Assembly (NCBI GenBank): GCA_903822175.1
Contig: CAIJOB010000011.1
Span: forward strand, 224,815-288,814
Direction of reading: 5' to 3'
Source of the DNA: an uncultured Alphaproteobacteria bacterium
GTDB lineage: Bacteria > Pseudomonadota > Alphaproteobacteria > Caulobacterales > Caulobacteraceae
DNA length: 64,000 nucleotides
Shown here: piece by piece, positions 1-64,000 of the stretch
How positions within the stretch are numbered: the first letter of the stretch is position 1
Layout: each line of letters opens with the position of its first letter
The notes under the pieces: generated by a model
The model's database searches: none
Told to the model about the DNA's origin: nothing
The model's input: only the letters and a program-made list of their open reading frames with translations
Program-made: the position numbers and the translations under genes

Positions 1-18
1 GAGCCCTAAATCTTACCG

Positions 19-1155
19 ATGCGCCTGATCGACCGCTATCTGCTCCGGCAACTGCTAGGCCCTACCGTCCTCGCCATCACGGCGTTGTCCGGCGTCGTTC
101 TGCTGAGCCAGAGTCTGTCGGGTCTCGACCTGGTGGTGAACCAGCGCCAGAGCTTCATGGTCTTCCTGAAGGTCACGCTGCTGTACATGCCGCAGCTGAT
201 CAACATGATCCTGCCGATCGCGGTGTTCGTGGCCGCCCTGGTGGCGCTGAACCGCCTGCATACCGAACAGGAAATCGTCGTCTGTTTCGCCGGCGGGATG
301 AGCCGCTGGCGGGTGATCTCGCCGGCCATGCGGCTGGCCAGCACCATCGCGCTGCTGGCGCTCCTGATGAACCTCTGGGTGCAGCCGGTGACCTACCGCG
401 CGCTCCGCCAGGTGCTGTTCGACGTCAAGACCGACCTCGCCGCGACCCTGGTGCGCGAGGGCGAATTCACCCAGCCGGTGCCGGGCCTGACCGTCTACGC
501 CCAGACGATCGACAACAAGGGCGAGATGCACAACATCTTCATCCACCAGACCAAGGACGATGGCATCGCGACCACCTACATCGCCAATTCCGGCCGCGTG
601 GTGCAGCGGGCCGGCGGCCCGGTGCTGCTGCTGCATGACGAATCGACCCAGCGGTTCTCGCCCCGCGGCGTGCTGGAGGTCCTGACCACGCCGGAATATC
701 CGTTCGAACTCAGCTCGCTGAACGACAACGACGAGCTCATTCAGTACAAACAGTCGGACCGCTTCCTGCACGAACTGTTCTACCCGGACCTGCAGCAGGA
801 CTGGGAGAAGCGGAACCGCAAGGCCCTGCTGGCCGAAGGGCACCAGCGGATCGCCACCCCGCTCTACAACATCGCCTTCATGGCCATGGCGCTCTCAGCG
901 GTGATCGGCGGCGCCTTCTCGCGCCTGGGCTACGGACGGCGGATCGTGGTGGTCAGCGCCGCGGCGGTCGCGGTGCGGATCCTCGGCTTCGTCGCGCTCT
1001 CGGCGGCCAACTCCGCGGTTTGGGTGAACGTCCTGCAGTACCTCATCCCAATCGCTGCGACGGCGATCGCGCTGCGCAGCGTCTTCCGCCAGCGGGTCAG
1101 CCGCTTCATCGACATCCGCCGACGGCCCGTGCGCATCGCGCCGGTCCCGGCCTAG
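19..1155 (+). CDS. lptF: LPS export ABC transporter permease LptF
   Basis: Inner-membrane permease of the LptB2FGC complex, which extracts lipopolysaccharide from the inner membrane and passes it to the periplasmic bridge. The 378-residue protein has the YjgP/YjgQ layout: an N-terminal membrane segment after MRLIDRYLLRQ, two more hydrophobic segments before residue 125, a soluble periplasmic domain at about 130-270, and three C-terminal membrane segments at about 280-355. The start sits 18 bases into the window, so the promoter is not visible. lptG starts 10 bases after the stop. LptF and LptG are homologous; the order lptF-lptG-lptD supports assigning the first copy as LptF. Family assignment is secure, F versus G less so. 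Confidence 0.93.
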   Translation: MRLIDRYLLRQLLGPTVLAITALSGVVLLSQSLSGLDLVVNQRQSFMVFLKVTLLYMPQLINMILPIAVFVAALVALNRLHTEQEIVVCFAGGMSRWRVISPAMRLASTIALLALLMNLWVQPVTYRALRQVLFDVKTDLAATLVREGEFTQPVPGLTVYAQTIDNKGEMHNIFIHQTKDDGIATTYIANSGRVVQRAGGPVLLLHDESTQRFSPRGVLEVLTTPEYPFELSSLNDNDELIQYKQSDRFLHELFYPDLQQDWEKRNRKALLAEGHQRIATPLYNIAFMAMALSAVIGGAFSRLGYGRRIVVVSAAAVAVRILGFVALSAANSAVWVNVLQYLIPIAATAIALRSVFRQRVSRFIDIRRRPVRIAPVPA

Positions 1156-1165
1156 GGGCGCGGCG

Positions 1166-2269
1166 ATGTATTCGCGCATCGAACGCTATGTGCTGGCCCG
1201 CACCCTGACCGGGGTCGGCATGGCGCTGGCGGTGATCTCCTCGATGATCCTGCTGATCCAGTTCGTGGGCCTGTCGCGCAAGATCGGGGTCCGCGCCGAC
1301 GTCAGCCCGGCCGACCTCTTCGGCCTGACCCTGTTGAGCTCGCCCTCGATCATCCTGATCCTGCTGCCCTTCGTCTTCCTGTTCGGCGGCATCAGCGCCT
1401 ATGTCGGCCTCAATCGCCGCAGCGAGCTGATCGCCATGCGCGCGGCCGGCGTTTCGGCGTGGCGGTTCATCATGCCCTCGGCCGCCGCCGCCTTCGTGGT
1501 CGGCATATTGACGGTGCTGGTGATCAACCCGGTCTCGGCCCAGCTCAGCGCCCGCTTCGAGGCTGACCAGGCCAAGATCATGTCCAACTACCTGGGAGAC
1601 ATCCCCAAGGACGTCTGGCTGCGCCAGGGCGACGAGCACACCCAGATGGTGATTCACGCCAAGTCGCGCGACATGGTCGAAGGCGACGTCCGCCTGCGCG
1701 GCGTCTCGCTCTTCGTCTACCAGAAGAACCAGTTCGGCCAGCCGGAGTTCAAGCGCCGGCTGGAGGCCGCCGAGGCTGTGCTGCGTCCGGGCTTCTGGCA
1801 GCTGAAGGACGTGCGCGAGGCCAGCGCCGGCGAAAGCTCGGTGCAGTCCGACAGCCTGTCGATCCGCTCCACCCTGGATTCCGAGGCCGCGGTCGAGCGC
1901 TTCTCCTCCGCCCCGCCCGACGCGGTGGCCTTCTGGCGCCTCCCGGCGACGATCAAGCAGACCGAGGATTCCGGCTTCTCCGCCGCCGGCTACCGCCTGC
2001 GCTTCCAGCAACTGCTGGCGACGCCGGTGATGTTCGCGGCCATGGCGATCCTGGCGGCGGCGTTCTCGCTGCGGCTGGTGCGTCTCGGCGGATTGGCGGG
2101 CCTGGCGGGGGCCGGTTTCGCCCTGGGATTCGTCGTGTTTTTCTTCAACCAGTTCTCCGGCGCGCTGGGCCGCGCCGACATCATCCCGCTGTTCGCTGCG
2201 GCCTGGGCGCCGGCGGCGGTGGCGCTGCTGTCTGGGCTGACGCTGCTCTGTTACACCGAAGACGGTTGA
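1166..2269 (+). CDS. lptG: LPS export ABC transporter permease LptG
   Basis: Second permease of the LptB2FGC lipopolysaccharide exporter. It is 367 residues long with the same fold as the preceding gene: a first membrane segment after MYSRIERYVLART, two further N-terminal segments, a central periplasmic domain (about 130-265) and three C-terminal membrane segments ending near residue 360. It lies 10 bases downstream of lptF, so the two are almost certainly co-transcribed and made in matched amounts. lptD follows after about 60 bases. Confidence 0.93.
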   Translation: MYSRIERYVLARTLTGVGMALAVISSMILLIQFVGLSRKIGVRADVSPADLFGLTLLSSPSIILILLPFVFLFGGISAYVGLNRRSELIAMRAAGVSAWRFIMPSAAAAFVVGILTVLVINPVSAQLSARFEADQAKIMSNYLGDIPKDVWLRQGDEHTQMVIHAKSRDMVEGDVRLRGVSLFVYQKNQFGQPEFKRRLEAAEAVLRPGFWQLKDVREASAGESSVQSDSLSIRSTLDSEAAVERFSSAPPDAVAFWRLPATIKQTEDSGFSAAGYRLRFQQLLATPVMFAAMAILAAAFSLRLVRLGGLAGLAGAGFALGFVVFFFNQFSGALGRADIIPLFAAAWAPAAVALLSGLTLLCYTEDG

Positions 2270-2332
2270 ATCCTCCGCACGCCCGGCTATGCAGGCGGTG
2301 AGGCGCGTCGCGATGAGGATCGGAAGGCGAAG

Positions 2333-4849
2333 ATGAATCCGCGTCGGCGCGCGCTGTCCGCAGCCGCCCCCTCTTATGCGATGAAGCGCGCGCTCCTGGC
2401 CGGCGCCGCGCTCGCGGTCGCCTGGCCGGCGCTGGCGCTCGCCCAGCAGCCAAGCCAGCCGCCCGCCGAATACGAGCAGGGCCCACAAGGCCGCCTCGTG
2501 CGCGGCCAAGTACTCAACAACGACGCCGGCCCGCGCACCGGGCCGCCCAAGACCGTCGCACCGGTCAATACCGACGGCCTGAAGCCCGGCGAGCTCTATA
2601 TCGAGGCCGACCAGCTCGCCCGCGACGACAAGAACGGAATCACCACCGCCGAAGGCCACGTTGAGGTCCGCTACCAGGACAAGACGCTGCGCGCCGACCG
2701 GATGGTCTACAAGGAACCGCCGCCGCCTCCGGACGGCCAGCGGCGGGCGCCGCGCGACAGGGACGCGCCGGCTCAGGGCGTGATCCGCGCCTACGGCCAC
2801 GTCCAGATCATCCATGACGACGGCCAGGTCGAATACGCCGACCAGATGACGCTGGACGACAAGATGCAGGCCGCCGTGGCGCTCGGCTTCTCCATGCGCA
2901 TCAACGAGGTGAAGACCCACCAGCAGGCCAAGATCAGCAGCGACACCGCCGTGCGCCGCTCGGAAGACCTTCAGGAGCTCAATCGGGCGATCTTCACCGA
3001 GTGCGAGATCTGCGTCGGCGACAAGCCCAAGTCACCCACCTGGTCGGTCAGCGCCGACCGCATCGTCCAGGATTCGGTCCACCACATCATCTACTACCGC
3101 CACGCGGTCATCCATGTGCTGGGCGTGCCGGTGCTCTACCTGCCGTTCTTCTGGCACGCAGACCCGAGCGCCGAACGCGAGAGCGGCCTGCTCGCGCCGC
3201 GCATCGGCGTCAACAGCCGCCGCGGCTTCTCTTACGACCAGCCCTATCTGTACGTCATCAGCCCATCCGCGGACCTGACCATCGCCCCGCAGATCAACAC
3301 CAACGTCAATCCGTTCCTGAACCTGCATTACCGCCAGCGCTTCAATCAGGGCGATCTGGATGTCCGCGTCGGCTACACCTACGAGAAGGACCTGGAAGGA
3401 TCGGGCACGCGCTTTGGCGACGCGACCAGCCGCAGCTACATCCTGGCGAGCGGCGACTATCACCTCGACGACAAATGGCTGGTGGGCTTCACCGCCGAGC
3501 ACGCCTCCGACCCGCTGCTCTTCGACAAGTACGACATCGGCCGGGTCTATGAGGCCCGCGGTCCCTATGTGGCCGACCAGTACCGGCTGATCAGTCAGGC
3601 CTATGCGGTCCGCCAGGACGACGATTCCTATTCCTCGATCGCCGCCTTCACCATCCAGGGCCTGCGGCCGGGCGACAACAACCGCACCTTCCCGACCGCC
3701 GCTCCGATCGTCGACAGCCACTACCAGCTTCCCGAAGACGTGCTGGGCGGCCGCCTGAGCTTCACCGGAAGCGCGGTGTCGCTGACCCGCGACCAGTCGC
3801 CCGACAACCAGGCGGCGAAGCTGCCGGGCCTCGACAGCGCGCGTGTCAGCACCGATGTCGACTGGCGGCGCATCTTCACCTCGGAATCGGGCCTGCGGGT
3901 CGAGCCCTTCATCAACGCGCGGCTGGACGGGTACGACATCCGCGACATCCTGACCGGGGCCAGCGCCCTGCCGACCGCCACCGCCGCCACGCCGGTCACC
4001 ACGGCCTCGAAGACCGAGGCCCGCGCAGTGGGCGTGGTCGGGGCCGACATCTCCTACCCCCTCTACCGCCGCTGGGGCGACGACAAGACGGTGGTGCTGG
4101 AGCCGCTGGCCCAGATCGCCATTTCGCCCAAGGCGCAGCAGATCACCATCGGGACCGACCCGACGACCGGCAAGCCGATCTACCTCGACGAGGATTCGGT
4201 AGCCTTCGAGTTCGACGAGACCACGCTGTTCCAGGCCAATAAGTTCCCCGGCTACGACCTCTATGAGGACGGCACGCGCCTCAACCTCGGCGGCCGCGGC
4301 TCGATCCTTTGGGACGACGGCCGGCGCGCCACCCTGCTGGTCGGCCGCAGCTTCCGCGCCGAGCGCAACACCGTCTTCTCGCCAGGGTCCGGCCTGAACA
4401 ACGAATCCTCCGACTGGATCGTCGCCGGCGACGTCCAGCCCTGGGCCGGGTACCGTTTCTTCGCCCGCACGCGCCTCGACGGCGAGACCTTGGAAGTCCA
4501 TCGCCTTGAGGCGGGCGCGGACTTCGGCGGCAAGTGGGGTTCGGGCTTCGTCCGCTATCTGAAGGACGACCAGGGCCTCAACGGCACGCCGATCAAGAAC
4601 GTCGACGTGGGCGCCGACTTCAACATCCCCGGCACCCAGCACTGGGGAATCAGCACCTACGGCAACCGCGATCTGATCCAGCAGGCCTGGGTGATCCGCG
4701 ACGTCGGCGTCTTCTACAAGGACGAGTGCATCCGCGTGGACGTGTTCTATCGCCACGAAGACGTTATAATCGGGCGGCTGGGCTCCAGCGACCAACTGTC
4801 CATACGCCTAACGCTCGCCACATTGGGCGCACCATTTTATGGTCGATAA
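2333..4849 (+). CDS. lptD: LPS-assembly outer-membrane protein LptD
   Basis: Outer-membrane translocon that inserts lipopolysaccharide into the outer leaflet with lipoprotein LptE. The 838-residue protein has a signal peptide, an OstA/LptA-like periplasmic domain at about 80-190 (ELYIEADQLARDD, then TAEGHVEVRY), and a large C-terminal beta-barrel from about 230 to the end. Cysteines at about 224 and 227 (ECEIC) and one near 799 (DECIR) may form the inter-domain disulfide known in this family. The start at 2333 has a GGAAGG-type ribosome site; an internal ATG at 2381 (MKRALLAGAALAVAW) would give a cleaner signal peptide and is a real alternative. surA begins at the stop codon. Confidence 0.94.
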   Translation: MNPRRRALSAAAPSYAMKRALLAGAALAVAWPALALAQQPSQPPAEYEQGPQGRLVRGQVLNNDAGPRTGPPKTVAPVNTDGLKPGELYIEADQLARDDKNGITTAEGHVEVRYQDKTLRADRMVYKEPPPPPDGQRRAPRDRDAPAQGVIRAYGHVQIIHDDGQVEYADQMTLDDKMQAAVALGFSMRINEVKTHQQAKISSDTAVRRSEDLQELNRAIFTECEICVGDKPKSPTWSVSADRIVQDSVHHIIYYRHAVIHVLGVPVLYLPFFWHADPSAERESGLLAPRIGVNSRRGFSYDQPYLYVISPSADLTIAPQINTNVNPFLNLHYRQRFNQGDLDVRVGYTYEKDLEGSGTRFGDATSRSYILASGDYHLDDKWLVGFTAEHASDPLLFDKYDIGRVYEARGPYVADQYRLISQAYAVRQDDDSYSSIAAFTIQGLRPGDNNRTFPTAAPIVDSHYQLPEDVLGGRLSFTGSAVSLTRDQSPDNQAAKLPGLDSARVSTDVDWRRIFTSESGLRVEPFINARLDGYDIRDILTGASALPTATAATPVTTASKTEARAVGVVGADISYPLYRRWGDDKTVVLEPLAQIAISPKAQQITIGTDPTTGKPIYLDEDSVAFEFDETTLFQANKFPGYDLYEDGTRLNLGGRGSILWDDGRRATLLVGRSFRAERNTVFSPGSGLNNESSDWIVAGDVQPWAGYRFFARTRLDGETLEVHRLEAGADFGGKWGSGFVRYLKDDQGLNGTPIKNVDVGADFNIPGTQHWGISTYGNRDLIQQAWVIRDVGVFYKDECIRVDVFYRHEDVIIGRLGSSDQLSIRLTLATLGAPFYGR

Positions 4850-4880
4850 GGATTACGGTCGGACGCGGCCGAACGAGGGA

Positions 4881-6269
4881 ATGATTTCATCCATGATGCG
4901 CGCGCGTAACGTCACGGGCCGGGGGGCGCGAGGCGCTGTGATCGCAGCGGCCGCCTTGGCCGCGGCCTTGCCCCTGGGCGTTCCGATGGGCGCGTGGGGC
5001 CAGGTCGGCGCGCCTGCGCCCACGCCGGTCTCGACAGGCCCGCTTCGCCCGACGGCCCCGGCCGTGGCCCGTCCGATGACGGAATCGGTCGCCGCCATCG
5101 TCAACGATGAGATCATCTCGACCTACGACCTGGCGCAGCGCATGCGCCTGCTGGTCTCCACCACCGGCGTCCAGCCGACCCAGGACACCCTGCCGCAGTT
5201 CCAGCAGGAGGCGCTGATCTCGCTGGTCGACGAACACCTGCAGGTGCAGGAGCTGCGGCGCGTCGAGAAGGACAACAAGTCGACCATCATCCTCAGCAAT
5301 GACGAGGTGAATGACGAGCTGGCCGACATGGCCCAGCAGTCGAACCTCAAGCCCGAGGGGCTGATCGTCGCGCTGAAGGCGCAAGGGATAGCCGAGGCCA
5401 CCCTGGTCGACCAGATCCGCGCTCAGCGTAGCTGGGAGCGCTACATCCGCGGCCGCTACGGCTCGCGCCTGCGGATCGGCGAGGACCAGATCAAGGCCAC
5501 CCAGCAGCGTCTGATCGCCTCGGCCTCCAAGCCGCAGTACGAAGTCAGCGAGGTGTTCCTCGACGCCACCCGCATCGGCGGCATGGACGCGGCGAACAAG
5601 GGCGCGGCCCAGCTGGTCGCCCAACTGCAGCAGGGCGCGCCCTTCGGGGCCGTGGCGCGGCAGTTCTCCTCTTCCTCGACCGCGGCGGCCGGCGGCGACG
5701 CAGGCTGGATCAGCCCTGGCGAAATGCCGGCCGAGGTGGATGCGGCGATCGAGCAGCTGCGCCCCGGCCAGCTCTCCCAGCCGATCCCGGTCAAGGATGG
5801 CGTCTACATCATCTACCTGAAGGACAAGCGCTCCGGCGCCGGCCAGACTCTGGTCAGCCTCAAGCAGGTCGCCGTCGCCCTGTCCACCACCGCGACGCCC
5901 GCCGATATCGAGGCGGCCCGGGCCAAGCTCCTGACGGTCAAGGCGACGATCAAGGACTGCGCGACCCTGGAAGCCAGCGCCGGCAAGACGCCGGGCGTCG
6001 TCGCCAGCGATCTGGGCGAGGCGGAACTTGCCGACCTGTCGACCGAGTTCAAGGACGCGGCGAGCAAGCTGAACGTCGGCCAGCTCTCCGATCCGATCCG
6101 CACCAAGGTCGGGCTGCACGTGCTCGCTGTCTGCGGCAAGCGGGCGGCCGGCGCGGCGCAGGTCGAGCACGACCAGGTCGAAAACCGCCTCTATGGGCAG
6201 CAGCTCAGCATGATCGCCCGGCGGGCCATGCGCGACCTGCGCAATACCGCGACCATCGAGTACCGGTGA
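4881..6269 (+). CDS. surA: Periplasmic peptidyl-prolyl isomerase/chaperone SurA
   Basis: Chaperone that escorts unfolded outer-membrane proteins, including LptD, through the periplasm. The frame is open from 4839, overlapping lptD, but the first residues there are charged. Starts at 4881 (MISSMM) or 4893/4896 (MRARN) give a proper Arg-rich n-region and an Ala-rich signal peptide ending near AWGQ, with GAGGGA upstream. The mature protein has a SurA N domain (AAIVNDEIISTYDLAQRM), then a parvulin domain with GGDAGWISPGEMP and LRPGQLSQPI, and a weaker second parvulin-like region. The last four bases overlap pdxA (GTGA), the usual surA-pdxA-rsmA arrangement. Confidence 0.93.
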   Translation: MISSMMRARNVTGRGARGAVIAAAALAAALPLGVPMGAWGQVGAPAPTPVSTGPLRPTAPAVARPMTESVAAIVNDEIISTYDLAQRMRLLVSTTGVQPTQDTLPQFQQEALISLVDEHLQVQELRRVEKDNKSTIILSNDEVNDELADMAQQSNLKPEGLIVALKAQGIAEATLVDQIRAQRSWERYIRGRYGSRLRIGEDQIKATQQRLIASASKPQYEVSEVFLDATRIGGMDAANKGAAQLVAQLQQGAPFGAVARQFSSSSTAAAGGDAGWISPGEMPAEVDAAIEQLRPGQLSQPIPVKDGVYIIYLKDKRSGAGQTLVSLKQVAVALSTTATPADIEAARAKLLTVKATIKDCATLEASAGKTPGVVASDLGEAELADLSTEFKDAASKLNVGQLSDPIRTKVGLHVLAVCGKRAAGAAQVEHDQVENRLYGQQLSMIARRAMRDLRNTATIEYR

Positions 6270-7273
6270 AGCCCGGCCCGCTCGCTCTGAGCCTGGGCGA
6301 TCCGGCGGGCATCGGACCCGAGATCGTCGTCAAGGCCTGGAACGAGCTGCGCCGGGGCGGCCCACCCTTCCTGGTGGTGGGCGACTACCAGGCGCTTGCG
6401 TCCGCCTCCGGCGGCGGCGCCTCGATCCTTCGCCAGGTGGTGGCCCCGGCCGAGGCGCTCGACGTCTTCGAAGACGCGCTTCCGGTCCTGAACGTGCCGC
6501 TGAAGGCCAAGGTGGTGGCGGGCCAGCCCTCCGCCGCCGCCGCACCCGCCATCATCAAGTGGATCGAAACCGCCGTCGGCCTAGCGCTCTCCGGCGCCGT
6601 GGCGGGCGTGGTGACCGCGCCGATCGCCAAGGCCCCGCTCTATGAGGCCGGCTTCAAATTCCCCGGCCACACCGAATTCCTCGGCGAGCTGACCGCGTCG
6701 GAGCGCTTCGACGGCGCGCGCGGCCCGGTGATGATGCTGATCGCCGGCGGCCTGCGGGTCGCGCTCGTGACGGTCCACACCCCGCTGGCCAAGGTCTCCA
6801 GCCAGCTCAGCGTCGAGGCCATCGTCAATGTCGGCAGGGTCACCGCCGAGGCGCTGCGCCGCGATTTCGGGATCGCCCGGCCGCGCCTGGCCGTCGCCGC
6901 CCTCAATCCGCACGCTGGCGAGAGCGGCGGTATCGGCCGCGAGGAGATCGAGATCGTTTCCCCGGCCGTGCGGGCGCTGGAAGACCTCGGCATCGAGGTC
7001 ACGGGCCCCTACCCGTCCGACACCCTGTTCCCCGAGGCCATGCGCGCCAGCTATGACGCGGCCATCTGCCTCTATCACGACCAGGCCCTGATCCCGGTGA
7101 AGATGCTCGACTTCTGGGGCGGGGTGAACGTGACGCTGGGCCTGCCGATCGTGCGGACCTCGCCGGACCACGGCACCGCCTTCGACATCGCCGGCCGGGG
7201 CCTGGCGCGTCCCGACAGCCTGATCGCCGCCATTCGCCTCGCTGATCAGTTGGCGAAGGCCCGGGCGGCCTAG
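6266..7273 (+). CDS. pdxA: 4-hydroxythreonine-4-phosphate dehydrogenase PdxA
   Basis: NAD-dependent oxidation of 4-phosphohydroxy-L-threonine in DXP-dependent pyridoxal phosphate synthesis. The 335-residue protein opens with LSLGDPAGIGPEIVVKAW, carries the metal-ligand region GHTEFLGEL, a second metal-binding region CLYHDQALIPVKM at about 268, and the C-terminal GLPIVRTSPDHGTAFDIAG signature. The start is a GTG overlapping the surA stop by four bases, and rsmA begins on the base after its TAG stop, so translation of surA, pdxA and rsmA is probably coupled. Confidence 0.96.
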   Translation: MKPGPLALSLGDPAGIGPEIVVKAWNELRRGGPPFLVVGDYQALASASGGGASILRQVVAPAEALDVFEDALPVLNVPLKAKVVAGQPSAAAAPAIIKWIETAVGLALSGAVAGVVTAPIAKAPLYEAGFKFPGHTEFLGELTASERFDGARGPVMMLIAGGLRVALVTVHTPLAKVSSQLSVEAIVNVGRVTAEALRRDFGIARPRLAVAALNPHAGESGGIGREEIEIVSPAVRALEDLGIEVTGPYPSDTLFPEAMRASYDAAICLYHDQALIPVKMLDFWGGVNVTLGLPIVRTSPDHGTAFDIAGRGLARPDSLIAAIRLADQLAKARAA

Positions 7274-8116
7274 ATGAGCCTTGAGGCCCTACCGCCGCTG
7301 CGCGACGCGCTCGCGGAACACGGCCTCATGGCTAAGAAGGCGTTTGGCCAGCACTTCCTGCTGGACCTCAACATCACCCGCAAGATCGCCCGCCTGGCCG
7401 AGCTCTCGCCCGGCGACCGGGTGATCGAGGTCGGCCCTGGCCCCGGCGGCCTGACCCGCGCCCTGCTGGAGACCGGCGCCCAGGTCATCGCCATCGAGAA
7501 GGACCAACGCTTCCGCCCCTTGCTGGAGGACCTGGTCACAGCCGCCCAATCGAGCGTGGGGGCCGGCGCGCTGACCCTCGAATTCGCCGACGCCTTGCTC
7601 GCCGACGAAGCGGCCCTGACCGCCGGCGGGCCCGGCCACGTGGTCTCCAACCTGCCCTACAATGTCGGCACGGCGCTGCTCATCAAGTGGCTGACCGGTC
7701 CCTGGAGGCCGGCCTCGATGACCCTCATGTTCCAGCGCGAGGTCGCGCAGCGGATCGTCGCCGCGGTCGATGCGCCCGCCTATGGCCGCCTGGCGGTGAT
7801 CGCCCAGGCGACAAGCCACGCGGGAATCGTCATGGACGTCCCGGCCCGCGCCTTCACCCCGCCGCCAAAGGTGGAGTCCGCCGTCGTGCGCCTGACGCCC
7901 CGCGCCGACCGCCCCTCGCCGGCTCGCCTCGACGCCCTGCAGAAGCTCACCGCTGCCGCCTTTGGCCAGCGCCGTAAGATGCTGCGCGCCAGCCTCAAGG
8001 GCCTGGGCGGCGAGCCGCTGATCGAAGCCGCTGGCCTGAACCCGCAGGCGCGCGCCGAAACCATCGACGTCGCGGGCTTCCTGCGCCTCGCCGACGCCTG
8101 GATCGCGGCGCGCTAG
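7274..8116 (+). CDS. rsmA: 16S rRNA (adenine1518-N6/adenine1519-N6)-dimethyltransferase RsmA
   Basis: Dimethylates two adjacent adenines in the 3' terminal helix of 16S rRNA using S-adenosylmethionine, a late 30S maturation step. The 280-residue protein has the KKAFGQHFLLD start region, SAM-binding motif I (IEVGPGPGGLTRAL) at about 50-65, the DADE-equivalent segment, and the NLPY catalytic motif at about 126 (VSNLPYNVGT). It starts directly after the pdxA stop and closes the lpt-surA-pdxA-rsmA gene run. Older name ksgA. Confidence 0.96.
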   Translation: MSLEALPPLRDALAEHGLMAKKAFGQHFLLDLNITRKIARLAELSPGDRVIEVGPGPGGLTRALLETGAQVIAIEKDQRFRPLLEDLVTAAQSSVGAGALTLEFADALLADEAALTAGGPGHVVSNLPYNVGTALLIKWLTGPWRPASMTLMFQREVAQRIVAAVDAPAYGRLAVIAQATSHAGIVMDVPARAFTPPPKVESAVVRLTPRADRPSPARLDALQKLTAAAFGQRRKMLRASLKGLGGEPLIEAAGLNPQARAETIDVAGFLRLADAWIAAR

Positions 8117-8173
8117 GTGATGCGACTCAGCTATTGCGGACAAACTCGCCGATCTTGGCGTCTGGAGTAGATC

Positions 8174-9043
8174 ATGGCGGATGCCTGCAACGGCGTGGAC
8201 ACCGGCTTTGTCGCCCTGGGCTATGCCAAGGTCGCCCTGCTCGGCGTGGTGCAGGGGATCACCGAGCTGATGCCGATCTCGTCCTCGGCCCACATGCGGA
8301 TCGTGCCCGCGGTGCTGGGCTGGCAGGATCCGGGCGCGGCCTTCTCGGCGGCGATGCAGTTGGCGGCCCTGTTCGCCGTGGTCAGCTATTTCTGGAGCGA
8401 CGTGGCGGGCCTGGCCGGCGGGTCGTTGTCGGCGGTGGCCCGAGGCCGGTTCAACGACCCGAAGTTCCGCCTGTCGCTGTGGATCGTGCTGGCGACCGTC
8501 CCCCTGGTCGCCGCCGGCGTCGCCCTGGCCCCGATCCTCAACGCCTGCCACTCGCCCCTGCGCAGCATCCCGGCGATCGGGGTCGCCTGCCTGGTGATGG
8601 CGGCGTTGCTGGCCCTGGCCGAAGTCGGCGCCCGCCATTCGCGCACCGTGGCCAAGGCTGGGCTGATCGACGCGCTGCTGGTGGGCCTGGCTCAGGTTGG
8701 CTCGCTGATCCCCGGCGTCTCGCGCTCGGGTTCGACCCTGACCGCCGCTCTCGCCCTGGGCTTCAAGCGCGAGGAGGCCGCCCGGTTCTCCTTCCTGCTC
8801 GGCATCCCGGCCATCGCCGGCGCGGGGCTGAAGGAACTTTGGGAGTTGCACAAGGTGCATCTCAGCAGCCACGGCTGGAGCGTGCTGGGCGTCGGCATCG
8901 CGGTGGGCGCGGTCTCGGCCTTCGTGACCATCTGGGCCCTGATGCGCATCCTTGAACGGGTCTCGGCCTGGCCCTTCGTGGCCTATCGCGCGCTGCTGGG
9001 GGTCGCCCTCTTGGCCGGCGCGGCGTCGGGATGGCTGCACTAG
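8174..9043 (+). CDS. uppP: Undecaprenyl-diphosphatase UppP (BacA)
   Basis: Integral membrane phosphatase that recycles undecaprenyl diphosphate to the monophosphate carrier used for peptidoglycan and O-antigen precursors. The 289-residue protein has both signature blocks: GITELMPISSSAH at about 28-40 (catalytic Glu and Ser cluster) and PGVSRSGST at about 180-188 (catalytic Arg). Its eight or so hydrophobic segments fit the family. It is preceded by 57 bases without a gene; a stand-alone promoter there is possible but not recognisable. Confidence 0.95.
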   Translation: MADACNGVDTGFVALGYAKVALLGVVQGITELMPISSSAHMRIVPAVLGWQDPGAAFSAAMQLAALFAVVSYFWSDVAGLAGGSLSAVARGRFNDPKFRLSLWIVLATVPLVAAGVALAPILNACHSPLRSIPAIGVACLVMAALLALAEVGARHSRTVAKAGLIDALLVGLAQVGSLIPGVSRSGSTLTAALALGFKREEAARFSFLLGIPAIAGAGLKELWELHKVHLSSHGWSVLGVGIAVGAVSAFVTIWALMRILERVSAWPFVAYRALLGVALLAGAASGWLH

Positions 9044-9101
9044 GCCCGTTGCCTCGGCGCGCCGCAGACCGTCCTATGGCTGGGTTCGCGAGGGAGACCG
9101 G

Positions 9102-9770
9102 ATGCTGATCCTGCTGGGCGTGGCCGTGATCGTCGTGGGCTTCGCCATCCGGCTCAATCCGCTGCTGGTGGTCCTGCTCGCCGCCATGACCAGCGGCTGG
9201 TTCGCAGGCCTGTCGCCGCTGCAGGTGCTGGCCGCGTTCGGCCACGCCTTCAACGAGAACCGCTTCGTCACCAGCGCCTACCTGGTGCTTCCTTTGGTGG
9301 GGATGCTGGAGCGCGCCGGCGTGCGCGAGCGTGCGGCGGCGATGATCGCCGGAATGCGCGGCGTCAGCGCCGGTCGTTTCCTGATCAGCTACATGGCGCT
9401 GCGCCAGGTCACCGCGGCGGTGGGCCTGGCGACGATCGCTGGGCAGACCCAGACCGTCCGGCCGCTGATCGCGCCGATGGCCGAGGCGGCCACCGAGGTT
9501 CGCGACGGGCCGCCGGCGGTAGAAACCCGATACCTCGTCCGGGCGATGTCGGCGGCCACCGACAACGTCGCCGTGTTCTTCAGCGAGGACGTCTTCATCG
9601 CCATGGGCTCAGTCCTGCTGGTGGTGAGTTTCCTGACCACGGCCAAGATCGTCATCGACCCGCTGCGCATCTCCGTCTGGTCGATTCCCACCGCGCTCTG
9701 CGCCTTCGTGATCCACGGCGCGCGGCTGCTGCTCTTCGATCGCCGTCTCGCGCGGAACGCCAAGCCATGA
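9102..9770 (+). CDS. DUF969 family membrane protein (putative transporter subunit)
   Basis: A 222-residue membrane protein with about six hydrophobic segments. The frame is open upstream to 8952, inside uppP, but the ATG at 9102 has AGGGAG six bases before it and begins a clean hydrophobic N-terminus (MLILLGVAVIVVGFAIRLN), so I place the start there. It matches the DUF969 family, which nearly always pairs with DUF979; some databases describe the pair as a 5-oxoproline transporter by genomic association with 5-oxoprolinase. No 5-oxoprolinase genes are in this window, so the substrate is unknown here. The stop overlaps the next start by four bases (ATGA). Confidence 0.82.
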   Translation: MLILLGVAVIVVGFAIRLNPLLVVLLAAMTSGWFAGLSPLQVLAAFGHAFNENRFVTSAYLVLPLVGMLERAGVRERAAAMIAGMRGVSAGRFLISYMALRQVTAAVGLATIAGQTQTVRPLIAPMAEAATEVRDGPPAVETRYLVRAMSAATDNVAVFFSEDVFIAMGSVLLVVSFLTTAKIVIDPLRISVWSIPTALCAFVIHGARLLLFDRRLARNAKP

Positions 9771-10723
9771 TCAAGCTCGGCTTCGTCTACGTCCTGGCAG
9801 GGCTGATGTTCGCGGCCTTCGCGGTCTTCAGCGCCACCGACCGGGCCAACCGCAAGCGTTGGGGGAATGCGCTGTTCTGGGGCCTGGTGGCGGTGAGTTT
9901 CCTGGCGGGCGACCGGCTCGGCGACCTCGGCAACGGCGTCCTGGTCCTGGGCCTGGCGCTGATCGCCGGCTTCGGCTTCCTGGGGCGCGGCCAGCCCATC
10001 GCCACCTCGCCCGCCGAGCGCGTCAGCTTGGCCGAGCGGTTCGGCAACAGGCTCTTCCTGCCGGCCCTGATGCTGCCGCTGGTCGTCGCGATCGGCGTCC
10101 TCCTGCTCAAGCCGGTGCAGATCGCCGGCGTCCCGCTGATGGATCTCAAGCAGGCGACCCTGATCTCGCTGGCGCTGGCCGTTATCGTGGCCGTGGCCCT
10201 GGCGCTCGTCCTGCTGCGGCAGCCCTGGACCAGCCCCCTGCAGGAAGGCCGCCGCCTCGCCGACACCATCGGCTGGGCGGCGCTGCTGCCGCAATTCCTG
10301 GCGGCGTTGGGCGTGGTCTTTGCGCTGGCCGGCGTCGGCAAGGCCATCGGCCTTTTGACCACCACCTACCTGCCGGTGGATACGCGCCTGGCCGCGGTCA
10401 GCGTCTATTGCATCGGCATGGCCGCCTTCACCATGCTGATGGGCAACGCCTTTGCCGCCTTCCCGGTGCTGACCGGCGGCATTGCGCTCCCGATCCTGGT
10501 CGGCCATTTCGGCGGCAATCCCGCCGTCATCGGCTCGCTGGGCATGCTGTCGGGGTTCTGCGGGACGCTGATGACCCCGCTCGCCGCCAACTTCAACCTG
10601 GTGCCCTCGGCGCTCCTGGAGCTTCCCGACCGCTATGCGGTGATCAAGGCCCAGATCCCGACCGCGCTTCTCATGCTGATCGTCAACGTGGTGCTGATGT
10701 ATGTCCTCGCCTTCCGCCAATAA
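9767..10723 (+). CDS. DUF979 family membrane protein (putative transporter subunit)
   Basis: A 318-residue polytopic membrane protein with about nine to ten hydrophobic segments, partner of the preceding DUF969 protein. The ATGA overlap implies translational coupling and probably a two-component permease. Conserved-looking features are the GNAFAAFPVLTGG segment near residue 225 and the C-terminal GFCGTLMTPLAANFN segment at about 263-277, resembling the discontinuous membrane helices of ion-transporter superfamily carriers. The last 23 bases overlap the following DUF2891 gene in another frame. Confidence 0.82.
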   Translation: MIKLGFVYVLAGLMFAAFAVFSATDRANRKRWGNALFWGLVAVSFLAGDRLGDLGNGVLVLGLALIAGFGFLGRGQPIATSPAERVSLAERFGNRLFLPALMLPLVVAIGVLLLKPVQIAGVPLMDLKQATLISLALAVIVAVALALVLLRQPWTSPLQEGRRLADTIGWAALLPQFLAALGVVFALAGVGKAIGLLTTTYLPVDTRLAAVSVYCIGMAAFTMLMGNAFAAFPVLTGGIALPILVGHFGGNPAVIGSLGMLSGFCGTLMTPLAANFNLVPSALLELPDRYAVIKAQIPTALLMLIVNVVLMYVLAFRQ

Positions 10724-11741
10724 CGCCACCAACGGCCGCGTGACGCCCAAGCTCGCCTCGCAGTTCGCCGCCATCGCTCTGGGCCACGTGGCGCGCGAAT
10801 ATCCCAACAAGCTCGACCACGTGCTGGATGGTCCTGACGACGCGCGCGGGCCCCGCGACCTGCACCCGATCTTCTTCGGCAGCTTCGACTGGCACTCCTG
10901 CGTCCACGGCTACTGGCTCTTGGCGACCCTGCTGCGTCTGCAGCCGTCGATGCCTGAGGCCGGCGCCATCCGCGCCCTGTTCGACGACGCCTTCACCACG
11001 CAGAAGGTCGCCGCCGAGGTCGCCTATCTCGCCCGCCCGTCCTCGCGCGGCTTCGAGCGGCCCTACGGCTGGGGCTGGCTCCTGAAGCTGCAGGCCGAGC
11101 TGATGGCGCATGACCAACCGTGGGCCAAGACGCACCAACCGCTGGCCGATGTCTTCGTCGCCCGGTTCGAGGACTTCCTCCCCAGGGCCACCTACCCCTT
11201 ACGCACCGGCGTCCACTCCTCCACCTCCTTCGCCATAGCGCTGGCCCAGGACTACGCCGCCACAGCCGGCAACGCCTCGCTCACCGCCCTCTTCACCCAG
11301 AAGATGCGCGCCTGGCACCTGGGCGACCGTGATGCGCAGGCCTGGGAGCCGTCCGGCGACGAGTTCCTCTCGGCCACCCTGATGACCGCCGCCTGCCTGC
11401 AGCGCCTGATGCCCGCGGCCGAGTTCCAGGCCTGGTTCCGCGCCTACCTGCCCCGCGCCGCCCAGCATGAGCCCGCGACCCTGTTCACCCCGGCCACCGT
11501 CTCCGACCGCTCCGACGGCAAGATCGCTCACCTGGACGGCCTCAACCTCTCCCGCGCCTGGTGCTGGCGAGAACTGGCCGCCGGCCTGCCCGCAGGCGAC
11601 CCACTCGCCGGCGTCGCGGAAGCCGCCGCCAAGCAGCACATGGACGCGTCCCTGCCACACGTGGCGGGCGACTATATGGGCGAACATTGGCTCGCCTCCT
11701 TCGCCCTCCTGGCGCTCACGGCCGGCGAACCTATTGGATAG
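10701..11741 (+). CDS. DUF2891 family protein
   Basis: A 346-residue soluble protein without signal peptide. The region around residues 45-75 (LHPIFFGSFDWHSCVHGYW) and the mid-region HSSTSFAIALAQDYA match my memory of the DUF2891 family, which has no established activity. It is rich in Trp, His and Asp and looks like an all-helical enzyme fold; that is inference. It starts 23 bases inside the DUF979 gene, so the three genes form a tight operon and the protein probably acts on, or gates, whatever the DUF969/DUF979 pair transports. Confidence 0.8.
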   Translation: MSSPSANNATNGRVTPKLASQFAAIALGHVAREYPNKLDHVLDGPDDARGPRDLHPIFFGSFDWHSCVHGYWLLATLLRLQPSMPEAGAIRALFDDAFTTQKVAAEVAYLARPSSRGFERPYGWGWLLKLQAELMAHDQPWAKTHQPLADVFVARFEDFLPRATYPLRTGVHSSTSFAIALAQDYAATAGNASLTALFTQKMRAWHLGDRDAQAWEPSGDEFLSATLMTAACLQRLMPAAEFQAWFRAYLPRAAQHEPATLFTPATVSDRSDGKIAHLDGLNLSRAWCWRELAAGLPAGDPLAGVAEAAAKQHMDASLPHVAGDYMGEHWLASFALLALTAGEPIG

Positions 11742-11922
11742 ATTACAGATTCTTCACATACCGGATTACATTTCATTCACAGTCGAAAGTTGCGCTTTTT
11801 AAGCGCGACCGCAGCGCACAACGCCGCGAATGCGCGTGGCGGCATATCGGATAACGGCAAAACCGCATCCGCATCGGCTTACGCTTACTTCCGCTGGGGC
11901 AAGCTCGGTGTCGAGGACGGCT

Positions 11923-12147
11923 ATGAAACTCTGCGGTCAGATCTCTGTCGAACTGAACGTCGGCGACTACATCGAGGCCGCCGATCATCAGAAGCGCCTT
12001 GAGGATATCCTCAAGCTGGTCCGCGACGCCTATCCGGACGCCACGCTCGCCATGCGCGAGCGCCGCCAGCGCAAGGCGCTGCCGCTCACGCGCGCGGCGC
12101 CCCGTTCGGCCGTCACCGGCGCGCTCAACCGCTACGCCGACGAATAG
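11923..12147 (+). CDS. Hypothetical 74-residue protein
   Basis: I do not recognise a family. The start at 11923 has GAGGACGG just upstream and is preferred to the longer open frame from 11830, whose extra residues look non-coding. The product is charged, with a predicted helical centre (ADHQKRLEDILKLVRDAYP), a basic stretch (RERRQRKAL) and a C-terminal ALNRYADE. It ends six bases before a MarR-like regulator gene, so it may be a partner or modulator of that regulator. The 181 bases upstream (11742-11922) are AT-rich for this genome and likely hold the promoter, but no clear boxes were found. Confidence 0.6.
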   Translation: MKLCGQISVELNVGDYIEAADHQKRLEDILKLVRDAYPDATLAMRERRQRKALPLTRAAPRSAVTGALNRYADE

Positions 12148-12153
12148 GCCTAA

Positions 12154-12468
12154 GTGCGTCCCAGGGATTCTCTGCTGGAGGCGATTCTCGCCTTGAAGGC
12201 GCTCGATGCCCGCATCAGCGTCAACGAGATCGTGGCCTTCCTCTACACCTGCGAGAACGAGGGCCTGAGCGTGCAGGAACTGGCCTATGTGGCCGGCCTC
12301 ACCCAGTCGACCGCGTCCCGCAGCCTGCGCTCCCTGGGCCGTCCGGGCTCCGACTGGGCGCAGGCCCCGGCGCTTGGCCTGGTCGACGCCTACCTCAATC
12401 CGACCGACGGACGCAGCCACGTGGTCCATCTTACCGACCAGGGCCGCGCGATCGCCTCGACGACATGA
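12154..12468 (+). CDS. MarR-like winged-helix transcriptional regulator, C-terminus possibly frameshifted
   Basis: A 104-residue GTG-start protein with a winged helix-turn-helix: VQELAYVAGLTQSTASRSLRSL is the recognition region, followed by a wing and the typical MarR closing phrase VVHLTDQGRAIA. The family normally continues with a C-terminal dimerisation helix. Here the frame ends at a TGA at 12466-12468, but the frame one base back continues from about 12450 as DRLDDMIRRAITIDYEA to a stop at 12503. A one-base deletion near 12441-12450 would explain this. A natural short form cannot be excluded. It follows the 74-residue gene and precedes an Lrp-type regulator. Confidence 0.7.
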   Translation: MRPRDSLLEAILALKALDARISVNEIVAFLYTCENEGLSVQELAYVAGLTQSTASRSLRSLGRPGSDWAQAPALGLVDAYLNPTDGRSHVVHLTDQGRAIASTT

Positions 12469-12677
12469 TCCGTCGCGCCATCACCATCGACTACGAAGCC
12501 TGACGTACTGAGTATAGAATTGCTTCTAGACGCCTTTAGAAAAGTACATGCAGCCTCGCAACAAACCCAAGAACGAATACCATCCGTCACGCTGTTACGT
12601 CAGATGAACGCAAGTTAACTGTTGCGACGCCGATTCCTGTGGTTCGGTCCCCGGCACCTGGGGAAGTACGAACCGCT

Positions 12678-13142
12678 ATGGCCTATCCACTCGACCGCCT
12701 GGACGTTCAGATCCTGGCCGCCCTGCAGGAAAACAACCAGGCGACCGCGCAGGCGCTTGCCGACCGCGTCCCGCTGTCGCCCTCGGCGATTCTGCGCCGC
12801 ATCCGGCAGTACCGTGACGAAGGAGTGATCTCGGCCGACGTGTCGATCATCGAGCCGGGTCAGGTGGGCGAGCGGATCTCGGTGATCATGATGGTGCAGC
12901 TTGAGCGCCACTCGCCGGCCGCGGTCAGCGAATTCCGCTCCCACCTCGCCCGTTCGCCGCAGGTGCAGGTCTGCATGGAGATCTCCGGCGCCTACGACAT
13001 CTCCTGCATCGCCATCTTCCGCGGCATGGAGGAGTTCAACGCCTTCACCGACGCCAATATCGCCGGCCATCCGGCCGTCCGCCGCTACGAAGCGAGCTTC
13101 GTGAAGAAGCGCGTGAAGTTCACGACGGCGATCCCGCTGTAG
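12678..13142 (+). CDS. Lrp/AsnC family transcriptional regulator
   Basis: A 154-residue leucine-responsive-type regulator. Residues 1-60 hold the helix-turn-helix (LDRLDVQILAALQENN, then PLSPSAILRRIRQYRDEGVI); residues 70-150 hold the RAM/AsnC effector and oligomerisation domain (QVQVCMEISGAYDISCIAIF). The open frame reaches back to 12639, but the ATG at 12678 starts the conserved region and has GGGGAAG upstream. It is 247 bases from the large TonB receptor gene in the same orientation, so control of that receptor or of amino-acid uptake is plausible but unproven. Confidence 0.88.
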   Translation: MAYPLDRLDVQILAALQENNQATAQALADRVPLSPSAILRRIRQYRDEGVISADVSIIEPGQVGERISVIMMVQLERHSPAAVSEFRSHLARSPQVQVCMEISGAYDISCIAIFRGMEEFNAFTDANIAGHPAVRRYEASFVKKRVKFTTAIPL

Positions 13143-13389
13143 ATGGTTTTTGCGCACATCCATGCAACTATGACTACGCGATAATCTGATGCGATTACTT
13201 CGTTCTTTGTGTCCACTTCGAGACACGTAGGCCACATTACCTGCACACGGCCCACATCTACGTTGACCACTTCCTACAGCCCTAAGTAACTCCACCGTAA
13301 CCGGGGTCTCCAAGAGGCGCCCCTGGGACTCGTTTTTTGTGGGGAGCTGGCCGGCTCCGATGCGAGCGCGGCCGCTGGAGGAGTTGACC
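13143..13389. other. Intergenic region upstream of TonB receptor, AT-richer leader
   Basis: This 247-base gap is lower in GC than its surroundings. It contains a short inverted repeat, GTGTC-N8-GACAC at 13209-13226, that could bind a dimeric regulator such as the neighbouring Lrp-type protein. No credible paired promoter boxes, riboswitch or small ORF was seen. Confidence 0.35.
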
Positions 13390-16300
13390 TTGAAAATTCA
13401 AAACACCCGGGAGCGCCTGTTGGCCTCCTCGATGATCTGCGGCGTTGCCTTCCTTGGCCTCACCGCCACCCAGGCCGCCGCGGCGGCCGACGCCGCGAAC
13501 GGCGAAGTCTCCGAAATCGTCGTCACCGGGACACGTATCCCGTCACCGAACCTCACCTCCATCGCGCCGGTGACCACGGTCGGTAACGCCGACATCAAGG
13601 CCCATGGCGTCACCCGGATCGAGGACATCACCAACTCGCTGCCGCAGGTGTTCGCGGGCCAAGGCTCCTCGATCACCAACGGCGCCACCGGCGCTGCGAC
13701 CGTCGACCTTCGCGGCCTCGGCCCCAACCGCACCCTGGTGCTGATCGACAGCCGCCGCGTGATGCCGGGCGACCCGACCGCCCGGACGAGCGGCTCGGCC
13801 GCCGACCTGAACTTCATCCCGGCCGCGCTCGTTGAACGCGTCGACGTGCTGACCGGCGGCGCCTCGGCCACCTACGGCGCCGACGCCGTCTCGGGCGTGG
13901 TGAACTTCATCATGCTGCACAACTTCGAAGGCGTGCGCATCGACGCTCAGTACGCGGGCTACCAGCACGACAACAACAACTCGGCCGGCCAGAACGCTCT
14001 GACGGCCGCGGCCAAGACCGCCCTCATCCCCTCGCAATACGTGATCCCGGGCAACCTCTGGGAAGGCGAAAGCTCCGAAGTCAGCTTCGTGATCGGCGCC
14101 AACGCCCCGGACGGCAAGGGCAACGTCACCGCCTACGCCACCTATCGCCAGAACAACCCGATCCTCGAAGCCGACCGCGATTTCAGCGCCTGTACCCTGG
14201 CCTCCACCGCCGCGGGCTTCGGTTGCTCGGGCTCCGGCACCGCCTTCCCGGCCCGCGTCGGCAGCTTCCTGGTCGACCCGACCACGTTCAACACCTTCCG
14301 CACCCGCGTGGCGACGGACGTGTTCAACTTCGGTCCGGCCAACTTCTTCGTGCGGCCTGACGAGCGCTACAACCTGGGCGCCTTCGCCCACTACCAGATC
14401 GCGCCGTGGGCGGACGCGTACATGGACGCGATGTTCATGGACGACCTTTCGACCGCCCAGATCGCGGCGGGCGGCATCTTCGCCTCGACCTTCTCGATCG
14501 ACTGCGCCAACCCGCTGCTCAGCGCCCAGGAAAAGGGCCTGCTGGTCCCCACCGCGGCCACCGGCGGCGGCACCTGCGCTACCAACCCGGCCGGCACCTT
14601 CACCGGTACGGTCGCGCGCCGCCTGCTCTCCAGCGAACAGACCGGCCGCCTCACCCAGTTCCGTCACACCGACTACCGCATCGTGGTCGGCCTGCGCGGC
14701 GACCTGGGCAAGAACTGGAACTACGACGGGTACATGCAGTACGGCTCCGTCAACGTGAACAACCGCCAGTCCGGCAACTTCGACACCACCCGGATCAACC
14801 AGTCGCTGAACGCAGTCGCGGGCCCCAACGGCACGGCGGTCTGCGCCCCCGGCGCCGATGCGGGCTGCGTGCCGATCAACATCTTCACCTCGCAGACCAT
14901 CTCGCAGGCGGCGATCAACTTCCTGTCGATCAACAGCTTCAACAGCGGCAACATCGTTGAGCGCGTCGTCAGCCTGGCCTTCACCGGCAAGCTGGCCGAC
15001 TACGGGGTCAAGAGCCCCTACGCCAGCGAAGGCGTGGGCGTGGCGTTCGGCGGCGAATACCGCCGTGAGCACCTCGATACCGTCGCCGACTTCCTGGCCA
15101 ACAACGGCCTGGTGAACGGCAACGGCGGCGCTAACCCGCCGGTCAACGGCGGCTTCGACGTCTACGAACTGTTCGGCGAGGCCCGTGTGCCGCTGCTCAG
15201 CGACATGCCCTTCGTGAAGGATCTGTCGCTCGAACTCGGCTACCGCTTCTCCGACTACTCCTCGGTCGGCGACACCAACACCTACAAGGTGGCCGGTGAG
15301 TGGGAAGTTGTTGACGGCATCCGCTTCCGCGCCGGCTACAACCGCGCCGTCCGCGCCCCGAACGTCATCGAGCTGTTCGCGCCGCAGAACGTCGTGCTGG
15401 ACGGCACCGCCGACCCCTGCGCCGGCCTGACCGCCGCCAACCCGCTGGTGGCCACCTGCGCCTCGCTCTTCCACCTGACCACGGCGCAGGTCCTGGCCAT
15501 CGAGAAGAACCCGGCCAACCAGTACAACGGCCAGACCGGCGGCAACCCCAACCTGAAGCCGGAAATCAGCGACACCTACACCGCCGGTGTGGTTTGGCAG
15601 CCGACCTACGTCCCGGGCCTCTCGGCCAGCCTCGATTACTTCAACATCAAGGTTGACCAGTTCATCTCGCGGATCGGCGCGACGCTCGAACTGAACAACT
15701 GCCTGGCCACCGGCAGCCCGACCTTCTGCAGCCTGGTCCACCGTGACCCGAACGGCTCGCTGTTCCTGACCAACGCGGGCTTCGTGCAGGACACCACCCT
15801 GAACACCGGTTCGCTGAAGACCGCCGGCGTCGACCTGAACGTCAACTATCACACCGACCTGTCGACCCTGGGTCTTGGCGACAACGGTTCGGTGGCGCTC
15901 AGCTTCGTCGGCACCTGGCTCGACAACACGATCACCCAGCCTCTGCCGGGCGGCCCGAGCTTCGACTGTAAGGGCCTCTACGGCGTGATCTGCGGCGTTC
16001 CGTCTCCGGAATGGCGTCACAAGGCGCGCCTGACCTGGAACACGCCGTACGCCTACGGCGACTGGTTCAAGTCGCTGGGCCTGTCGGTCCAATGGCGCTA
16101 CTTCGGCAAGGTGTCGGCGGACTCCTACGACTCCAACCCGCAGCTCAACAACCCGGGCCTGCAGGTCGCCAACGAGCAGAACTTCGGGGCTCAGAACTAC
16201 GTCGACCTGACGGCGAACTTCACGGTGCACAACAACCTGAACTTCCGGGTTGGCGTGAACAACGTGTTCGACAAGGACCCGCCGCTGGCCGCCAACAACC

Positions 16301-16392
16301 TGCCCGCCACGGTCGGCAACGGGAACACCTTCCCGCAGGTCTACGACGCGCTCGGCCGCTTCGTGTTCGTCGGTCTGACCGCCGACTTCTAA
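13390..16392 (+). CDS. TonB-dependent outer-membrane receptor
   Basis: Energy-coupled outer-membrane receptor for an unidentified large or scarce nutrient. The frame is open from 13339, but the TTG at 13390 has a perfect GGAGGAG six bases upstream and opens a signal peptide (MKIQNTRERLLASSMICGV... cut after TQAAAAA), so I use it; the product is 1000 residues. After the signal comes a TonB-box-like segment (SEIVVTGTRI), the plug domain with VDLRGLGPNRTLVLIDSRR and TGGASATYGADAVSGVVNF, and a barrel ending in an aromatic residue (LTADF). This is the large Caulobacter/Xanthomonas-type receptor class. It ends 26 bases before a strong terminator. Substrate unknown. Confidence 0.92.
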   Translation: MKIQNTRERLLASSMICGVAFLGLTATQAAAAADAANGEVSEIVVTGTRIPSPNLTSIAPVTTVGNADIKAHGVTRIEDITNSLPQVFAGQGSSITNGATGAATVDLRGLGPNRTLVLIDSRRVMPGDPTARTSGSAADLNFIPAALVERVDVLTGGASATYGADAVSGVVNFIMLHNFEGVRIDAQYAGYQHDNNNSAGQNALTAAAKTALIPSQYVIPGNLWEGESSEVSFVIGANAPDGKGNVTAYATYRQNNPILEADRDFSACTLASTAAGFGCSGSGTAFPARVGSFLVDPTTFNTFRTRVATDVFNFGPANFFVRPDERYNLGAFAHYQIAPWADAYMDAMFMDDLSTAQIAAGGIFASTFSIDCANPLLSAQEKGLLVPTAATGGGTCATNPAGTFTGTVARRLLSSEQTGRLTQFRHTDYRIVVGLRGDLGKNWNYDGYMQYGSVNVNNRQSGNFDTTRINQSLNAVAGPNGTAVCAPGADAGCVPINIFTSQTISQAAINFLSINSFNSGNIVERVVSLAFTGKLADYGVKSPYASEGVGVAFGGEYRREHLDTVADFLANNGLVNGNGGANPPVNGGFDVYELFGEARVPLLSDMPFVKDLSLELGYRFSDYSSVGDTNTYKVAGEWEVVDGIRFRAGYNRAVRAPNVIELFAPQNVVLDGTADPCAGLTAANPLVATCASLFHLTTAQVLAIEKNPANQYNGQTGGNPNLKPEISDTYTAGVVWQPTYVPGLSASLDYFNIKVDQFISRIGATLELNNCLATGSPTFCSLVHRDPNGSLFLTNAGFVQDTTLNTGSLKTAGVDLNVNYHTDLSTLGLGDNGSVALSFVGTWLDNTITQPLPGGPSFDCKGLYGVICGVPSPEWRHKARLTWNTPYAYGDWFKSLGLSVQWRYFGKVSADSYDSNPQLNNPGLQVANEQNFGAQNYVDLTANFTVHNNLNFRVGVNNVFDKDPPLAANNLPATVGNGNTFPQVYDALGRFVFVGLTADF

Positions 16393-16418
16393 GACCTGGC
16401 GAACCTCAAAGACGAGAA

Positions 16419-16448
16419 GGGCGGCGGGAGCAATCCGCCGCCCTTTTT
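16419..16448. terminator. Rho-independent terminator between convergent genes
   Basis: Nine-base-pair stem GGGCGGCGG / CCGCCGCCC around a seven-base loop, followed by TTTTT at 16444-16448. It ends the TonB receptor transcript and lies 19 bases before the end of the convergent Nnr gene. Confidence 0.9.
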
Positions 16449-16466
16449 CGTTCGCGTCGGGCGCGC

Positions 16467-17912
16467 TCAGCGCTCGTCGAAGAGGCGGCGCAGGACGTTG
16501 GGGGCGAGGCCCGGCAGGTCTTCGGAGATCAGGCCCGGACCGTGCAGTTCGGCGGCTTCGGCGTGAATCCAGGCGCCGGCGCAGGCGGCCTCGAAGCTCT
16601 CCATGCCTTGCGCCACCAGCCCGCCGATGAAGCCCGCCAGCACGTCGCCAGACCCCGCGGTGGCCAGCCAGGGCGAGCCATTGGAATTGACCGCGCAACG
16701 CCCATCCGGCGCGGCGATCACCGTGTCGGAGCCCTTCAGCAGCACCACGGCCCCTGCCCGGCCCGCCGCCGTGCGCGCCGCGGCGATCCGCTCGGCCGAG
16801 GCGGCCAGCAGGCCCGGGAACAGGCGCTCGAACTCGCCGGGGTGCGGCGTCAGCACATCATCGCGGTCGAGCAGTGAGAACAGCTCCTCCGGGTCGTCGC
16901 GGAAGACAGTGATGGCGTCGGCGTCGAGGATCAGGGCCGCCCCCGTACGCGCCAGCGCCAGAACGTTCAGCAGCGTCGGTTCGCCCACGCCCGCCGCCGG
17001 GCCGATCACCGCGGCGTCGACGTCCTTGGCGGCCTGTTCGAGCTCCTGGTCGGTCTCGAAGGCCTTCAGCATCACCGCCTCCAGGTGGCTGGCGTTGATC
17101 GGCAAGGCCTCGGGCGGCGACAGCACCGTCACCAGTCCCGCCCCGATCCGCAGCGCGCCCCGCGCCGCCAGCCGCGCCGCCCCGGTCTGCCAGGCCTCGC
17201 CGCTGACCACCACCAGGCGGCCCCGCGCATGCTTGTGCGACGCCGCGGTCGGCCAGGGGAAGCGCGGCAGCCACAGCTCCGGCCCGTTCTCGACCGTCTG
17301 GCTCTCGGTCACACCCAGCCCGATATCGGCCACCACCACCTCGCCGCAACGGCTGCGGCCGGGCTCCAGCAGGTGGGCCGGCTTCTTGGCGTGGAAGGTG
17401 ACCGTCAGCGCTGCACAGGCGGCCGGGCCGTTGGGCTTGCCGGTGTCGCCGGCCACGCCGCTGGGGACATCCACCGCCACCACCCGCTCCGGCGCCTCGG
17501 CCATGCGTATCGCCGCCGCCGCCGCCGGTCCGGAGAGCGGCCGCTTCAGCCCCGCGCCGAACAGGGCGTCGATCCAGACGCCGGGCTCCAGGGCGCCGTT
17601 CAGCGGCTTCGTCACGCCTTCCCAGCGCGCGCTCATCGCCTGAGCGTCCTGCGTCGCCGGCTCACCGAAACTGCGCACCTCCACCGGCCAGCCGCGATCC
17701 TGCAGGACCCGGGCCGCCACATAGCCGTCGCCGCCGTTGTTTCCGGGCCCGCAGAGCACGGTCGTCGTCTGTCGCTCGAACCGGGCGCAGACCGCGTCAG
17801 CCACCGCCGTCCCGGCGCGCTCCATCAGGGTGAGGCCGGACGTGCCGGCGGCGATCGCCGCCGCGTCTGCGCGGGCCATTTCAGCGACCGTCAGGATCGG
17901 TCGGATATTCAA
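16467..17912 (-). CDS. nnr: Bifunctional NAD(P)HX epimerase / ADP-dependent NAD(P)HX dehydratase
   Basis: Metabolite-repair enzyme that restores hydrated, inactive NAD(P)H. The 481-residue protein fuses the YjeF N-terminal epimerase domain (about 1-210, with CGPGNNGGDGYVAAR) and the C-terminal dehydratase domain of the ribokinase-like fold (about 220-475, with LTPHPGEFERLFPG and the nucleotide-site TAGSGDVLAGFIGGL). The start is a TTG at 17912 with GGAAGAA upstream; the ATG a few bases earlier is out of frame. It is the last gene of a minus-strand run behind a phosphatase (17 bases) and a thiolase-like gene. Confidence 0.93.
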   Translation of the reverse strand: MNIRPILTVAEMARADAAAIAAGTSGLTLMERAGTAVADAVCARFERQTTTVLCGPGNNGGDGYVAARVLQDRGWPVEVRSFGEPATQDAQAMSARWEGVTKPLNGALEPGVWIDALFGAGLKRPLSGPAAAAAIRMAEAPERVVAVDVPSGVAGDTGKPNGPAACAALTVTFHAKKPAHLLEPGRSRCGEVVVADIGLGVTESQTVENGPELWLPRFPWPTAASHKHARGRLVVVSGEAWQTGAARLAARGALRIGAGLVTVLSPPEALPINASHLEAVMLKAFETDQELEQAAKDVDAAVIGPAAGVGEPTLLNVLALARTGAALILDADAITVFRDDPEELFSLLDRDDVLTPHPGEFERLFPGLLAASAERIAAARTAAGRAGAVVLLKGSDTVIAAPDGRCAVNSNGSPWLATAGSGDVLAGFIGGLVAQGMESFEAACAGAWIHAEAAELHGPGLISEDLPGLAPNVLRRLFDER

Positions 17913-17929
17913 AGGCTTGCCATTTCTTC

Positions 17930-18499
17930 CTAACGTACCGTCGTGGTGGCTTCGCGGCCTTTCTTGATCAGCCGCAGTTTCCCGCCGTCAGTCTCCAGCG
18001 TGGTGATCGAGGCGTGATCGGGGCGGAACGCCAGCACTCGCGGATCGCCCAGCAACAGGCTCACCACCGCATTGGTCGCCACATAGTGCGAGAACACCGC
18101 CGTCCCGCTGCGCGGCAGCAGGGAGGCGGAGATATCGCGCCGCCACTGCTCGTAGTCCATGTCGCCCTGGATACCCTTCCAGGTGCCAGTGAAGGCCTCG
18201 CGCAGCCAGGCCCCGCGGTCCGCCATCGAAATGCCGGCGGGCGTCGGGATTTCACCCACCCGCGCGTCGATCTCCAGCTTCACGCCGAGCACATCTGCGG
18301 TCGGTTGCGCGGTCTCGATGCAGCGGCGCAGCGGCGAACTCACCACCTTTGTGACCCGCTCCCCGGCCGGCAGCGCCATCAGCCAGTCGCGCGCGCCCCG
18401 CGCCTGAGCTTGGCCGGTCTCGTCCAGCCCCGGATCGTCGTCATCGCCGCCCCAGGTGGCGGAGGGCTTGCCGTGGCGGATCAGGTAGAGGCGGGCCAT
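17930..18499 (-). CDS. Histidine phosphatase family protein
   Basis: A 189-residue phosphoglycerate-mutase-like phosphatase. The phospho-acceptor motif is at residues 8-10 in LIRHGKPS; the second phosphate-binding Arg is in SSPLRRCIETA, and the later catalytic His in VFSHYVATNAVV. No signal peptide or membrane segment, so it is cytoplasmic. Substrate cannot be read from the sequence. It lies 8 bases downstream of the thiolase-like gene. Confidence 0.88.
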   Translation of the reverse strand: MARLYLIRHGKPSATWGGDDDDPGLDETGQAQARGARDWLMALPAGERVTKVVSSPLRRCIETAQPTADVLGVKLEIDARVGEIPTPAGISMADRGAWLREAFTGTWKGIQGDMDYEQWRRDISASLLPRSGTAVFSHYVATNAVVSLLLGDPRVLAFRPDHASITTLETDGGKLRLIKKGREATTTVR

Positions 18500-18507
18500 C
18501 GATACTC

Positions 18508-20046
18508 TCAGTCCGGCGTGAAGAGGTTGGTCTGGCCGTCAGGGCTCTGGGTCACTTGGCCTGAGCGCCCCACCTGCTCACCCTGTTCCAAGCCCACCAA
18601 GGTCGCGGCGTCATTGGGCGTGTTGGCGACGAAACGCCGGCCGTCGGCGTCGCGTCCGATAACGATCCCCATGAACGGCCCTTCGCGGCGATGGACGACG
18701 GTGTAGGTCTCGATTGTCGCGGCGCCTTGCGGCGTTTCGGTGACGGTCGGATGCGGCAGGCCGTCGATCTGACGTTGCAGCACGCCCGGATCCTGCCGCT
18801 CGAAGGGCGCCTTGGGCGGCGTCGCCGAATAGATCCCCGTCGACTGCTTGGTCAGGTACCAGCCGTTGGCCGTCACCAGCCCGTAGGCCCCGGGCTTGGC
18901 CCGCAGCTTCCCCGCCATCGTGGCGATCGAGTGCATGGCGTAATTATTCCCCGGCCCGCCCGCATAGGGCAGCCCGCCTGTCACCGTGAAGCCGCGCGGA
19001 TCGTCCAGCGAGAGGCCAAGCTCCTCCGCTCCGATCTCCACCGCCACCGGGAAGCAGGAATAGAGATCGATGTAATCGATGTCGGGCAGGCCTACGCCGG
19101 CCATCTCCAGCGCGTGCTTCCCGGTCAGCCGCATGGCCGGGCTGGAATGGAAGTCCTGCCGATCGGTCGGGAACCACAGGTCGGCGGCGTCGGCGCAGCC
19201 GTGCAGATAGACCCACTTCTCCTCCGGCACGCCCAGCTCGCGCGCCTTGTCGACGCTGGCCAGGATCACGCCGGCCGATTGGTCGACCTCCATGATGGCG
19301 TTGAGCAGCTTAGGGTATGGGAAACCGACCATCCGGTTGCGGTCGGAGACCGTCACCAGCTCCTCGGCGGTCCGGACGGTCGGGAACCAGGCCTCCGGAT
19401 TGCCCGCCGCCACCTGCGTGAACGGCGCGAACAGCTTGCCCAGCCGCGCCTGATGGTCGGGGATCGAGCGGCCGTCGCGGGCCCGCAGGGCGTTCTCGAA
19501 CATCGGGTAGATGTTGATCGGCCGGTTCAGCGCGTGGCGCGCCTCGTAGGGCGTGACGCCATTGCGCCCGTCGCCGATCCGCTCCGGTTCCGGCAGGTCA
19601 TCGTCCTCATGCCAGTCCTCGAAGCCCAACCCCTTGGTCAGGCGCTTCACCGCCGAGCCCAGGAACTCGCAACCCACCGCCAGGGCCAGCTCCAGTTCGC
19701 CGCGGGCGATCTTCTCCGAGATCACGTTGACCAGCTGCTGGGAGGTGTTGCCGCCCATGTGCGAATAGACCGCCCAGCTGGGCGCCGCGCCCAGCTCCCG
19801 CGCCAGGCTGGCCGGCGGATTGATCGAGTGTGGAATCATGCCCCGCGTCGAGCCCGGCGCATCGATGGTGAAGCCCGCCACCGCCAGCCCATCCAGCGCT
19901 GCGAGACCCGCAGCCCCGATGCCCGCATCAGCCGCCGCCCGTTCCGCCGCAATCTTCAGCAGGGCGGTCGGCGCGGGTGAAGCGGCGGGGTCGCCGCGAT
20001 AGGTGAATTGGCCCGCTCCGATCAGAACTGGGGTCTTGCCGTCCAT
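18508..20046 (-). CDS. Thiolase-like acetyl-CoA acetyltransferase (SCP-x type)
   Basis: A 512-residue protein of the thiolase superfamily, resembling the SCP-x/acetyl-CoA acetyltransferase-like group. The N-terminal half begins TPVLIGAGQFTYRGDP and has the helix-region SHMGGNTSQQLVNVISEKI where classic thiolases carry the nucleophilic Cys; no Cys is there. Later regions include DYIDLYSCFPVAVEIGAEEL and GGPGNNYAMHSIATMAGKLR. The extra C-terminal part (about 420-512) is a small beta-rich domain often found in this group. It may act on acyl-CoA or lipid substrates by a changed mechanism, or bind lipid only. First gene of the minus-strand run; divergent from glnB. Confidence 0.82.
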   Translation of the reverse strand: MDGKTPVLIGAGQFTYRGDPAASPAPTALLKIAAERAAADAGIGAAGLAALDGLAVAGFTIDAPGSTRGMIPHSINPPASLARELGAAPSWAVYSHMGGNTSQQLVNVISEKIARGELELALAVGCEFLGSAVKRLTKGLGFEDWHEDDDLPEPERIGDGRNGVTPYEARHALNRPINIYPMFENALRARDGRSIPDHQARLGKLFAPFTQVAAGNPEAWFPTVRTAEELVTVSDRNRMVGFPYPKLLNAIMEVDQSAGVILASVDKARELGVPEEKWVYLHGCADAADLWFPTDRQDFHSSPAMRLTGKHALEMAGVGLPDIDYIDLYSCFPVAVEIGAEELGLSLDDPRGFTVTGGLPYAGGPGNNYAMHSIATMAGKLRAKPGAYGLVTANGWYLTKQSTGIYSATPPKAPFERQDPGVLQRQIDGLPHPTVTETPQGAATIETYTVVHRREGPFMGIVIGRDADGRRFVANTPNDAATLVGLEQGEQVGRSGQVTQSPDGQTNLFTPD

Positions 20047-20255
20047 AGTTCACTCGCCTTCCGACCGTTGCGCCGCACGATCCTAGGGGCGGGAAAGGCG
20101 GTCTTGAAGGCATTTCGGCATTGACTGGTTTTTGATCTCATGGCGCCTGCTTTCTGGGCGCCCGCCGCTTTGGCGCCCACCCGCCCCAGCCCTGCTCGCG
20201 AGTGCGCTTGTGAGCCCCCTCTAAGCCATGCTCCGTCGCCCCGACCGCTGAGTAA

Positions 20256-20624
<369 letters not shown>

Positions 20625-20663
20625 CCCACACCAACTCAAGACCACTTCAAGGGGATCAACACC

Positions 20664-22076
20664 ATGGCTACGACCGCCAAAGACATCCTGGCCCAGATCA
20701 AGGAGAAGGACGTCAAATACGTCGACGTGCGCTTCACCGACATCCGCGGAAAGATGCAGCACGTGACCTTCGACATCGACCTGGTCGATGACGAATTCCT
20801 GACCGACGGCACCATGTTCGACGGCTCATCGATCTCGGGCTGGAAGGCCATCAACGAGAGCGACATGAAGCTGCGTCCGGACCTGGACTCGGCGATCATC
20901 GACCCGTTCTACCAGCAGACGACCATGGCGATCTTCTGCGACGTGGTGAACCCGGACACCGGCACCCCCTACGAGCGCGACCCCCGGTCGATCGCCAAGG
21001 CGGCGCTGAACTTCGTGAAGTCCTCCGGCATCGGCGACACCGTCTACTTCGGCCCGGAAGCCGAGTTCTTCATCTTCGACGACGTCCGCTGGTCGGTTCA
21101 GCCGAACAGCACCGGCTACTCCTTCGACTCCACCGAACTGCCGATCAACACGGCGAAGGAGTACGAAGAGGGCAACATGGGGCATCGTCCCGGCCCTAAA
21201 GGTGGGTATTTCCCCGTGAACCCGGTTGACAGCGCCCAGGACCTGCGCGGCGAGATGCTGGCGGTGATGGGCGAGCTCGGCATGAAGCCGGAAAAGCACC
21301 ACCACGAGGTCGCCCCGGCGCAGCACGAACTCGGCCTGAAGTTCGACACCATGATCATCATGGCCGACCGGCTTCAGCTCTATAAGTACGTCATCCAGAA
21401 CGTCGCCCACGCCTACGGCAAGACGGCGACCTTCATGGCCAAGCCGATGTTCGGCGACAACGGCTCGGGCATGCACGTGCACCAGTCGATCTGGGGCGGC
21501 GGCAAGCCGCTGTTCGCCGGCGACAAGTACGCGGGCCTGTCGCAGATGTGCCTCTGGTACATCGGCGGCATCATCAAGCACGCCAAGGCGATCAACGCGT
21601 TCTCGAATTCGACCACCAACTCCTACAAGCGCCTGGTGCCCGGCTACGAAGCCCCGGTGAAGCTGGCCTATTCGGCCCGCAACCGCTCGGCCTCGATCCG
21701 CATCCCGCACACCGACAGCCCCAAGGGCAAGCGCCTGGAAGCCCGCTTCCCGGACCCGATGGGCAACCCGTACCTGACCTTCACCGCTCTGCTGATGGCT
21801 GGCCTCGACGGGATCATCAACCAGATCGATCCGGGCGCTCCGGCCGACAAGAACCTCTACGACCTGCCGCCCCGCGAGCAGAAGAAGATCCCCGAGGTGT
21901 GCGGTTCGCTGAAGGAGGCTCTCGACAGCCTCGACAAGGACCGCGCCTTCCTGAAGGCCGGCGGCGTCATGAGTGACGACTTCATCGACAGCTACATCGA
22001 GCTGAAGATGGAAGAGGTGATGCGGCTTGCCCTGCACCCGCACCCGGTCGAGTTCGACATGTATTACAAATGCTGA
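20664..22076 (+). CDS. glnA: Type I glutamine synthetase
   Basis: ATP-dependent amidation of glutamate, the main ammonium assimilation step; forms a dodecamer. The 470-residue protein has the FDGSSISGW loop, metal-ligand [10 protein letters not shown] at 131-140, the ATP-site segment [10 protein letters not shown] at 266-275, and the adenylylation Tyr at about 399 (NLYDLPP), which marks the beta subtype regulated by GlnE. The start has AAGGGGAT upstream. Three tandem terminators follow the stop. Confidence 0.97.
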
Positions 22077-22100
22077 CGGTCCTCCCCTGAGGCAGACCCT

Positions 22101-22133
22101 GGGCCGCGGAGCAATCCGCGGCCCATATTTTTT
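22101..22133 (+). terminator. glnA terminator, copy 1 of 3
   Basis: Stem GGGCCGCGG / CCGCGGCCC around AGCAAT, followed by ATATTTTTT. It begins 24 bases after the glnA stop and is the first of three copies spaced exactly 45 bases apart. Confidence 0.93.
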
Positions 22134-22145
22134 GCAGATGTAGGA

Positions 22146-22178
22146 GGGCCGCGGAGCAATCCGCGGCCCATATTTTTT
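22146..22178 (+). terminator. glnA terminator, copy 2 of 3
   Basis: Identical stem, loop and T-tract to copy 1, with the spacer also conserved (TTTGCAGAT). This is a direct 45-base duplication. Confidence 0.92.
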
Positions 22179-22189
22179 GCAGATATGGG

Positions 22190-22222
22190 AGGGCCGCGGC
22201 GCAAGCTGCGGCCCTTTCCTTT
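22190..22222 (+). terminator. glnA terminator, copy 3 of 3 (diverged)
   Basis: Stem AGGGCCGCGGC / GCTGCGGCCCT around GCAA with one G-T pair, then TTTCCTTTT. Same 45-base phase as the other two copies but with changed loop and 3' arm; the paired changes keep the hairpin. Confidence 0.85.
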
Positions 22223-22248
22223 TGCGCCGGCGCCCCCACCTTGGCCCC

Positions 22249-22509
22249 ATGCCAAGCTGGCTCGGCTATCTCCTGGCGTTCGGCGCCGTCGTCGTGTTTA
22301 CGCCCCTGCTCGGGTGGTTCGCTTCGAAGCATGGGCGGCGCATCAAGGGCGGCGTCGCCATGGCCTCGCTGATGCTGGGCATGGGCGCCCTCTTCGACCC
22401 GCCGCAGAAGGCCGCGGCGGAGGCCGAGGAGGCCATGGTCAAGGGCGCCCAGGGCAGCGGCGATCCTCCGGATCCGGAGATTGTGCCGACCCACTCATCA
22501 GACGGTTGA
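22249..22509 (+). CDS. Small membrane protein, hypothetical
   Basis: An 86-residue product starting MPSWLGYLLAFGAVVVF, with one N-terminal membrane segment at about 4-24, a basic turn (SKHGRRIKGG), a possible second hydrophobic segment (ASLMLGMGALF), and an acidic Pro-rich tail. No family recognised. The open frame extends upstream into the terminator repeats, which cannot be coding, so the ATG at 22249 is the only sensible start. It sits between glnA and the M61 peptidase gene. Confidence 0.55.
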   Translation: MPSWLGYLLAFGAVVVFTPLLGWFASKHGRRIKGGVAMASLMLGMGALFDPPQKAAAEAEEAMVKGAQGSGDPPDPEIVPTHSSDG

Positions 22510-22568
22510 GCTTTGCCGCAGACCCGCCATACAACGGGAAATCCTTCCCCACCGTAAGGTCGTGTCCG

Positions 22569-24497
22569 TTGAAGTCAGCCCTGTTCGCCTGCGCCGCCGT
22601 TTTGGCGATCTCCAGCTCCGCTTTCGCCCAGCCCTCGCCCGGCCCGCAGCCCTACCCGATGCCGCCGAAGACCGAGGCGCCGCAGGACACGCCCTACCCC
22701 GGGCTCCTGAAGGTGCAGGTCGACGCCACCGACCTCGACCGCCACATCTTCCGCGTCCACGAGACGATTCCGGTCACCAAGGCCGGGCCGATGACCATCC
22801 TCTATCCGCAGTGGCTGCCCGGCAATCACGCGCCCAACGGCCCCCTGAAGAGTGTCGGCGGCATCGCCTTTTCCGCCGGCGGCAAGCCGGTCACCTGGTT
22901 CCGCGACCCGGTGGAGGTCTATTCCTTCCACATCGACGTGCCGGCCGGCGCGACCAGCATCGACATCGACTTCGACCTGCTCTCCGCGGTCGCGGGCGAC
23001 GAGGGCCGCATCGTCATGACGCCGGAGATGCTGAGCCTGCAGTGGATCAATCTGGCCATGTACCCGGCCGGCCATTTCGCGCGCCGCGTCCAGATCGAGC
23101 CCAGCGTCCGCTTCCCGGAAGGCTGGACCCCGTTCTCGGCGCTGGAGACCACAGGCACGCAGGGCGGCGTCACCCACTACAAGGCGGTCGATTTCGACAC
23201 CCTGGCGGATTCGCCCATGATCGCCGGCCGCTACGCCCGGCAGATTGACCTCGACGCGCCGGGCCCCGCGCCCGTCCACCTCGACGTCATCGCCGACCGC
23301 CCGGAACTCCTGGACGCGACGCCGGACGAGATCGAGAAGCACAAGGCGCTCGTGCAGCAGGCCTACAAACTGTACGGCTCGCACCACTACAACCACTACG
23401 ACTTCCTGTTCTCGCTGTCGGACCGCATGGGCGGCTCGGGCCTGGAGCATCACCGCTCCAGCGAGGACGGCACCATCCCCGACTACTTCACCGGCTGGGC
23501 CAAGAGCCCGGCGTCGCGGGACCTGCTGGCCCACGAATACACCCACAGCTGGAACGGAAAGTTCCGCCGCCCGGCCGACCTGTGGACACCGAACTTCAAC
23601 GTGCCGATGCGCGGCTCCCTGCTGTGGGTCTACGAGGGCCAGACGCAGTACTGGGGCTTCGTGCTCTCCGGCCGCTCTGGCCTGCTGACCAAGCAGGAAG
23701 CCCTGGACGCGCTGGCCTCCACCGCCGCCCTCTACGCCAACCGCGTCGGCCGCGACTGGCGCAGCGTCGAGGACACCACCAATGATCCGGTGATCGCGTC
23801 GCGCCGCCCGCAGCCCTGGACCAGCTTCCAGCGCAGCGAGGACTACTACTCCGAGGGCCAGCTGGTTTGGCTCGACGCCGACACCCTGATCCGTGAGAAG
23901 TCCGGCGGCAAACGCTCGCTCGACGACTTCGCCAAGAGCTTCTTCGGCGTCGAGGACGGCAGCTGGACGCCGGTCGCCTACACCTTCGACGACGTGGTCA
24001 CCGCGCTCAACAAGATCGAGCCCTACGACTGGGCGAAGTTCCTCAACGAGCGGATCAACGCTGTCGCCCCCAGGCCGCCGCTCGACGGCCTGGCCCGTGG
24101 CGGCTGGAAGCTGGTCTACACCGAGACGCCCACCGACTACTTCAAGTCCGCCGAGGCGCGCCGGCACTCCACCGACCTCTCCTATTCGATCGGCCTGACG
24201 CTCGGCCGCGACGCCGACATCACCGGTGTCCAGTGGGACAGTCTGGCCTTCAAGGCGGGCCTGACCATCGGCGGCAAGCTGTTGGCGGTGAACGGCGTCG
24301 CCTACGACATGGATCGCCTGAAGGAGACCATCACCGCGGCCAAGAAGGGCGGCGGCCCGATCAGCCTTCTGGTCAAGCGCGGCGACCACTACGTCACCGT
24401 CAACATCGACTACCACGGGGGCCTGCGCTACCCGCGCCTGGAACGCATCGAGGGCACACCCGACCTGCTCTCGGCGATCTACACGCCGAAGAAGTAG
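22569..24497 (+). CDS. M61 family metallopeptidase with C-terminal PDZ domain
   Basis: Periplasmic zinc aminopeptidase of the glycyl-aminopeptidase family. The 642-residue protein begins at a TTG (22569) that opens a signal peptide, MKSALFACAAVLAISSS ending at AFA. The N-terminal beta domain (about 40-230) precedes the thermolysin-like domain with zinc motif HEYTH at about 321-325 (LLAHEYTHSWNGK), a downstream Glu ligand region (LWVYEGQTQYWG), and a PDZ domain at about 540-620 (GLTIGGKLLAVNGVAYD). The upstream open frame overlaps the 86-residue gene and is not used. It precedes the TonB-like gene by 14 bases. Confidence 0.9.
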   Translation: MKSALFACAAVLAISSSAFAQPSPGPQPYPMPPKTEAPQDTPYPGLLKVQVDATDLDRHIFRVHETIPVTKAGPMTILYPQWLPGNHAPNGPLKSVGGIAFSAGGKPVTWFRDPVEVYSFHIDVPAGATSIDIDFDLLSAVAGDEGRIVMTPEMLSLQWINLAMYPAGHFARRVQIEPSVRFPEGWTPFSALETTGTQGGVTHYKAVDFDTLADSPMIAGRYARQIDLDAPGPAPVHLDVIADRPELLDATPDEIEKHKALVQQAYKLYGSHHYNHYDFLFSLSDRMGGSGLEHHRSSEDGTIPDYFTGWAKSPASRDLLAHEYTHSWNGKFRRPADLWTPNFNVPMRGSLLWVYEGQTQYWGFVLSGRSGLLTKQEALDALASTAALYANRVGRDWRSVEDTTNDPVIASRRPQPWTSFQRSEDYYSEGQLVWLDADTLIREKSGGKRSLDDFAKSFFGVEDGSWTPVAYTFDDVVTALNKIEPYDWAKFLNERINAVAPRPPLDGLARGGWKLVYTETPTDYFKSAEARRHSTDLSYSIGLTLGRDADITGVQWDSLAFKAGLTIGGKLLAVNGVAYDMDRLKETITAAKKGGGPISLLVKRGDHYVTVNIDYHGGLRYPRLERIEGTPDLLSAIYTPKK

Positions 24498-24511
24498 CCC
24501 TCGAACACCCC

Positions 24512-25189
24512 ATGCTGATCCGGCTTCCCGCCGCCCTGGCGGTCGCTCTCGCACTCGGCGCCGCCAGCGGGGCGGCGGCCCAGCAGATCGCCAAGCCCGG
24601 CGCGGCCAGCCTCTACGGCGGCGCGCCGCTTGCCGTCGCCGCCGTGCCGACCGACGCCGAGGTCACCGCCGCCACGCCGCCGCGCAAGGCCGAGGGCAGC
24701 GCCGCGGCCCACTGCACGGCCGGACCGTCCGGTGCGTTGGAAGGCTGCACGGTGATGATCCAGCGAGGCGGTCCGGCCTTTGGTCAGGCGCTGCTGGGCC
24801 TTGCACCCAAGTACCGCCTGCGCCCGTCCGACGAGCGGCCCGCCGGCATAGAGGTGGTGATCACCGCGAGCTGGCCCGTGGTCGAGACGCCGGTCACCTG
24901 GCAGGTCCAGCCCAAGGAAGGCGACTTCGCCACCAACGCCACGCCCGCGGTCGCCAAGTACGCCAAGCCCGGCTCGGCGGTGCTGAATTGCCTGATCGGC
25001 CGGCTGGGCACGACCTACGACTGCATGGTCATCTACCAGCAGCCCCACGGCATCGGCATGGGCACGATGATCCTGCGGCTCGCGCCTTATCTGAAGGTGA
25101 AGCCGGCCCTGCTGGGCGGCAAACCGACGCCGGCCGGGGTCAACTTCCCCTTCGAGATCAGCGCGGCGACCACCGACGCGATCCGCTGA
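24512..25189 (+). CDS. Exported protein with two TonB C-terminal-like repeats
   Basis: A 225-residue exported protein; signal peptide MLIRLPAALAVALALGAASG ending at AAAQ. Two halves share one pattern: a Cys, a short loop, a second Cys, then a stretch ending in LAP and a basic or aromatic turn (CTAGPSGALEGCTV...LLGLAPKYRLRP, and CLIGRLGTTYDCMV...LRLAPYLKVKP). This resembles the TonB C-terminal domain with a conserved Cys pair seen in many caulobacterial periplasmic proteins. There is no N-terminal membrane anchor or Pro-rich linker, so it is not an energy-transducing TonB. It follows the M61 peptidase by 14 bases and is probably co-transcribed. Confidence 0.7.
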   Translation: MLIRLPAALAVALALGAASGAAAQQIAKPGAASLYGGAPLAVAAVPTDAEVTAATPPRKAEGSAAAHCTAGPSGALEGCTVMIQRGGPAFGQALLGLAPKYRLRPSDERPAGIEVVITASWPVVETPVTWQVQPKEGDFATNATPAVAKYAKPGSAVLNCLIGRLGTTYDCMVIYQQPHGIGMGTMILRLAPYLKVKPALLGGKPTPAGVNFPFEISAATTDAIR

Positions 25190-25195
25190 ACTCAG

Positions 25196-26985
25196 TCAGG
25201 CGTCTGGCGTCAGGCCGATGCGCTTGTAGGACTCTCCGGCCTGCGGAGCGATAGCGGTCGCCGCGGCGATGTCAGCGTCGCCGGCCGCCTTGGCGCCCTT
25301 CCTCAGCTCGGCCAGGCCACGGCCGTAGAGCGCGGCGGCGTCGCGCGGCTGGGCGCGGATCGCCTCACCGTACTGGGTGATGGCGTCGTCCAGCCGGCCA
25401 AGGCGCAGCAGCACCAGCCCGCGGTTGCCCATGGTCGTGGAGGTCTTGTCGCGCCTGACCGCCGCGTCGCAGTCGGCCAGCGCCATGTCCAGGTCCTTGC
25501 CCCAGGCGGCGCGGGCGAAGCATCGGGAATTCTGGGCGCGCGCGAGGTCCTCGCTCTTCGGGTGCGCCGCGATCCAGCGGTCGAGCTCCTGAACGGCCTC
25601 TTCGTACAGCCCGGCGCGCGCATAGGCCGTGCCCGCCTGCGAGACGAGGCCGCCCTGGTCCGGCGCCAGCTTCATCGCCGCGTCGAAGTCTCCCTTGGCC
25701 CGGGTCGGGTCCTTGGAGGACAGGTAGAGCTCGCCGCGCCGCATCAGGGCCTCGGGATCGTCAGGCCGCCGCTTCAGGGATTCGTCGAGGTCCGCCATGG
25801 CCAGCACCGGCTGGCGCACGGTCAGGCGCAGCATGGCGCGCGCGCGATAGTGCGCGCCGTTGTCGGGCTCCAGCTCGATGGCCTTGCCGTAGTCGGCGAT
25901 GGCCGGCTGGAACTCGCGCCGCGCCGCCTCCGCCGCCCCGCGCCGGGCGAACTCGGCGCCGGTCTTGGGGGTCTCGCCCCAACGCCGGGAGAGCCGCCGG
26001 GCGCCTCGCTGGCCGCAGCGGCGACCGCGGTTGTGGCCGGCGTCGGCGCCTGGTCGAGCCGGAACACCGGCCCGCCATTGTAGGTGAAATAGACCCGCTT
26101 TTGGCTGTTGGAGATCAGGATCCGGTGCGAGAGGAAGAAATCCGCGGCCAGCACCATGTCGGCGTTCGGCAGGTCGAGATCGGCGACCCGCAGCCTCGTG
26201 TTCTTGATCTCCTCTTCGCCGATCGCAAAGCTCGCGAAGGGCGCCAGGAAGGCTTCGAGCCCCTTGCCGTACATCCCATAGGTCACGCCGGCGCGGGTGA
26301 CATCGGCGTCGTTGATCTTGATCCCGGCGCGGCCCGCGGCGGCGCGGCTGAGGATCGACAGTCCGCCCCCCGAACTGAAGCTCACCCGGATCGTGTGGCC
26401 GTCCACCTTGGCGTTGGCGATCACCTTGGTGAGGATGGTGGTGGGCTCGATGAGCGACAGCCGCGACACCGCCAGGCCCTGCGACCAATAGGCGAGATTG
26501 GTGTCATAGCCGCAGCCCTCAGGCTTGAAGTAGCGCATCACCCCGTGGGCGAAGTCGTACTCCACGTCGAAGGGGCCCATCAGGTTCTCGCCCACGTCGC
26601 CGGCGATCGGGCCGCCGCCAAGTCGGTCGGCCAGCAGGAACTCGGTGTGGTGGAAGCCCATGCCGGCGAAGCTGAAGGACTCCGCCGAGACCGCCTGGAT
26701 ACTGCGCGTGGCGCCGCCGATCCCGCGCACCTCCATGCCGACGGGCGCGGCGGCGCGCTTCATGCCGTATTTCGCCGCCGCTTCCGGATTGACCCCGCTG
26801 AAGAACGACCCAGTGCTGACCGTCAGATGGGCGTCCTGGCCGTTGATCTGGGCGGTGATCGTCGGGCGCATGCCGTCCATCGTCACCGGGACCTCGGCGA
26901 TCTTCTGGAACTTGCACTCGGCCTGGGCCGCGCCGGCCAGGCCCGCCGCCACCAGCGTGACTAGCGCCACGGAAAGCTTTTTCAT
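25196..26985 (-). pseudogene. Aspartyl-protease/TPR protein, copy 1: frameshifted and lacking catalytic Asp
   Basis: Paralogue of the intact gene just upstream (27093-28919). It starts MKKLSVALVTLVAAGLAG (signal peptide) and runs in one frame through a retropepsin-like domain to about 25980. There the frame is lost: the homologous TPR half (ETPKTGAEFARRG, then ELEPDNGAHYRARAML onward) continues in another frame to 25196. Restoring one G to the GGGG run at 25977-25980 (minus strand) repairs the gene. The two catalytic motifs are also changed: residues 57-59 read STG instead of DTG, and 204-206 SSG instead of DSG. A shared conserved tail (SHRILISNSQKRVYFTYNG) shows close kinship with copy 2. 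It is either a decayed duplicate or a catalytically dead binding protein with a sequencing error. Confidence 0.85.
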
Positions 26986-27092
26986 CACGCAACACTCCCG
27001 CTGGCACATCGCCAGGCCACAACCTTACCGAGATTACCGGGCACTCTGCCCAAGGATTGTTGCGCCGACGTCTCAGCGGTGATCGCCGGCGC

Positions 27093-28919
27093 CTAAGACT
27101 TCGCGGGCGCGGGCGTCTCGGGGGCCAGACCCCATTGCTTGTACTGGGCGCCGACGGTGGGCGTGATGGCGGTCGCCGCGGCGAGGTCGGCGTCGCTCTC
27201 GGTCTTCTGCCCCTTCTTGAGTTCGGCGAGGCCGCGGCCGTAGAGCGCCGAGGCGTCGCGGGGCTGGGCCTTCAGCGCTGCCGTGTACTGGGCGATCGCC
27301 TCGTCGTGTCGGCCGAGCCGCAACAGCACCAGGGCGCGCGTCTGCAGCATCTGCGAGACCGGGTCCTTGCGCACGGCGGCGTCACAGTCGGCCAAGGCCT
27401 TCTCCAGCTCCTTGCCGGCGGCCGCACGGGCGAAGCAGCGAGAGCCCAGCACCACGGCCAGATTCTCGCCCTTCGAATGCGCCGCCACCCAGGCGTCCAG
27501 CTGTGCGATCGCCAGGTCGTACTGGCCCGCGATGGCGTAGGCGTTGCCCTCCATCGCCGGCAGGTCGGGCCGGTCAGGCGCCTGCCTGATCGCAGCCTCG
27601 AAGTCTGTCCGCGCCCGGGGCAGGTCACGGCTGGCAAGATAGAGCTCGCCCCGGGCCAACAGGGTCTCCGGGTCGTTCGGCTGGCGCTTCAGGGCCTCGT
27701 CCAGGTCGGCCATGGCCAGCACCGGCTGACGCGCCTGAAGGCGGGTCATGCCGCGAGCCCGGTAGTAGCCCGCGTTGTCCGGCTCCAGGGTGATGGCCTG
27801 GGTGTAGTCGGCCAGGGCCTCGACGAACTCGCGGCGCGAGCTGCGCGCGGCCGCGCGGCGGGCGAACTCCGCAGCGGTCTTCGGCTCCTGGCCACCGGTC
27901 GCCGGCCCCGCGCCAGGCCCGGTGGGCGAGCCGCCGGCCGCCTGCTGCGTCGCGGGAGCCTGGGGCTGGCTTTCCAGCCGGAACACCGGCCCGCCGTTGT
28001 AAGTGAAATAGACCTTCTTCTGGCTGTTGGAGATCAGGATGCGGTGCGACAGGAAGAAATCGGCGCCCAGCACCATCTCCGCCTCGCCCCTCATGCCCAG
28101 ATCGGTCACCCGCAGCTGGGTGTTCTTGATCTCCTCGTCGCCCACCGCGAAGCTCTGGAAAGGCGCCTGGAACAGGTCCAGCCCCTTCCCGAAGATGCCG
28201 TAGGTGGTTCCGCCGTTCACCGATCCGGGCGAATTCACCGTCACGCCGACGCGCGCCGCGGCGGGGCGGTTGAGGATGGAGACGCTGGCGCCTGAATCCC
28301 ATTGCACCCGGATGGTGTGGCCATCGATCTTGGCGTTGGTTACGATCTTCAGGACGATTTTGCCCGGATCGAGAATGGGCAGCCGCGACAGGGTCATGCC
28401 CTTCGACCAGTAGGCGAGATTGGTGTCGTAGCCGCAACCGTCGGGCTTGAAGTAGCGGATCACGCCGTTGGCGAGGTCGTACTCCACGTCAAACGGGCCC
28501 ATCAGATTCTCGCCGATGTTGCCCTCCAGGCCATCGCCGATGCGTCCCACCACCAGGAATTCGGTGTCGCGGAACCCAAGGCCGGCGAAGGTGAATGAGT
28601 CGGCGCGCACGGCGCGCGCATCGCGGGTCTGGCCGCCGGCGCCGGAAACCATCAGACCCATTGGCGCAGAGGAGCGCTTCATCCCCAGGCGTTCACTGGC
28701 CTCCGGCGTCACCCCGCCGAAGAACGCCCCGGTGTCGACCAGGAACTTCATGTCCTTGCCATTCACCTGGGCGGTGATCGTCGGCCGAGGCCCCTCCATA
28801 ACCACCGGCACGTCGGCGATCTTCTGGAACTTGCAGTCGGCCCAGGCTGGCCCCGCGGCCGCGCCCGCCGCCGCAACCGCCAGCATCAGGGCGGCAACGC
28901 ACGCCTTCGTAGTCTTCAT
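27093..28919 (-). CDS. Retropepsin-like aspartyl protease with C-terminal TPR repeats, copy 2
   Basis: A 608-residue periplasmic protein. The start at 28919 follows GGGGGGAG and opens a signal peptide (MKTTKACVAALMLAVAAAG, cut near AWA). Residues 30-320 form a retropepsin-like fold with two catalytic motifs, DTGAFFGGV at about 62 and DSGASVSIL at about 208, meaning a single-chain pepsin-like pair. Residues 345-600 hold about six TPR units (for example ITLEPDNAGYYRARGMTRLQ). The open frame extends far upstream into the esterase gene region and is not coding there. It sits 38 bases behind the esterase gene and 107 bases before copy 1. Confidence 0.87.
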   Translation of the reverse strand: MKTTKACVAALMLAVAAAGAAAGPAWADCKFQKIADVPVVMEGPRPTITAQVNGKDMKFLVDTGAFFGGVTPEASERLGMKRSSAPMGLMVSGAGGQTRDARAVRADSFTFAGLGFRDTEFLVVGRIGDGLEGNIGENLMGPFDVEYDLANGVIRYFKPDGCGYDTNLAYWSKGMTLSRLPILDPGKIVLKIVTNAKIDGHTIRVQWDSGASVSILNRPAAARVGVTVNSPGSVNGGTTYGIFGKGLDLFQAPFQSFAVGDEEIKNTQLRVTDLGMRGEAEMVLGADFFLSHRILISNSQKKVYFTYNGGPVFRLESQPQAPATQQAAGGSPTGPGAGPATGGQEPKTAAEFARRAAARSSRREFVEALADYTQAITLEPDNAGYYRARGMTRLQARQPVLAMADLDEALKRQPNDPETLLARGELYLASRDLPRARTDFEAAIRQAPDRPDLPAMEGNAYAIAGQYDLAIAQLDAWVAAHSKGENLAVVLGSRCFARAAAGKELEKALADCDAAVRKDPVSQMLQTRALVLLRLGRHDEAIAQYTAALKAQPRDASALYGRGLAELKKGQKTESDADLAAATAITPTVGAQYKQWGLAPETPAPAKS

Positions 28920-28957
28920 CCCAGATCTCCCCCCAAAGTCGTCCCCCAAGCCGCCCG

Positions 28958-29872
28958 TCAGCCGCCCAGCCGCGCGTCCATCCACTGTCCCGCCGTCTTG
29001 ATCGCCCGGCGCGCCGCGCCCAGCTGGCCGCCAAAGGCGTGCCAGACGTGGATCATCTCCGGCCAGACCTCCAGGCGCACCTCGACGCGGGCCTGGCCGG
29101 CGCGCTCGGCGAGCAGCAGGCTGTCCCCCAGCAAGGCCTCCTCCGAGCCCACCTGGATCAGCATCGGCGCCACGCCCTCGAAATCCCCGAACACCGGCGA
29201 GGCCCTCGGATCCCGCGGATTGAAGCCCGCCAGATAGGCCGTGGCGCTGTCGTCCAGGCCTTGCTTGGTGATCATCGGATCGTCCGCCGCCTTGGAGCGA
29301 TAGGTGGCATGGCTCTGGGTCAGGTCGGCCCAGGGGCTGATCGTGAACAGGCCCGCCGGCTGCGGCAGGCCGAGGTCCTTTAGGGCGAGCGCCAGGGCCA
29401 GTGTCAGGCCGCCGCCCGCGGAATCCCCGGCCACAACCGTCCGCTCCGGCTCGGCGCCGTCTTCCTCCAGCATCCAGCGGTAGACCGCGATGGCGTCTTC
29501 GACTGCGGCGGGACAGGGATGTTCCGGTCCCAGCCGGTATTCCGCCACGATGGCGCTGGTCCGCGCCGCCTCGGCCAGCCGGGCGGCCAGCGGCCGGTGA
29601 CTTCGCGGGCTGCCGCCGGTGTAGCCGCCGCCGTGCAGGTAGAGCATGCGGCGGCCCTCTAGCGCATCGGCCGGGATCACTCGCTCGCCCTTCACCCCAG
29701 CCGCGGTCATCGGTTCGTGGCGGCAACCGGGCGGGAGCGAGCCCATCTCACCAAACGCGTCGGACGCCGCGCGGCGCGCCGCGATGCTGGGCCGCGGTTC
29801 GCCAGGCGCCGGCTGGCGCGAGGCCAGGAGGGCGCGGACGCCCGCGATCTCCGGATCCTTCCAACTCGACAT
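28958..29872 (-). CDS. Alpha/beta hydrolase (hormone-sensitive lipase family esterase)
   Basis: A 304-residue cytoplasmic esterase. It has the oxyanion-hole motif HGGGYTGGSPRSH at about 80, the nucleophile elbow GDSAGGGLTLA at about 149, an acidic residue region (LIQVGSEEALLGDS), and the catalytic His in HVWHAF near residue 282. These define the bacterial hormone-sensitive-lipase family IV. First gene of a minus-strand run with the aspartyl-protease pair; divergent from parE across 180 bases. Confidence 0.92.
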   Translation of the reverse strand: MSSWKDPEIAGVRALLASRQPAPGEPRPSIAARRAASDAFGEMGSLPPGCRHEPMTAAGVKGERVIPADALEGRRMLYLHGGGYTGGSPRSHRPLAARLAEAARTSAIVAEYRLGPEHPCPAAVEDAIAVYRWMLEEDGAEPERTVVAGDSAGGGLTLALALALKDLGLPQPAGLFTISPWADLTQSHATYRSKAADDPMITKQGLDDSATAYLAGFNPRDPRASPVFGDFEGVAPMLIQVGSEEALLGDSLLLAERAGQARVEVRLEVWPEMIHVWHAFGGQLGAARRAIKTAGQWMDARLGG

Positions 29873-30052
29873 CTGCCCACCCTGTTTTCTTTGGATAGGA
29901 GCCCGAGCGGCGGCGCCTGTCGAGGCCCCTCTTCGCCCAACGGTTGCGCCGAATGCCGAAAGGCAGGCCCTGGCTGTCCCGCCGCATTGCTATCCCGCGC
30001 GCGGCGATTCATATCGGGCGCACGTCAGGAATCGTCCCAAGCTTACCGGTCC

Positions 30053-32149
30053 ATGTCCCCGCCCACCGCAAAACCCGCCGCCGAGCCCCTCGACCTGTTC
30101 GGGGGCGCGGCCCCGAGCCCTGCCCCGAACTCTGGGCCCAGCCCTGCCCCGGCCTCGCCCCCGAAGCCGACCGCCTCGCCTGTCGCGTCCGTTGCGCCCG
30201 CCACCGATGGCTATTCGGCCAAGGACATCGAGGTGCTGGAGGGCCTGGAGCCGGTCCGCAAACGCCCGGGCATGTACATCGGCGGCACCGACGAGCGCGC
30301 CCTGCACCACCTGTTCGCAGAGGTGCTGGACAACGCCATGGACGAGGCCGTCGCCGGCCACGCCAAGCTCATCTCGGTCCGGCTCGACGCCGATGGCCAG
30401 CTGACCGTCACCGACGACGGGCGCGGCATCCCCGTGGACCCGCACCCCAAGCACCCCGGCAAGTCCGCGCTGGAGGTCATCATGACCGTCCTGCACTCCG
30501 GCGGGAAATTCTCCGGCAAGGCCTACGAGACCTCCGGCGGCCTGCATGGCGTCGGGGTCAGCGTCGTCAACGCGCTGTCCGAACGCGTGGAGGTCACCGC
30601 CTGGAAGGATGGCTTCGAATGGCGCCAGGCCTTCACGCGCGGCAAGCCGATCGGCGTCATTGAAAAGCTGGGACCCACGCGCAAGCACGGCACCGCCATC
30701 GCCTTTACGCCCGATCCGGTGATCTTCGGCGAGGGCGTGGCCTTCAAGCCGGCGCGCCTCTACCGCATGGCCCGCTCCAAGGCCTATCTGTTCGCCGGTG
30801 TCGAGATCCGCTGGTCGTGCGATCCCTCCCGCATCCAGGACCAGACGCCGGCCGAGGCCACCTTCCGCTTTCCCAACGGGCTGGCCGATTTCCTGGCCGA
30901 GCGGGTCAAGGATATCGAGACCGTCACGCCGGAGCCCTTCGCCGGCCGCTACTCACGCCCCGGCGAGGCCGGCAAGGTCGAGTGGGCCATCGCCTGGACG
31001 CCGGCCGGCTTCGGCGAGGCCGACGGCTTCCTGCAGTCCTATTGCAACACCGTACCCACCCCGGAAGGCGGCACCCACGAGGCGGGCCTGCGCGCGGCGC
31101 TGACCCGAGGCTTGAAGGCCTACGCCGAACTCAAGGGCGACAAGCGCGGCGTGATCCTGACCGCCGACGACGTCATCGCCCAGGCCGGCGCGCTAGTCAG
31201 CGTGTTCATCCGCGACCCCGAGTTCCAGGGCCAGACCAAGGAGCGCCTCTCCTCCGCCGAGGCCCAGCGTCTGGTCGAGTCGGCGATCCGCGACCCCTTC
31301 GACCACTGGCTGACCGCCCAGCCGAAGTCGGCCACCGCGCTCCTCGAATTCGTCATCGAGCGCGCCGAAGAACGGTTGAAGCGGCGCAAGGACAAAGAGG
31401 TCGCCCGCGCCTCGGCCACCCGCAAGCTGCGGCTGCCCGGCAAGCTTGCCGACTGCTCCGGCAACGCCATCGACGGCACCGAGATCTTCCTGGTCGAGGG
31501 CGACAGCGCCGGCGGCTCGGCCAAACAGGCCCGCGACCGCAAGAGCCAGGCGATCCTGCCCCTCCGCGGCAAGATCCTCAACGTCGCCTCGGCCACCCTG
31601 GACAAGCTGGGTCAGAATAAGGAACTCAGCGATCTCCTGCTGGCGCTGGGCGTCCAGGGCGGCGCGAAGTTCAAGGAAGAGGACCTGCGCTACGACCGCG
31701 TGGTGATCATGACCGACGCCGACGTCGACGGCGCCCACATCGCCAGCCTGCTGATCACCTTCTTCTATCGCACCATGCCGGAGATGATCCGTTCAGGCCG
31801 CCTCTACCTGGCGCTGCCGCCGCTCTATCGCCTGAGCCACGGGGCCAAGACTATCTACGCCCGCGACGACGCCCACCGCGACGAACTGCTGGCCGGCGAG
31901 TTCAAGGGCAAGAAGCCGGAGATCAGCCGCTTCAAGGGCCTGGGCGAGATGATGCCGGCCCAGCTCAAGGAAACCACCATGGACCCGGCCAAGCGCACCC
32001 TGGCCCGGGTGACCCTGCCGCACGACGACCCCGACGCCACCGAATTCGTCGAGGTCCGCGTCGAGTCCCTGATGGGCCGCAAGCCTGAGCTGCGCTTCCA
32101 GTTCATCCAGGAAAACGCCGAGTTCGCGGTCGCCGATCTGGACGTCTAG
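30053..32149 (+). CDS. parE: DNA topoisomerase IV subunit B
   Basis: ATPase subunit of topoisomerase IV, which unlinks replicated chromosomes. The 698-residue protein begins with a Pro/Ala-rich extension of about 55 residues, then the GHKL ATPase (VLEGLEPVRKRPGMYIGG; DDGRGIPVDPHPKH; GGLHGVGVSVVNALS), transducer, and TOPRIM domain with EGDSAGGSAKQ at about 482 and MTDADVDGAHI. The short C-terminus without a GyrB-type insertion supports ParE. The open frame extends upstream to 29717 but overlaps the divergent esterase, so the ATG at 30053 is used. Its TAG stop overlaps that of the convergent kinase gene. Confidence 0.94.
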   Translation: MSPPTAKPAAEPLDLFGGAAPSPAPNSGPSPAPASPPKPTASPVASVAPATDGYSAKDIEVLEGLEPVRKRPGMYIGGTDERALHHLFAEVLDNAMDEAVAGHAKLISVRLDADGQLTVTDDGRGIPVDPHPKHPGKSALEVIMTVLHSGGKFSGKAYETSGGLHGVGVSVVNALSERVEVTAWKDGFEWRQAFTRGKPIGVIEKLGPTRKHGTAIAFTPDPVIFGEGVAFKPARLYRMARSKAYLFAGVEIRWSCDPSRIQDQTPAEATFRFPNGLADFLAERVKDIETVTPEPFAGRYSRPGEAGKVEWAIAWTPAGFGEADGFLQSYCNTVPTPEGGTHEAGLRAALTRGLKAYAELKGDKRGVILTADDVIAQAGALVSVFIRDPEFQGQTKERLSSAEAQRLVESAIRDPFDHWLTAQPKSATALLEFVIERAEERLKRRKDKEVARASATRKLRLPGKLADCSGNAIDGTEIFLVEGDSAGGSAKQARDRKSQAILPLRGKILNVASATLDKLGQNKELSDLLLALGVQGGAKFKEEDLRYDRVVIMTDADVDGAHIASLLITFFYRTMPEMIRSGRLYLALPPLYRLSHGAKTIYARDDAHRDELLAGEFKGKKPEISRFKGLGEMMPAQLKETTMDPAKRTLARVTLPHDDPDATEFVEVRVESLMGRKPELRFQFIQENAEFAVADLDV

Positions 32150-34597
32150 GCGGCGGCCTCGCCGCGGCCGGGGTCTGCTTGCGTCTCGCGATACACCGCC
32201 GCGCTGATCGCCTGCGCCAGCGCCATCGCGATGATCGGCTTGCGGACCAGCCCGTCGAAGCCGCCCGCCTCGCCGAGGCCGGCGACCTGCGCATCGGCGG
32301 TGAAGGCCAGGATCGGCACGTCTCTGTTGGGACCGTCGCCCGCGCGGATCTTCGCCAGCGCCGCCGGTCCGTCCATCAGCGGCATGCGGATATCCATCAG
32401 GATCACGTCGAACGGATGCGCCGCGGCGGCCACCGCGGCCAGGCCGTCCACGGCCTCTGAAATCTCCACCCCGAACGGCGCGAGCACGGCGCGGGCCAGC
32501 TCGCGGTTCATCGGATTGTCGTCGACGATCAGAGCGCGGACACCCTCCAGGCCAGAACCGGCCGCGACATCCTCGACTGCAGCCGCGGGGGCCTCGGCGA
32601 TCGGAGCATCGATCCGGAAGTGAAACGCCGAGCCGACGCCGGCCTTGCTGGCGACGCCGATCGCCCCGCCCATCGCCTCGACCAGCCCCTTGCTGATCGC
32701 CAGGCCCAGGCCGGTGCCGCCGTGGCGGCGCGTCGACGACGCGTCGACCTGGGAGAACCGCTGGAACAGCTTCTTCTGCTGCACCTTGGTCATCCCCTCG
32801 CCGGTGTCGGCGACTCGCACCCGCAGCTGGCCGGTCCGCGCCGAATAGCTGGCGGTCAGGCGAACCGAGCCTTCGTCCGTAAACTTGATGGCGTTGCCGA
32901 CCAGGTTGATCAGGATCTGCCGCAACCGGTCAGGATCAACCAGCACCCAGTCCTGGCAGCCCCTCGGCCTCGAAGTCCAGCGTTAGGCCCTTGGCGTCGG
33001 CCTGCGGCGAGAACATCAAGAGGGTCTCGCGCAGCACCTCGGTGGGCGAAATGACCTTGGCCAGAATCTCGAACTTGCCGGCCTCCAGCTTGGAGAAGTC
33101 CAGCACGTCGTTGACCACCGACAGCAGCGCCTCGCCGGCGCCGACCACGCGGGCCACGCGGGTCTTGGCGGTCTCGTTCAGCTCCGGCTGGCCGGCCAGC
33201 AGGTTGGCAAAGCCGAGGATCGAGGTCAGCGGCGTGCGGATCTCGTGGGTCATGTTGGCCAGGAACAGCGACTTGGCGGCGGCCGCATCCTCGATCGCCT
33301 GCCGCGCGGTCTCCTCCTCGGTGATGTCGCGGATCACGCCCATGACCGCGCAGATCGCGCCCGACGCATCGCGCTCGCCCTCGCCCTTGTAGGCGACCAC
33401 CCGTTCACGCCCGTCGTCGGCGCGGGTGAGCGTGAGCTTCAGGTCAAAGGGTTTGCCGGTGGCGACCGTGCGGCGGATCGCTTCGACCACCTTCTGCCCG
33501 TCGCCGCCGAGATATTGATCGAGGGCATAGGGCTGGTTGGGGCAGACCTCGGCCGGGTTCAGGCCGTGGATTGCGAACACCTGCTCCGACCAGGTGCGCC
33601 GCCCGGTCACCAGATCGTTGCGCCAATAGCCGATGCCGGCGATCTGCTCGGTCAGCGCCGACAGCCGGTTGGCTTCGCGCAGACTGGCCTCCAGGCGCCG
33701 GCGCGTCGTCAGAGCGGCGGCCACCGGCAGGATGGTCACGCTGATGATCGAGATGAAGACCTGGAACCACTCCAGACGCGCGGTCAGTCCGCCGCGGACC
33801 GCCATCAGCCCGCCGTGCCCGCCGATGGTCATCACCACGCCGGCGGTGGCGGTGATCAAGAGGCCGAGCGCTACGCCGGCGAGGTTCAGCTCGAACGCGA
33901 CGAGGGTCAGCGCGGCGGGAAGCAGGAAATAGAGCGGCGCGGTGTTCTGCGAGAAGACCAGCGCCAGGGTGGCGGTCAGCACGGCCGGCGACAGCCAGCC
34001 GCGCGGCTGGCGGAGAGTCTGGCCCAGCGACCTCAGGCTCTCGCCCGTCACCGCCAGCAGCACCGGCGCCACGAGGAACAGCCCCAGCGCATCGGCGGAA
34101 TACCAACCCCGCAAGCTCGTCAGGTAGGTGGCGTGGTGCCGGGCTGCGAGCACGAAGGCCGCCCCCGCGCCGGAGACCAACGGCGCAACCGCGGCGGAGA
34201 GCAGGAAAATCACCAGGTCGCGCTGTCGGGCGAGGTCGAGCGTCTGGCCGGCGAACCGGCGGATCAGCACCGCGCAGAACCCCGCCTCCAGCAGGTTGCA
34301 GGCGGTCAGCCCGGCGGCCGTCACGATCGAGTCCCCGAGGATCAGGTCCGCGCCGATGACGCCGACCAGGCCGCCGGCGAGATAACGCGGCCAGTCCGCC
34401 GCCCGGGTGCGCAACAGCGCCACCAGCAGCAGCGCATTGATCGGCCAGATGGCGGCGATCCGGCCGGCCTCGCGGGCGAAGTGGATGCTCGCCAGCGCCA
34501 GCAGGAACACAGCCAGCGCGAGGGCCACCGGTCCCAGGTCAGCAAACCGCTGTTGGCGCTTCTCCGGGGCGACGTCCGCTGAGCTTGCCTTCTGCAT
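32146..34597 (-). pseudogene. MASE1 hybrid histidine kinase, single-base frameshift before the ATPase domain
   Basis: Membrane sensor kinase with attached receiver. In order: about eight membrane segments of a MASE1-type sensor (residues 20-300), a PAS domain (about 315-430, GYWRNDLVTGRRTWSEQVF), a HisKA domain with the phospho-acceptor His at about 450 (NMTHEIRTPLTS), a HATPase domain (INLVGNAIKFTDEG, GGTGLGLAI), and a receiver with phospho-acceptor Asp near 733 (VILMDIRMPLMDG). The frame breaks at about 32952: one frame ends FEAEGLPGLGAG-stop at 32936, the other resumes WVLVDPDRLRQILINL. Removing one G from the GG at 32952-32953 gives a perfect family sequence (LPDWVLVDPDRL). The start at 34597 begins MQKASSADVAP. 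Confidence 0.88.
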
Positions 34598-34656
34598 GCT
34601 CCGGTTGTGGGCCAAACGCCCTGAGTATCCGTTAACAGTGAAGCTGTCGGCGGTCG

Positions 34657-35694
34657 TCAGTTCTGGCCGAAGCGGATCTCGCTTGAGCCCGGCGGCAGTT
34701 CGATGGTCATGCCGTCCTTGGCCAGCCGCCAGTCGAGCGGACCCCCGGCGTCCATGCCCTTGGTGAAGGCCTCCGGCGTGAAGGCCGGCAGGCCCGCCTG
34801 GGTGATGTGGTAGAGCACCAGCCGCTTCACGCCGGCCATGCGGGCGATGTCGGCAGCCTCCACCGGGGTCGTGTGATAGCTGACCGTGTCGGCCATGATC
34901 GAGCTCATCCGCGGATTGCCCAGCATCTTCAGGCCCTGCGACATCTGCTTGGTCATGTCGCTGTTCTGCGCCTCGTGGATCAAGACGTCGGCGCCCTTGG
35001 CCGCGGCGGCCAGCGGCGGCCATTTGCGGGTGTCGCCGCTGATCACCACCGAGCGGCCCTTGTAGTCGAAGCGGTAGCCGAAGGCCGGCGTGACCGGATT
35101 GTGCGCCACCAGGATGGCGGTGACGGTCAGCCCGTCCTCCTGCCAGACCACCTTGGTCGCCCCGCCGTCCGGGCCGGGCTTGGGCATGGCCACCACCTGT
35201 GGCGCCAGCACGCCCGCCGCGATCGGCAGCTTCACCTCGCCGTGCTCGTGGTGGGCGTTGCGGAAGACGTGGTCGTTCTCGTAGGCGAGGTTGAAACCCC
35301 GGGCGACCTTGTCGGTCCCGCTCGGCCCGACCAGCGCCAGCGGCGCCGGCCGGCCGGCCACCCAGCTCTGCATGTTGAACTCGCCCACCTCGCCGATGTG
35401 GTCAGAGTGCAGGTGGGTCAGGAAGACCGCGCGCGCCTGGGCCATCGGCAGGCGCCAAAGCATCAGGTTTTCGACCGACTCCGGTCCGACATCGACGGCG
35501 TAGAGCTTGCCGGCCGCCTGGACCACGACACAGGTCTTGGCCCGGTCGCGCACCGGCAGGGGCCCGGAGGTCCCGCAAAAGGTCACCTTCAGGGTGTCGG
35601 GCTGCGCCGCCGGCGCCTGGGCGCGCGCCGTCCCGACGCTCAGCAAGCCCAGCACGGCGGCCGTCACCGCACCCCGCCAAAATCCGCGTCGCAT
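34657..35694 (-). CDS. Exported metallo-beta-lactamase-fold hydrolase
   Basis: A 345-residue periplasmic or secreted metallohydrolase. The frame is open from 35760, but the ATG at 35694 has GGGGGAAG upstream and opens an Arg-initiated signal peptide (MRRGFWRGAVTAAVLG ending near ARAQ). The zinc motif THLHSDHIGEVGEF sits near residue 95; further ligands fit ISGDTRKW and LVLYHITQ. The overall plan resembles the RNase Z/arylsulfatase-like group. Natural substrate unknown. Divergent from the S41 peptidase gene across 169 bases. Confidence 0.87.
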   Translation of the reverse strand: MRRGFWRGAVTAAVLGLLSVGTARAQAPAAQPDTLKVTFCGTSGPLPVRDRAKTCVVVQAAGKLYAVDVGPESVENLMLWRLPMAQARAVFLTHLHSDHIGEVGEFNMQSWVAGRPAPLALVGPSGTDKVARGFNLAYENDHVFRNAHHEHGEVKLPIAAGVLAPQVVAMPKPGPDGGATKVVWQEDGLTVTAILVAHNPVTPAFGYRFDYKGRSVVISGDTRKWPPLAAAAKGADVLIHEAQNSDMTKQMSQGLKMLGNPRMSSIMADTVSYHTTPVEAADIARMAGVKRLVLYHITQAGLPAFTPEAFTKGMDAGGPLDWRLAKDGMTIELPPGSSEIRFGQN

Positions 35695-35863
35695 GCCCGC
35701 TTCCCCCGACCCCAACGCCCCGGCCAAGCCAGGGGCGAACCTTGGTAGGTCATCGGTCAATCCGGAGCAATACCGGAGTCCGAATTCGCATTGATCCCGA
35801 CCGGCTTACCAAGCGTCAAAAGGTCCGATACCAATTCCCGCACGAGTGACAGGGACGAGCTTG

Positions 35864-38800
35864 ATGACGATGTGGCGAGTGATGCGGCCCGCGCTGGCCG
35901 CGGGCGCAGTTGTGGCGGCTCTGATCGCGGGCGCGGCGCTGGCCCAACCTCCCGCTGCAAAGCCCGCCTTCGCCACCCCGACCCTGTCGCCCGACGGCGC
36001 CGAGATCGCCTTCGCCTCCGGGGGCGACATCTGGACCGTGCCCACGGCCGGCGGCACGGCGCGCCTGCTGATCACCGACCCGGCGACCGAAGAACGCCCG
36101 ATCTACTCGCCGGACGGCAAGGAGATGGCCTTCACCTCCACCCGCGGCGGCGCGCCCAACATCTACATCGTGACGCTCGCCACCGGTCAGGTGCGGCGGC
36201 TCACCTGGTCGGACTCCACCGAACAGCTCGACGCCTGGTCGCGCGACGGCAAGTGGATCTACTTCTCCTCCGGCGCTAACGACGTCGCCCGTCAGCCGGA
36301 CGTCTATCGTGTCGCCGCCACCGGCGGCACGCCCCTGGAGGTCAGCCGAGAACGCTTCCTGTCGGAGTTCAATTCCGCCCCCTCGCCCGACGGAGCGACC
36401 ATTGCCCTGATCGCCAAGGGCAATTCCGGCGTCCAGTGGTGGCGCAACGGCCACGCCCACATCGACGAGGGCGAGCTATGGCTCAAACCCGTCGCCGCGT
36501 CCGGACCCTACAAGCGCCTGCTTGGCCCCGACGCCAAACACCTGTGGCCCATGTGGAGCCCGGACGGCGCGGCCCTCTACTACATGAGCGACGCCTCGGG
36601 GTCGGAGAACCTCTGGAAACTCCCGGCCGCCGGCGGCCAGCCGACCCAGATCACCCACTTCACCTCCGGCCGGGTGCTGTTCCCCTCCATCGCCCGCGAC
36701 GGCGGCGCCATCGTCTTCGAGCGCGACTTCGGCGTCTGGAAGCTGGACCTGAAGTCCGGTCAGGCCGCCCAGGTGCAGATCGCCTTGCGCGGCGCGCCCG
36801 CCTCGGCCGGCGACCGGCGCCTGAACGAGACCAGCTTCCAGCAGATGGCGCTCTCTCCCGACGGCAAGAAGGTGGCAGTGGTCGCGCACGGCGAGGTCTT
36901 CGCGGCCAGCGCCAAGGATGGCGGCCCCGGCGAGCGGGTCACCGACAAGGGCGGCATCCAGACCGACCTCTTCTGGTCGCCGGACAGCCGCCGCGTGGCC
37001 TACGTCGCCCAGCGCGGCCTGGAGAGCCACATCGCCACCTACGACTTCGCCACCCGGCGCGAGCGCCTGCTGACCGGCGGCCCGACCTTCGACTCCAACC
37101 CGTCATGGTCGCCGGACGGCAAGATGGTCGCCTACGTCCGCGAGCGGAAAGAGCTGCGCGTCATCACCCTCAACGACGCCGGCGAGCCTCAGAAGGACAG
37201 CCTGGTCTTCACCGGCCAGATCGCCGGCTTCGGTGGCTCGGGCCCCGCGTGGTCGCCCGACAGCAAGTGGCTGGCCTTCGGCGTCACCGACGCCAAGTCG
37301 TTCCGCAACGTCTGGGTCATCCCGGCCGCCGGCGGCGAGGCCAAGCCGATCAGCTTCCTGGCCAACGGCGACGCCTCGACCATCGTCTGGTCGAAGGACG
37401 GCAAGTACATCGTCTTCGACACCGCCCAGCGCTCAGAGGACGTGCACATCGTCCGCGTCGACCTGTTGCCCCACGTGCCGCGCTACCGCGAGGACGAGTT
37501 CCGCGACCTCTTCCGGCCCGAAAGCCGCCCCGACGCCCCGCGCACGCCCGGCACGACGCCCGCGCCTGGCGTCAAGCCGCCGGAATCCTTGCCGCCTGCC
37601 CCAAAGCCCGACGACCCGCCGGTTGCGGCCGAGGCCAAGGCAACCGACGCCAAGCCTGAGGCCGGCAAGCCGGACGCCGCGACACCCGCCAAGCCCAAGG
37701 TCGAGCCGGTGAACATCGTCTTCGACGGCATCCGCGAGCGCGCCACCTACCTGCCGCTGGGCGTCAGCGCCGAGGCGCCGGCCATCAGCCCGGACGGCAA
37801 GACTCTCGTCTTCCGCTCCACCCTGTCGGGCCAGAGCGTCCTCTACAGCTACAACCTCGACGAACTGGTCCGCGAGGCGCCGACCCCGCAGCAGATCGCC
37901 AGCTCCAAGCGCGGCAAGCGGTCCTACGCCTTCACCCCGGACTCCAAGTCGATCTTCTACCTGGACGGCGGGACGGTCACGACCACGACCCTGGAGGCCC
38001 CGCGCCCGCGCGCCGTCGCGATCAACGCCGAGATGGAGGTCGGCTTCGACCAGGAAAAGCTCGTCGCCTTCAACCAGGCCTGGACCCTGCTCGACCGCAG
38101 CTTCTTCGATCCCAAGTTCCACGGTCAGGACTGGGGCGCTCTACGCGCCCGCTTCACACCCTACATCGAAGGCGCCCACACGGGCGATGAGATGCGCCGG
38201 CTGACCAACCTGATGATCGGCGAGCTGAACGCCAGCCACTCCGGCATCAACCGCGCGCCCGGCGGCTTCGGTCCCAACCGCGTTGGCGACCTCGGCCTGC
38301 GCTTCGACCGCGAGGCCTATGAAGCCGGCAAGGGCCTGGTCGTGCGCGAGGTGATCACGCTGGGTCCTGCCGCCATCGAAGGCTCCATCAAGCCCGGCGA
38401 CGTGCTGCTGGCGGTCGACGGCCGCCCGCTCAGCCCCACCGTCGACCTCGACCAACTCATGCTCGACAAGGCCGAAAAGCGCACCGTGCTCAGCGTCCGC
38501 ACCGGCTCGGCGACCCGCCAGGCGATCGTGCGCCCGGTCTCGTCCACCGTGGCCGGGGGCCTGCTCTACCGCCAGTGGATCACCAGCCAGCGCGCCTATG
38601 TGGATCGGATCAGCGGCGGGCGCCTCGGCTACGTCCACATCGCCGACATGTCGTCGGAGTCCCTGGACCAGCTCTATCTCGACCTCGACGCCCAGAACCA
38701 GGGCAAGGAGGGCGTGGTGGTCGACGTGCGCAATAACAACGGCGGCTTCGTCAACGGCTACGTGCTCGACGTCTTCGCGCGCCGTAACTACCTGACCATG

Positions 38801-39193
38801 ACCTCGCGCGGCCAGAGCCCGGTGCCCAGCCGTCAGGCGCTCGGCCAACGCGCCCTTGGACTGCCGACCGTGCTCTTGACCAACGAGTCCTCGCTCTCCG
38901 ACGCCGAGGATTTCACCGAGGGCTACCGCGCGCTGAAGCTCGGCAAGGTGGTGGGCGTCCCGACCGCCGGCTGGATCATCTACACCTCCAACGTGCCCCT
39001 GGTGGATGGCTCGGTAGTCCGCGTGCCCTCGACCCGCATCCAGGGCGCGGCGGGCGATGACATGGAGCTGCATCCCCGGCCCGTGGACGTGACCGTCGAG
39101 CGCCCGCTCGGCGACACCCTGCAGGGAAAGGACACCCAGCTGGATGCGGCGGTGGCGGAACTGTTGAAGGGGTTGGGACCGAAGGCGCACTGA
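35864..39193 (+). CDS. Tricorn-like S41 peptidase with beta-propeller repeats
   Basis: An exported protease of 1109 residues. The ATG at 35864 (MTMWRVMRPALAAG, signal peptide to LAQ) has AGGGA upstream and is preferred to 35846. Residues 25-530 carry many PD40/WD40-like blades with SPDG motifs. A Pro/Ala/Lys-rich linker follows (about 545-615), then a shorter second blade region, the C1 helical domain, a PDZ domain at about 810-880, and an S41 catalytic core with the nucleophile region NESSLSDAEDF at about 1007-1017. This is the tricorn protease-homologue plan; such proteins degrade peptides. Located next to a PQQ dehydrogenase gene 75 bases downstream. Confidence 0.92.
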   Translation: MTMWRVMRPALAAGAVVAALIAGAALAQPPAAKPAFATPTLSPDGAEIAFASGGDIWTVPTAGGTARLLITDPATEERPIYSPDGKEMAFTSTRGGAPNIYIVTLATGQVRRLTWSDSTEQLDAWSRDGKWIYFSSGANDVARQPDVYRVAATGGTPLEVSRERFLSEFNSAPSPDGATIALIAKGNSGVQWWRNGHAHIDEGELWLKPVAASGPYKRLLGPDAKHLWPMWSPDGAALYYMSDASGSENLWKLPAAGGQPTQITHFTSGRVLFPSIARDGGAIVFERDFGVWKLDLKSGQAAQVQIALRGAPASAGDRRLNETSFQQMALSPDGKKVAVVAHGEVFAASAKDGGPGERVTDKGGIQTDLFWSPDSRRVAYVAQRGLESHIATYDFATRRERLLTGGPTFDSNPSWSPDGKMVAYVRERKELRVITLNDAGEPQKDSLVFTGQIAGFGGSGPAWSPDSKWLAFGVTDAKSFRNVWVIPAAGGEAKPISFLANGDASTIVWSKDGKYIVFDTAQRSEDVHIVRVDLLPHVPRYREDEFRDLFRPESRPDAPRTPGTTPAPGVKPPESLPPAPKPDDPPVAAEAKATDAKPEAGKPDAATPAKPKVEPVNIVFDGIRERATYLPLGVSAEAPAISPDGKTLVFRSTLSGQSVLYSYNLDELVREAPTPQQIASSKRGKRSYAFTPDSKSIFYLDGGTVTTTTLEAPRPRAVAINAEMEVGFDQEKLVAFNQAWTLLDRSFFDPKFHGQDWGALRARFTPYIEGAHTGDEMRRLTNLMIGELNASHSGINRAPGGFGPNRVGDLGLRFDREAYEAGKGLVVREVITLGPAAIEGSIKPGDVLLAVDGRPLSPTVDLDQLMLDKAEKRTVLSVRTGSATRQAIVRPVSSTVAGGLLYRQWITSQRAYVDRISGGRLGYVHIADMSSESLDQLYLDLDAQNQGKEGVVVDVRNNNGGFVNGYVLDVFARRNYLTMTSRGQSPVPSRQALGQRALGLPTVLLTNESSLSDAEDFTEGYRALKLGKVVGVPTAGWIIYTSNVPLVDGSVVRVPSTRIQGAAGDDMELHPRPVDVTVERPLGDTLQGKDTQLDAAVAELLKGLGPKAH

Positions 39194-39268
39194 TCTGCGG
39201 TCAAGCCGGCTTGCCGAGTCTCCTCGGGAGCCCCAAAGTGCAAAGAAAACGCTTGGGGAGCTTCACGC

Positions 39269-41218
39269 ATGAGACTCTGGATTTCCGCGGCCCTGGTTTC
39301 GCTGGGGCTCAGCCTGCCGTTGGCCGCCCACGCACAGGACGCCGCCGCCGGTAGCGCGGTGTTCAACGCCCATTGCAAGATGTGCCACGAGCCGAACATC
39401 GACCGCGCGCCCAGCCGCGCGACGCTCGCCACCTATCCGGCCGCAGCCATCGTCGACGCGCTCACCAACGGCGTCATGAAGCCCATGGCCGCCGGCCTCT
39501 CCGATGCCGACAAGGCGAACGTCGCGGCCTTCCTGACCGCCGCCCCAGAGTCATCGAGCGCCCCGCCGGCCGCGCAAGCGGCGCGGGCCCCGGCGGGCCG
39601 CCCGGCCCCGCCCGCCGCCGTCGGCGTCGACGTCAAGTGCGAGACCAACCCGCCGATCAAGCCCACTGGCTCTGACTGGACCAGCGTCGGCCTGGAAACC
39701 TCCCACCGCTATCAGGCCAACCCGGGCCTGAAGACCGCCGACATCGGCAAGCTGAAGGTGAAGTGGTCCTTCGCCATGTCCGGCAGTTCCGGCATGCCGA
39801 CGGTGATCGGCGACTGGCTATTCGTCGCCAATCGCTCGGGCAAGTTCTACGCGCTGGACGCCAACACCGGCTGCGTCCGCTGGGTGGTGGAGAACACCGT
39901 CTCGCGCACCACGCCGATGATCGTGAAGTCGGACGTCTCACCTAGCGGCTGGCTGACCGTCTTGGGCATCCGCGACCGCACCGCGCACGCCTATGACGCC
40001 CAGAGCGGCAAGGAACTCTGGAAGAGCCCGTCGCTGGAAGCCAACACCATCGCCGGCATCACCGGCACCCCGGTCATTTCCGGCGATCAGGTCTTCGTGC
40101 CGCTGACCTCCGGCGAAGAAGGCGCCGCGCGCCAACCGACCTACCGCTGCTGCAGCTTCCAGGCCTCGCTGGCGGCGCTGGACCTCAAGACCGGCAAGCT
40201 GAACTGGCAGACCAAGGTCATCACCGAGCCGCTGCACGACACTCACAAGAACTCCGCCGGGACCATGATGCAGGGTCCGGCCGGCGGGGCGATCTGGTCG
40301 GCGCCGACGGTCGATGCGAAGCGCAACCTCGTCTACGTCGCCACCGGCGACAGCTACACCGAGGTCGAGACCAAGGGCGCCGACGCGATCGTCGCCATGG
40401 ACACCAAGACCGGCAAGATCCGCTGGTCGAACCAGGTGACCGAAAAGGACAACTTCATCGTCGGCTGCAACGCCGCCACCAAGCCGATCAACTGCCCCAG
40501 CCCCGACGGCCCGGATTACGACTTCGGCGCCTCGCCGATCGTCTTCCACCTCCCCAGCGGCAAGGACATCGTGCTCTCCGGCCAGAAGTCCGGCGTGGTC
40601 TATGGGATGAACCCTGACACCGGGGCCTCGCTCTGGAACACCCGCGTCGGCTCCGGCTCCTCGCTGGGCGGCATCGAGTGGGGCATGGCCGCCGACGCCA
40701 AGCGCCTCTACGTCGCCAACGCCGACACCGTGAACCTGCTGGAAGAGAACCTGAAGGTCATGGGCCGCTCCAACGTCGCGACCCCGCTTGGACCGCCGAA
40801 GCCCGGCCTGACCGCCATCGATCCGGCCACCGGCAAGATCCTCTGGTCGACGCCTTCGCCCAAGGCCCCCTGCCACTACGCCGGCGACCGCAGCAAGGAC
40901 CGCGGCGGCGGCGCCTGCGTCCGCGCCCAGAGCCAGGCGCCCTCGGTGATCCCCGGCGTGGTGTTCGACGGCACCATGGACGGCTGGCTGCGCGCCTACG
41001 ACGCCGCCACCGGCAAGGTGATCTGGGCCGACAGCACCACCGAGCGCACCTACGACACCGTCAACCAGGTGAAGGGCCAGCCGGGCGGCAGCCTGGACGG
41101 CCTGGGCGCCGCCATCGCCGGCGGCAAGCTCTTCGTGTTCAGCGGCTTCAACGGCGCCGCCAACACCGGCGGCAACGGCACCAACGTCCTGCTGGCCTAC
41201 TCGGTCGACGGGAAGTAG
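39269..41218 (+). CDS. PQQ-dependent dehydrogenase with N-terminal cytochrome c (polyvinyl-alcohol dehydrogenase type)
   Basis: A 649-residue periplasmic quinohaemoprotein. After a signal peptide (MRLWISAALVSLGLS ending HAQ) there is a cytochrome c domain with haem motif CKMCH at 36-40 and a candidate distal Met ligand (MKPMAAGL). An Ala/Pro-rich linker is followed by a PQQ-type eight-bladed propeller from about 130 on (TSVGLETSHRYQANPGL, then repeated ALDxxTGxxxW segments). The N-terminal cytochrome order matches polyvinyl-alcohol dehydrogenase rather than methanol or glucose dehydrogenases; other secondary alcohols are possible. It converges on a TonB receptor gene with a gap of only 4 bases. 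Confidence 0.85.
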   Translation: MRLWISAALVSLGLSLPLAAHAQDAAAGSAVFNAHCKMCHEPNIDRAPSRATLATYPAAAIVDALTNGVMKPMAAGLSDADKANVAAFLTAAPESSSAPPAAQAARAPAGRPAPPAAVGVDVKCETNPPIKPTGSDWTSVGLETSHRYQANPGLKTADIGKLKVKWSFAMSGSSGMPTVIGDWLFVANRSGKFYALDANTGCVRWVVENTVSRTTPMIVKSDVSPSGWLTVLGIRDRTAHAYDAQSGKELWKSPSLEANTIAGITGTPVISGDQVFVPLTSGEEGAARQPTYRCCSFQASLAALDLKTGKLNWQTKVITEPLHDTHKNSAGTMMQGPAGGAIWSAPTVDAKRNLVYVATGDSYTEVETKGADAIVAMDTKTGKIRWSNQVTEKDNFIVGCNAATKPINCPSPDGPDYDFGASPIVFHLPSGKDIVLSGQKSGVVYGMNPDTGASLWNTRVGSGSSLGGIEWGMAADAKRLYVANADTVNLLEENLKVMGRSNVATPLGPPKPGLTAIDPATGKILWSTPSPKAPCHYAGDRSKDRGGGACVRAQSQAPSVIPGVVFDGTMDGWLRAYDAATGKVIWADSTTERTYDTVNQVKGQPGGSLDGLGAAIAGGKLFVFSGFNGAANTGGNGTNVLLAYSVDGK

Positions 41219-41222
41219 CGCT

Positions 41223-43400
41223 TTACGGCGTCGGCCCCGCGCCGGCGCCGCCGCTGGGCTGGAAGTCGAAGCCGGGGTCCTTGGGCCGGCCACCGCCGAA
41301 GCTGTAGCTCAGCCCCACGCGCAGCGATTTGTTGTCGATCGACACCTTGCCGCGCTGGATCAGGAGCGGCGTGTCCGCCGACTGGCGGATGAAGAAGCTG
41401 TCGGCGACGTCGCGCGCGGTCACCACCACCGCCAACTTGTCGCTGAGCCGATGGCGCCAGCCAAGGTCGATGGCCATCAGCGCCTTGACCTCACCCTGCG
41501 AGGTCAACTGCTCCGGATTGTAGAAAGCGTTGAGCTGGAAGAGATCCTTCGCTGACGCCGTCCAGGTCAGGTTCCCCTGCCCGCCCGCCGCGACCAGTTC
41601 CCGGGTCGGCGCGAAGGTCGGCCCCAGGCTGTCCAGCTGTGTCCAACTCACCCCGCCGGTGACGCCGTAGCTCAGCATCGGCGTAATCTTGCCGTTCAGC
41701 GTCACCTCCAGTCCGGCCGCGCGGCTGGTCGCCAGGTTCTGCTGCTGCGTCAGGAACACCCCGCCGCCCAGGTCGGTCAGCACGTCGCCAAACCCGTCGC
41801 GGTTCTCCCGGTAGAACAGGGTCGCGAGCAGCAGCACCGGCGCCTGCCGATAGGCGTAGCCCAACTCGAACGACTGGGTCTGTTGCGGCCTCAGGTCGGG
41901 ATTGCCGCTTCGGAAATTCAGCGGGTCGACCTCCAGGCGGAAGGCGTTGAACGCACCCGGGTCCGGCCGCTGCACCCGGTGGCTGTAGCTGGCGCTGAGG
42001 TCCTGGGTGTCGCTCAGTTTCCAGCCGAGGTGCAGGCTCGGATAGGCCCGCAGATAGTCGTTCTCGTCGCTTTGTTCAGTCGTCGCCTGATCCAGGTGGA
42101 TGCGCACATCCTCGACCCGCAGGCCTGCCAACACAGTCAGATCACCCACCGGCCGCTCATAGGTGGCGTAGGCCGCGCTGATCGTCTGGCGGAAATCGAA
42201 CAGATTGGTGAGGGCCGCGTCCGGCGTGAGCGCCAGGCCGTCGTAGCCGCGGTTGCGATAGGCGTTGTCGTCATACTCAACGTCGAAGCCGAGCTTCAGC
42301 TTGGACAGGTCAGCGAAGGGCAACGCCAGGTCGCCCTTCAGTTCGGTGCGGTGCAGGTGGTTGTCGAGCCGCTGCTGGTCGAAGATGTCCGGGGCCGTCG
42401 GGACCTCGTCGAAGGCGTGGCCGGTGCGCACGCGCGGATCGACCGTCTCCTCGTGGCTGAGGCTGAGCGCGAAATCGCCAGTGTCGCCGACCTTCTGGCG
42501 CAGGTTGGCGCTGACCTCTCCCTGCGCGCGCTTCTGATGGACGGTCAGCCGGCGAAGGAAGCTGTCGGTCAAGGCGCCCGAAGGCCCGTCGACCACCGTG
42601 GTTGTAAAGTTGTCCGGCCGGAAGAAGGTGTAGGCGCCGTGCGTCTCCACCCCGATCCGCGTGCGGGGTGTAAGGTCGAAGTCCAGTGCGCCGCGGGCGT
42701 TGAACGAGTTGATGATGATGTCAGCGACCTGCTTCTGGTCCAGGGCGTCGAAGCCGCCCTTGGCGTCCGGCGTCAGGCGGTCGTCCACCGACGTCTGCTT
42801 CTGGGTGTCTTGCCGGATCCCCAGCTCGCCGGTCATCGACAGGCGCTTGGCATTGTAGCCGCTGCTGAGGCCGGCGGCGAACCGGTCGCCGTCGCCCGCC
42901 ATCAGATTCACCGCCCCGGTGACGCCGGTCCCGCGCGCCTTCCTGGTGATCAGGTTGATGATCCCGCCCGAACCATCGGCGCGGAACTCTGCGGAAGGGT
43001 TGGTCAGAACCTCAACCCGCTCGATCGAGCTGGCCGGCATCGACTGCAGCGCCAGCGCCTTGTTGTCGCCCTCGAACTGGCTGGAGCGCTTGCCGTCGAC
43101 CAGGATGGTGACGTTGGGGTCGCCGCGCAGGCTGACGTTGCCCTGCGGGTCCACCTGCACCGAGGGCACGTTGCGCAGCGCGTCGCCGATGGCGCCGGAC
43201 TGCGCCTGCAGGTCCTTGGTGACGTCATAGCTCTTGCGGTCGATGGCGACCTGTACCGGCGCCGTGGCCGGGCCGTTCACGACGATCTCGCCCACCGTCT
43301 TGCCGGCAGGCGGCGGCGCCGCGGCCGGCTTGGTTTCCTGCGCCACGGCGAGCGACGGCAGGGCGGCGGCGGCCGCCATGGAGATGAGCCCGGTTCGCAC
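41223..43400 (-). CDS. TonB-dependent outer-membrane receptor, BlaI-operator controlled (predicted)
   Basis: A 725-residue outer-membrane receptor: signal peptide MRTGLISMAAAAALPSLAVA, TonB-box-like GEIVVNGPA, plug domain with NVTILVDGKRSSQF and ADGSGGIINLITRKARG, then a barrel of about 500 residues resembling the OMP-beta-brl-3 group often used for peptide or oligosaccharide uptake. The C-terminus is unusual: the barrel sequence ends YSFGG and then adds a Gly/Pro-rich tail. The promoter region is shared with the divergent blaI-type gene and holds a 33-base dyad, so repression by BlaI is likely. Confidence 0.88.
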   Translation of the reverse strand: MRTGLISMAAAAALPSLAVAQETKPAAAPPPAGKTVGEIVVNGPATAPVQVAIDRKSYDVTKDLQAQSGAIGDALRNVPSVQVDPQGNVSLRGDPNVTILVDGKRSSQFEGDNKALALQSMPASSIERVEVLTNPSAEFRADGSGGIINLITRKARGTGVTGAVNLMAGDGDRFAAGLSSGYNAKRLSMTGELGIRQDTQKQTSVDDRLTPDAKGGFDALDQKQVADIIINSFNARGALDFDLTPRTRIGVETHGAYTFFRPDNFTTTVVDGPSGALTDSFLRRLTVHQKRAQGEVSANLRQKVGDTGDFALSLSHEETVDPRVRTGHAFDEVPTAPDIFDQQRLDNHLHRTELKGDLALPFADLSKLKLGFDVEYDDNAYRNRGYDGLALTPDAALTNLFDFRQTISAAYATYERPVGDLTVLAGLRVEDVRIHLDQATTEQSDENDYLRAYPSLHLGWKLSDTQDLSASYSHRVQRPDPGAFNAFRLEVDPLNFRSGNPDLRPQQTQSFELGYAYRQAPVLLLATLFYRENRDGFGDVLTDLGGGVFLTQQQNLATSRAAGLEVTLNGKITPMLSYGVTGGVSWTQLDSLGPTFAPTRELVAAGGQGNLTWTASAKDLFQLNAFYNPEQLTSQGEVKALMAIDLGWRHRLSDKLAVVVTARDVADSFFIRQSADTPLLIQRGKVSIDNKSLRVGLSYSFGGGRPKDPGFDFQPSGGAGAGPTP

Positions 43401-43448
43401 GATTCATGTCCTCGAATTCACTGGCCGACGCGGCCCGACGAGGTATGA

Positions 43449-43481
43449 TACAGACGTACTTTCGACTAAAGTACACGTGTA
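43449..43481. promoter_or_regulatory. BlaI/MecI/CopY-type operator (33-base dyad)
   Basis: Left arm TACAGACGTACTTT (43449-43462), spacer CGACT, right arm AAAGTACACGTGTA (43468-43481). The arms match as inverted repeats at 12 of 14 positions and end in TACA/TGTA, as in known BlaI-family operators. It lies 49 bases before the receptor start and 21 bases before the BlaI start, overlapping the probable promoters of both. The weak -10-like boxes TATTTT (43480, plus strand) and TATCAT (43449-43444, minus strand) fall at its edges. Confidence 0.75.
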
Positions 43482-43501
43482 TTTTCGGTAAGGTGCTAAG
43501 A

Positions 43502-43879
43502 ATGCCAGCGGTCAAGATCTCCGGCGCCGAAAGCCAGATCATGGAGGCCCTGTGGGCCCAGGGCCCCCTGACGCCAGACGGCATCGTCGACGCGGTCGGC
43601 GAGGCGCATGGCTGGGCGCCGGGGACCGTGAAGACCCTGATCACCCGGCTCTTGCGCAAAGGCGCTATCGAGGGCCGCCGTGAGGACGCCGGCTACCTCT
43701 ACCGCCCACTGCTCAGCCGCGCCGACTACGTGCAGTCGGAAAGCCAGGGCCTGGTCGACCGGCTGTTCGGTGGCGAGGTCGCGCCGCTGGTCGCCCACTT
43801 CGCCGAGCACCGCGCGCTCACCGGCCGCGACATCAAGCTGCTGAAATCCCTGATCGCAAAGCTCGAAGACGATGAGTGA
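43502..43879 (+). CDS. BlaI/MecI/CopY family transcriptional repressor
   Basis: A 125-residue penicillinase-repressor-type winged-helix protein: N-terminal ISGAESQIMEALWAQGPL, recognition helix region GTVKTLITRLLRKGAI, wing DAGYLYRPLLSR, and a C-terminal dimerisation helix (IKLLKSLIAKLEDDE). The start at 43502 begins the conserved part; upstream in-frame codons would read through the operator. The next gene starts eight bases before its stop and encodes an M56 membrane protease, the standard partner that cleaves BlaI on signal. Confidence 0.93.
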   Translation: MPAVKISGAESQIMEALWAQGPLTPDGIVDAVGEAHGWAPGTVKTLITRLLRKGAIEGRREDAGYLYRPLLSRADYVQSESQGLVDRLFGGEVAPLVAHFAEHRALTGRDIKLLKSLIAKLEDDE

Positions 43880-45416
43880 CGCCCTCACCCTCCTCCTTCG
43901 TGTGAACCTGGCCATCGCCGGCGCCGTGATGCTGGCCATGCTGCTGCGCCGCCCGGCCCGGCGCGTCTTCGGCGCCCGCGTCGCCTATCAGCTCTGGGCG
44001 CTCGTCCCGCTCGCCGCCGCCGCCATGCTGGCGCCGGCCCGGGTGATCACGCTGGCCGGCCCGGCGCCCGGCGCCGCCCAGCCGGGCCTGACCGCCGCCT
44101 TCGACTACGCGCCCAGCCTGCCGGCGTCGTCGTCAGGCCCCGATCTCTCCGCCATTCTCACCGCGCTCTGGATCGCCGGCGCCGTGGCCGCCCTGGCCCA
44201 CCTCGTCTGGCGCCAGGCGCAGTTCAGCCGCGCGGTCCGCGCCGGCCGGGCCGGGCCCGCGGTGGTCGGCGTCCTGCGCCCCCGGGTCGTCACGCCCCGC
44301 GACTTCGCCGGCCGCTACACGCCGCGCGAACAGCGGGTGGTCCTCGCCCACGAGGAAACCCACATCGCCCGCCAGGACTCGCGCATCAACGCCGCCGTGG
44401 CGCTGGCCCGCTGCCTCAACTGGTTCAACCCGATGGTCCACGTGCTGGCTCATTACCTGCGCATCGATCAGGAGCTGGCCTGCGACGCCCAGGTGGTCGC
44501 CGCCCATCCCGCCGTGCGGCGCTCCTACGCCGAGGCCATGCTGAAGACTCAGCTGGCCGCCCGGCCCCTGCCCATCGGCTGCTACTGGCCCGCCCAGGCC
44601 GCCCATCCGCTCGCCGAGCGCATCGGCCTCCTCTCGGAGCGCACCCCGAGCCGAGCCGCCCGTGCGCTGGGCGCTGCCAGCATCACAGCCCTGACCCTGG
44701 GCTGCGCCTGGACCGCCTGGGCCGCGCGCCCGGCGCAGATCGTCTTCGCCGCCGCTCAGCCGGTCGTCGCGGCCACAGCCTCGCAACCCGCCACAGCCCC
44801 CGCCGAAGCGCCCACCGCCGCCGTTTCGCGGGTCGTACGCCTGCAACCCCTGCAACTGATCTCCATGCCGCCCGAGCCCGCCGAGGCCTTCGCCACCGCC
44901 CGCGATCCGGCCGCCTACGGCTTCACGCGGGTCTCCGACGATCCGCAGAACCCCCAACCCGGCCTGCTGCCGCCCGGCGAATACGGCCCGTCGAAGATCC
45001 ACGCCATCGCCCGCTGGTCGTCGGTCGATCCGGGCTCGGCGGTGCGCGTCTACGCCACCATGAAGGACCCGGACGGCCACGCTCTGGTCACGGACCTCAC
45101 CGCCTTCGGCTCGCAGTCCTGGTACCGGCTGGGCTACATCGAGCGCGGCCACAGCCGCTTCAAGCTGTTCACCAAGGTCAGCCAGCACGGCGACCGCCTG
45201 ACCGTCACCGCGGGCCTCAATGAGAGCCTGCATCCGATGGTCAGCGGGTCCGTCGACCTGGCCTCCGGCGAGACCGGGACCATCCGCCTGCCCAATGGCC
45301 TCGCCGTCACTGTGACGCCCACCCTGCGCGCCGAAACGCCCGACGAGGTCGCCGAGGGTCAGCGCACCGGCCGCCGCGGCTTCGTCAATGTGCTCAGGAC
45401 GCCCGCCCCGACCTAG
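43872..45416 (+). CDS. M56 family (BlaR1-like) membrane metallopeptidase
   Basis: A 514-residue membrane protease that should cleave the adjacent repressor. It has N-terminal membrane segments (about 5-25, 35-55, 90-115), the zinc motif HEETHIARQD at about 160, the conserved NWFNPMVHVLAHYLRIDQELACDAQV block, and a membrane segment near 265-285. The C-terminal 200 residues do not resemble a penicillin-binding domain; they form a Pro/Ala linker and a beta-rich module of unknown ligand. The signal is therefore probably not a beta-lactam. It overlaps blaI by eight bases. Confidence 0.88.
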   Translation: MSDALTLLLRVNLAIAGAVMLAMLLRRPARRVFGARVAYQLWALVPLAAAAMLAPARVITLAGPAPGAAQPGLTAAFDYAPSLPASSSGPDLSAILTALWIAGAVAALAHLVWRQAQFSRAVRAGRAGPAVVGVLRPRVVTPRDFAGRYTPREQRVVLAHEETHIARQDSRINAAVALARCLNWFNPMVHVLAHYLRIDQELACDAQVVAAHPAVRRSYAEAMLKTQLAARPLPIGCYWPAQAAHPLAERIGLLSERTPSRAARALGAASITALTLGCAWTAWAARPAQIVFAAAQPVVAATASQPATAPAEAPTAAVSRVVRLQPLQLISMPPEPAEAFATARDPAAYGFTRVSDDPQNPQPGLLPPGEYGPSKIHAIARWSSVDPGSAVRVYATMKDPDGHALVTDLTAFGSQSWYRLGYIERGHSRFKLFTKVSQHGDRLTVTAGLNESLHPMVSGSVDLASGETGTIRLPNGLAVTVTPTLRAETPDEVAEGQRTGRRGFVNVLRTPAPT

Positions 45417-45476
45417 GCGCGGCGCCCTGAATCGGACACTTCCGATCCCCGTCAGAACCACCAGGGCGCGCGCGCG

Positions 45477-45504
45477 TTGACTTAGGCGTCGCCGCTCGTA
45501 TGTT
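45477..45504 (+). promoter_or_regulatory. Candidate sigma-70-type promoter of the helicase gene
   Basis: TTGACT at 45477-45482, 16-base spacer, TATGTT at 45499-45504. It would leave a leader of about 100 bases before the helicase start, which is common for cold- or growth-regulated RNA helicases. Confidence 0.4.
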
Positions 45505-45608
45505 CCGCCCGCGCGGCGAACCTCGTCCGCGCGCCGCTACGGCGCACACGGCGCTGGGGCAGCCATCCGGGGCCACGACGGTCCCTCCGACCGTATCCCT
45601 CAGGCAAA

Positions 45609-47399
45609 ATGACCGAATTCTCCGAACTGGGCCTGTCGCCCACGACCCTCAAGGCCGTCGCCGACACCGGCTACACCACCGCAACGCCCATCCAGGCCGA
45701 AGCCATTCCGCACGCCCTGCATGGCCAGGATGTGCTCGGCATCGCCCAGACCGGCACCGGCAAGACCGCGGCCTTCACGCTCCCGATGATCGACCGCCTG
45801 GCGGCCGGACGCGCCCGCGCCCGCATGCCCCGCGCGCTGGTCATCGAGCCGACCCGCGAACTGGCCGATCAGGTCGCCGCCTCCTTCGAACGCTACGCCA
45901 AGGGCACCAAGCTGACCTGGGCGCTGCTGATCGGCGGCGTCTCCTTCTCCGACCAGGAATTGAAGCTCGACCGCGGCGTCGACGTGCTGATCGCCACGCC
46001 CGGCCGTCTGCTCGACCACTTCCAGCGCGGCAAGCTGTTGATGACCGGCGTGCAGATGCTGGTTGTCGACGAAGCCGACCGCATGCTCGACATGGGCTTC
46101 ATCCCCGACCTCGAACGCATCTTCCAGCTAACGCCCAAGAAGAAGCAAACCCTGTTCTTCTCGGCCACCATGCCGCCGGAAATCACCCGGCTGACCAAGC
46201 AGTTCCTCAACGATCCGGTGCGCATCGAGGCCTCGCGGCCCGCCACCACCGCCGAGACCATCACCCAATACCTGGTGCGCATCCCGACCGCCGACCAGAA
46301 GGCCAAGCGCACGGCGCTGCGCATGCTGATCGAGCGCGACGACGTGAAGAACGGCATCGTCTTCTGCAACCGCAAGTCTGAAGTCGATATCGTCGCCAAG
46401 TCGCTGAAAACGCATGGCATGGACGCCGCCCCGATCCACGGCGACCTCGATCAGCAGACCCGCATGCGCACGCTGGAAAGTTTCCGCAACGGCTCGCTGA
46501 AGCTGCTGGTGGCCTCCGACGTCGCCGCGCGCGGCCTGGACATCCCGGACGTCAGCCACGTCTTCAACTTCGACGTGCCGCACCACGCCGACGACTACGT
46601 GCACCGGATCGGGCGCACCGGCCGCGCCGGCAAGCTCGGCCAGACCTTCATGATCGTCACGCCCGCCGACAGCCGCAACCTCGACAAGGTGCTGAAGCTG
46701 ATCGGCAAGGCGCCGGAAGAGATCAAGCTCGAAGCCGACTGGGCCAACATCAAGGACGAACCGCGCAACTCGCGTGGCGGCGACCGCGGCCGTGGCGGCC
46801 CCGGACGCGGCGCCCCCTCCAGCCGTGACCGCGATCGCGACCGCCGTCCGCGCCCCGTGCCCGTCCATGGCGAAGTGGCGGCCATGACGCCCTTCGATCC
46901 GACCACCGCGCCGCCGCCGTCTGAAGACGCCGCGCCCAAGCCCGAGCGTGCCGAACGCGGCGGCCGTGGTCGCAGCCGAGGCCGCCGGGGCGAAGAGCGT
47001 CCCGCCGCTGACGCCGCCGCGCCGGCCCCCGCCGAGGCCGCGCCTGTCGAAGCCGCCGCCCCCGCGCCGGCCCGCGAACCTGAGGCGCAACCCGAACGCG
47101 CGCCTCGCGAACGCCCAGAACGCGAAGGTGCGCGCGACGGCGGACGCGACCGTGGCCCCCGCGCCCGCGACGACCGTCCCCAGCGCGCCGAAGGCGGCCG
47201 CGACCGTGGCAGGCCAGAGCGCGGCGGAAACGAACGCGGCGGTGAGCGTAGTTCCAGTGAGCGCGGCGCCAACGACCGCAACGACCGCAACGACCGCAGC
47301 CGCAACGACCGCGATGGCGGCGATGACGGCGTGGTCGGCTTCGGCCGCGACGTGCCGGCCTTCCTCTCACGCCCGCCGCCGCCCCGTTCGGAAGACTAG
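45609..47399 (+). CDS. DEAD-box ATP-dependent RNA helicase (RhlE-like)
   Basis: Unwinds RNA duplexes, probably in ribosome assembly or RNA decay. The 596-residue protein has all core motifs: Q motif (YTTATPIQAEAIP), Walker A AQTGTGKTAAF at about 48, PTRELADQ, DEADRMLDMGF at about 155, SAT, and HRIGRTGRAGK near 340. From residue 395 on there is a long low-complexity tail of Arg/Gly, Pro/Ala and Asn/Asp/Arg repeats (for example NDRNDRNDRSRNDRD), a likely RNA-binding disordered region. A candidate promoter is at 45477. Confidence 0.93.
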   Translation: MTEFSELGLSPTTLKAVADTGYTTATPIQAEAIPHALHGQDVLGIAQTGTGKTAAFTLPMIDRLAAGRARARMPRALVIEPTRELADQVAASFERYAKGTKLTWALLIGGVSFSDQELKLDRGVDVLIATPGRLLDHFQRGKLLMTGVQMLVVDEADRMLDMGFIPDLERIFQLTPKKKQTLFFSATMPPEITRLTKQFLNDPVRIEASRPATTAETITQYLVRIPTADQKAKRTALRMLIERDDVKNGIVFCNRKSEVDIVAKSLKTHGMDAAPIHGDLDQQTRMRTLESFRNGSLKLLVASDVAARGLDIPDVSHVFNFDVPHHADDYVHRIGRTGRAGKLGQTFMIVTPADSRNLDKVLKLIGKAPEEIKLEADWANIKDEPRNSRGGDRGRGGPGRGAPSSRDRDRDRRPRPVPVHGEVAAMTPFDPTTAPPPSEDAAPKPERAERGGRGRSRGRRGEERPAADAAAPAPAEAAPVEAAAPAPAREPEAQPERAPRERPEREGARDGGRDRGPRARDDRPQRAEGGRDRGRPERGGNERGGERSSSERGANDRNDRNDRSRNDRDGGDDGVVGFGRDVPAFLSRPPPPRSED

Positions 47400-47524
47400 C
47401 CACCAAAAAACCGCCTGCGGCACACCGCGCCCTTTAACGGGTCGTTGGGTGTTGGACGGGTAGATTTGCCCCCGACTGTAGGTGGCTCGCATAAGGCGGG
47501 CGCCTGGTTGGGAAGCTAAAGACC

Positions 47525-48595
47525 ATGTCGGTGGACGTTCAGACCGCGCTCCGCAGCCCGAAATCCTATGACCTCGCGCGGACCGCGCTGGAGGTGATGG
47601 AGGCCAATCAGGTTTGGCCCACGGTGCGCAACTTCGAACTCTGGGTGCACTACGTCGCCGAGAAGGAAAGCCCGCTCGCCCAGGAAATCGACCGCCTGCT
47701 GGCGGCCGGCGAGCCGATCACCGAGACCCTGGGCGCCGAACTGGCGGCCATGTACCTGCCGGAAGCCAAGCTGAACGGCGACATTCTGGAAGCCGGCGAC
47801 GTGCTCTCCAAGGAATTGCAGACCGTCACCGCGGCCATCGACGCGGCGCATAAGTCCAGCGAGGAATACGGCCACGAACTGGCCATCGCCAGCGGCCGCC
47901 TGCAGGACGGCGAGGACGCCGGCGAGGTCAAGGCCGTCGTCCAGGACCTGACCGCCGCCACCAAGAAGGTGCAGGGCGAGACCGCGATCCTGGAAAGCCA
48001 GCTCGCCGAGACCACTGCCGAACTCGGCCGCCTGCGCGAGAGCCTCGACCAGGTTCGCCGCGACGCCATGACCGACGGCCTGACCAACCTCGCCAACCGC
48101 AAGGCTTTCGACGAACGCCTTGAAACCACTTGCGAAAAAGCCGACGCCGAAGGCGAAGGCATGACGCTGGCGATCATCGACATCGACCACTTCAAGGGCT
48201 TCAACGACGCCTGGGGCCACCAGATCGGCGACCAGGTGCTGCGCTACGTCTCCAGCGTCATCGGCCGCATGGGCGCGACGCCCCGCATGGCCGCCCGCTA
48301 CGGCGGCGAAGAGTTCGCGATCATCTTCCCCGCCGAAAACGGCCGCACGGCCCGCGCGGTCCTGGAAGAGATCCGCGAGGAGGTCTCGTCCCGCTCGCTG
48401 AAGCGCCGCTCCACGAACGAAGACCTGGGCACCATCACTGTCTCGGCGGGCTATGCCGAACGGATCGCCGGTGAAAGCACTATGAGCCTGGTGGAACGCG
48501 CCGACGCGGCCCTCTACGCCTCCAAGCACGCCGGCCGCAACCGCACCACCGCGGCCCAGCCGATGGCGGCTGTCGCCGCCGTCGCCGCCGCCTAA
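47525..48595 (+). CDS. GGDEF-domain diguanylate cyclase
   Basis: Makes cyclic di-GMP from two GTP. The 356-residue soluble protein has an N-terminal helical region (1-115), a coiled coil at about 140-180, then a GGDEF domain starting DAMTDGLTNLANRKAF and with the active-site signature RYGGEEFAII at about 258-267. The allosteric inhibition motif RxxD, normally five residues upstream of GGEEF, is absent (the sequence there is TPRMAA), so product feedback by that site is unlikely. No sensor domain is recognised. It follows the helicase after 125 bases. Confidence 0.93.
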   Translation: MSVDVQTALRSPKSYDLARTALEVMEANQVWPTVRNFELWVHYVAEKESPLAQEIDRLLAAGEPITETLGAELAAMYLPEAKLNGDILEAGDVLSKELQTVTAAIDAAHKSSEEYGHELAIASGRLQDGEDAGEVKAVVQDLTAATKKVQGETAILESQLAETTAELGRLRESLDQVRRDAMTDGLTNLANRKAFDERLETTCEKADAEGEGMTLAIIDIDHFKGFNDAWGHQIGDQVLRYVSSVIGRMGATPRMAARYGGEEFAIIFPAENGRTARAVLEEIREEVSSRSLKRRSTNEDLGTITVSAGYAERIAGESTMSLVERADAALYASKHAGRNRTTAAQPMAAVAAVAAA

Positions 48596-48672
48596 GAGCG
48601 TTTGCCCCTAGGCTGACGCGGGGTAGAGTCCTTTAGATCGAGCAAAAGTCTCGAACTGGAGGAGCGATTTCC

Positions 48673-49473
48673 ATGGACGGCGCCCAGACACCCGCCAAGG
48701 TTCGGACCGAGATCAAGGACCGCATCGGCGTCATCACGCTCAACGACCCGGCGACCCTGAACGCGGCCGGCATCGACCTGATGGACGGCCTGCGCGCCGC
48801 CTTCGACGCCTTTGTCGCCGACGACAACGTCCGCGCCATCGTCATCACCGGCGAAGGCCGCGGCTTCTGCTCCGGCGCCAACCTCTCGGGCGGCGGTTCG
48901 CGGATCACCCAGGACCGCAATGGGCCGAACCAGTCGCTGCTACAGGTCTACAACCCCTTCGTCAGCGCAGTGCGCAAGTCGCCCAAGCCGCTGGTCGCCG
49001 CGGTCAACGGCGTCGCCGCCGGCGTCGGCGCCTCGCTGGCGCTGATCTGCGACCTCTGCGTCGCCGCCGAGAGCGCCTATTTCCTGCAGGCCTTCCGCCG
49101 CATCGGCCTGGTCCCGGACGGCGGCGCCACCTACCTGCTGCCGCGTCTGGTCGGCAAGGCGCGCGCCATGGAGCTCACCCTGCTGGGCGAAAAGCTGCCG
49201 GCCCGGACCGCGCTCGAGTGGGGCATGATCAACCGCTGCGTCCCCGACGCCGACCTGATGCCGACCGCCATGGCGCTGGCCGCCCAGCTCGCCGACGGCC
49301 CGATCTCGCTCGGCTACACCCGCAACCTGATCTGGGCCTCCATGGACGCCGCCTGGCACGAACAGGTCGAGTCCGAAGCCTACGTCCAGGGCGACGCTTC
49401 CCGCACCGAAGACGCCCGCGAAGGCATCATGGCCTTCGTCCAGAAGCGCCCCGCCGAATTCAAGGGGCGTTAG
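48673..49473 (+). CDS. Enoyl-CoA hydratase/isomerase (crotonase) family protein
   Basis: A 266-residue crotonase-fold enzyme acting on acyl-CoA thioesters. Oxyanion-hole segments are GEGRGFCSGANLSG at about 56-70 and VNGVAAGVGASLALICDL at about 115. The active-site segment IGLVPDGGATYLLPRLVG is like that of PaaG-type isomerase/hydratases, with Asp where classic crotonases have Glu. Strong GGAGGAG ribosome site. No other fatty-acid degradation genes are adjacent, so the pathway is not determined. Confidence 0.9.
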   Translation: MDGAQTPAKVRTEIKDRIGVITLNDPATLNAAGIDLMDGLRAAFDAFVADDNVRAIVITGEGRGFCSGANLSGGGSRITQDRNGPNQSLLQVYNPFVSAVRKSPKPLVAAVNGVAAGVGASLALICDLCVAAESAYFLQAFRRIGLVPDGGATYLLPRLVGKARAMELTLLGEKLPARTALEWGMINRCVPDADLMPTAMALAAQLADGPISLGYTRNLIWASMDAAWHEQVESEAYVQGDASRTEDAREGIMAFVQKRPAEFKGR

Positions 49474-49496
49474 CAGGTCCGCCTTAGGACAGCGGC

Positions 49497-50357
49497 ATGA
49501 GCCAACCCCGGCCCCTCGCCGTCTTCGCCTATGACTTCGACGGCACGCTCGCGCCCGGCAACATGCAGGAGCACGCCTTCATTCCCGACGAGCTGGGGAT
49601 GAGCCACGAAGACTTCTGGGCCGAGACCAAGGACATCGCCCGCCAGCAGCGCGGCGACCCGATCCTGGCCTACATGCACCTGATGCTGGAGAAGGCCCGC
49701 GAGAAGGGCATCGAGTTGTCGCGCGCCGCCTGGGCGCGCCGTGGCGCCAACCTGCCGCTGTTCCCCGGTGTGGAAGGCTGGTTCGAGCGCCAGACCGCGC
49801 GCGCCGAGGCTCTGGGCCTCGATCTGCGCCACTTCATCATCTCGTCGGGCAACCGCGAGCTGATCGAGGGCTCGCCGATCGCCAGGTATTTCGAGCGGAT
49901 CTACGCCTCGGCCTTTCTGTTCGACGCCCACGACGACGCCATCGGCGCGGCGCTGGCCGTCAACTACACGTCGAAGACCCAGTACCTGTTCCGCATCAAC
50001 AAATGGACGCTGGAGGAATGGGACGAAGCCGCGATCAACCAGGTCGTGGCGAAGAACCAGCGCGCTGTGCCGTTCGACCGCATGGCCTTCTTCGGCGACG
50101 GTCAGACCGACATTCCCTGCATGCGCCTGGTCAAGGATCAGGGCGGCGCGGCCATCGCCGTCTACAATCCGTCGATCGAACGCAGCCGGGCGGCGGCCCG
50201 CCAACTGCTTAAGGACGGGCGCGCCGGCCTGGCGGGCCAGGCTGACTACTCCGAAGGCTCGGATCTCGACAAACTCGCTGAAGCGCTGCTGGGCGAGATG
50301 GCCGCCCGCGTCGGCGTCCACAGCCTAGGACTCTGGCCGGAAGGCCCGGACGCCTAG
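49497..50357 (+). CDS. HAD family phosphatase
   Basis: A 286-residue haloacid-dehalogenase hydrolase of the phosphoserine-phosphatase-like group. Motif I is YDFDGTLAPG (Asp13, Asp15), motif II lies in FIISSGNRELIEG, motif III Lys is plausible near residues 185-195, and motif IV is FFGDGQTDIPC. A helical cap follows motif I. Substrate unknown. It starts 23 bases after the crotonase gene, and its TAG stop overlaps the stop of a small convergent gene. Confidence 0.9.
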   Translation: MSQPRPLAVFAYDFDGTLAPGNMQEHAFIPDELGMSHEDFWAETKDIARQQRGDPILAYMHLMLEKAREKGIELSRAAWARRGANLPLFPGVEGWFERQTARAEALGLDLRHFIISSGNRELIEGSPIARYFERIYASAFLFDAHDDAIGAALAVNYTSKTQYLFRINKWTLEEWDEAAINQVVAKNQRAVPFDRMAFFGDGQTDIPCMRLVKDQGGAAIAVYNPSIERSRAAARQLLKDGRAGLAGQADYSEGSDLDKLAEALLGEMAARVGVHSLGLWPEGPDA

Positions 50358-50530
50358 CGAACCCGAACGATCACCGCCGCCAGCGCGATCGCGATCAGGC
50401 ACAGCACCAGCACGATCGCCCCGGTCCGCAGCGCCAGCTTCAACAGGCTGATCTGCAGGGCCCAACGGGGAAACGGCCCATGGATCAGGCGGTATTCCGC
50501 GTCGATGTCGGGCAGGCGCTCAGGGTCCAT
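50354..50530 (-). CDS. 58-residue single-pass membrane protein
   Basis: A gene on the minus strand reading MDPERLPDIDAEYRLIHGPF, then PRWALQISLLKLALRTG and a C-terminal hydrophobic helix LVLCLIAIALAAVIV ending VRVR. The charged N-terminus, one membrane helix at about residues 39-54 and a basic tail fit a small tail-anchored protein. No family recognised. It ends in a four-base convergent overlap with the HAD phosphatase gene and starts 172 bases from the divergent response-regulator gene. A GAGCC stretch precedes the start but the ribosome site is weak. Confidence 0.6.
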   Translation of the reverse strand: MDPERLPDIDAEYRLIHGPFPRWALQISLLKLALRTGAIVLVLCLIAIALAAVIVRVR

Positions 50531-50603
50531 GGCTCATGATGCCCCGCCGCGGCGGCGAAGTCATGGCGGCTGGCGCAGCGCCGTCGAAAGACGCGCGACC
50601 CTT

Positions 50604-50647
50604 CGTTATTCGTGGCGTAACCCGTTATTCGTTGCGTAACCCGTTGG
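50604..50647. repeat. 19-base direct repeat upstream of the response regulator
   Basis: CGTTATTCGTGGCGTAACC (50604-50622) is followed directly by the same sequence with one change (50623-50641), then by CGTTGG, the start of a third unit. It lies 56-99 bases before the response-regulator start and could be a set of regulator binding sites or a replication-slippage repeat. Confidence 0.75.
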
Positions 50648-50702
50648 TGGCGTCATGATGGACAGATTGTCGCACCCCCGACAGAGTACCGATAGCGTTC
50701 CA

Positions 50703-51068
50703 ATGACCGCCAACCTTACTGGCAAACACGCCCTCATCATCGAAGATGAGATGCTGATCGCCCTCGAAGTCGAAAGCCTGTTGCATGACTTCGGCTTCGA
50801 GAGTTGCGACATCGTCGACAATTCGAAGGACGCGGTGAAGAGCGCCATGGCGCGCCGCCCCGACCTGGTCACCGCCGACCTGCGCATTGTCGGTGGCACC
50901 GGCCTGGAAGCCGTCACCGCCATCACCGAAAAGCTCGGCCCCGTGCCGCACATCTACGTCACCGGCAACGCCGAGATGCTGACCGGCGCCACGGCTGCGC
51001 CCGTCGTTGACAAGCCGCTCAGCCGGCGCGCCCTGGCCGAAGCCTGTCAGCGGGCCTGCGCGGCCTGA
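50703..51068 (+). CDS. Single-domain response regulator
   Basis: A 121-residue receiver domain with no output domain. Acidic pocket residues are at 14-16 (IIEDEM), the phospho-acceptor Asp59 in VTADLRI, the conserved Thr in YVTGNAEM, and Lys104 in VVDKPL. The open frame extends to 50655 but the ATG at 50703 starts the conserved fold. Similar stand-alone receivers act as phosphate carriers or as sinks in the caulobacterial stress and cell-cycle networks; no partner kinase is adjacent. It converges on gmk. Confidence 0.85.
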   Translation: MTANLTGKHALIIEDEMLIALEVESLLHDFGFESCDIVDNSKDAVKSAMARRPDLVTADLRIVGGTGLEAVTAITEKLGPVPHIYVTGNAEMLTGATAAPVVDKPLSRRALAEACQRACAA

Positions 51069-51074
51069 AGAGGC

Positions 51075-51728
51075 CTACTCCTCGGTCAGCCCCTGCACGA
51101 AGCCCGGCAGCCACGGATTGCGGCCCGGCTTCATCCGTTCCGACCGATAGATGTGGATCAGGTCGGCGTAGGCGCGGTCGAAGTCCTTGTTGACGATCAC
51201 ATAGTCGGCCGCGCGCCAGTACTCGATCTCGCGCTTGCCGAGCGCCAGGCGCTGTTCGATCACCGGCTCGCTGTCCTGGGCGCGGGCGTGCAGCCGGCGC
51301 GCCAGATCCGACCATGAGGGCGGCAGGACGAAGACGCGGACGCTGTCGTCGGGCGCCCGCTCGGCGACCTGCGCCGCGCCCTGGTAGTCGATGTCGAAGA
51401 GGACGTCCTTGCCGGCCTCCATGGCGGCCATCACCGGCGCCTTGGGGGTGCCATAGAGGTTGCCGTTTACCTCGGCCCATTCCAGCAGCTCGCCGGCGGC
51501 GATCATCGCCTCGAAGGCCGCGCGGGTCTTGAAGAAGTACTCGCGCCCCTCCTCCTCACCCGGTCGAGGCGGCCGCGTGGTGGCCGAGATCGACAGGATC
51601 ATGTCGGCGTAGTCGGCGACCAGCCGGCGCGACAGCGAGGTTTTCCCCGCGCCGCCGGGGCTCGACATCAGGAGCAGCAGGCCTCGGCGGACCGTTTCCC
51701 AGGGCTTGGAATGGTCATCGGCCGTCAC
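51075..51728 (-). CDS. gmk: Guanylate kinase
   Basis: Phosphorylates GMP and dGMP. The 217-residue protein has a Walker A loop at residues 22-31 (SSPGGAGKTS), the GMP-binding RPPRPGEEEGREYFF segment and the conserved LFDIDYQGAAQV block. It is the last gene of the minus-strand run fabF-mltG-yicC-gmk, six bases after yicC. Confidence 0.95.
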   Translation of the reverse strand: MTADDHSKPWETVRRGLLLLMSSPGGAGKTSLSRRLVADYADMILSISATTRPPRPGEEEGREYFFKTRAAFEAMIAAGELLEWAEVNGNLYGTPKAPVMAAMEAGKDVLFDIDYQGAAQVAERAPDDSVRVFVLPPSWSDLARRLHARAQDSEPVIEQRLALGKREIEYWRAADYVIVNKDFDRAYADLIHIYRSERMKPGRNPWLPGFVQGLTEE

Positions 51729-51734
51729 GCTAGG

Positions 51735-52616
51735 TCACTCCACATTCTGTACCTGCTCGCGGAACTGCTCGATGCTGGCTTTGAGGTCCAGGCCAACCGA
51801 GGTCAAGGCGCCGGACGCCGACTTCGAGCAAAGGGTGTTGGCCTCGCGCATGAATTCCTGGGTCAGGAAGTCCAGCTTGCGCCCGACCCCGCCATCGGTG
51901 GCCAGCAGGGTCCGCGCCCCGTCCACGTGGCCGCGCAGGCGATCCAGCTCTTCCTGCACGTCGGCCTTCACCGCCATGGCGGCTGCCTCCTGCAGAATGC
52001 GCTCCTCGCTCACCGCCTCGCCGGCCAGTTCGGTCATCCGCTTTTCGAAGCGCGCCTTGATGATCGCCGGCTGACCGCCCGCCAGCGCCGAGGCCTTGCC
52101 GGTCAGATCGCCGATCTGGGCCACCAGGCCGGCCAGGACGCCTTCCAGCGCCCGCCCCTCCTCCGCACGCCCAGCCGCCAGCCCATCCAACGCCACGCCG
52201 ATCGAGGCGGCCATCGCCGCCTCCAGCGCCGCTTGGGCGTCGGGGTCCTCCGCCGCGTCCGCCGCCTCGATCACGCCGCGCAGGGCCAGCAGGCCGTCCA
52301 GGGTCGGCGGCTGCACCATGCCAGTCGCCACGTAGGGACCCCCGGCCTTCAGGTACCGCTCCAACTGTTCGACGTTGACCCGCACGGCGCCGGCCTCGTC
52401 GGCCCGCTTGGCCTGCACGCCGACGGTGAGCTGGCCTCGTTGGAAGCGGCTCTGCGCACCCTCCCGCGCCGCCCGCTCCAGCCCCTCGAACCCCGGCGGC
52501 CCGCGGAACCGGATCTCCAGGTTGCGGCCGTTGACGCTGCGCGCCTCTACGGCCCAGGACCACGCGCCAAGCGCACCTTCGGCGCGGCCAAAGCCCGTCA
52601 TGCCGGAAATGGTCAC
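51735..52616 (-). CDS. YicC family endoribonuclease
   Basis: A 293-residue protein of the YicC/YloC family, with N-terminal ISGMTGFGRAEGALG, the middle domain and the C-terminal DUF1732-type end (LTQEFMREANTLCSKS, then KASIEQFREQVQNVE). YicC proteins have been linked to RNA cleavage and small-RNA turnover. The frame is open upstream to 52661, but the GTG at 52616 overlaps the mltG stop by four bases and has GGGAGG before it; this start gives the family N-terminus. Confidence 0.9.
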   Translation of the reverse strand: MTISGMTGFGRAEGALGAWSWAVEARSVNGRNLEIRFRGPPGFEGLERAAREGAQSRFQRGQLTVGVQAKRADEAGAVRVNVEQLERYLKAGGPYVATGMVQPPTLDGLLALRGVIEAADAAEDPDAQAALEAAMAASIGVALDGLAAGRAEEGRALEGVLAGLVAQIGDLTGKASALAGGQPAIIKARFEKRMTELAGEAVSEERILQEAAAMAVKADVQEELDRLRGHVDGARTLLATDGGVGRKLDFLTQEFMREANTLCSKSASGALTSVGLDLKASIEQFREQVQNVE

Positions 52617-53671
52617 TTCCCGCCTCCCGTCGCGGCCCGCGCCCGTTCGATCGCCCGCCACTTGGCCACGTTCGCCTGATGCTCGGCGAAGGTCGAGGCG
52701 AAGACGTGCCCGCCGGTCCCGTCGGCCACGAAATAGAGCTCGTCCGACTTGGGCGGATTGAGCACGGCGGCCAGCGACGCGCGGCCCGGATTGGCGATCG
52801 GCGTCGGCGGCAGGCCGACCATCCGATAGGTGTTGTAGGGCGTCGGCGTCAGCAGCTCCTTCATGGTGATCCCGCGCCCCAGTGGCCGGCCCTTGCTGAT
52901 GCCGTAGATCACCGTCGGGTCGGTCTCCAGCTTGATCCCCTGGCGCAGGCGATTTTCGAACACCGCGGCGATGCGCGGGCGCTCAGCCGGGACGCGGGTC
53001 TCCTTCTCGACGATGGAGGCCAGGGTCACCGCCTCCTCCGGCGTCTTCAGCGGCAGGTCGGGCGCACGCTCGGCCCAGAGCTGCGCCAGCAGGGCGTCGC
53101 GGGCCGCCATCATCTTGGCGATGACGTCGCCGCGGTCCTCGCCCCGCTGAACCTGATAACCATCGGGCAGGATCGAGCCTTCCGGCGGGGTCTCGATCGA
53201 GCCCACCAGCACCGGCTGGGCGCGCACCGCGTCGGCCACCATGGCGCTGGTCCAGCCTTCCGGCGCCACGACGACGCGTTTGACCACCTTGCCCTCGGCG
53301 ATGTCGTTCAGCACCTGAGACATCGAGGCGTGGCTGGGAAACTCGTATTCCCCAGCCTTCAGGCGTCGCCCCGCGCCGCCCAGCTTGGCTGCGAAATAGA
53401 AAACATCTCGCGAGCCGATCACGCCCGCTGCCTTCAAGGCGCTGGCGATCTGCCCGACCCCGGCGCCCTTCGGAAGGATGACGTCGGTGACGGCGCCATC
53501 ATTCGCTGCGGGGCCCGGCCCACGATAGGTCCAATAGACCCAGCCGCCGACCAGGACCGCCGCGATGACAAGGGTGCTGACGACTCGGCGGATCATGCTC
53601 AGCGGACCTTGCCCTTTTCGGACAGGCCTGCGCCCCCATTTCTTGAAGATCGGGCGCGGCCGCCGGCTCAC
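52613..53671 (-). CDS. mltG: Endolytic murein transglycosylase MltG
   Basis: Cleaves nascent glycan strands at the inner membrane during cell-wall elongation. The 352-residue protein has a basic cytoplasmic N-terminus, one membrane segment at about 30-48 (VVSTLVIAAVLVGGWVY), a LysM-like domain, and the YceG catalytic domain with the Glu in LASIVEKETRV and the ETDPTVIYGIS and PYNTYRMVGLPPTPIANPG motifs. GTG start overlapping the fabF stop by four bases; an ATG 25 codons further in is an alternative. Confidence 0.94.
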   Translation of the reverse strand: MSRRPRPIFKKWGRRPVRKGQGPLSMIRRVVSTLVIAAVLVGGWVYWTYRGPGPAANDGAVTDVILPKGAGVGQIASALKAAGVIGSRDVFYFAAKLGGAGRRLKAGEYEFPSHASMSQVLNDIAEGKVVKRVVVAPEGWTSAMVADAVRAQPVLVGSIETPPEGSILPDGYQVQRGEDRGDVIAKMMAARDALLAQLWAERAPDLPLKTPEEAVTLASIVEKETRVPAERPRIAAVFENRLRQGIKLETDPTVIYGISKGRPLGRGITMKELLTPTPYNTYRMVGLPPTPIANPGRASLAAVLNPPKSDELYFVADGTGGHVFASTFAEHQANVAKWRAIERARAATGGGK

Positions 53672-54969
53672 GTGACCTTCTTGAACACCACCGACGCGTT
53701 GGTCCCGCCGAACCCGAAGGAGTTGGAGAGGGCGACGTCGATCTTCATCGGCTTGGGCTTGTGCGGCACCAGGTCGATCTGTGTTTCCACAGACGGATTG
53801 TCGAGATTGATGGTCGGCGGCGCGATCTGGTCACGGATCGCCAGCACCGAGAACGCCGCTTCGATGGCCCCGGCCGCGCCCAACAGGTGCCCGGTGGCCG
53901 ACTTGGTCGAGCTCATCGTCGCCTTGCTCGCCGCATCGCCCAACAGGCGGGTCACCGCCCCCAGCTCGATCTCGTCGCCCAGCGGCGTCGAGGTGCCATG
54001 CGCGTTAATGTAGTCGACGTCGGCCATCTCGATGCCCGCGTCCTTCAGCGCCGCCTTCATCGCCCGGAAGCCGCCGTCGCCGTCATCGGCCGGTGCGGTG
54101 ATGTGATAGGCGTCGCCCGCCAGGCCGTAGCCGGCCACCTCGGCGTAGATCTTCGCGCCGCGCGCCTAGGCGTGCTCGTACTCTTCCAGCACCAGGACGC
54201 CAGCGCCCTCGCCCATCACGAAGCCGTCGCGGTCCTTGTCGTAGGGGCGGCTGGCCTTTTCCGGGGTGTCGTTGAAGCCCGTCGACATGGCGCGCGCGGC
54301 GATGAAGCCGGCCATGCCCACCGGACAGATCGCCGCTTCCGCGCCGCCCGCGATCATCACCTCGGCGTCGCCGTACTTGATCAGCCGGGCCGCGTCGCCG
54401 ATGGCGTGGGCTCCCGTGGCGCAGGCGGTCACCACGGCGTGGTTGGGGCCCTTGAAGCCATAGCGGATCGAGACCTGGCCGCTCGCTAGATTCACCAGCG
54501 CCGAGGGGATGAAGAACGGGCTGACGCGGCGCGGGCCCTTCTCGTGCATCTCGATGGAGGTGCGCTCGATGGTCGCCAGACCGCCGATGCCGGAGCCGAT
54601 CATCACGCCTGTGCGCTCGCGGCCCTCGACGTCGTCCTCGCCAGGCTGCCAGCCGCTGTCCTTCACCGCCTCGTCGGCGGCGGCGATGGCATAGAGGATG
54701 AAATCGTCCACGCGCCGCTGATCGCGGGTTGAAAGCGTCTGATCGGGATCGAAGGAGCCGGGCACATCGGGTCCGCCGCCGCCACGCCCATCGACGCGCG
54801 GCACCTCTCCGGCCACGCGGCAGCCGAACTCCTCGGTGATCTCGAAGGTGGTGACCTTCCCGATGCCGGACTTGCCGGCCAGGATATTGGCCCAGCTGAT
54901 CTCGGTCCCCTGACCCAGGGGCGTGATCAGACCGATTCCGGTGACGACGACTCGACGGTTGCTGCTCAA
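53668..54969 (-). pseudogene. fabF: Beta-ketoacyl-ACP synthase II, interrupted by an in-frame TAG
   Basis: Elongating condensing enzyme of fatty-acid synthesis. The reading frame is continuous with the family, 433 codons, except for a TAG at 54168-54166 (codon 268). The local sequence is EEYEHA-stop-ARGAKIYAEV where related enzymes have Lys; AAG to TAG is one base change. The catalytic Cys (VVTACATGAHAIGDAA) lies before the stop; both catalytic His residues (NAHGTSTPLGDE and KSATGHLLGAAGA) lie after it, so the truncated product would be inactive. I choose the TTG at 54969 because GAGGA precedes it; a TTG at 54984 is the alternative. Downstream mltG overlaps by four bases. Confidence 0.9.
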
Positions 54970-54988
54970 GGGCGCGATCCTCAAAGGA

Positions 54989-55028
54989 AGACCGCCGGAG
55001 CCGGGGCGCTACCCCGACCCGGCGGTCT
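54989..55028 (-). terminator. Large hairpin between acpP and fabF (attenuator or processing site)
   Basis: Outer ten-base-pair stem AGACCGCCGG / CCGGCGGTCT and an inner CGGGG / CCCCG stem. On the minus strand the hairpin is followed by TCCTTTGA, a poor U-tract, so it may only partly terminate. It would let acpP be made in excess over fabF. Confidence 0.55.
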
Positions 55029-55053
55029 GAAAACCTTCAACCGAATCAGGCGC

Positions 55054-55293
55054 TTAAGCGCCCAGCTTCTCAGCGATGAACTTCACGGCGTCGCCGACCG
55101 TCTGGATATGCTCAGCGGCGTCGTCCGGGATTTCGATGTCGAATTCTTCCTCGAAGGCCATGACCAGCTCGACGTTGTCGAGGCTGTCGGCGCCCAGGTC
55201 GTCGATGAAGCTGGCCTTCTCGGTCACCTTCTCCGGATCGGCGTCCAGGTGCTCGATGACGATCTTGCGGACGCGTTCTAGGACGTCGGACAT
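55054..55293 (-). CDS. acpP: Acyl carrier protein
   Basis: Carries growing acyl chains on a phosphopantetheine arm. The 79-residue acidic protein has the attachment Ser37 in [11 protein letters not shown] and the canonical helices. The open frame reaches 55392, but [12 protein letters not shown] at 55293 is the conserved N-terminus. It lies 84 bases before the fabF start and 138 bases after fabG. Confidence 0.97.
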
Positions 55294-55431
55294 TAGGTAG
55301 GTCCCTTTAAAGTTCAGGCTTTGCATCGGCGAGCCGGGCCCTGGAGTCAACTCCACAGTCTCGCTCACCGAAAGTGGTTGCGGCGTTAGCATGTTCCCAT
55401 GTGGGAAGGCGAGAGCTTCAAATCACCCTCT

Positions 55432-56172
55432 CTAGATCATCGCCATCCCGCCGTTCACGTGCAGGGTCTGGCCGGTGACATAGGCCGCCTCGGCGCTGGC
55501 GAGATAGACGCAGGCCGCCGCCACCTCGTCGCCGGTGCCCAGGCGCTGCGTCGGGATCGTCCCCAGAATCCCCGCCTTCTGGGCGTCGGTCAGCCCATCG
55601 GTCATCGGGCTCTCGATAAACCCCGGCGCGACGCAATTGACGGTGATTCCCCGGGTGGCGACCTCCTGGGCCAGCGCCTTGGAGAAGCCGATCATCCCGG
55701 CCTTTGAGGCCGCATAGTTGGCCTGGCCCGGATTGCCCATCACGCCGACGATCGAGGTGATGCCGATGATCCGCCCGTTGCGGCGGCGCATCATGCCCTT
55801 GGTGGCCGCGCGGCTGAGCCGGAAATAGCTCTCGAGGTTGACCTTGATCACCTCGGACCAGTCCTCGTCCTTCATGCGCAGCAGGAGCCCGTCCTTGGTG
55901 ATGCCTGCGTTGGCCACCAGGATGTCGATGGGCGCCCCGGCCGCGGCCTCTGCGGCCTCGATCAGCCCATCCACCGCCGCCGAATCGGAGAGATTCGCCG
56001 GAACCGCCGCGGTCCGCGCGCCCAGCTCCAACGCGCGCTCCTGCAGCACCGCCTCGCGGGTGCCGGAGAGCACCACAAAGGCCCCCTGGGCGTGCAGGGC
56101 CTTGGCGATGGCCGCGCCGATGCCGCCGGTGGCGCCGGTGACAAGGGCGGTCTTGCCGGTCAGGTCAAACAT
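55432..56172 (-). CDS. fabG: 3-oxoacyl-ACP reductase
   Basis: NADPH-dependent reduction of beta-ketoacyl-ACP. The 246-residue short-chain dehydrogenase has TGATGGIGAAIAKAL (nucleotide site), NAGITKDGLLLRM, and catalytic Ser plus YAASKAGMIGFSKAL with Tyr at about 152. It starts 9 bases after fabD. Confidence 0.96.
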   Translation of the reverse strand: MFDLTGKTALVTGATGGIGAAIAKALHAQGAFVVLSGTREAVLQERALELGARTAAVPANLSDSAAVDGLIEAAEAAAGAPIDILVANAGITKDGLLLRMKDEDWSEVIKVNLESYFRLSRAATKGMMRRRNGRIIGITSIVGVMGNPGQANYAASKAGMIGFSKALAQEVATRGITVNCVAPGFIESPMTDGLTDAQKAGILGTIPTQRLGTGDEVAAACVYLASAEAAYVTGQTLHVNGGMAMI

Positions 56173-56181
56173 GGCGGCTCC

Positions 56182-57126
56182 TTAGAGGCTGGCGGCGAAG
56201 GCTTCGAGGTCGGCGGGGGAATTGAGCGGCGTCGCCTCGGCGTCCGGCGCGATGCGCTTGGCCATGCCGGACAGCACCTTGCCGGCGCCGGCCTCGGCGA
56301 AGCGGGTGACCCCGCCCTCGCCCGCCAGCCAGAGCATGCTTTCCCGCCAGCGCACCCGGCCGGTCACCTGCTCCACCAGCATCCGGCGGATCGCCTCAGG
56401 GTCCAGCGTCGGCTGGGCGGTGACATTGGCCACCAGCGGCGCGCGGGGCGCCAGGATCGTCGCCGCCGCCAGCGCGACCGCCATCTCGTCGGCGGCGGGC
56501 TGCATCAGCGGGCAATGGAAGGGCGCGGACACGTTCAGCAGGATGGCGCGGGCGCCCAGCTCCTTGGCCTTCTCGATGGCCAGGTCGACGGCGGCTTTCG
56601 AGCCGGAGATCACCACATTGCCGGCATTGTTGTCGTTGGCGACCACGCAGACGCCAACGGCCGAGCCCGCCTTCGCGCATTCCTCGGCCAGCGCCACGTC
56701 GCTCTTCGGCCCGATCAGCGAGGCCATCGCGCCCTCGCCCACCGGCACCGCCCGTTGCATGGCCTGGCCGCGCAGCTTCAACAGGCGCGCGGTGTCCGCA
56801 AGGCTGATCGCGCCCGCCGCCGCCAGCGCCGAATATTCGCCAAGGCTGTGGCCGGCCACGAACGCCGCCTTCTCCACGCCCACGCCGAATTCCTTCTCCA
56901 GCGTGCGCATCACCGCCAGGCTGACGGCCATCAACGCCGGCTGGGCGTTCTCCGTCAGCGTGAGTTGATCCTCCGGCCCCTCGCGCATCAGCTTCGAAAG
57001 CTTTTGCCCAAGCGCGTCATCCACTTCCTGGAAGACCTCCCGCGCCGCACTGAAGGCCTCGGCGAGGTCAGCGCCCATGCCCACGGCCTGGCTGCCCTGG
57101 CCGGGAAAAAGGAAGGCGAGGCTCAT
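56182..57126 (-). CDS. fabD: Malonyl-CoA:ACP transacylase
   Basis: Transfers malonyl groups from CoA to ACP. The 314-residue enzyme starts MSLAFLFPGQGSQAVGMG, has the nucleophile Ser in FVAGHSLGEYSAL at about 92, and the catalytic His in NVSAPFHCPLMQ near 200. An in-frame TTG one codon upstream is possible, but the ATG has GGAG at good spacing. First gene of the fab run. Confidence 0.96.
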   Translation of the reverse strand: MSLAFLFPGQGSQAVGMGADLAEAFSAAREVFQEVDDALGQKLSKLMREGPEDQLTLTENAQPALMAVSLAVMRTLEKEFGVGVEKAAFVAGHSLGEYSALAAAGAISLADTARLLKLRGQAMQRAVPVGEGAMASLIGPKSDVALAEECAKAGSAVGVCVVANDNNAGNVVISGSKAAVDLAIEKAKELGARAILLNVSAPFHCPLMQPAADEMAVALAAATILAPRAPLVANVTAQPTLDPEAIRRMLVEQVTGRVRWRESMLWLAGEGGVTRFAEAGAGKVLSGMAKRIAPDAEATPLNSPADLEAFAASL

Positions 57127-57227
57127 CAAGGTGCTCCGGCTCTATCGATTCCGAGCCGCGAGGGTTACGGAATAAGGAAAGCCCCGGCAAGGCGGCGAAG
57201 TTTCGGGCGGATCAGGGGGAAACACCC

Positions 57228-58307
57228 ATGCGGGCAGTGGTGCGGCGCAACAAGCAGTTGGTCCGCGACGAGATCGCCGAGCTGGAGCCGGCGGCCGGCC
57301 AGGTGCTGGTCAAGACCCTCGCCTGCGGCATCTGCGGATCCGACCTGCACGCCCTGCACCACATGGAGCACATGATCGAGCTCGGCCGGCGGGCCGGCGG
57401 CGGCGACAATGGCTTTGATCCCGCCGCCGACACCGTCTTCGGCCACGAGTTCTGCGCTGAGATCCTCGATCATGGCCCGGGCTCCACCAAGGCCCTGAAG
57501 GCCGGGACCCGCGTGGTCAGCGTGCCGATCACGCTTACCGCCGGCGGCATGGAGGCGCTCGGCTTCTCCAACCGCCTGCCCGGCGGTTTCGCGGAACGAA
57601 TGGTGCTGAGCGAGGCGCTGATCCTGGCGGTGCCCAATGGCCTGGCCACCGTCGACGCGGCCCTGACCGAGCCCTTCGCCGTCGGCCTGCACGCGGTCGC
57701 CAAGGCGCGCATGGACGCCAACTCCGTGGCGCTGGTGGTCGGCTGCGGCCCCGTGGGCCTGGCGGTGATCGCCGCGCTGAAGGCCGGCGGCCACGGCCCG
57801 ATCATCGCCGCCGACTTCTCGCCGCGCCGCCGCGCCGCCGCAGAGAAGCTGGGCGCCGACATCGTCATCGACCCGGCCAAGGAGTCACCGCACGACCGCT
57901 GGGAGGCGCTGGGCGTCCCCAAGGCCCGCGGCGCCCAGCAGATGATGCGGATGATGGGCGGCAGCTTCGGCCGCCCGGTGGTCTTCGAATGCGTCGGCGC
58001 GCCCGGCGTCGTCCAGGCCCTGATCGAGGCCGCGCCCGCCGGCAGCCAGATCGTCGTAGCCGGCGTCTGCATGGAGACCGACCGCATCGAGCCCTCGATC
58101 GCCATCACCAAGGAGATCGAGCTCACCTTCGTCTTCGGCTATTCGCCCGAAGAGTTCGCCCAGACTCTGCACAACATCGCCGAGGGTGTCATCGACGTCA
58201 CCGGCCTGGTGACCGGCCGGGTCGGCCTCGACGGAGTGGCTGGAGCCTTTACCGCGCTGGGCGACCCCGAGGCGCACGTGAAAATCCTCGTCGAACCCAC
58301 GGCTTAG
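57228..58307 (+). CDS. Zinc-type medium-chain alcohol dehydrogenase
   Basis: A 359-residue NAD(P)-dependent medium-chain dehydrogenase. Catalytic zinc ligands fit Cys36 (CGICGSDLHAL) and His73/Glu74 (FGHEFCAEI); the dinucleotide site is VVGCGPVGLAVIAAL near 170. The structural-zinc lobe with its four Cys is missing, which puts it outside the classical horse-liver group. The last third (VFGYSPEEFAQTLHNIAEG) fits sorbitol/threonine-dehydrogenase-like enzymes. Substrate unknown. It stands alone, divergent from fabD. Confidence 0.87.
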   Translation: MRAVVRRNKQLVRDEIAELEPAAGQVLVKTLACGICGSDLHALHHMEHMIELGRRAGGGDNGFDPAADTVFGHEFCAEILDHGPGSTKALKAGTRVVSVPITLTAGGMEALGFSNRLPGGFAERMVLSEALILAVPNGLATVDAALTEPFAVGLHAVAKARMDANSVALVVGCGPVGLAVIAALKAGGHGPIIAADFSPRRRAAAEKLGADIVIDPAKESPHDRWEALGVPKARGAQQMMRMMGGSFGRPVVFECVGAPGVVQALIEAAPAGSQIVVAGVCMETDRIEPSIAITKEIELTFVFGYSPEEFAQTLHNIAEGVIDVTGLVTGRVGLDGVAGAFTALGDPEAHVKILVEPTA

Positions 58308-58729
58308 GGCCGCCCCGAGGCCGTCTTGGCCTAGGACCGATTGTCGCGCCCGGTGCGCGGCCGTCGCCGGCGTCTAATACCTGTGGTGGAGCTGCGGCGT
58401 GCATCCAAAGCGCCGCCGCGGCCGTATAATGGTTAACGACGAGGCTAGCGACAATAGTTCAGGTTCCAGACAGCGCCTGACTCGTCAGATGAATACTGGA
58501 TTATTCCCCTAACAGGGGAAGCGGGCGACCGTTGAGGTTGCCGCATGCGTTTGACTTGGTTAACGGCAGAACCGAGCAATCAAATCTGACTCAACCTAAG
58601 CGTTTAGGCGCTCCCGGCGCGTCTATGCTTCAACTTGACAGTTGGTAAACGCGGAATTAATGGCTAGGTTTAATAAGACGTTAATGCCTGGGTGAAGTTT
58701 GCCCCGGCGACCGCATCACCGGGGGTTCC
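58308..58729. other. Long intergenic leader before the DUF4402 cluster
   Basis: These 422 bases contain no gene. They are AT-rich for this genome in the second half. Visible items: a perfect TATAAT at 58425-58430 with no good -35; a hairpin TTCCCC-TAACA-GGGGAA at 58504-58520; TTAAC half-sites at 58433 and 58560; TTGACA at 58635-58640; and a TTAA-N7-TTAA pair at 58670-58684, 45 bases before the first subunit start. No riboswitch was recognised. Confidence 0.5.
58670..58684 (+). promoter_or_regulatory. CtrA-box-like TTAA-N7-TTAA
   Basis: TTAA at 58670-58673 and 58681-58684 with seven bases between them, and a third TTAA at 58657-58660. The Caulobacter CtrA consensus is TTAA-N7-TTAAC; here the last base is T, so it is a one-off match. 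It is 45 bases upstream of a pilus-like gene cluster, and pilus genes are known CtrA targets. Confidence 0.4.
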
Positions 58730-59263
58730 ATGGCTTAACGCAATATCCTGCTGGCTTCGGCTGGCGCGCTCGCGCTCTCCACTTTGGCCACCGGCGCCTT
58801 CGCCGCCGGCACGTTGAACGCCTCGGCGGTCTCCAGCGTCATCGTCGTCTCGCCGACCACCCTGACCAAGACCCAGGACATGAACTTCGGCACCGTGGTT
58901 CGCCCCAGCGGCGCCAACGGCAACACCACCTTCATCCTGGACACCGCCAACAACGTCACCAAGAGCGGCGGCGACGGCTCGGTGGTCGCTTCCACCACGA
59001 CCTCGGCGAAGTTCAGCCTGGTCACCACGCCGGCCATCGCCTTCTCGACCGCCACCGTGCTCAGCTTCGCCCCCACCGGCCAGCTGATCAACATCGCCGC
59101 GGGCACGCCGCTGATCACCGGCGCCACCGGAACCGGCCCGACCTTCAACATCGCCGCCAACGGCACCGCGAACCTCAGCTACGGTGGCCAGTTCGACGTC
59201 ACCCCGACCACCGTGCCGCAGACCTACACCGGCACGCTCGCGGTCACGATCACCTACAACTAG
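58730..59263 (+). CDS. DUF4402 pilus-subunit-like exported protein, TAA at codon 3
   Basis: The mature protein (GTLNASAVSSVIVVSPTTL onward) is a beta-rich DUF4402 domain, with the typical MNFGTVVRPSG and C-terminal YTGTLAVTITYN. An ATG at 58730 has GGGGG upstream and opens a signal peptide, but the third codon is TAA: M-A-stop-RNILLASAGALALSTL ending AFA. AAA (Lys) to TAA would be a single change. A start inside the signal peptide (58784) would remove its basic n-region. The hairpin terminator at 59292 follows, and a chaperone gene starts 321 bases downstream. Confidence 0.75.
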
Positions 59264-59584
59264 CCGTCAGGCAGTCCCATTCGAGACAGGCATGGCCGCT
59301 CGCCAAGAGCGGCCATTCTTGTTTCTAAGGGGCCGCCACAGGCCGCGCCGCCCAGACGCGGCAAACAGCAAATTAATCATATGCGGCGAAGCTTCCGACT
59401 CGCTGAGGCCTAATCCCGGGCCCCGGCGCGGACATAGGGCCGGCAGGACGATCCGCCGCACGGATCAGACGCTGGAACAGAGCTTGCGAGCCGGACCACC
59501 CCCGATGGATAATGCCCCGGTTCTCGTGCTCCGCCGTTCTCGGCGATCCTTGCCGGGCCACAGACCAGTACCGGCGTCCCGCTC
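59264..59584. other. Intergenic region before the chaperone gene
   Basis: These 321 bases hold the subunit terminator at 59292 and otherwise no supported gene. A 27-codon frame at 59505-59588 overlaps the chaperone start by four bases (ATGA) but has no ribosome site. Confidence 0.5.
59292..59326 (+). terminator. Rho-independent terminator after the DUF4402 subunit
   Basis: Ten-base-pair stem ATGGCCGCTC / GAGCGGCCAT around GCCAA, then TCTTGTTTCT. This would let the subunit be made in excess over the chaperone and usher, as in chaperone-usher operons. Confidence 0.85.
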
Positions 59585-60535
59585 ATGAAGCTCCCGGCCC
59601 TCTTCACCGCGCTCCTCGTGCTGGCGTCCCTGGCTGTCGGACCATCTTCGGCCCAGTCGCCAGCTCAGCCCGCCGCGCCCGCTCCCGCCCAACCCACGCC
59701 GGCGGCCGCCCAGGCCGCGGCCGCGGCGGCCAGCGGCGCGAACCTCAACATCTCGCCCAAGCGGGTGACCTTCGACCGCAACCACCGCTCGGCGACGGTC
59801 TACATCTTCAATCAGGGCTCGGCGCCCGGCACCTTCGACATCTCGCTCATCGACCGCGTGATGACGCCCGACGGCCAGATCCTGCCGATCACCGAGGCCC
59901 AGGCGAAGCCGGAGACCAAGGCGGTCGCCGATCGGGTGAAATCGGCCCAGGATATCCTGCAGATCGCGCCGCGCCGCGTGACGCTGGCGCCTGGCCAGGG
60001 CCAGACGATCCGCCTGCGGGTCACCGGCGCGCCGACCGACACCACAGCGACGGAACTGCGCAGCCACCTGACCATCGCCACCCTGCCGCCGCGCGAAGCG
60101 GGCACCACGGCCGACGCCGCCGCCGCCAACGCCCAGACCGGCCAGCTGCGGTTCCAGATCAACGCGCTCCTCGGCCTCAGCATCCCGGCCATCGTGCGCT
60201 TGGGCGACCTGGACGTGCGCGCCGGCCTTGAGAACCCGCACGTCGCCCTGGAGAAGCTGAACGGGCCGAACGGACCGGAGACCCCGGCGCTCAGCCTCGA
60301 CCTGGTGCGTCTGGGGGCGAATTCGCTATTCGGCAACATCGAGGTCCGCGTGCAGGGCCAGCCCAAGAGCCCGGCCCTGGGCCTGTCGCGCGGGGTCGGC
60401 GTCTATACTGAGATTGGCCGCCGCGCGATGCACATCCCGCTCAGCCGCGCGCCGGCGCCCGGTGAACACCTGGAGGTGACTTTCACCGACGACGACACAT
60501 CGCCGGGCAAGGTCCTTGCGAAACTCATCCTTTAA
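59585..60535 (+). CDS. Periplasmic pilus-assembly chaperone-like protein
   Basis: A 316-residue exported protein: signal peptide MKLPALFTALLVLASLAV cut near SSA, a 40-residue Pro/Ala linker, then an immunoglobulin-like PapD-type fold (LNISPKRVTFDRNHRSATV, then RRVTLAPGQGQTIRLRV as the G1/F1-type strand region, LGLSIPAIVRLGDLD). A second beta domain reaches the end. It matches chaperones found next to DUF4402 subunits rather than classic FimC. Its end overlaps a possible usher start by 20 bases. Confidence 0.8.
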   Translation: MKLPALFTALLVLASLAVGPSSAQSPAQPAAPAPAQPTPAAAQAAAAAASGANLNISPKRVTFDRNHRSATVYIFNQGSAPGTFDISLIDRVMTPDGQILPITEAQAKPETKAVADRVKSAQDILQIAPRRVTLAPGQGQTIRLRVTGAPTDTTATELRSHLTIATLPPREAGTTADAAAANAQTGQLRFQINALLGLSIPAIVRLGDLDVRAGLENPHVALEKLNGPNGPETPALSLDLVRLGANSLFGNIEVRVQGQPKSPALGLSRGVGVYTEIGRRAMHIPLSRAPAPGEHLEVTFTDDDTSPGKVLAKLIL

Positions 60536-63500
60536 TCGCACCGCACTCTTTGTGACGGCGGCCGCGGTCCAGCTCTGCGCGACCGGAGGGCGGCCTTGGC
60601 CCGCGACGCGGGCGCCGGCGACGCGATCGGCGCCCTGTTGCTTGGCGCCAGAGGGCCGCCCGAGCGCGCCGCGCCGTCCAGCCGCCCGTCTGGGCCGGGA
60701 GACGCGGTCGCCAGGTACCTGGTCACCGGCCAGCAGTTCCATGCCATCTCGCGCGCGCCACCTGAGCGCGCGCCCGTGGTTTTGGCGTCCAACGACCGGG
60801 TGGCGGCTGCCCCCCTCGCTGCGCAGTCCCCGGCCTATCCGTCAGGCGCGTCCGCCGACCGGATCGGCGCCCTGCTGACCGGCGGCGTCCTGCCACAACC
60901 GGCCACGCCCAGCGCGCCGCCTCCCCCGCCGCCGCCGCCGGCCGTGACCCGCGCGGTGACGACCTCGCGCTTCCCGGCGCCCGATCCGCAGACCCTGCTG
61001 CTGCTGGCGGTCGAAATCGACGGCCTCAATCTCGCCGACGGCATGGCCGCCTACGGCATGCCCGAGGATCCGCAGCTGCCGGTCGGCGAGCTCACCCGGC
61101 TCCTGGAGATGGACGTCGACGTCAGCCCCAGCGACGGGCGCGTCACCGGCCGCATCGGCGAGTCCCGCCGCGCGCTGACCATCGACGTGGCCACCAACAC
61201 CGCGCGCATCGGCCCCGTGCAGGTTACCCTCGAGCCCGGCGACGTGGTCGTCGAGCCCGGCGAGATTTATGTTCGCGCCTCGGTCCTGGCCAAGCTCCTG
61301 CCGCTGCAGTTCGCCGTCGACTCGCGCAATCTGCAGATGAAGCTGACGGCGACCGAGATCCTGCCGCTGCAGGGCCGCCTGGCCCGTCTCGCCCGCCTGC
61401 GCCAAGGCGCCGCCAAGCCCGCGACGCCGGTGCTGCGGGTCGAGGAGCCCTATCAGCTCTTCAGCCCGCCCTCCTTCGATGTCGCGCTCGGCGTGGGCGC
61501 TCAGAACGTCACGCCCCGGGCGCCGACCCAGTACGACATCCGCCTGGGCGGCGATCTGCTCTATTCCGGCCTGCAGGCCTATTTCGGGTCGGACGACACC
61601 GGCAAGCTGACCACCGGCCGGGTTCTGCTGGAAAAGCGCTCCATCGACGGCGACCTCCTGGGGCCGCTGCACGCGCGCGTCGTGGGGCTGGGCGATGTCT
61701 TCACGCCCGGCCTGGCCATCGGGCCGCGCAGCCTGGGCGGCCGCGGCATCCAGCTTTCCACCGCCCCGCTCGACCAGACCAACGTCTTCAACCGCGTCGA
61801 CCTGCGCGGCGAGCTGCCGATCGGCAACGACGTCGAGCTCTATGTGAACGACGTCCTGCAGGGCTCTCAGAGCCAGGCGGTCAACGGCCAGTACGAGTTC
61901 CTGTCCGTGCCCCTGACCCAGGGCGTCAATGTCGTGCGCATCGTGACCTACGGCCCGCATGGCGAACGCAGCGAAGAAACCCGGATCATCAACGCCGGCG
62001 GCGGCCTGCTGCACAAAGGCCAGACCACCCTCGACTTCGCCGCCGTCGAGCAGAACGAGCCCCTGCTGCACATCGGCGACACCTCCGACCCGTTCGTGAT
62101 CGACCACATCACCGGCAAGCCGCGGGTGATCGCCAATCTGAACTACGGTCTGACGCAATACGTGACGCTGGTGGCGGGCGGCGCGCTCTACACCGACCAG
62201 CTGGGCGTCCAGCGCCAGCTCGCCAATACCGGCCTGCGTACCTCCATCGCCGGCTTCGCCACCGAGTTTGACCTGGCCGCCGACAACCTGGGCGGCGAAG
62301 GCGCTTCGCTTGGCGTGGCCGGCCGGCTGTTCGGGAGCAACATCCTGCTGCGCCACTCGGAATACCGTGGCGGCCTGCTCGACGAGAACAACGCCGAGGC
62401 CGACCTGGAGCGGCCGCTCGACCGGCGCACCGAGATCGACCTCGACCGCAACATCCAGTTCGGCGCTCAGCCGATCCCGATTTCCGTGCGCGCGCTTCGC
62501 GACGCCTACGCCGATGGCGGCGTCAACTGGATCACCCAGGTGCGCGGCTCAGCCTCCCTGGGGCCCCTCCTCTACTCGACCGGCCTCGAGTACGACCATG
62601 ACCTGCTGGTCACCGGCCAGGTCAGCGACTTCCTGAAGGGCTTCGTCGGGGTCTCCACCTTCCGGAAGTACCAGTGGCAGGTCCGCGCGACCCTGGACTA
62701 CGTCGCCCTCCCCGATTTCGCCTGAGCGGCCTGGAGATCCTCGCGGACCGTTCGATCAACGACACCTGGGCGCTTCGTTTCGGGGTCACCGGCCAGCTGG
62801 ACACCCCGAAGGACATCGGCTTCCTGGCCGGCACGACCACCAAGACCAAGTTTGGCGACCTGGCGCTCACCGGCCAGTACGACACCCGCCAGGGCACGTG
62901 GCGGCTGGGCGCTCAGATGAACTTCGGCATCGGCTACAATCCGGAGAAGGGCTACCAGCTGACCCGCTCCGGCCCCGGCTCCGGCGGCTCGGTCTCGTTC
63001 CACGCCTTCATCGATTCCAACGGCAACGGGGTCTACGACCCGGGCGAGAAGCCGGTGGCCAATGTCAGCCTCGAGGGCGGCAGCCTGAAGGCCAAGACCG
63101 ACTCCGACGGCCGCGCCTACCTGAGCGGCTTCGGGGCCGGCCCCACCGCGCGCCTGCTGGTCGGCATCGCCGAGATCGAGGACCAGCAGGTCAAGACGCC
63201 GCCCAGCGTCATCGAGTTCTCGCCCCGTCCAGGCGGCGTCACCCAGATCGAATACCCGATGCGGCCCACCGGCGAGGTGATGGTCACCGTCAAGCTGCGC
63301 CGCCCCGACAAGACCCTGGTGGGCCTCTCCGCCACCCGCGTGCGGCTGATCGACGCCAAGGGCCTGGCCCTGGAAGGCGTCACCGAGTTCGACGGCTCGG
63401 TGAATTTCCTCGATGTCCCGGCCGCGACCTACCGGCTCGAGCTCGACAAGGAGCAAGCCGAGCGCCTGCGCATGCGCCTGATGGCCCCGGTCACCGTCAC

Positions 63501-63591
63501 CATCAAGCCCGACGGTTCGGGCGCGCCCGACACCACCGTCGAGGTGGAATTCCAGCCCCGCGAGGACGCCGCCGCGCCGCCGCCGGGGTGA
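60516..63591 (+). pseudogene. Outer-membrane usher-like protein, two apparent frameshifts
   Basis: Usher-type outer-membrane protein of a chaperone-usher pathway. A TTG at 60516 begins a signal-peptide-like stretch (MRNSSFNRTALFVTAAAV, QLCATGG), but the main body reads in another frame from about 60590. That frame has an Ala/Pro-rich N-terminus, an N-domain (PQTLLLLAVEIDGLNLADGM), plug-like part and barrel to 62725. It then ends early (ALPDFA-stop); the rest resumes one frame over (RFRLSGLEILADRSIND) and runs to 63591 with a DSNGNGVYDPGEKP Ca-binding-like Ig module. One missing T in the TTT run at 62716-62718 restores the family sequence LPDFRLSGLEIL. The N-terminal join also needs one base, but the true start is less sure. 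Confidence 0.78.
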
Positions 63592-63695
63592 CGGGTCGCC
63601 GCGTCAGGTCGCCTCTGGAGTGCGCCCGCTGGGCTCGGCCTCCGGTTCCGGCTAGACTGGGAATCCCCCGGGGATGAGGCGTACGCGTTCTTAAA

Positions 63696-64000
63696 GTGGC
63701 GATATCCAGGCTCTTCAGGCCAAATCTATCTCGGCACGGCGCCGCGCGAGCGCTGGGGCTGGGGCTGGCGTTCGTCCTTGGGGCCGTCGCCGGCGCGGCG
63801 CAGGCGACGCCCAGCTACACCGTCCAGGTCACGGCCAATGCCGACCTGGGCAAGGTGACCTCGGCGGCCAGCGGTGACACCAACTTCCGCATCGACCCGA
63901 CCACCGGCAATGTCACCATCACCAACGCCGGCGGCGCTGTCCGCTCCACCAACAGCGCGACCCGCGCGATGGTGACGATCAGTTGCACCGGCGCGACGGG
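63696..64000 (+). CDS. DUF4402 pilus-subunit-like exported protein, partial at window end
   Basis: Runs off the window after 101 codons. GTG start at 63696; signal peptide with basic n-region (RLFRPNLSRHGAARALG) ending near GAAQA, then a beta-rich start of mature protein (TPSYTVQVTANADLG) with GDTNFRIDPTTGNVTI, like the DUF4402 subunit at 58730. Likely a second subunit or tip adhesin of the same chaperone-usher cluster. No close ribosome site, so the start is uncertain. Confidence 0.65.
   Translation, partial: MAISRLFRPNLSRHGAARALGLGLAFVLGAVAGAAQATPSYTVQVTANADLGKVTSAASGDTNFRIDPTTGNVTITNAGGAVRSTNSATRAMVTISCTGAT

Follow-up and report, generated by a model that had tools for sequence, protein, structure and literature searches.

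How a core fatty-acid gene comes to be interrupted by an amber codon, and whether its product can still be made, is the question raised by a fabF gene in the 64,000-nucleotide stretch of DNA analysed here (the window). The codon is an isolated one-base nonsense change in the sole fabF found in the genome, a draft assembly of 42 contigs (4.02 Mb, completeness 96.5%). Among named FabF records the closest, with 89% identity across the N-terminal half, comes from the draft genome of an uncultured alphaproteobacterium (L034), and the next are mostly from Phenylobacterium and other Caulobacteraceae; judged from these neighbours, the source genome is probably a Phenylobacterium. The gene belongs to a fatty-acid cluster on the minus strand with the usual order fabD-fabG-acpP-fabF-mltG (Table 1). 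The names fabG and fabD are presumed from gene order, Pfam giving the SDR and acyltransferase families.

Table 1. Features of the fabF locus (window coordinates)
Feature	Position	Strand	Description
fabD	56182..57129	-	open frame, Pfam acyltransferase
fabG	55432..56172	-	open frame, Pfam SDR
acpP, upstream neighbour of fabF	55054..55392	-	open frame, acyl-carrier domain
fabF N-terminal piece	54169..54984	-	272 codons before the stop, PF00109, active-site Cys
In-frame TAG	54166..54168	-	cta on the plus strand
fabF C-terminal piece	53668..54165	-	165 codons and normal stop, PF02801, both His and Lys
mltG/yceG, downstream neighbour of fabF	52613..53671	-	open frame

The stop reads cta on the plus strand, and translation across it gives VLEEYEHA*ARGAKIYAEV. 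It is codon 273 counted from TTG 54984 and codon 268 counted from TTG 54969, the latter being the number given in a preliminary description of this DNA, which also held that the frame is intact apart from one TAG; the frame is indeed otherwise open from 54984 to 53668, with no second stop or frameshift. Upstream of the TAG, the protein matches positions 1–244 of the FabF profile TIGR03150 (366.9 bits), and downstream of it positions 246–407 (259.2 bits), placing the stop at model position 245. Each piece alone scores below the cut-off of 493.75, which is set for the whole protein; jointly they cover the full length of the model, as a FabF does. The stop sits where the two Pfam domains join, the last model position of the N-terminal domain falling at residue 272 and the C-terminal domain beginning at the seventh residue after the stop.

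Located upstream of the stop is Cys188, and downstream of it are His329, Lys361 and His366; each of the four is invariant in the proteins of 109/109 relatives. The cysteine and the two histidines are the active-site residues of the KAS family. The TAG ends the protein between Cys188 and His329/His366, so that Cys, His and His do not stand on a single polypeptide, and the product as written should be inactive. The alignment columns thereby bear out the separation of the catalytic Cys from both His that had been proposed from the sequence. This alignment holds 109 proteins from loci L005–L113 (107 distinct), with L001–L004, the genome's own copies and paralogues, left aside. In the column of the stop the relatives carry Lys (96), Arg (5), Leu (3), Met (2), Gln (2) or Glu (1); when only the 107 distinct proteins are counted, Lys stands in 94. 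As a residue is present there in all 109, the TAG breaks a conserved gene and is no chance intergenic stop; the single-substitution nature of the earlier proposal, AAG to TAG, holds.

The rest of the gene is under strong constraint. Against L034, Ka/Ks is 0.0411 for the N-terminal half and 0.0407 for the C-terminal half, values for which synonymous sites are near saturation (1.38 and 0.92). Against nine further relatives it is 0.11–0.30 and 0.14–0.23, inside the range of the relatives against one another. Residues changed in this genome alone number 3 + 1, and in L034 alone 3 + 0. Among 142 near-invariant columns in the 109 relatives (139 residue columns and 3 gap columns), 138 of the 139 residues are kept, the sole difference being V/I at position 164. 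An old pseudogene is rejected on the Ka/Ks of 0.041 in both halves and the lack of further lesions in the frame. A long-disused gene would show decay and fabF does not, so the stop is either very young or not real.

Relatives carry the gene whole. With the C-terminal half as query, an uninterrupted fabF frame of 428–465 residues is found in 36 of 39 relatives; of the other three, G016 is cut by a contig end and the incomplete genomes G003 and G020 give no match. The L034 protein matches 289 of the 299 genomes of the family, this one included, and among the matches listed a stop inside fabF occurs in this genome alone. Twenty matches flagged with one TGA, all from genus group g31, have an open fabF frame with the TGA just 5' of the start. 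At a threshold of 1e-100, 265 of the 268 good-quality family genomes match fabF.

A stop that is not real would point to the assembly. Applied to 1,195,186 bases here, a codon scan returned 38 candidate interruptions, three of which are true breaks as judged by eye: fabF and two on contig C32, at 25867 and 121360. Over 801,897 bases taken from relatives, of which the one-contig genome G021 supplied 500,000, the same scan returned 22 candidates and, again by eye, one true break, which lies in G021, so that the rate here is without excess (binomial p 0.65). Two stops close to N-termini, at 291925 on the contig of the window (C11) and at 14541 on C32, escaped the scan, which therefore undercounts, presumably in both sets. 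A generally error-ridden assembly is rejected by this comparison. The absence of an excess weakens a sequencing or assembly error as the origin of the TAG, yet we keep that origin under consideration; by the same ordinary rate, a genuine mutation has roughly the likelihood here that it would have in a good genome. Counts by protein family, if anything, lean toward more stops in this genome. A TAG lies inside one of 33 TonB matches and one of 51 SDR matches here; in relatives, a TAG lies inside none of 142 SDR matches (three genomes) and inside one among the TonB matches listed, of 178 (four genomes). The Fisher test on these family counts (p 0.13) is rough, a guessed 150 relatives' TonB rows having been entered.

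The stops on contig C32 lie in an SDR gene (14541, minus strand, TAG), a TonB receptor gene (121360, minus strand, TAG) and a gene for a POT-family transporter (25867, plus strand, TAA). In G021, which belongs to the same genus group, an in-frame TAG lies in an apparent D-2-hydroxyacid dehydrogenase gene (C1:272718; L253 12718–12720, minus strand), of which only the downstream piece has a Pfam match. A further frame on C11 (177207–177855, minus strand) is ribD-like with only the reductase-like part, the deaminase part not being seen, and adjoins an nrdR-like gene, both names being provisional.

Closer to fabF, 48 matches to open reading frames of relatives fall within 95 kb, of which 42 are uninterrupted and six are flagged. 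Three of the flagged matches are discarded: G040_58 is an over-long frame of the relative, the stop in G040_72 precedes the real start, and G021_192, spanning fabD on the opposite strand, is over-long as judged from coordinates alone. Three interruptions stand: besides fabF, they are the TonB receptor at C11:291925 and a change of frame close to window position 62715, and some 13 kb spans all of them. Their closeness may point to a stretch where the assembly is weak, though three events prove nothing. The frame change lies in window positions 60983–63582 (plus strand), which match a 970-residue protein of G019 in two frames and probably contain a frameshift; the large N-terminal part of that protein has no Pfam family match. 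The TonB-dependent receptor, 12.9 kb from the fabF stop and 3.1 kb past the end of the window, has its in-frame TAG, by eye, at the end of the likely signal peptide, and G040 has an open frame for it.

Five in-frame stops were met in all, four of them TAG (fabF among them) and one TAA. Several in-frame TAGs raise the idea of amber recoding, and four of five being TAG would favour translation of the fabF stop, in which an amber suppressor tRNA, or weak near-cognate readthrough, would yield some full-length FabF. Under the codon usage of this genome, 68% of random nonsense substitutions are expected to be TAG, so four or more of five is unsurprising (p 0.49). RF1 is present (482.8 against a cut-off of 423.25), TAG terminates 189 of 455 long coding-like frames in the 815 kb examined, and a CTA anticodon occurs in none of the 41 tRNAs of this genome, about 96.5% complete; the amber suppressor suggested earlier is thus not among them, and could sit in the missing 3.5% or so. 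This organism uses TAG as an ordinary terminator, and there is no sign of recoding, which is rejected on four grounds: the presence of RF1, the share of TAG among terminators, the tRNAs, and the substitution spectrum expected by chance. Translation of this one TAG is very unlikely.

Function as two chains is the least credible reading. The stop falls between the two Pfam domains, and the first in-frame GTG past it (54138, the tenth codon) could in principle restart a second polypeptide that assembles with the first into an active enzyme. A restart there would truncate the C-terminal domain, no clear ribosome-binding site is seen by eye 5' of this GTG, and a split frame is absent among the relatives' matches listed. 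We know of no KAS working as two chains. Even taken together, translation through the stop and split function have only a very small probability. Less probable again is that the TAG is both fixed in this species and functional, FabF arising solely by low readthrough or from assembling halves and tuning C18:1 while FabB carries bulk elongation.

The other KAS genes bear on whether the cell could live without FabF. The genome holds three of the FabF/FabB type: fabF, a gene on contig C40 and a gene on C38. The C40 gene is a true FabB (694.8 against the KAS I cut-off of 630), and fabA, fabB and fabI stand intact, side by side, as an operon on this contig. The C38 gene encodes a FabF-like paralogue scoring 353.3, below the FabF cut-off of 493.75. 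The second fabF that had been suggested is therefore not found in this genome, about 96.5% complete. An extra KAS, 54–57% identical, occurs in five relatives (G004, G016, G021, G022 and G023); this genome yielded none.

A nonsense mutation that is real and recent in the sampled strain or population would abolish FabF and leave elongation to FabB (KAS I), lowering C18:1, in which alphaproteobacterial membranes are rich, and raising C16:1. The intact FabB makes such a null plausible, as does the ordinary rate of in-frame stops in this assembly. According to PMC8319022, fabF deletion strains exist in Escherichia coli and Pseudomonas putida, and deletion of fabF1 in P. putida leaves cis-vaccenate almost absent and raises C16:1 from 49.4 to 77.0%. 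With FabB intact and such strains known, the description of the gene as normally essential is an unsafe premise for this organism. Weighing against a real mutation are the strong purifying selection on fabF, its near universality in the family, the near-invariant residues kept over both halves, and the literature, in which, the consulted parts of PMC8319022 and PMC8174602 included, we found nothing on fabF essentiality or dispensability in Caulobacterales. We regard a real recent mutation as a substantial possibility, one that falls somewhat short of even odds.

With fabF undecayed and TAG a normal terminator, the TAG should be either absent from the main genotype or extremely recent. In the first case the base would be an error, of the consensus or of the base itself, or else the assembly would mix strains and carry a minority base here; in the second, the change would have arisen extremely recently in the living population. 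The first of these we judge likelier, as core genes so strongly selected are rarely caught broken, and a consensus error or minority base probably, if by no means securely, lies behind the TAG. Against an error, nonsense codons are not conspicuously frequent in the assembly. The preservation of the rest of the gene makes an error of sequencing or assembly, or else an ordinary mutation of very recent date, the most likely account, with no new decoding involved, and both error and population variant were in the preliminary list of causes.

The practical consequence is one of caution: when a draft genome shows a lone stop in a core gene, the reads should be consulted before a biological interpretation is attached to it. 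Should the stop prove real and fixed, it would be a natural experiment on the extent to which FabB can stand in for FabF in alphaproteobacteria.

Compared with the FabF enzymes described by TIGR03150 and encoded in fabD-fabG-acpP-fabF-mltG clusters, this locus has the same arrangement, its neighbours having open frames and belonging to the families expected there, and differs by the single in-frame TAG at model position 245. The nonsense codon in fabF is an ordinary event. It shares with ordinary nonsense pseudogenes and with nonsense errors of draft assemblies a single substitution in an otherwise undecayed gene, and this genome has further genes with a lone in-frame stop, as G021, judged by eye, has one. 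Unlike the other interrupted genes found here, those for two TonB receptors, a POT-family transporter and an SDR, fabF is a core gene.
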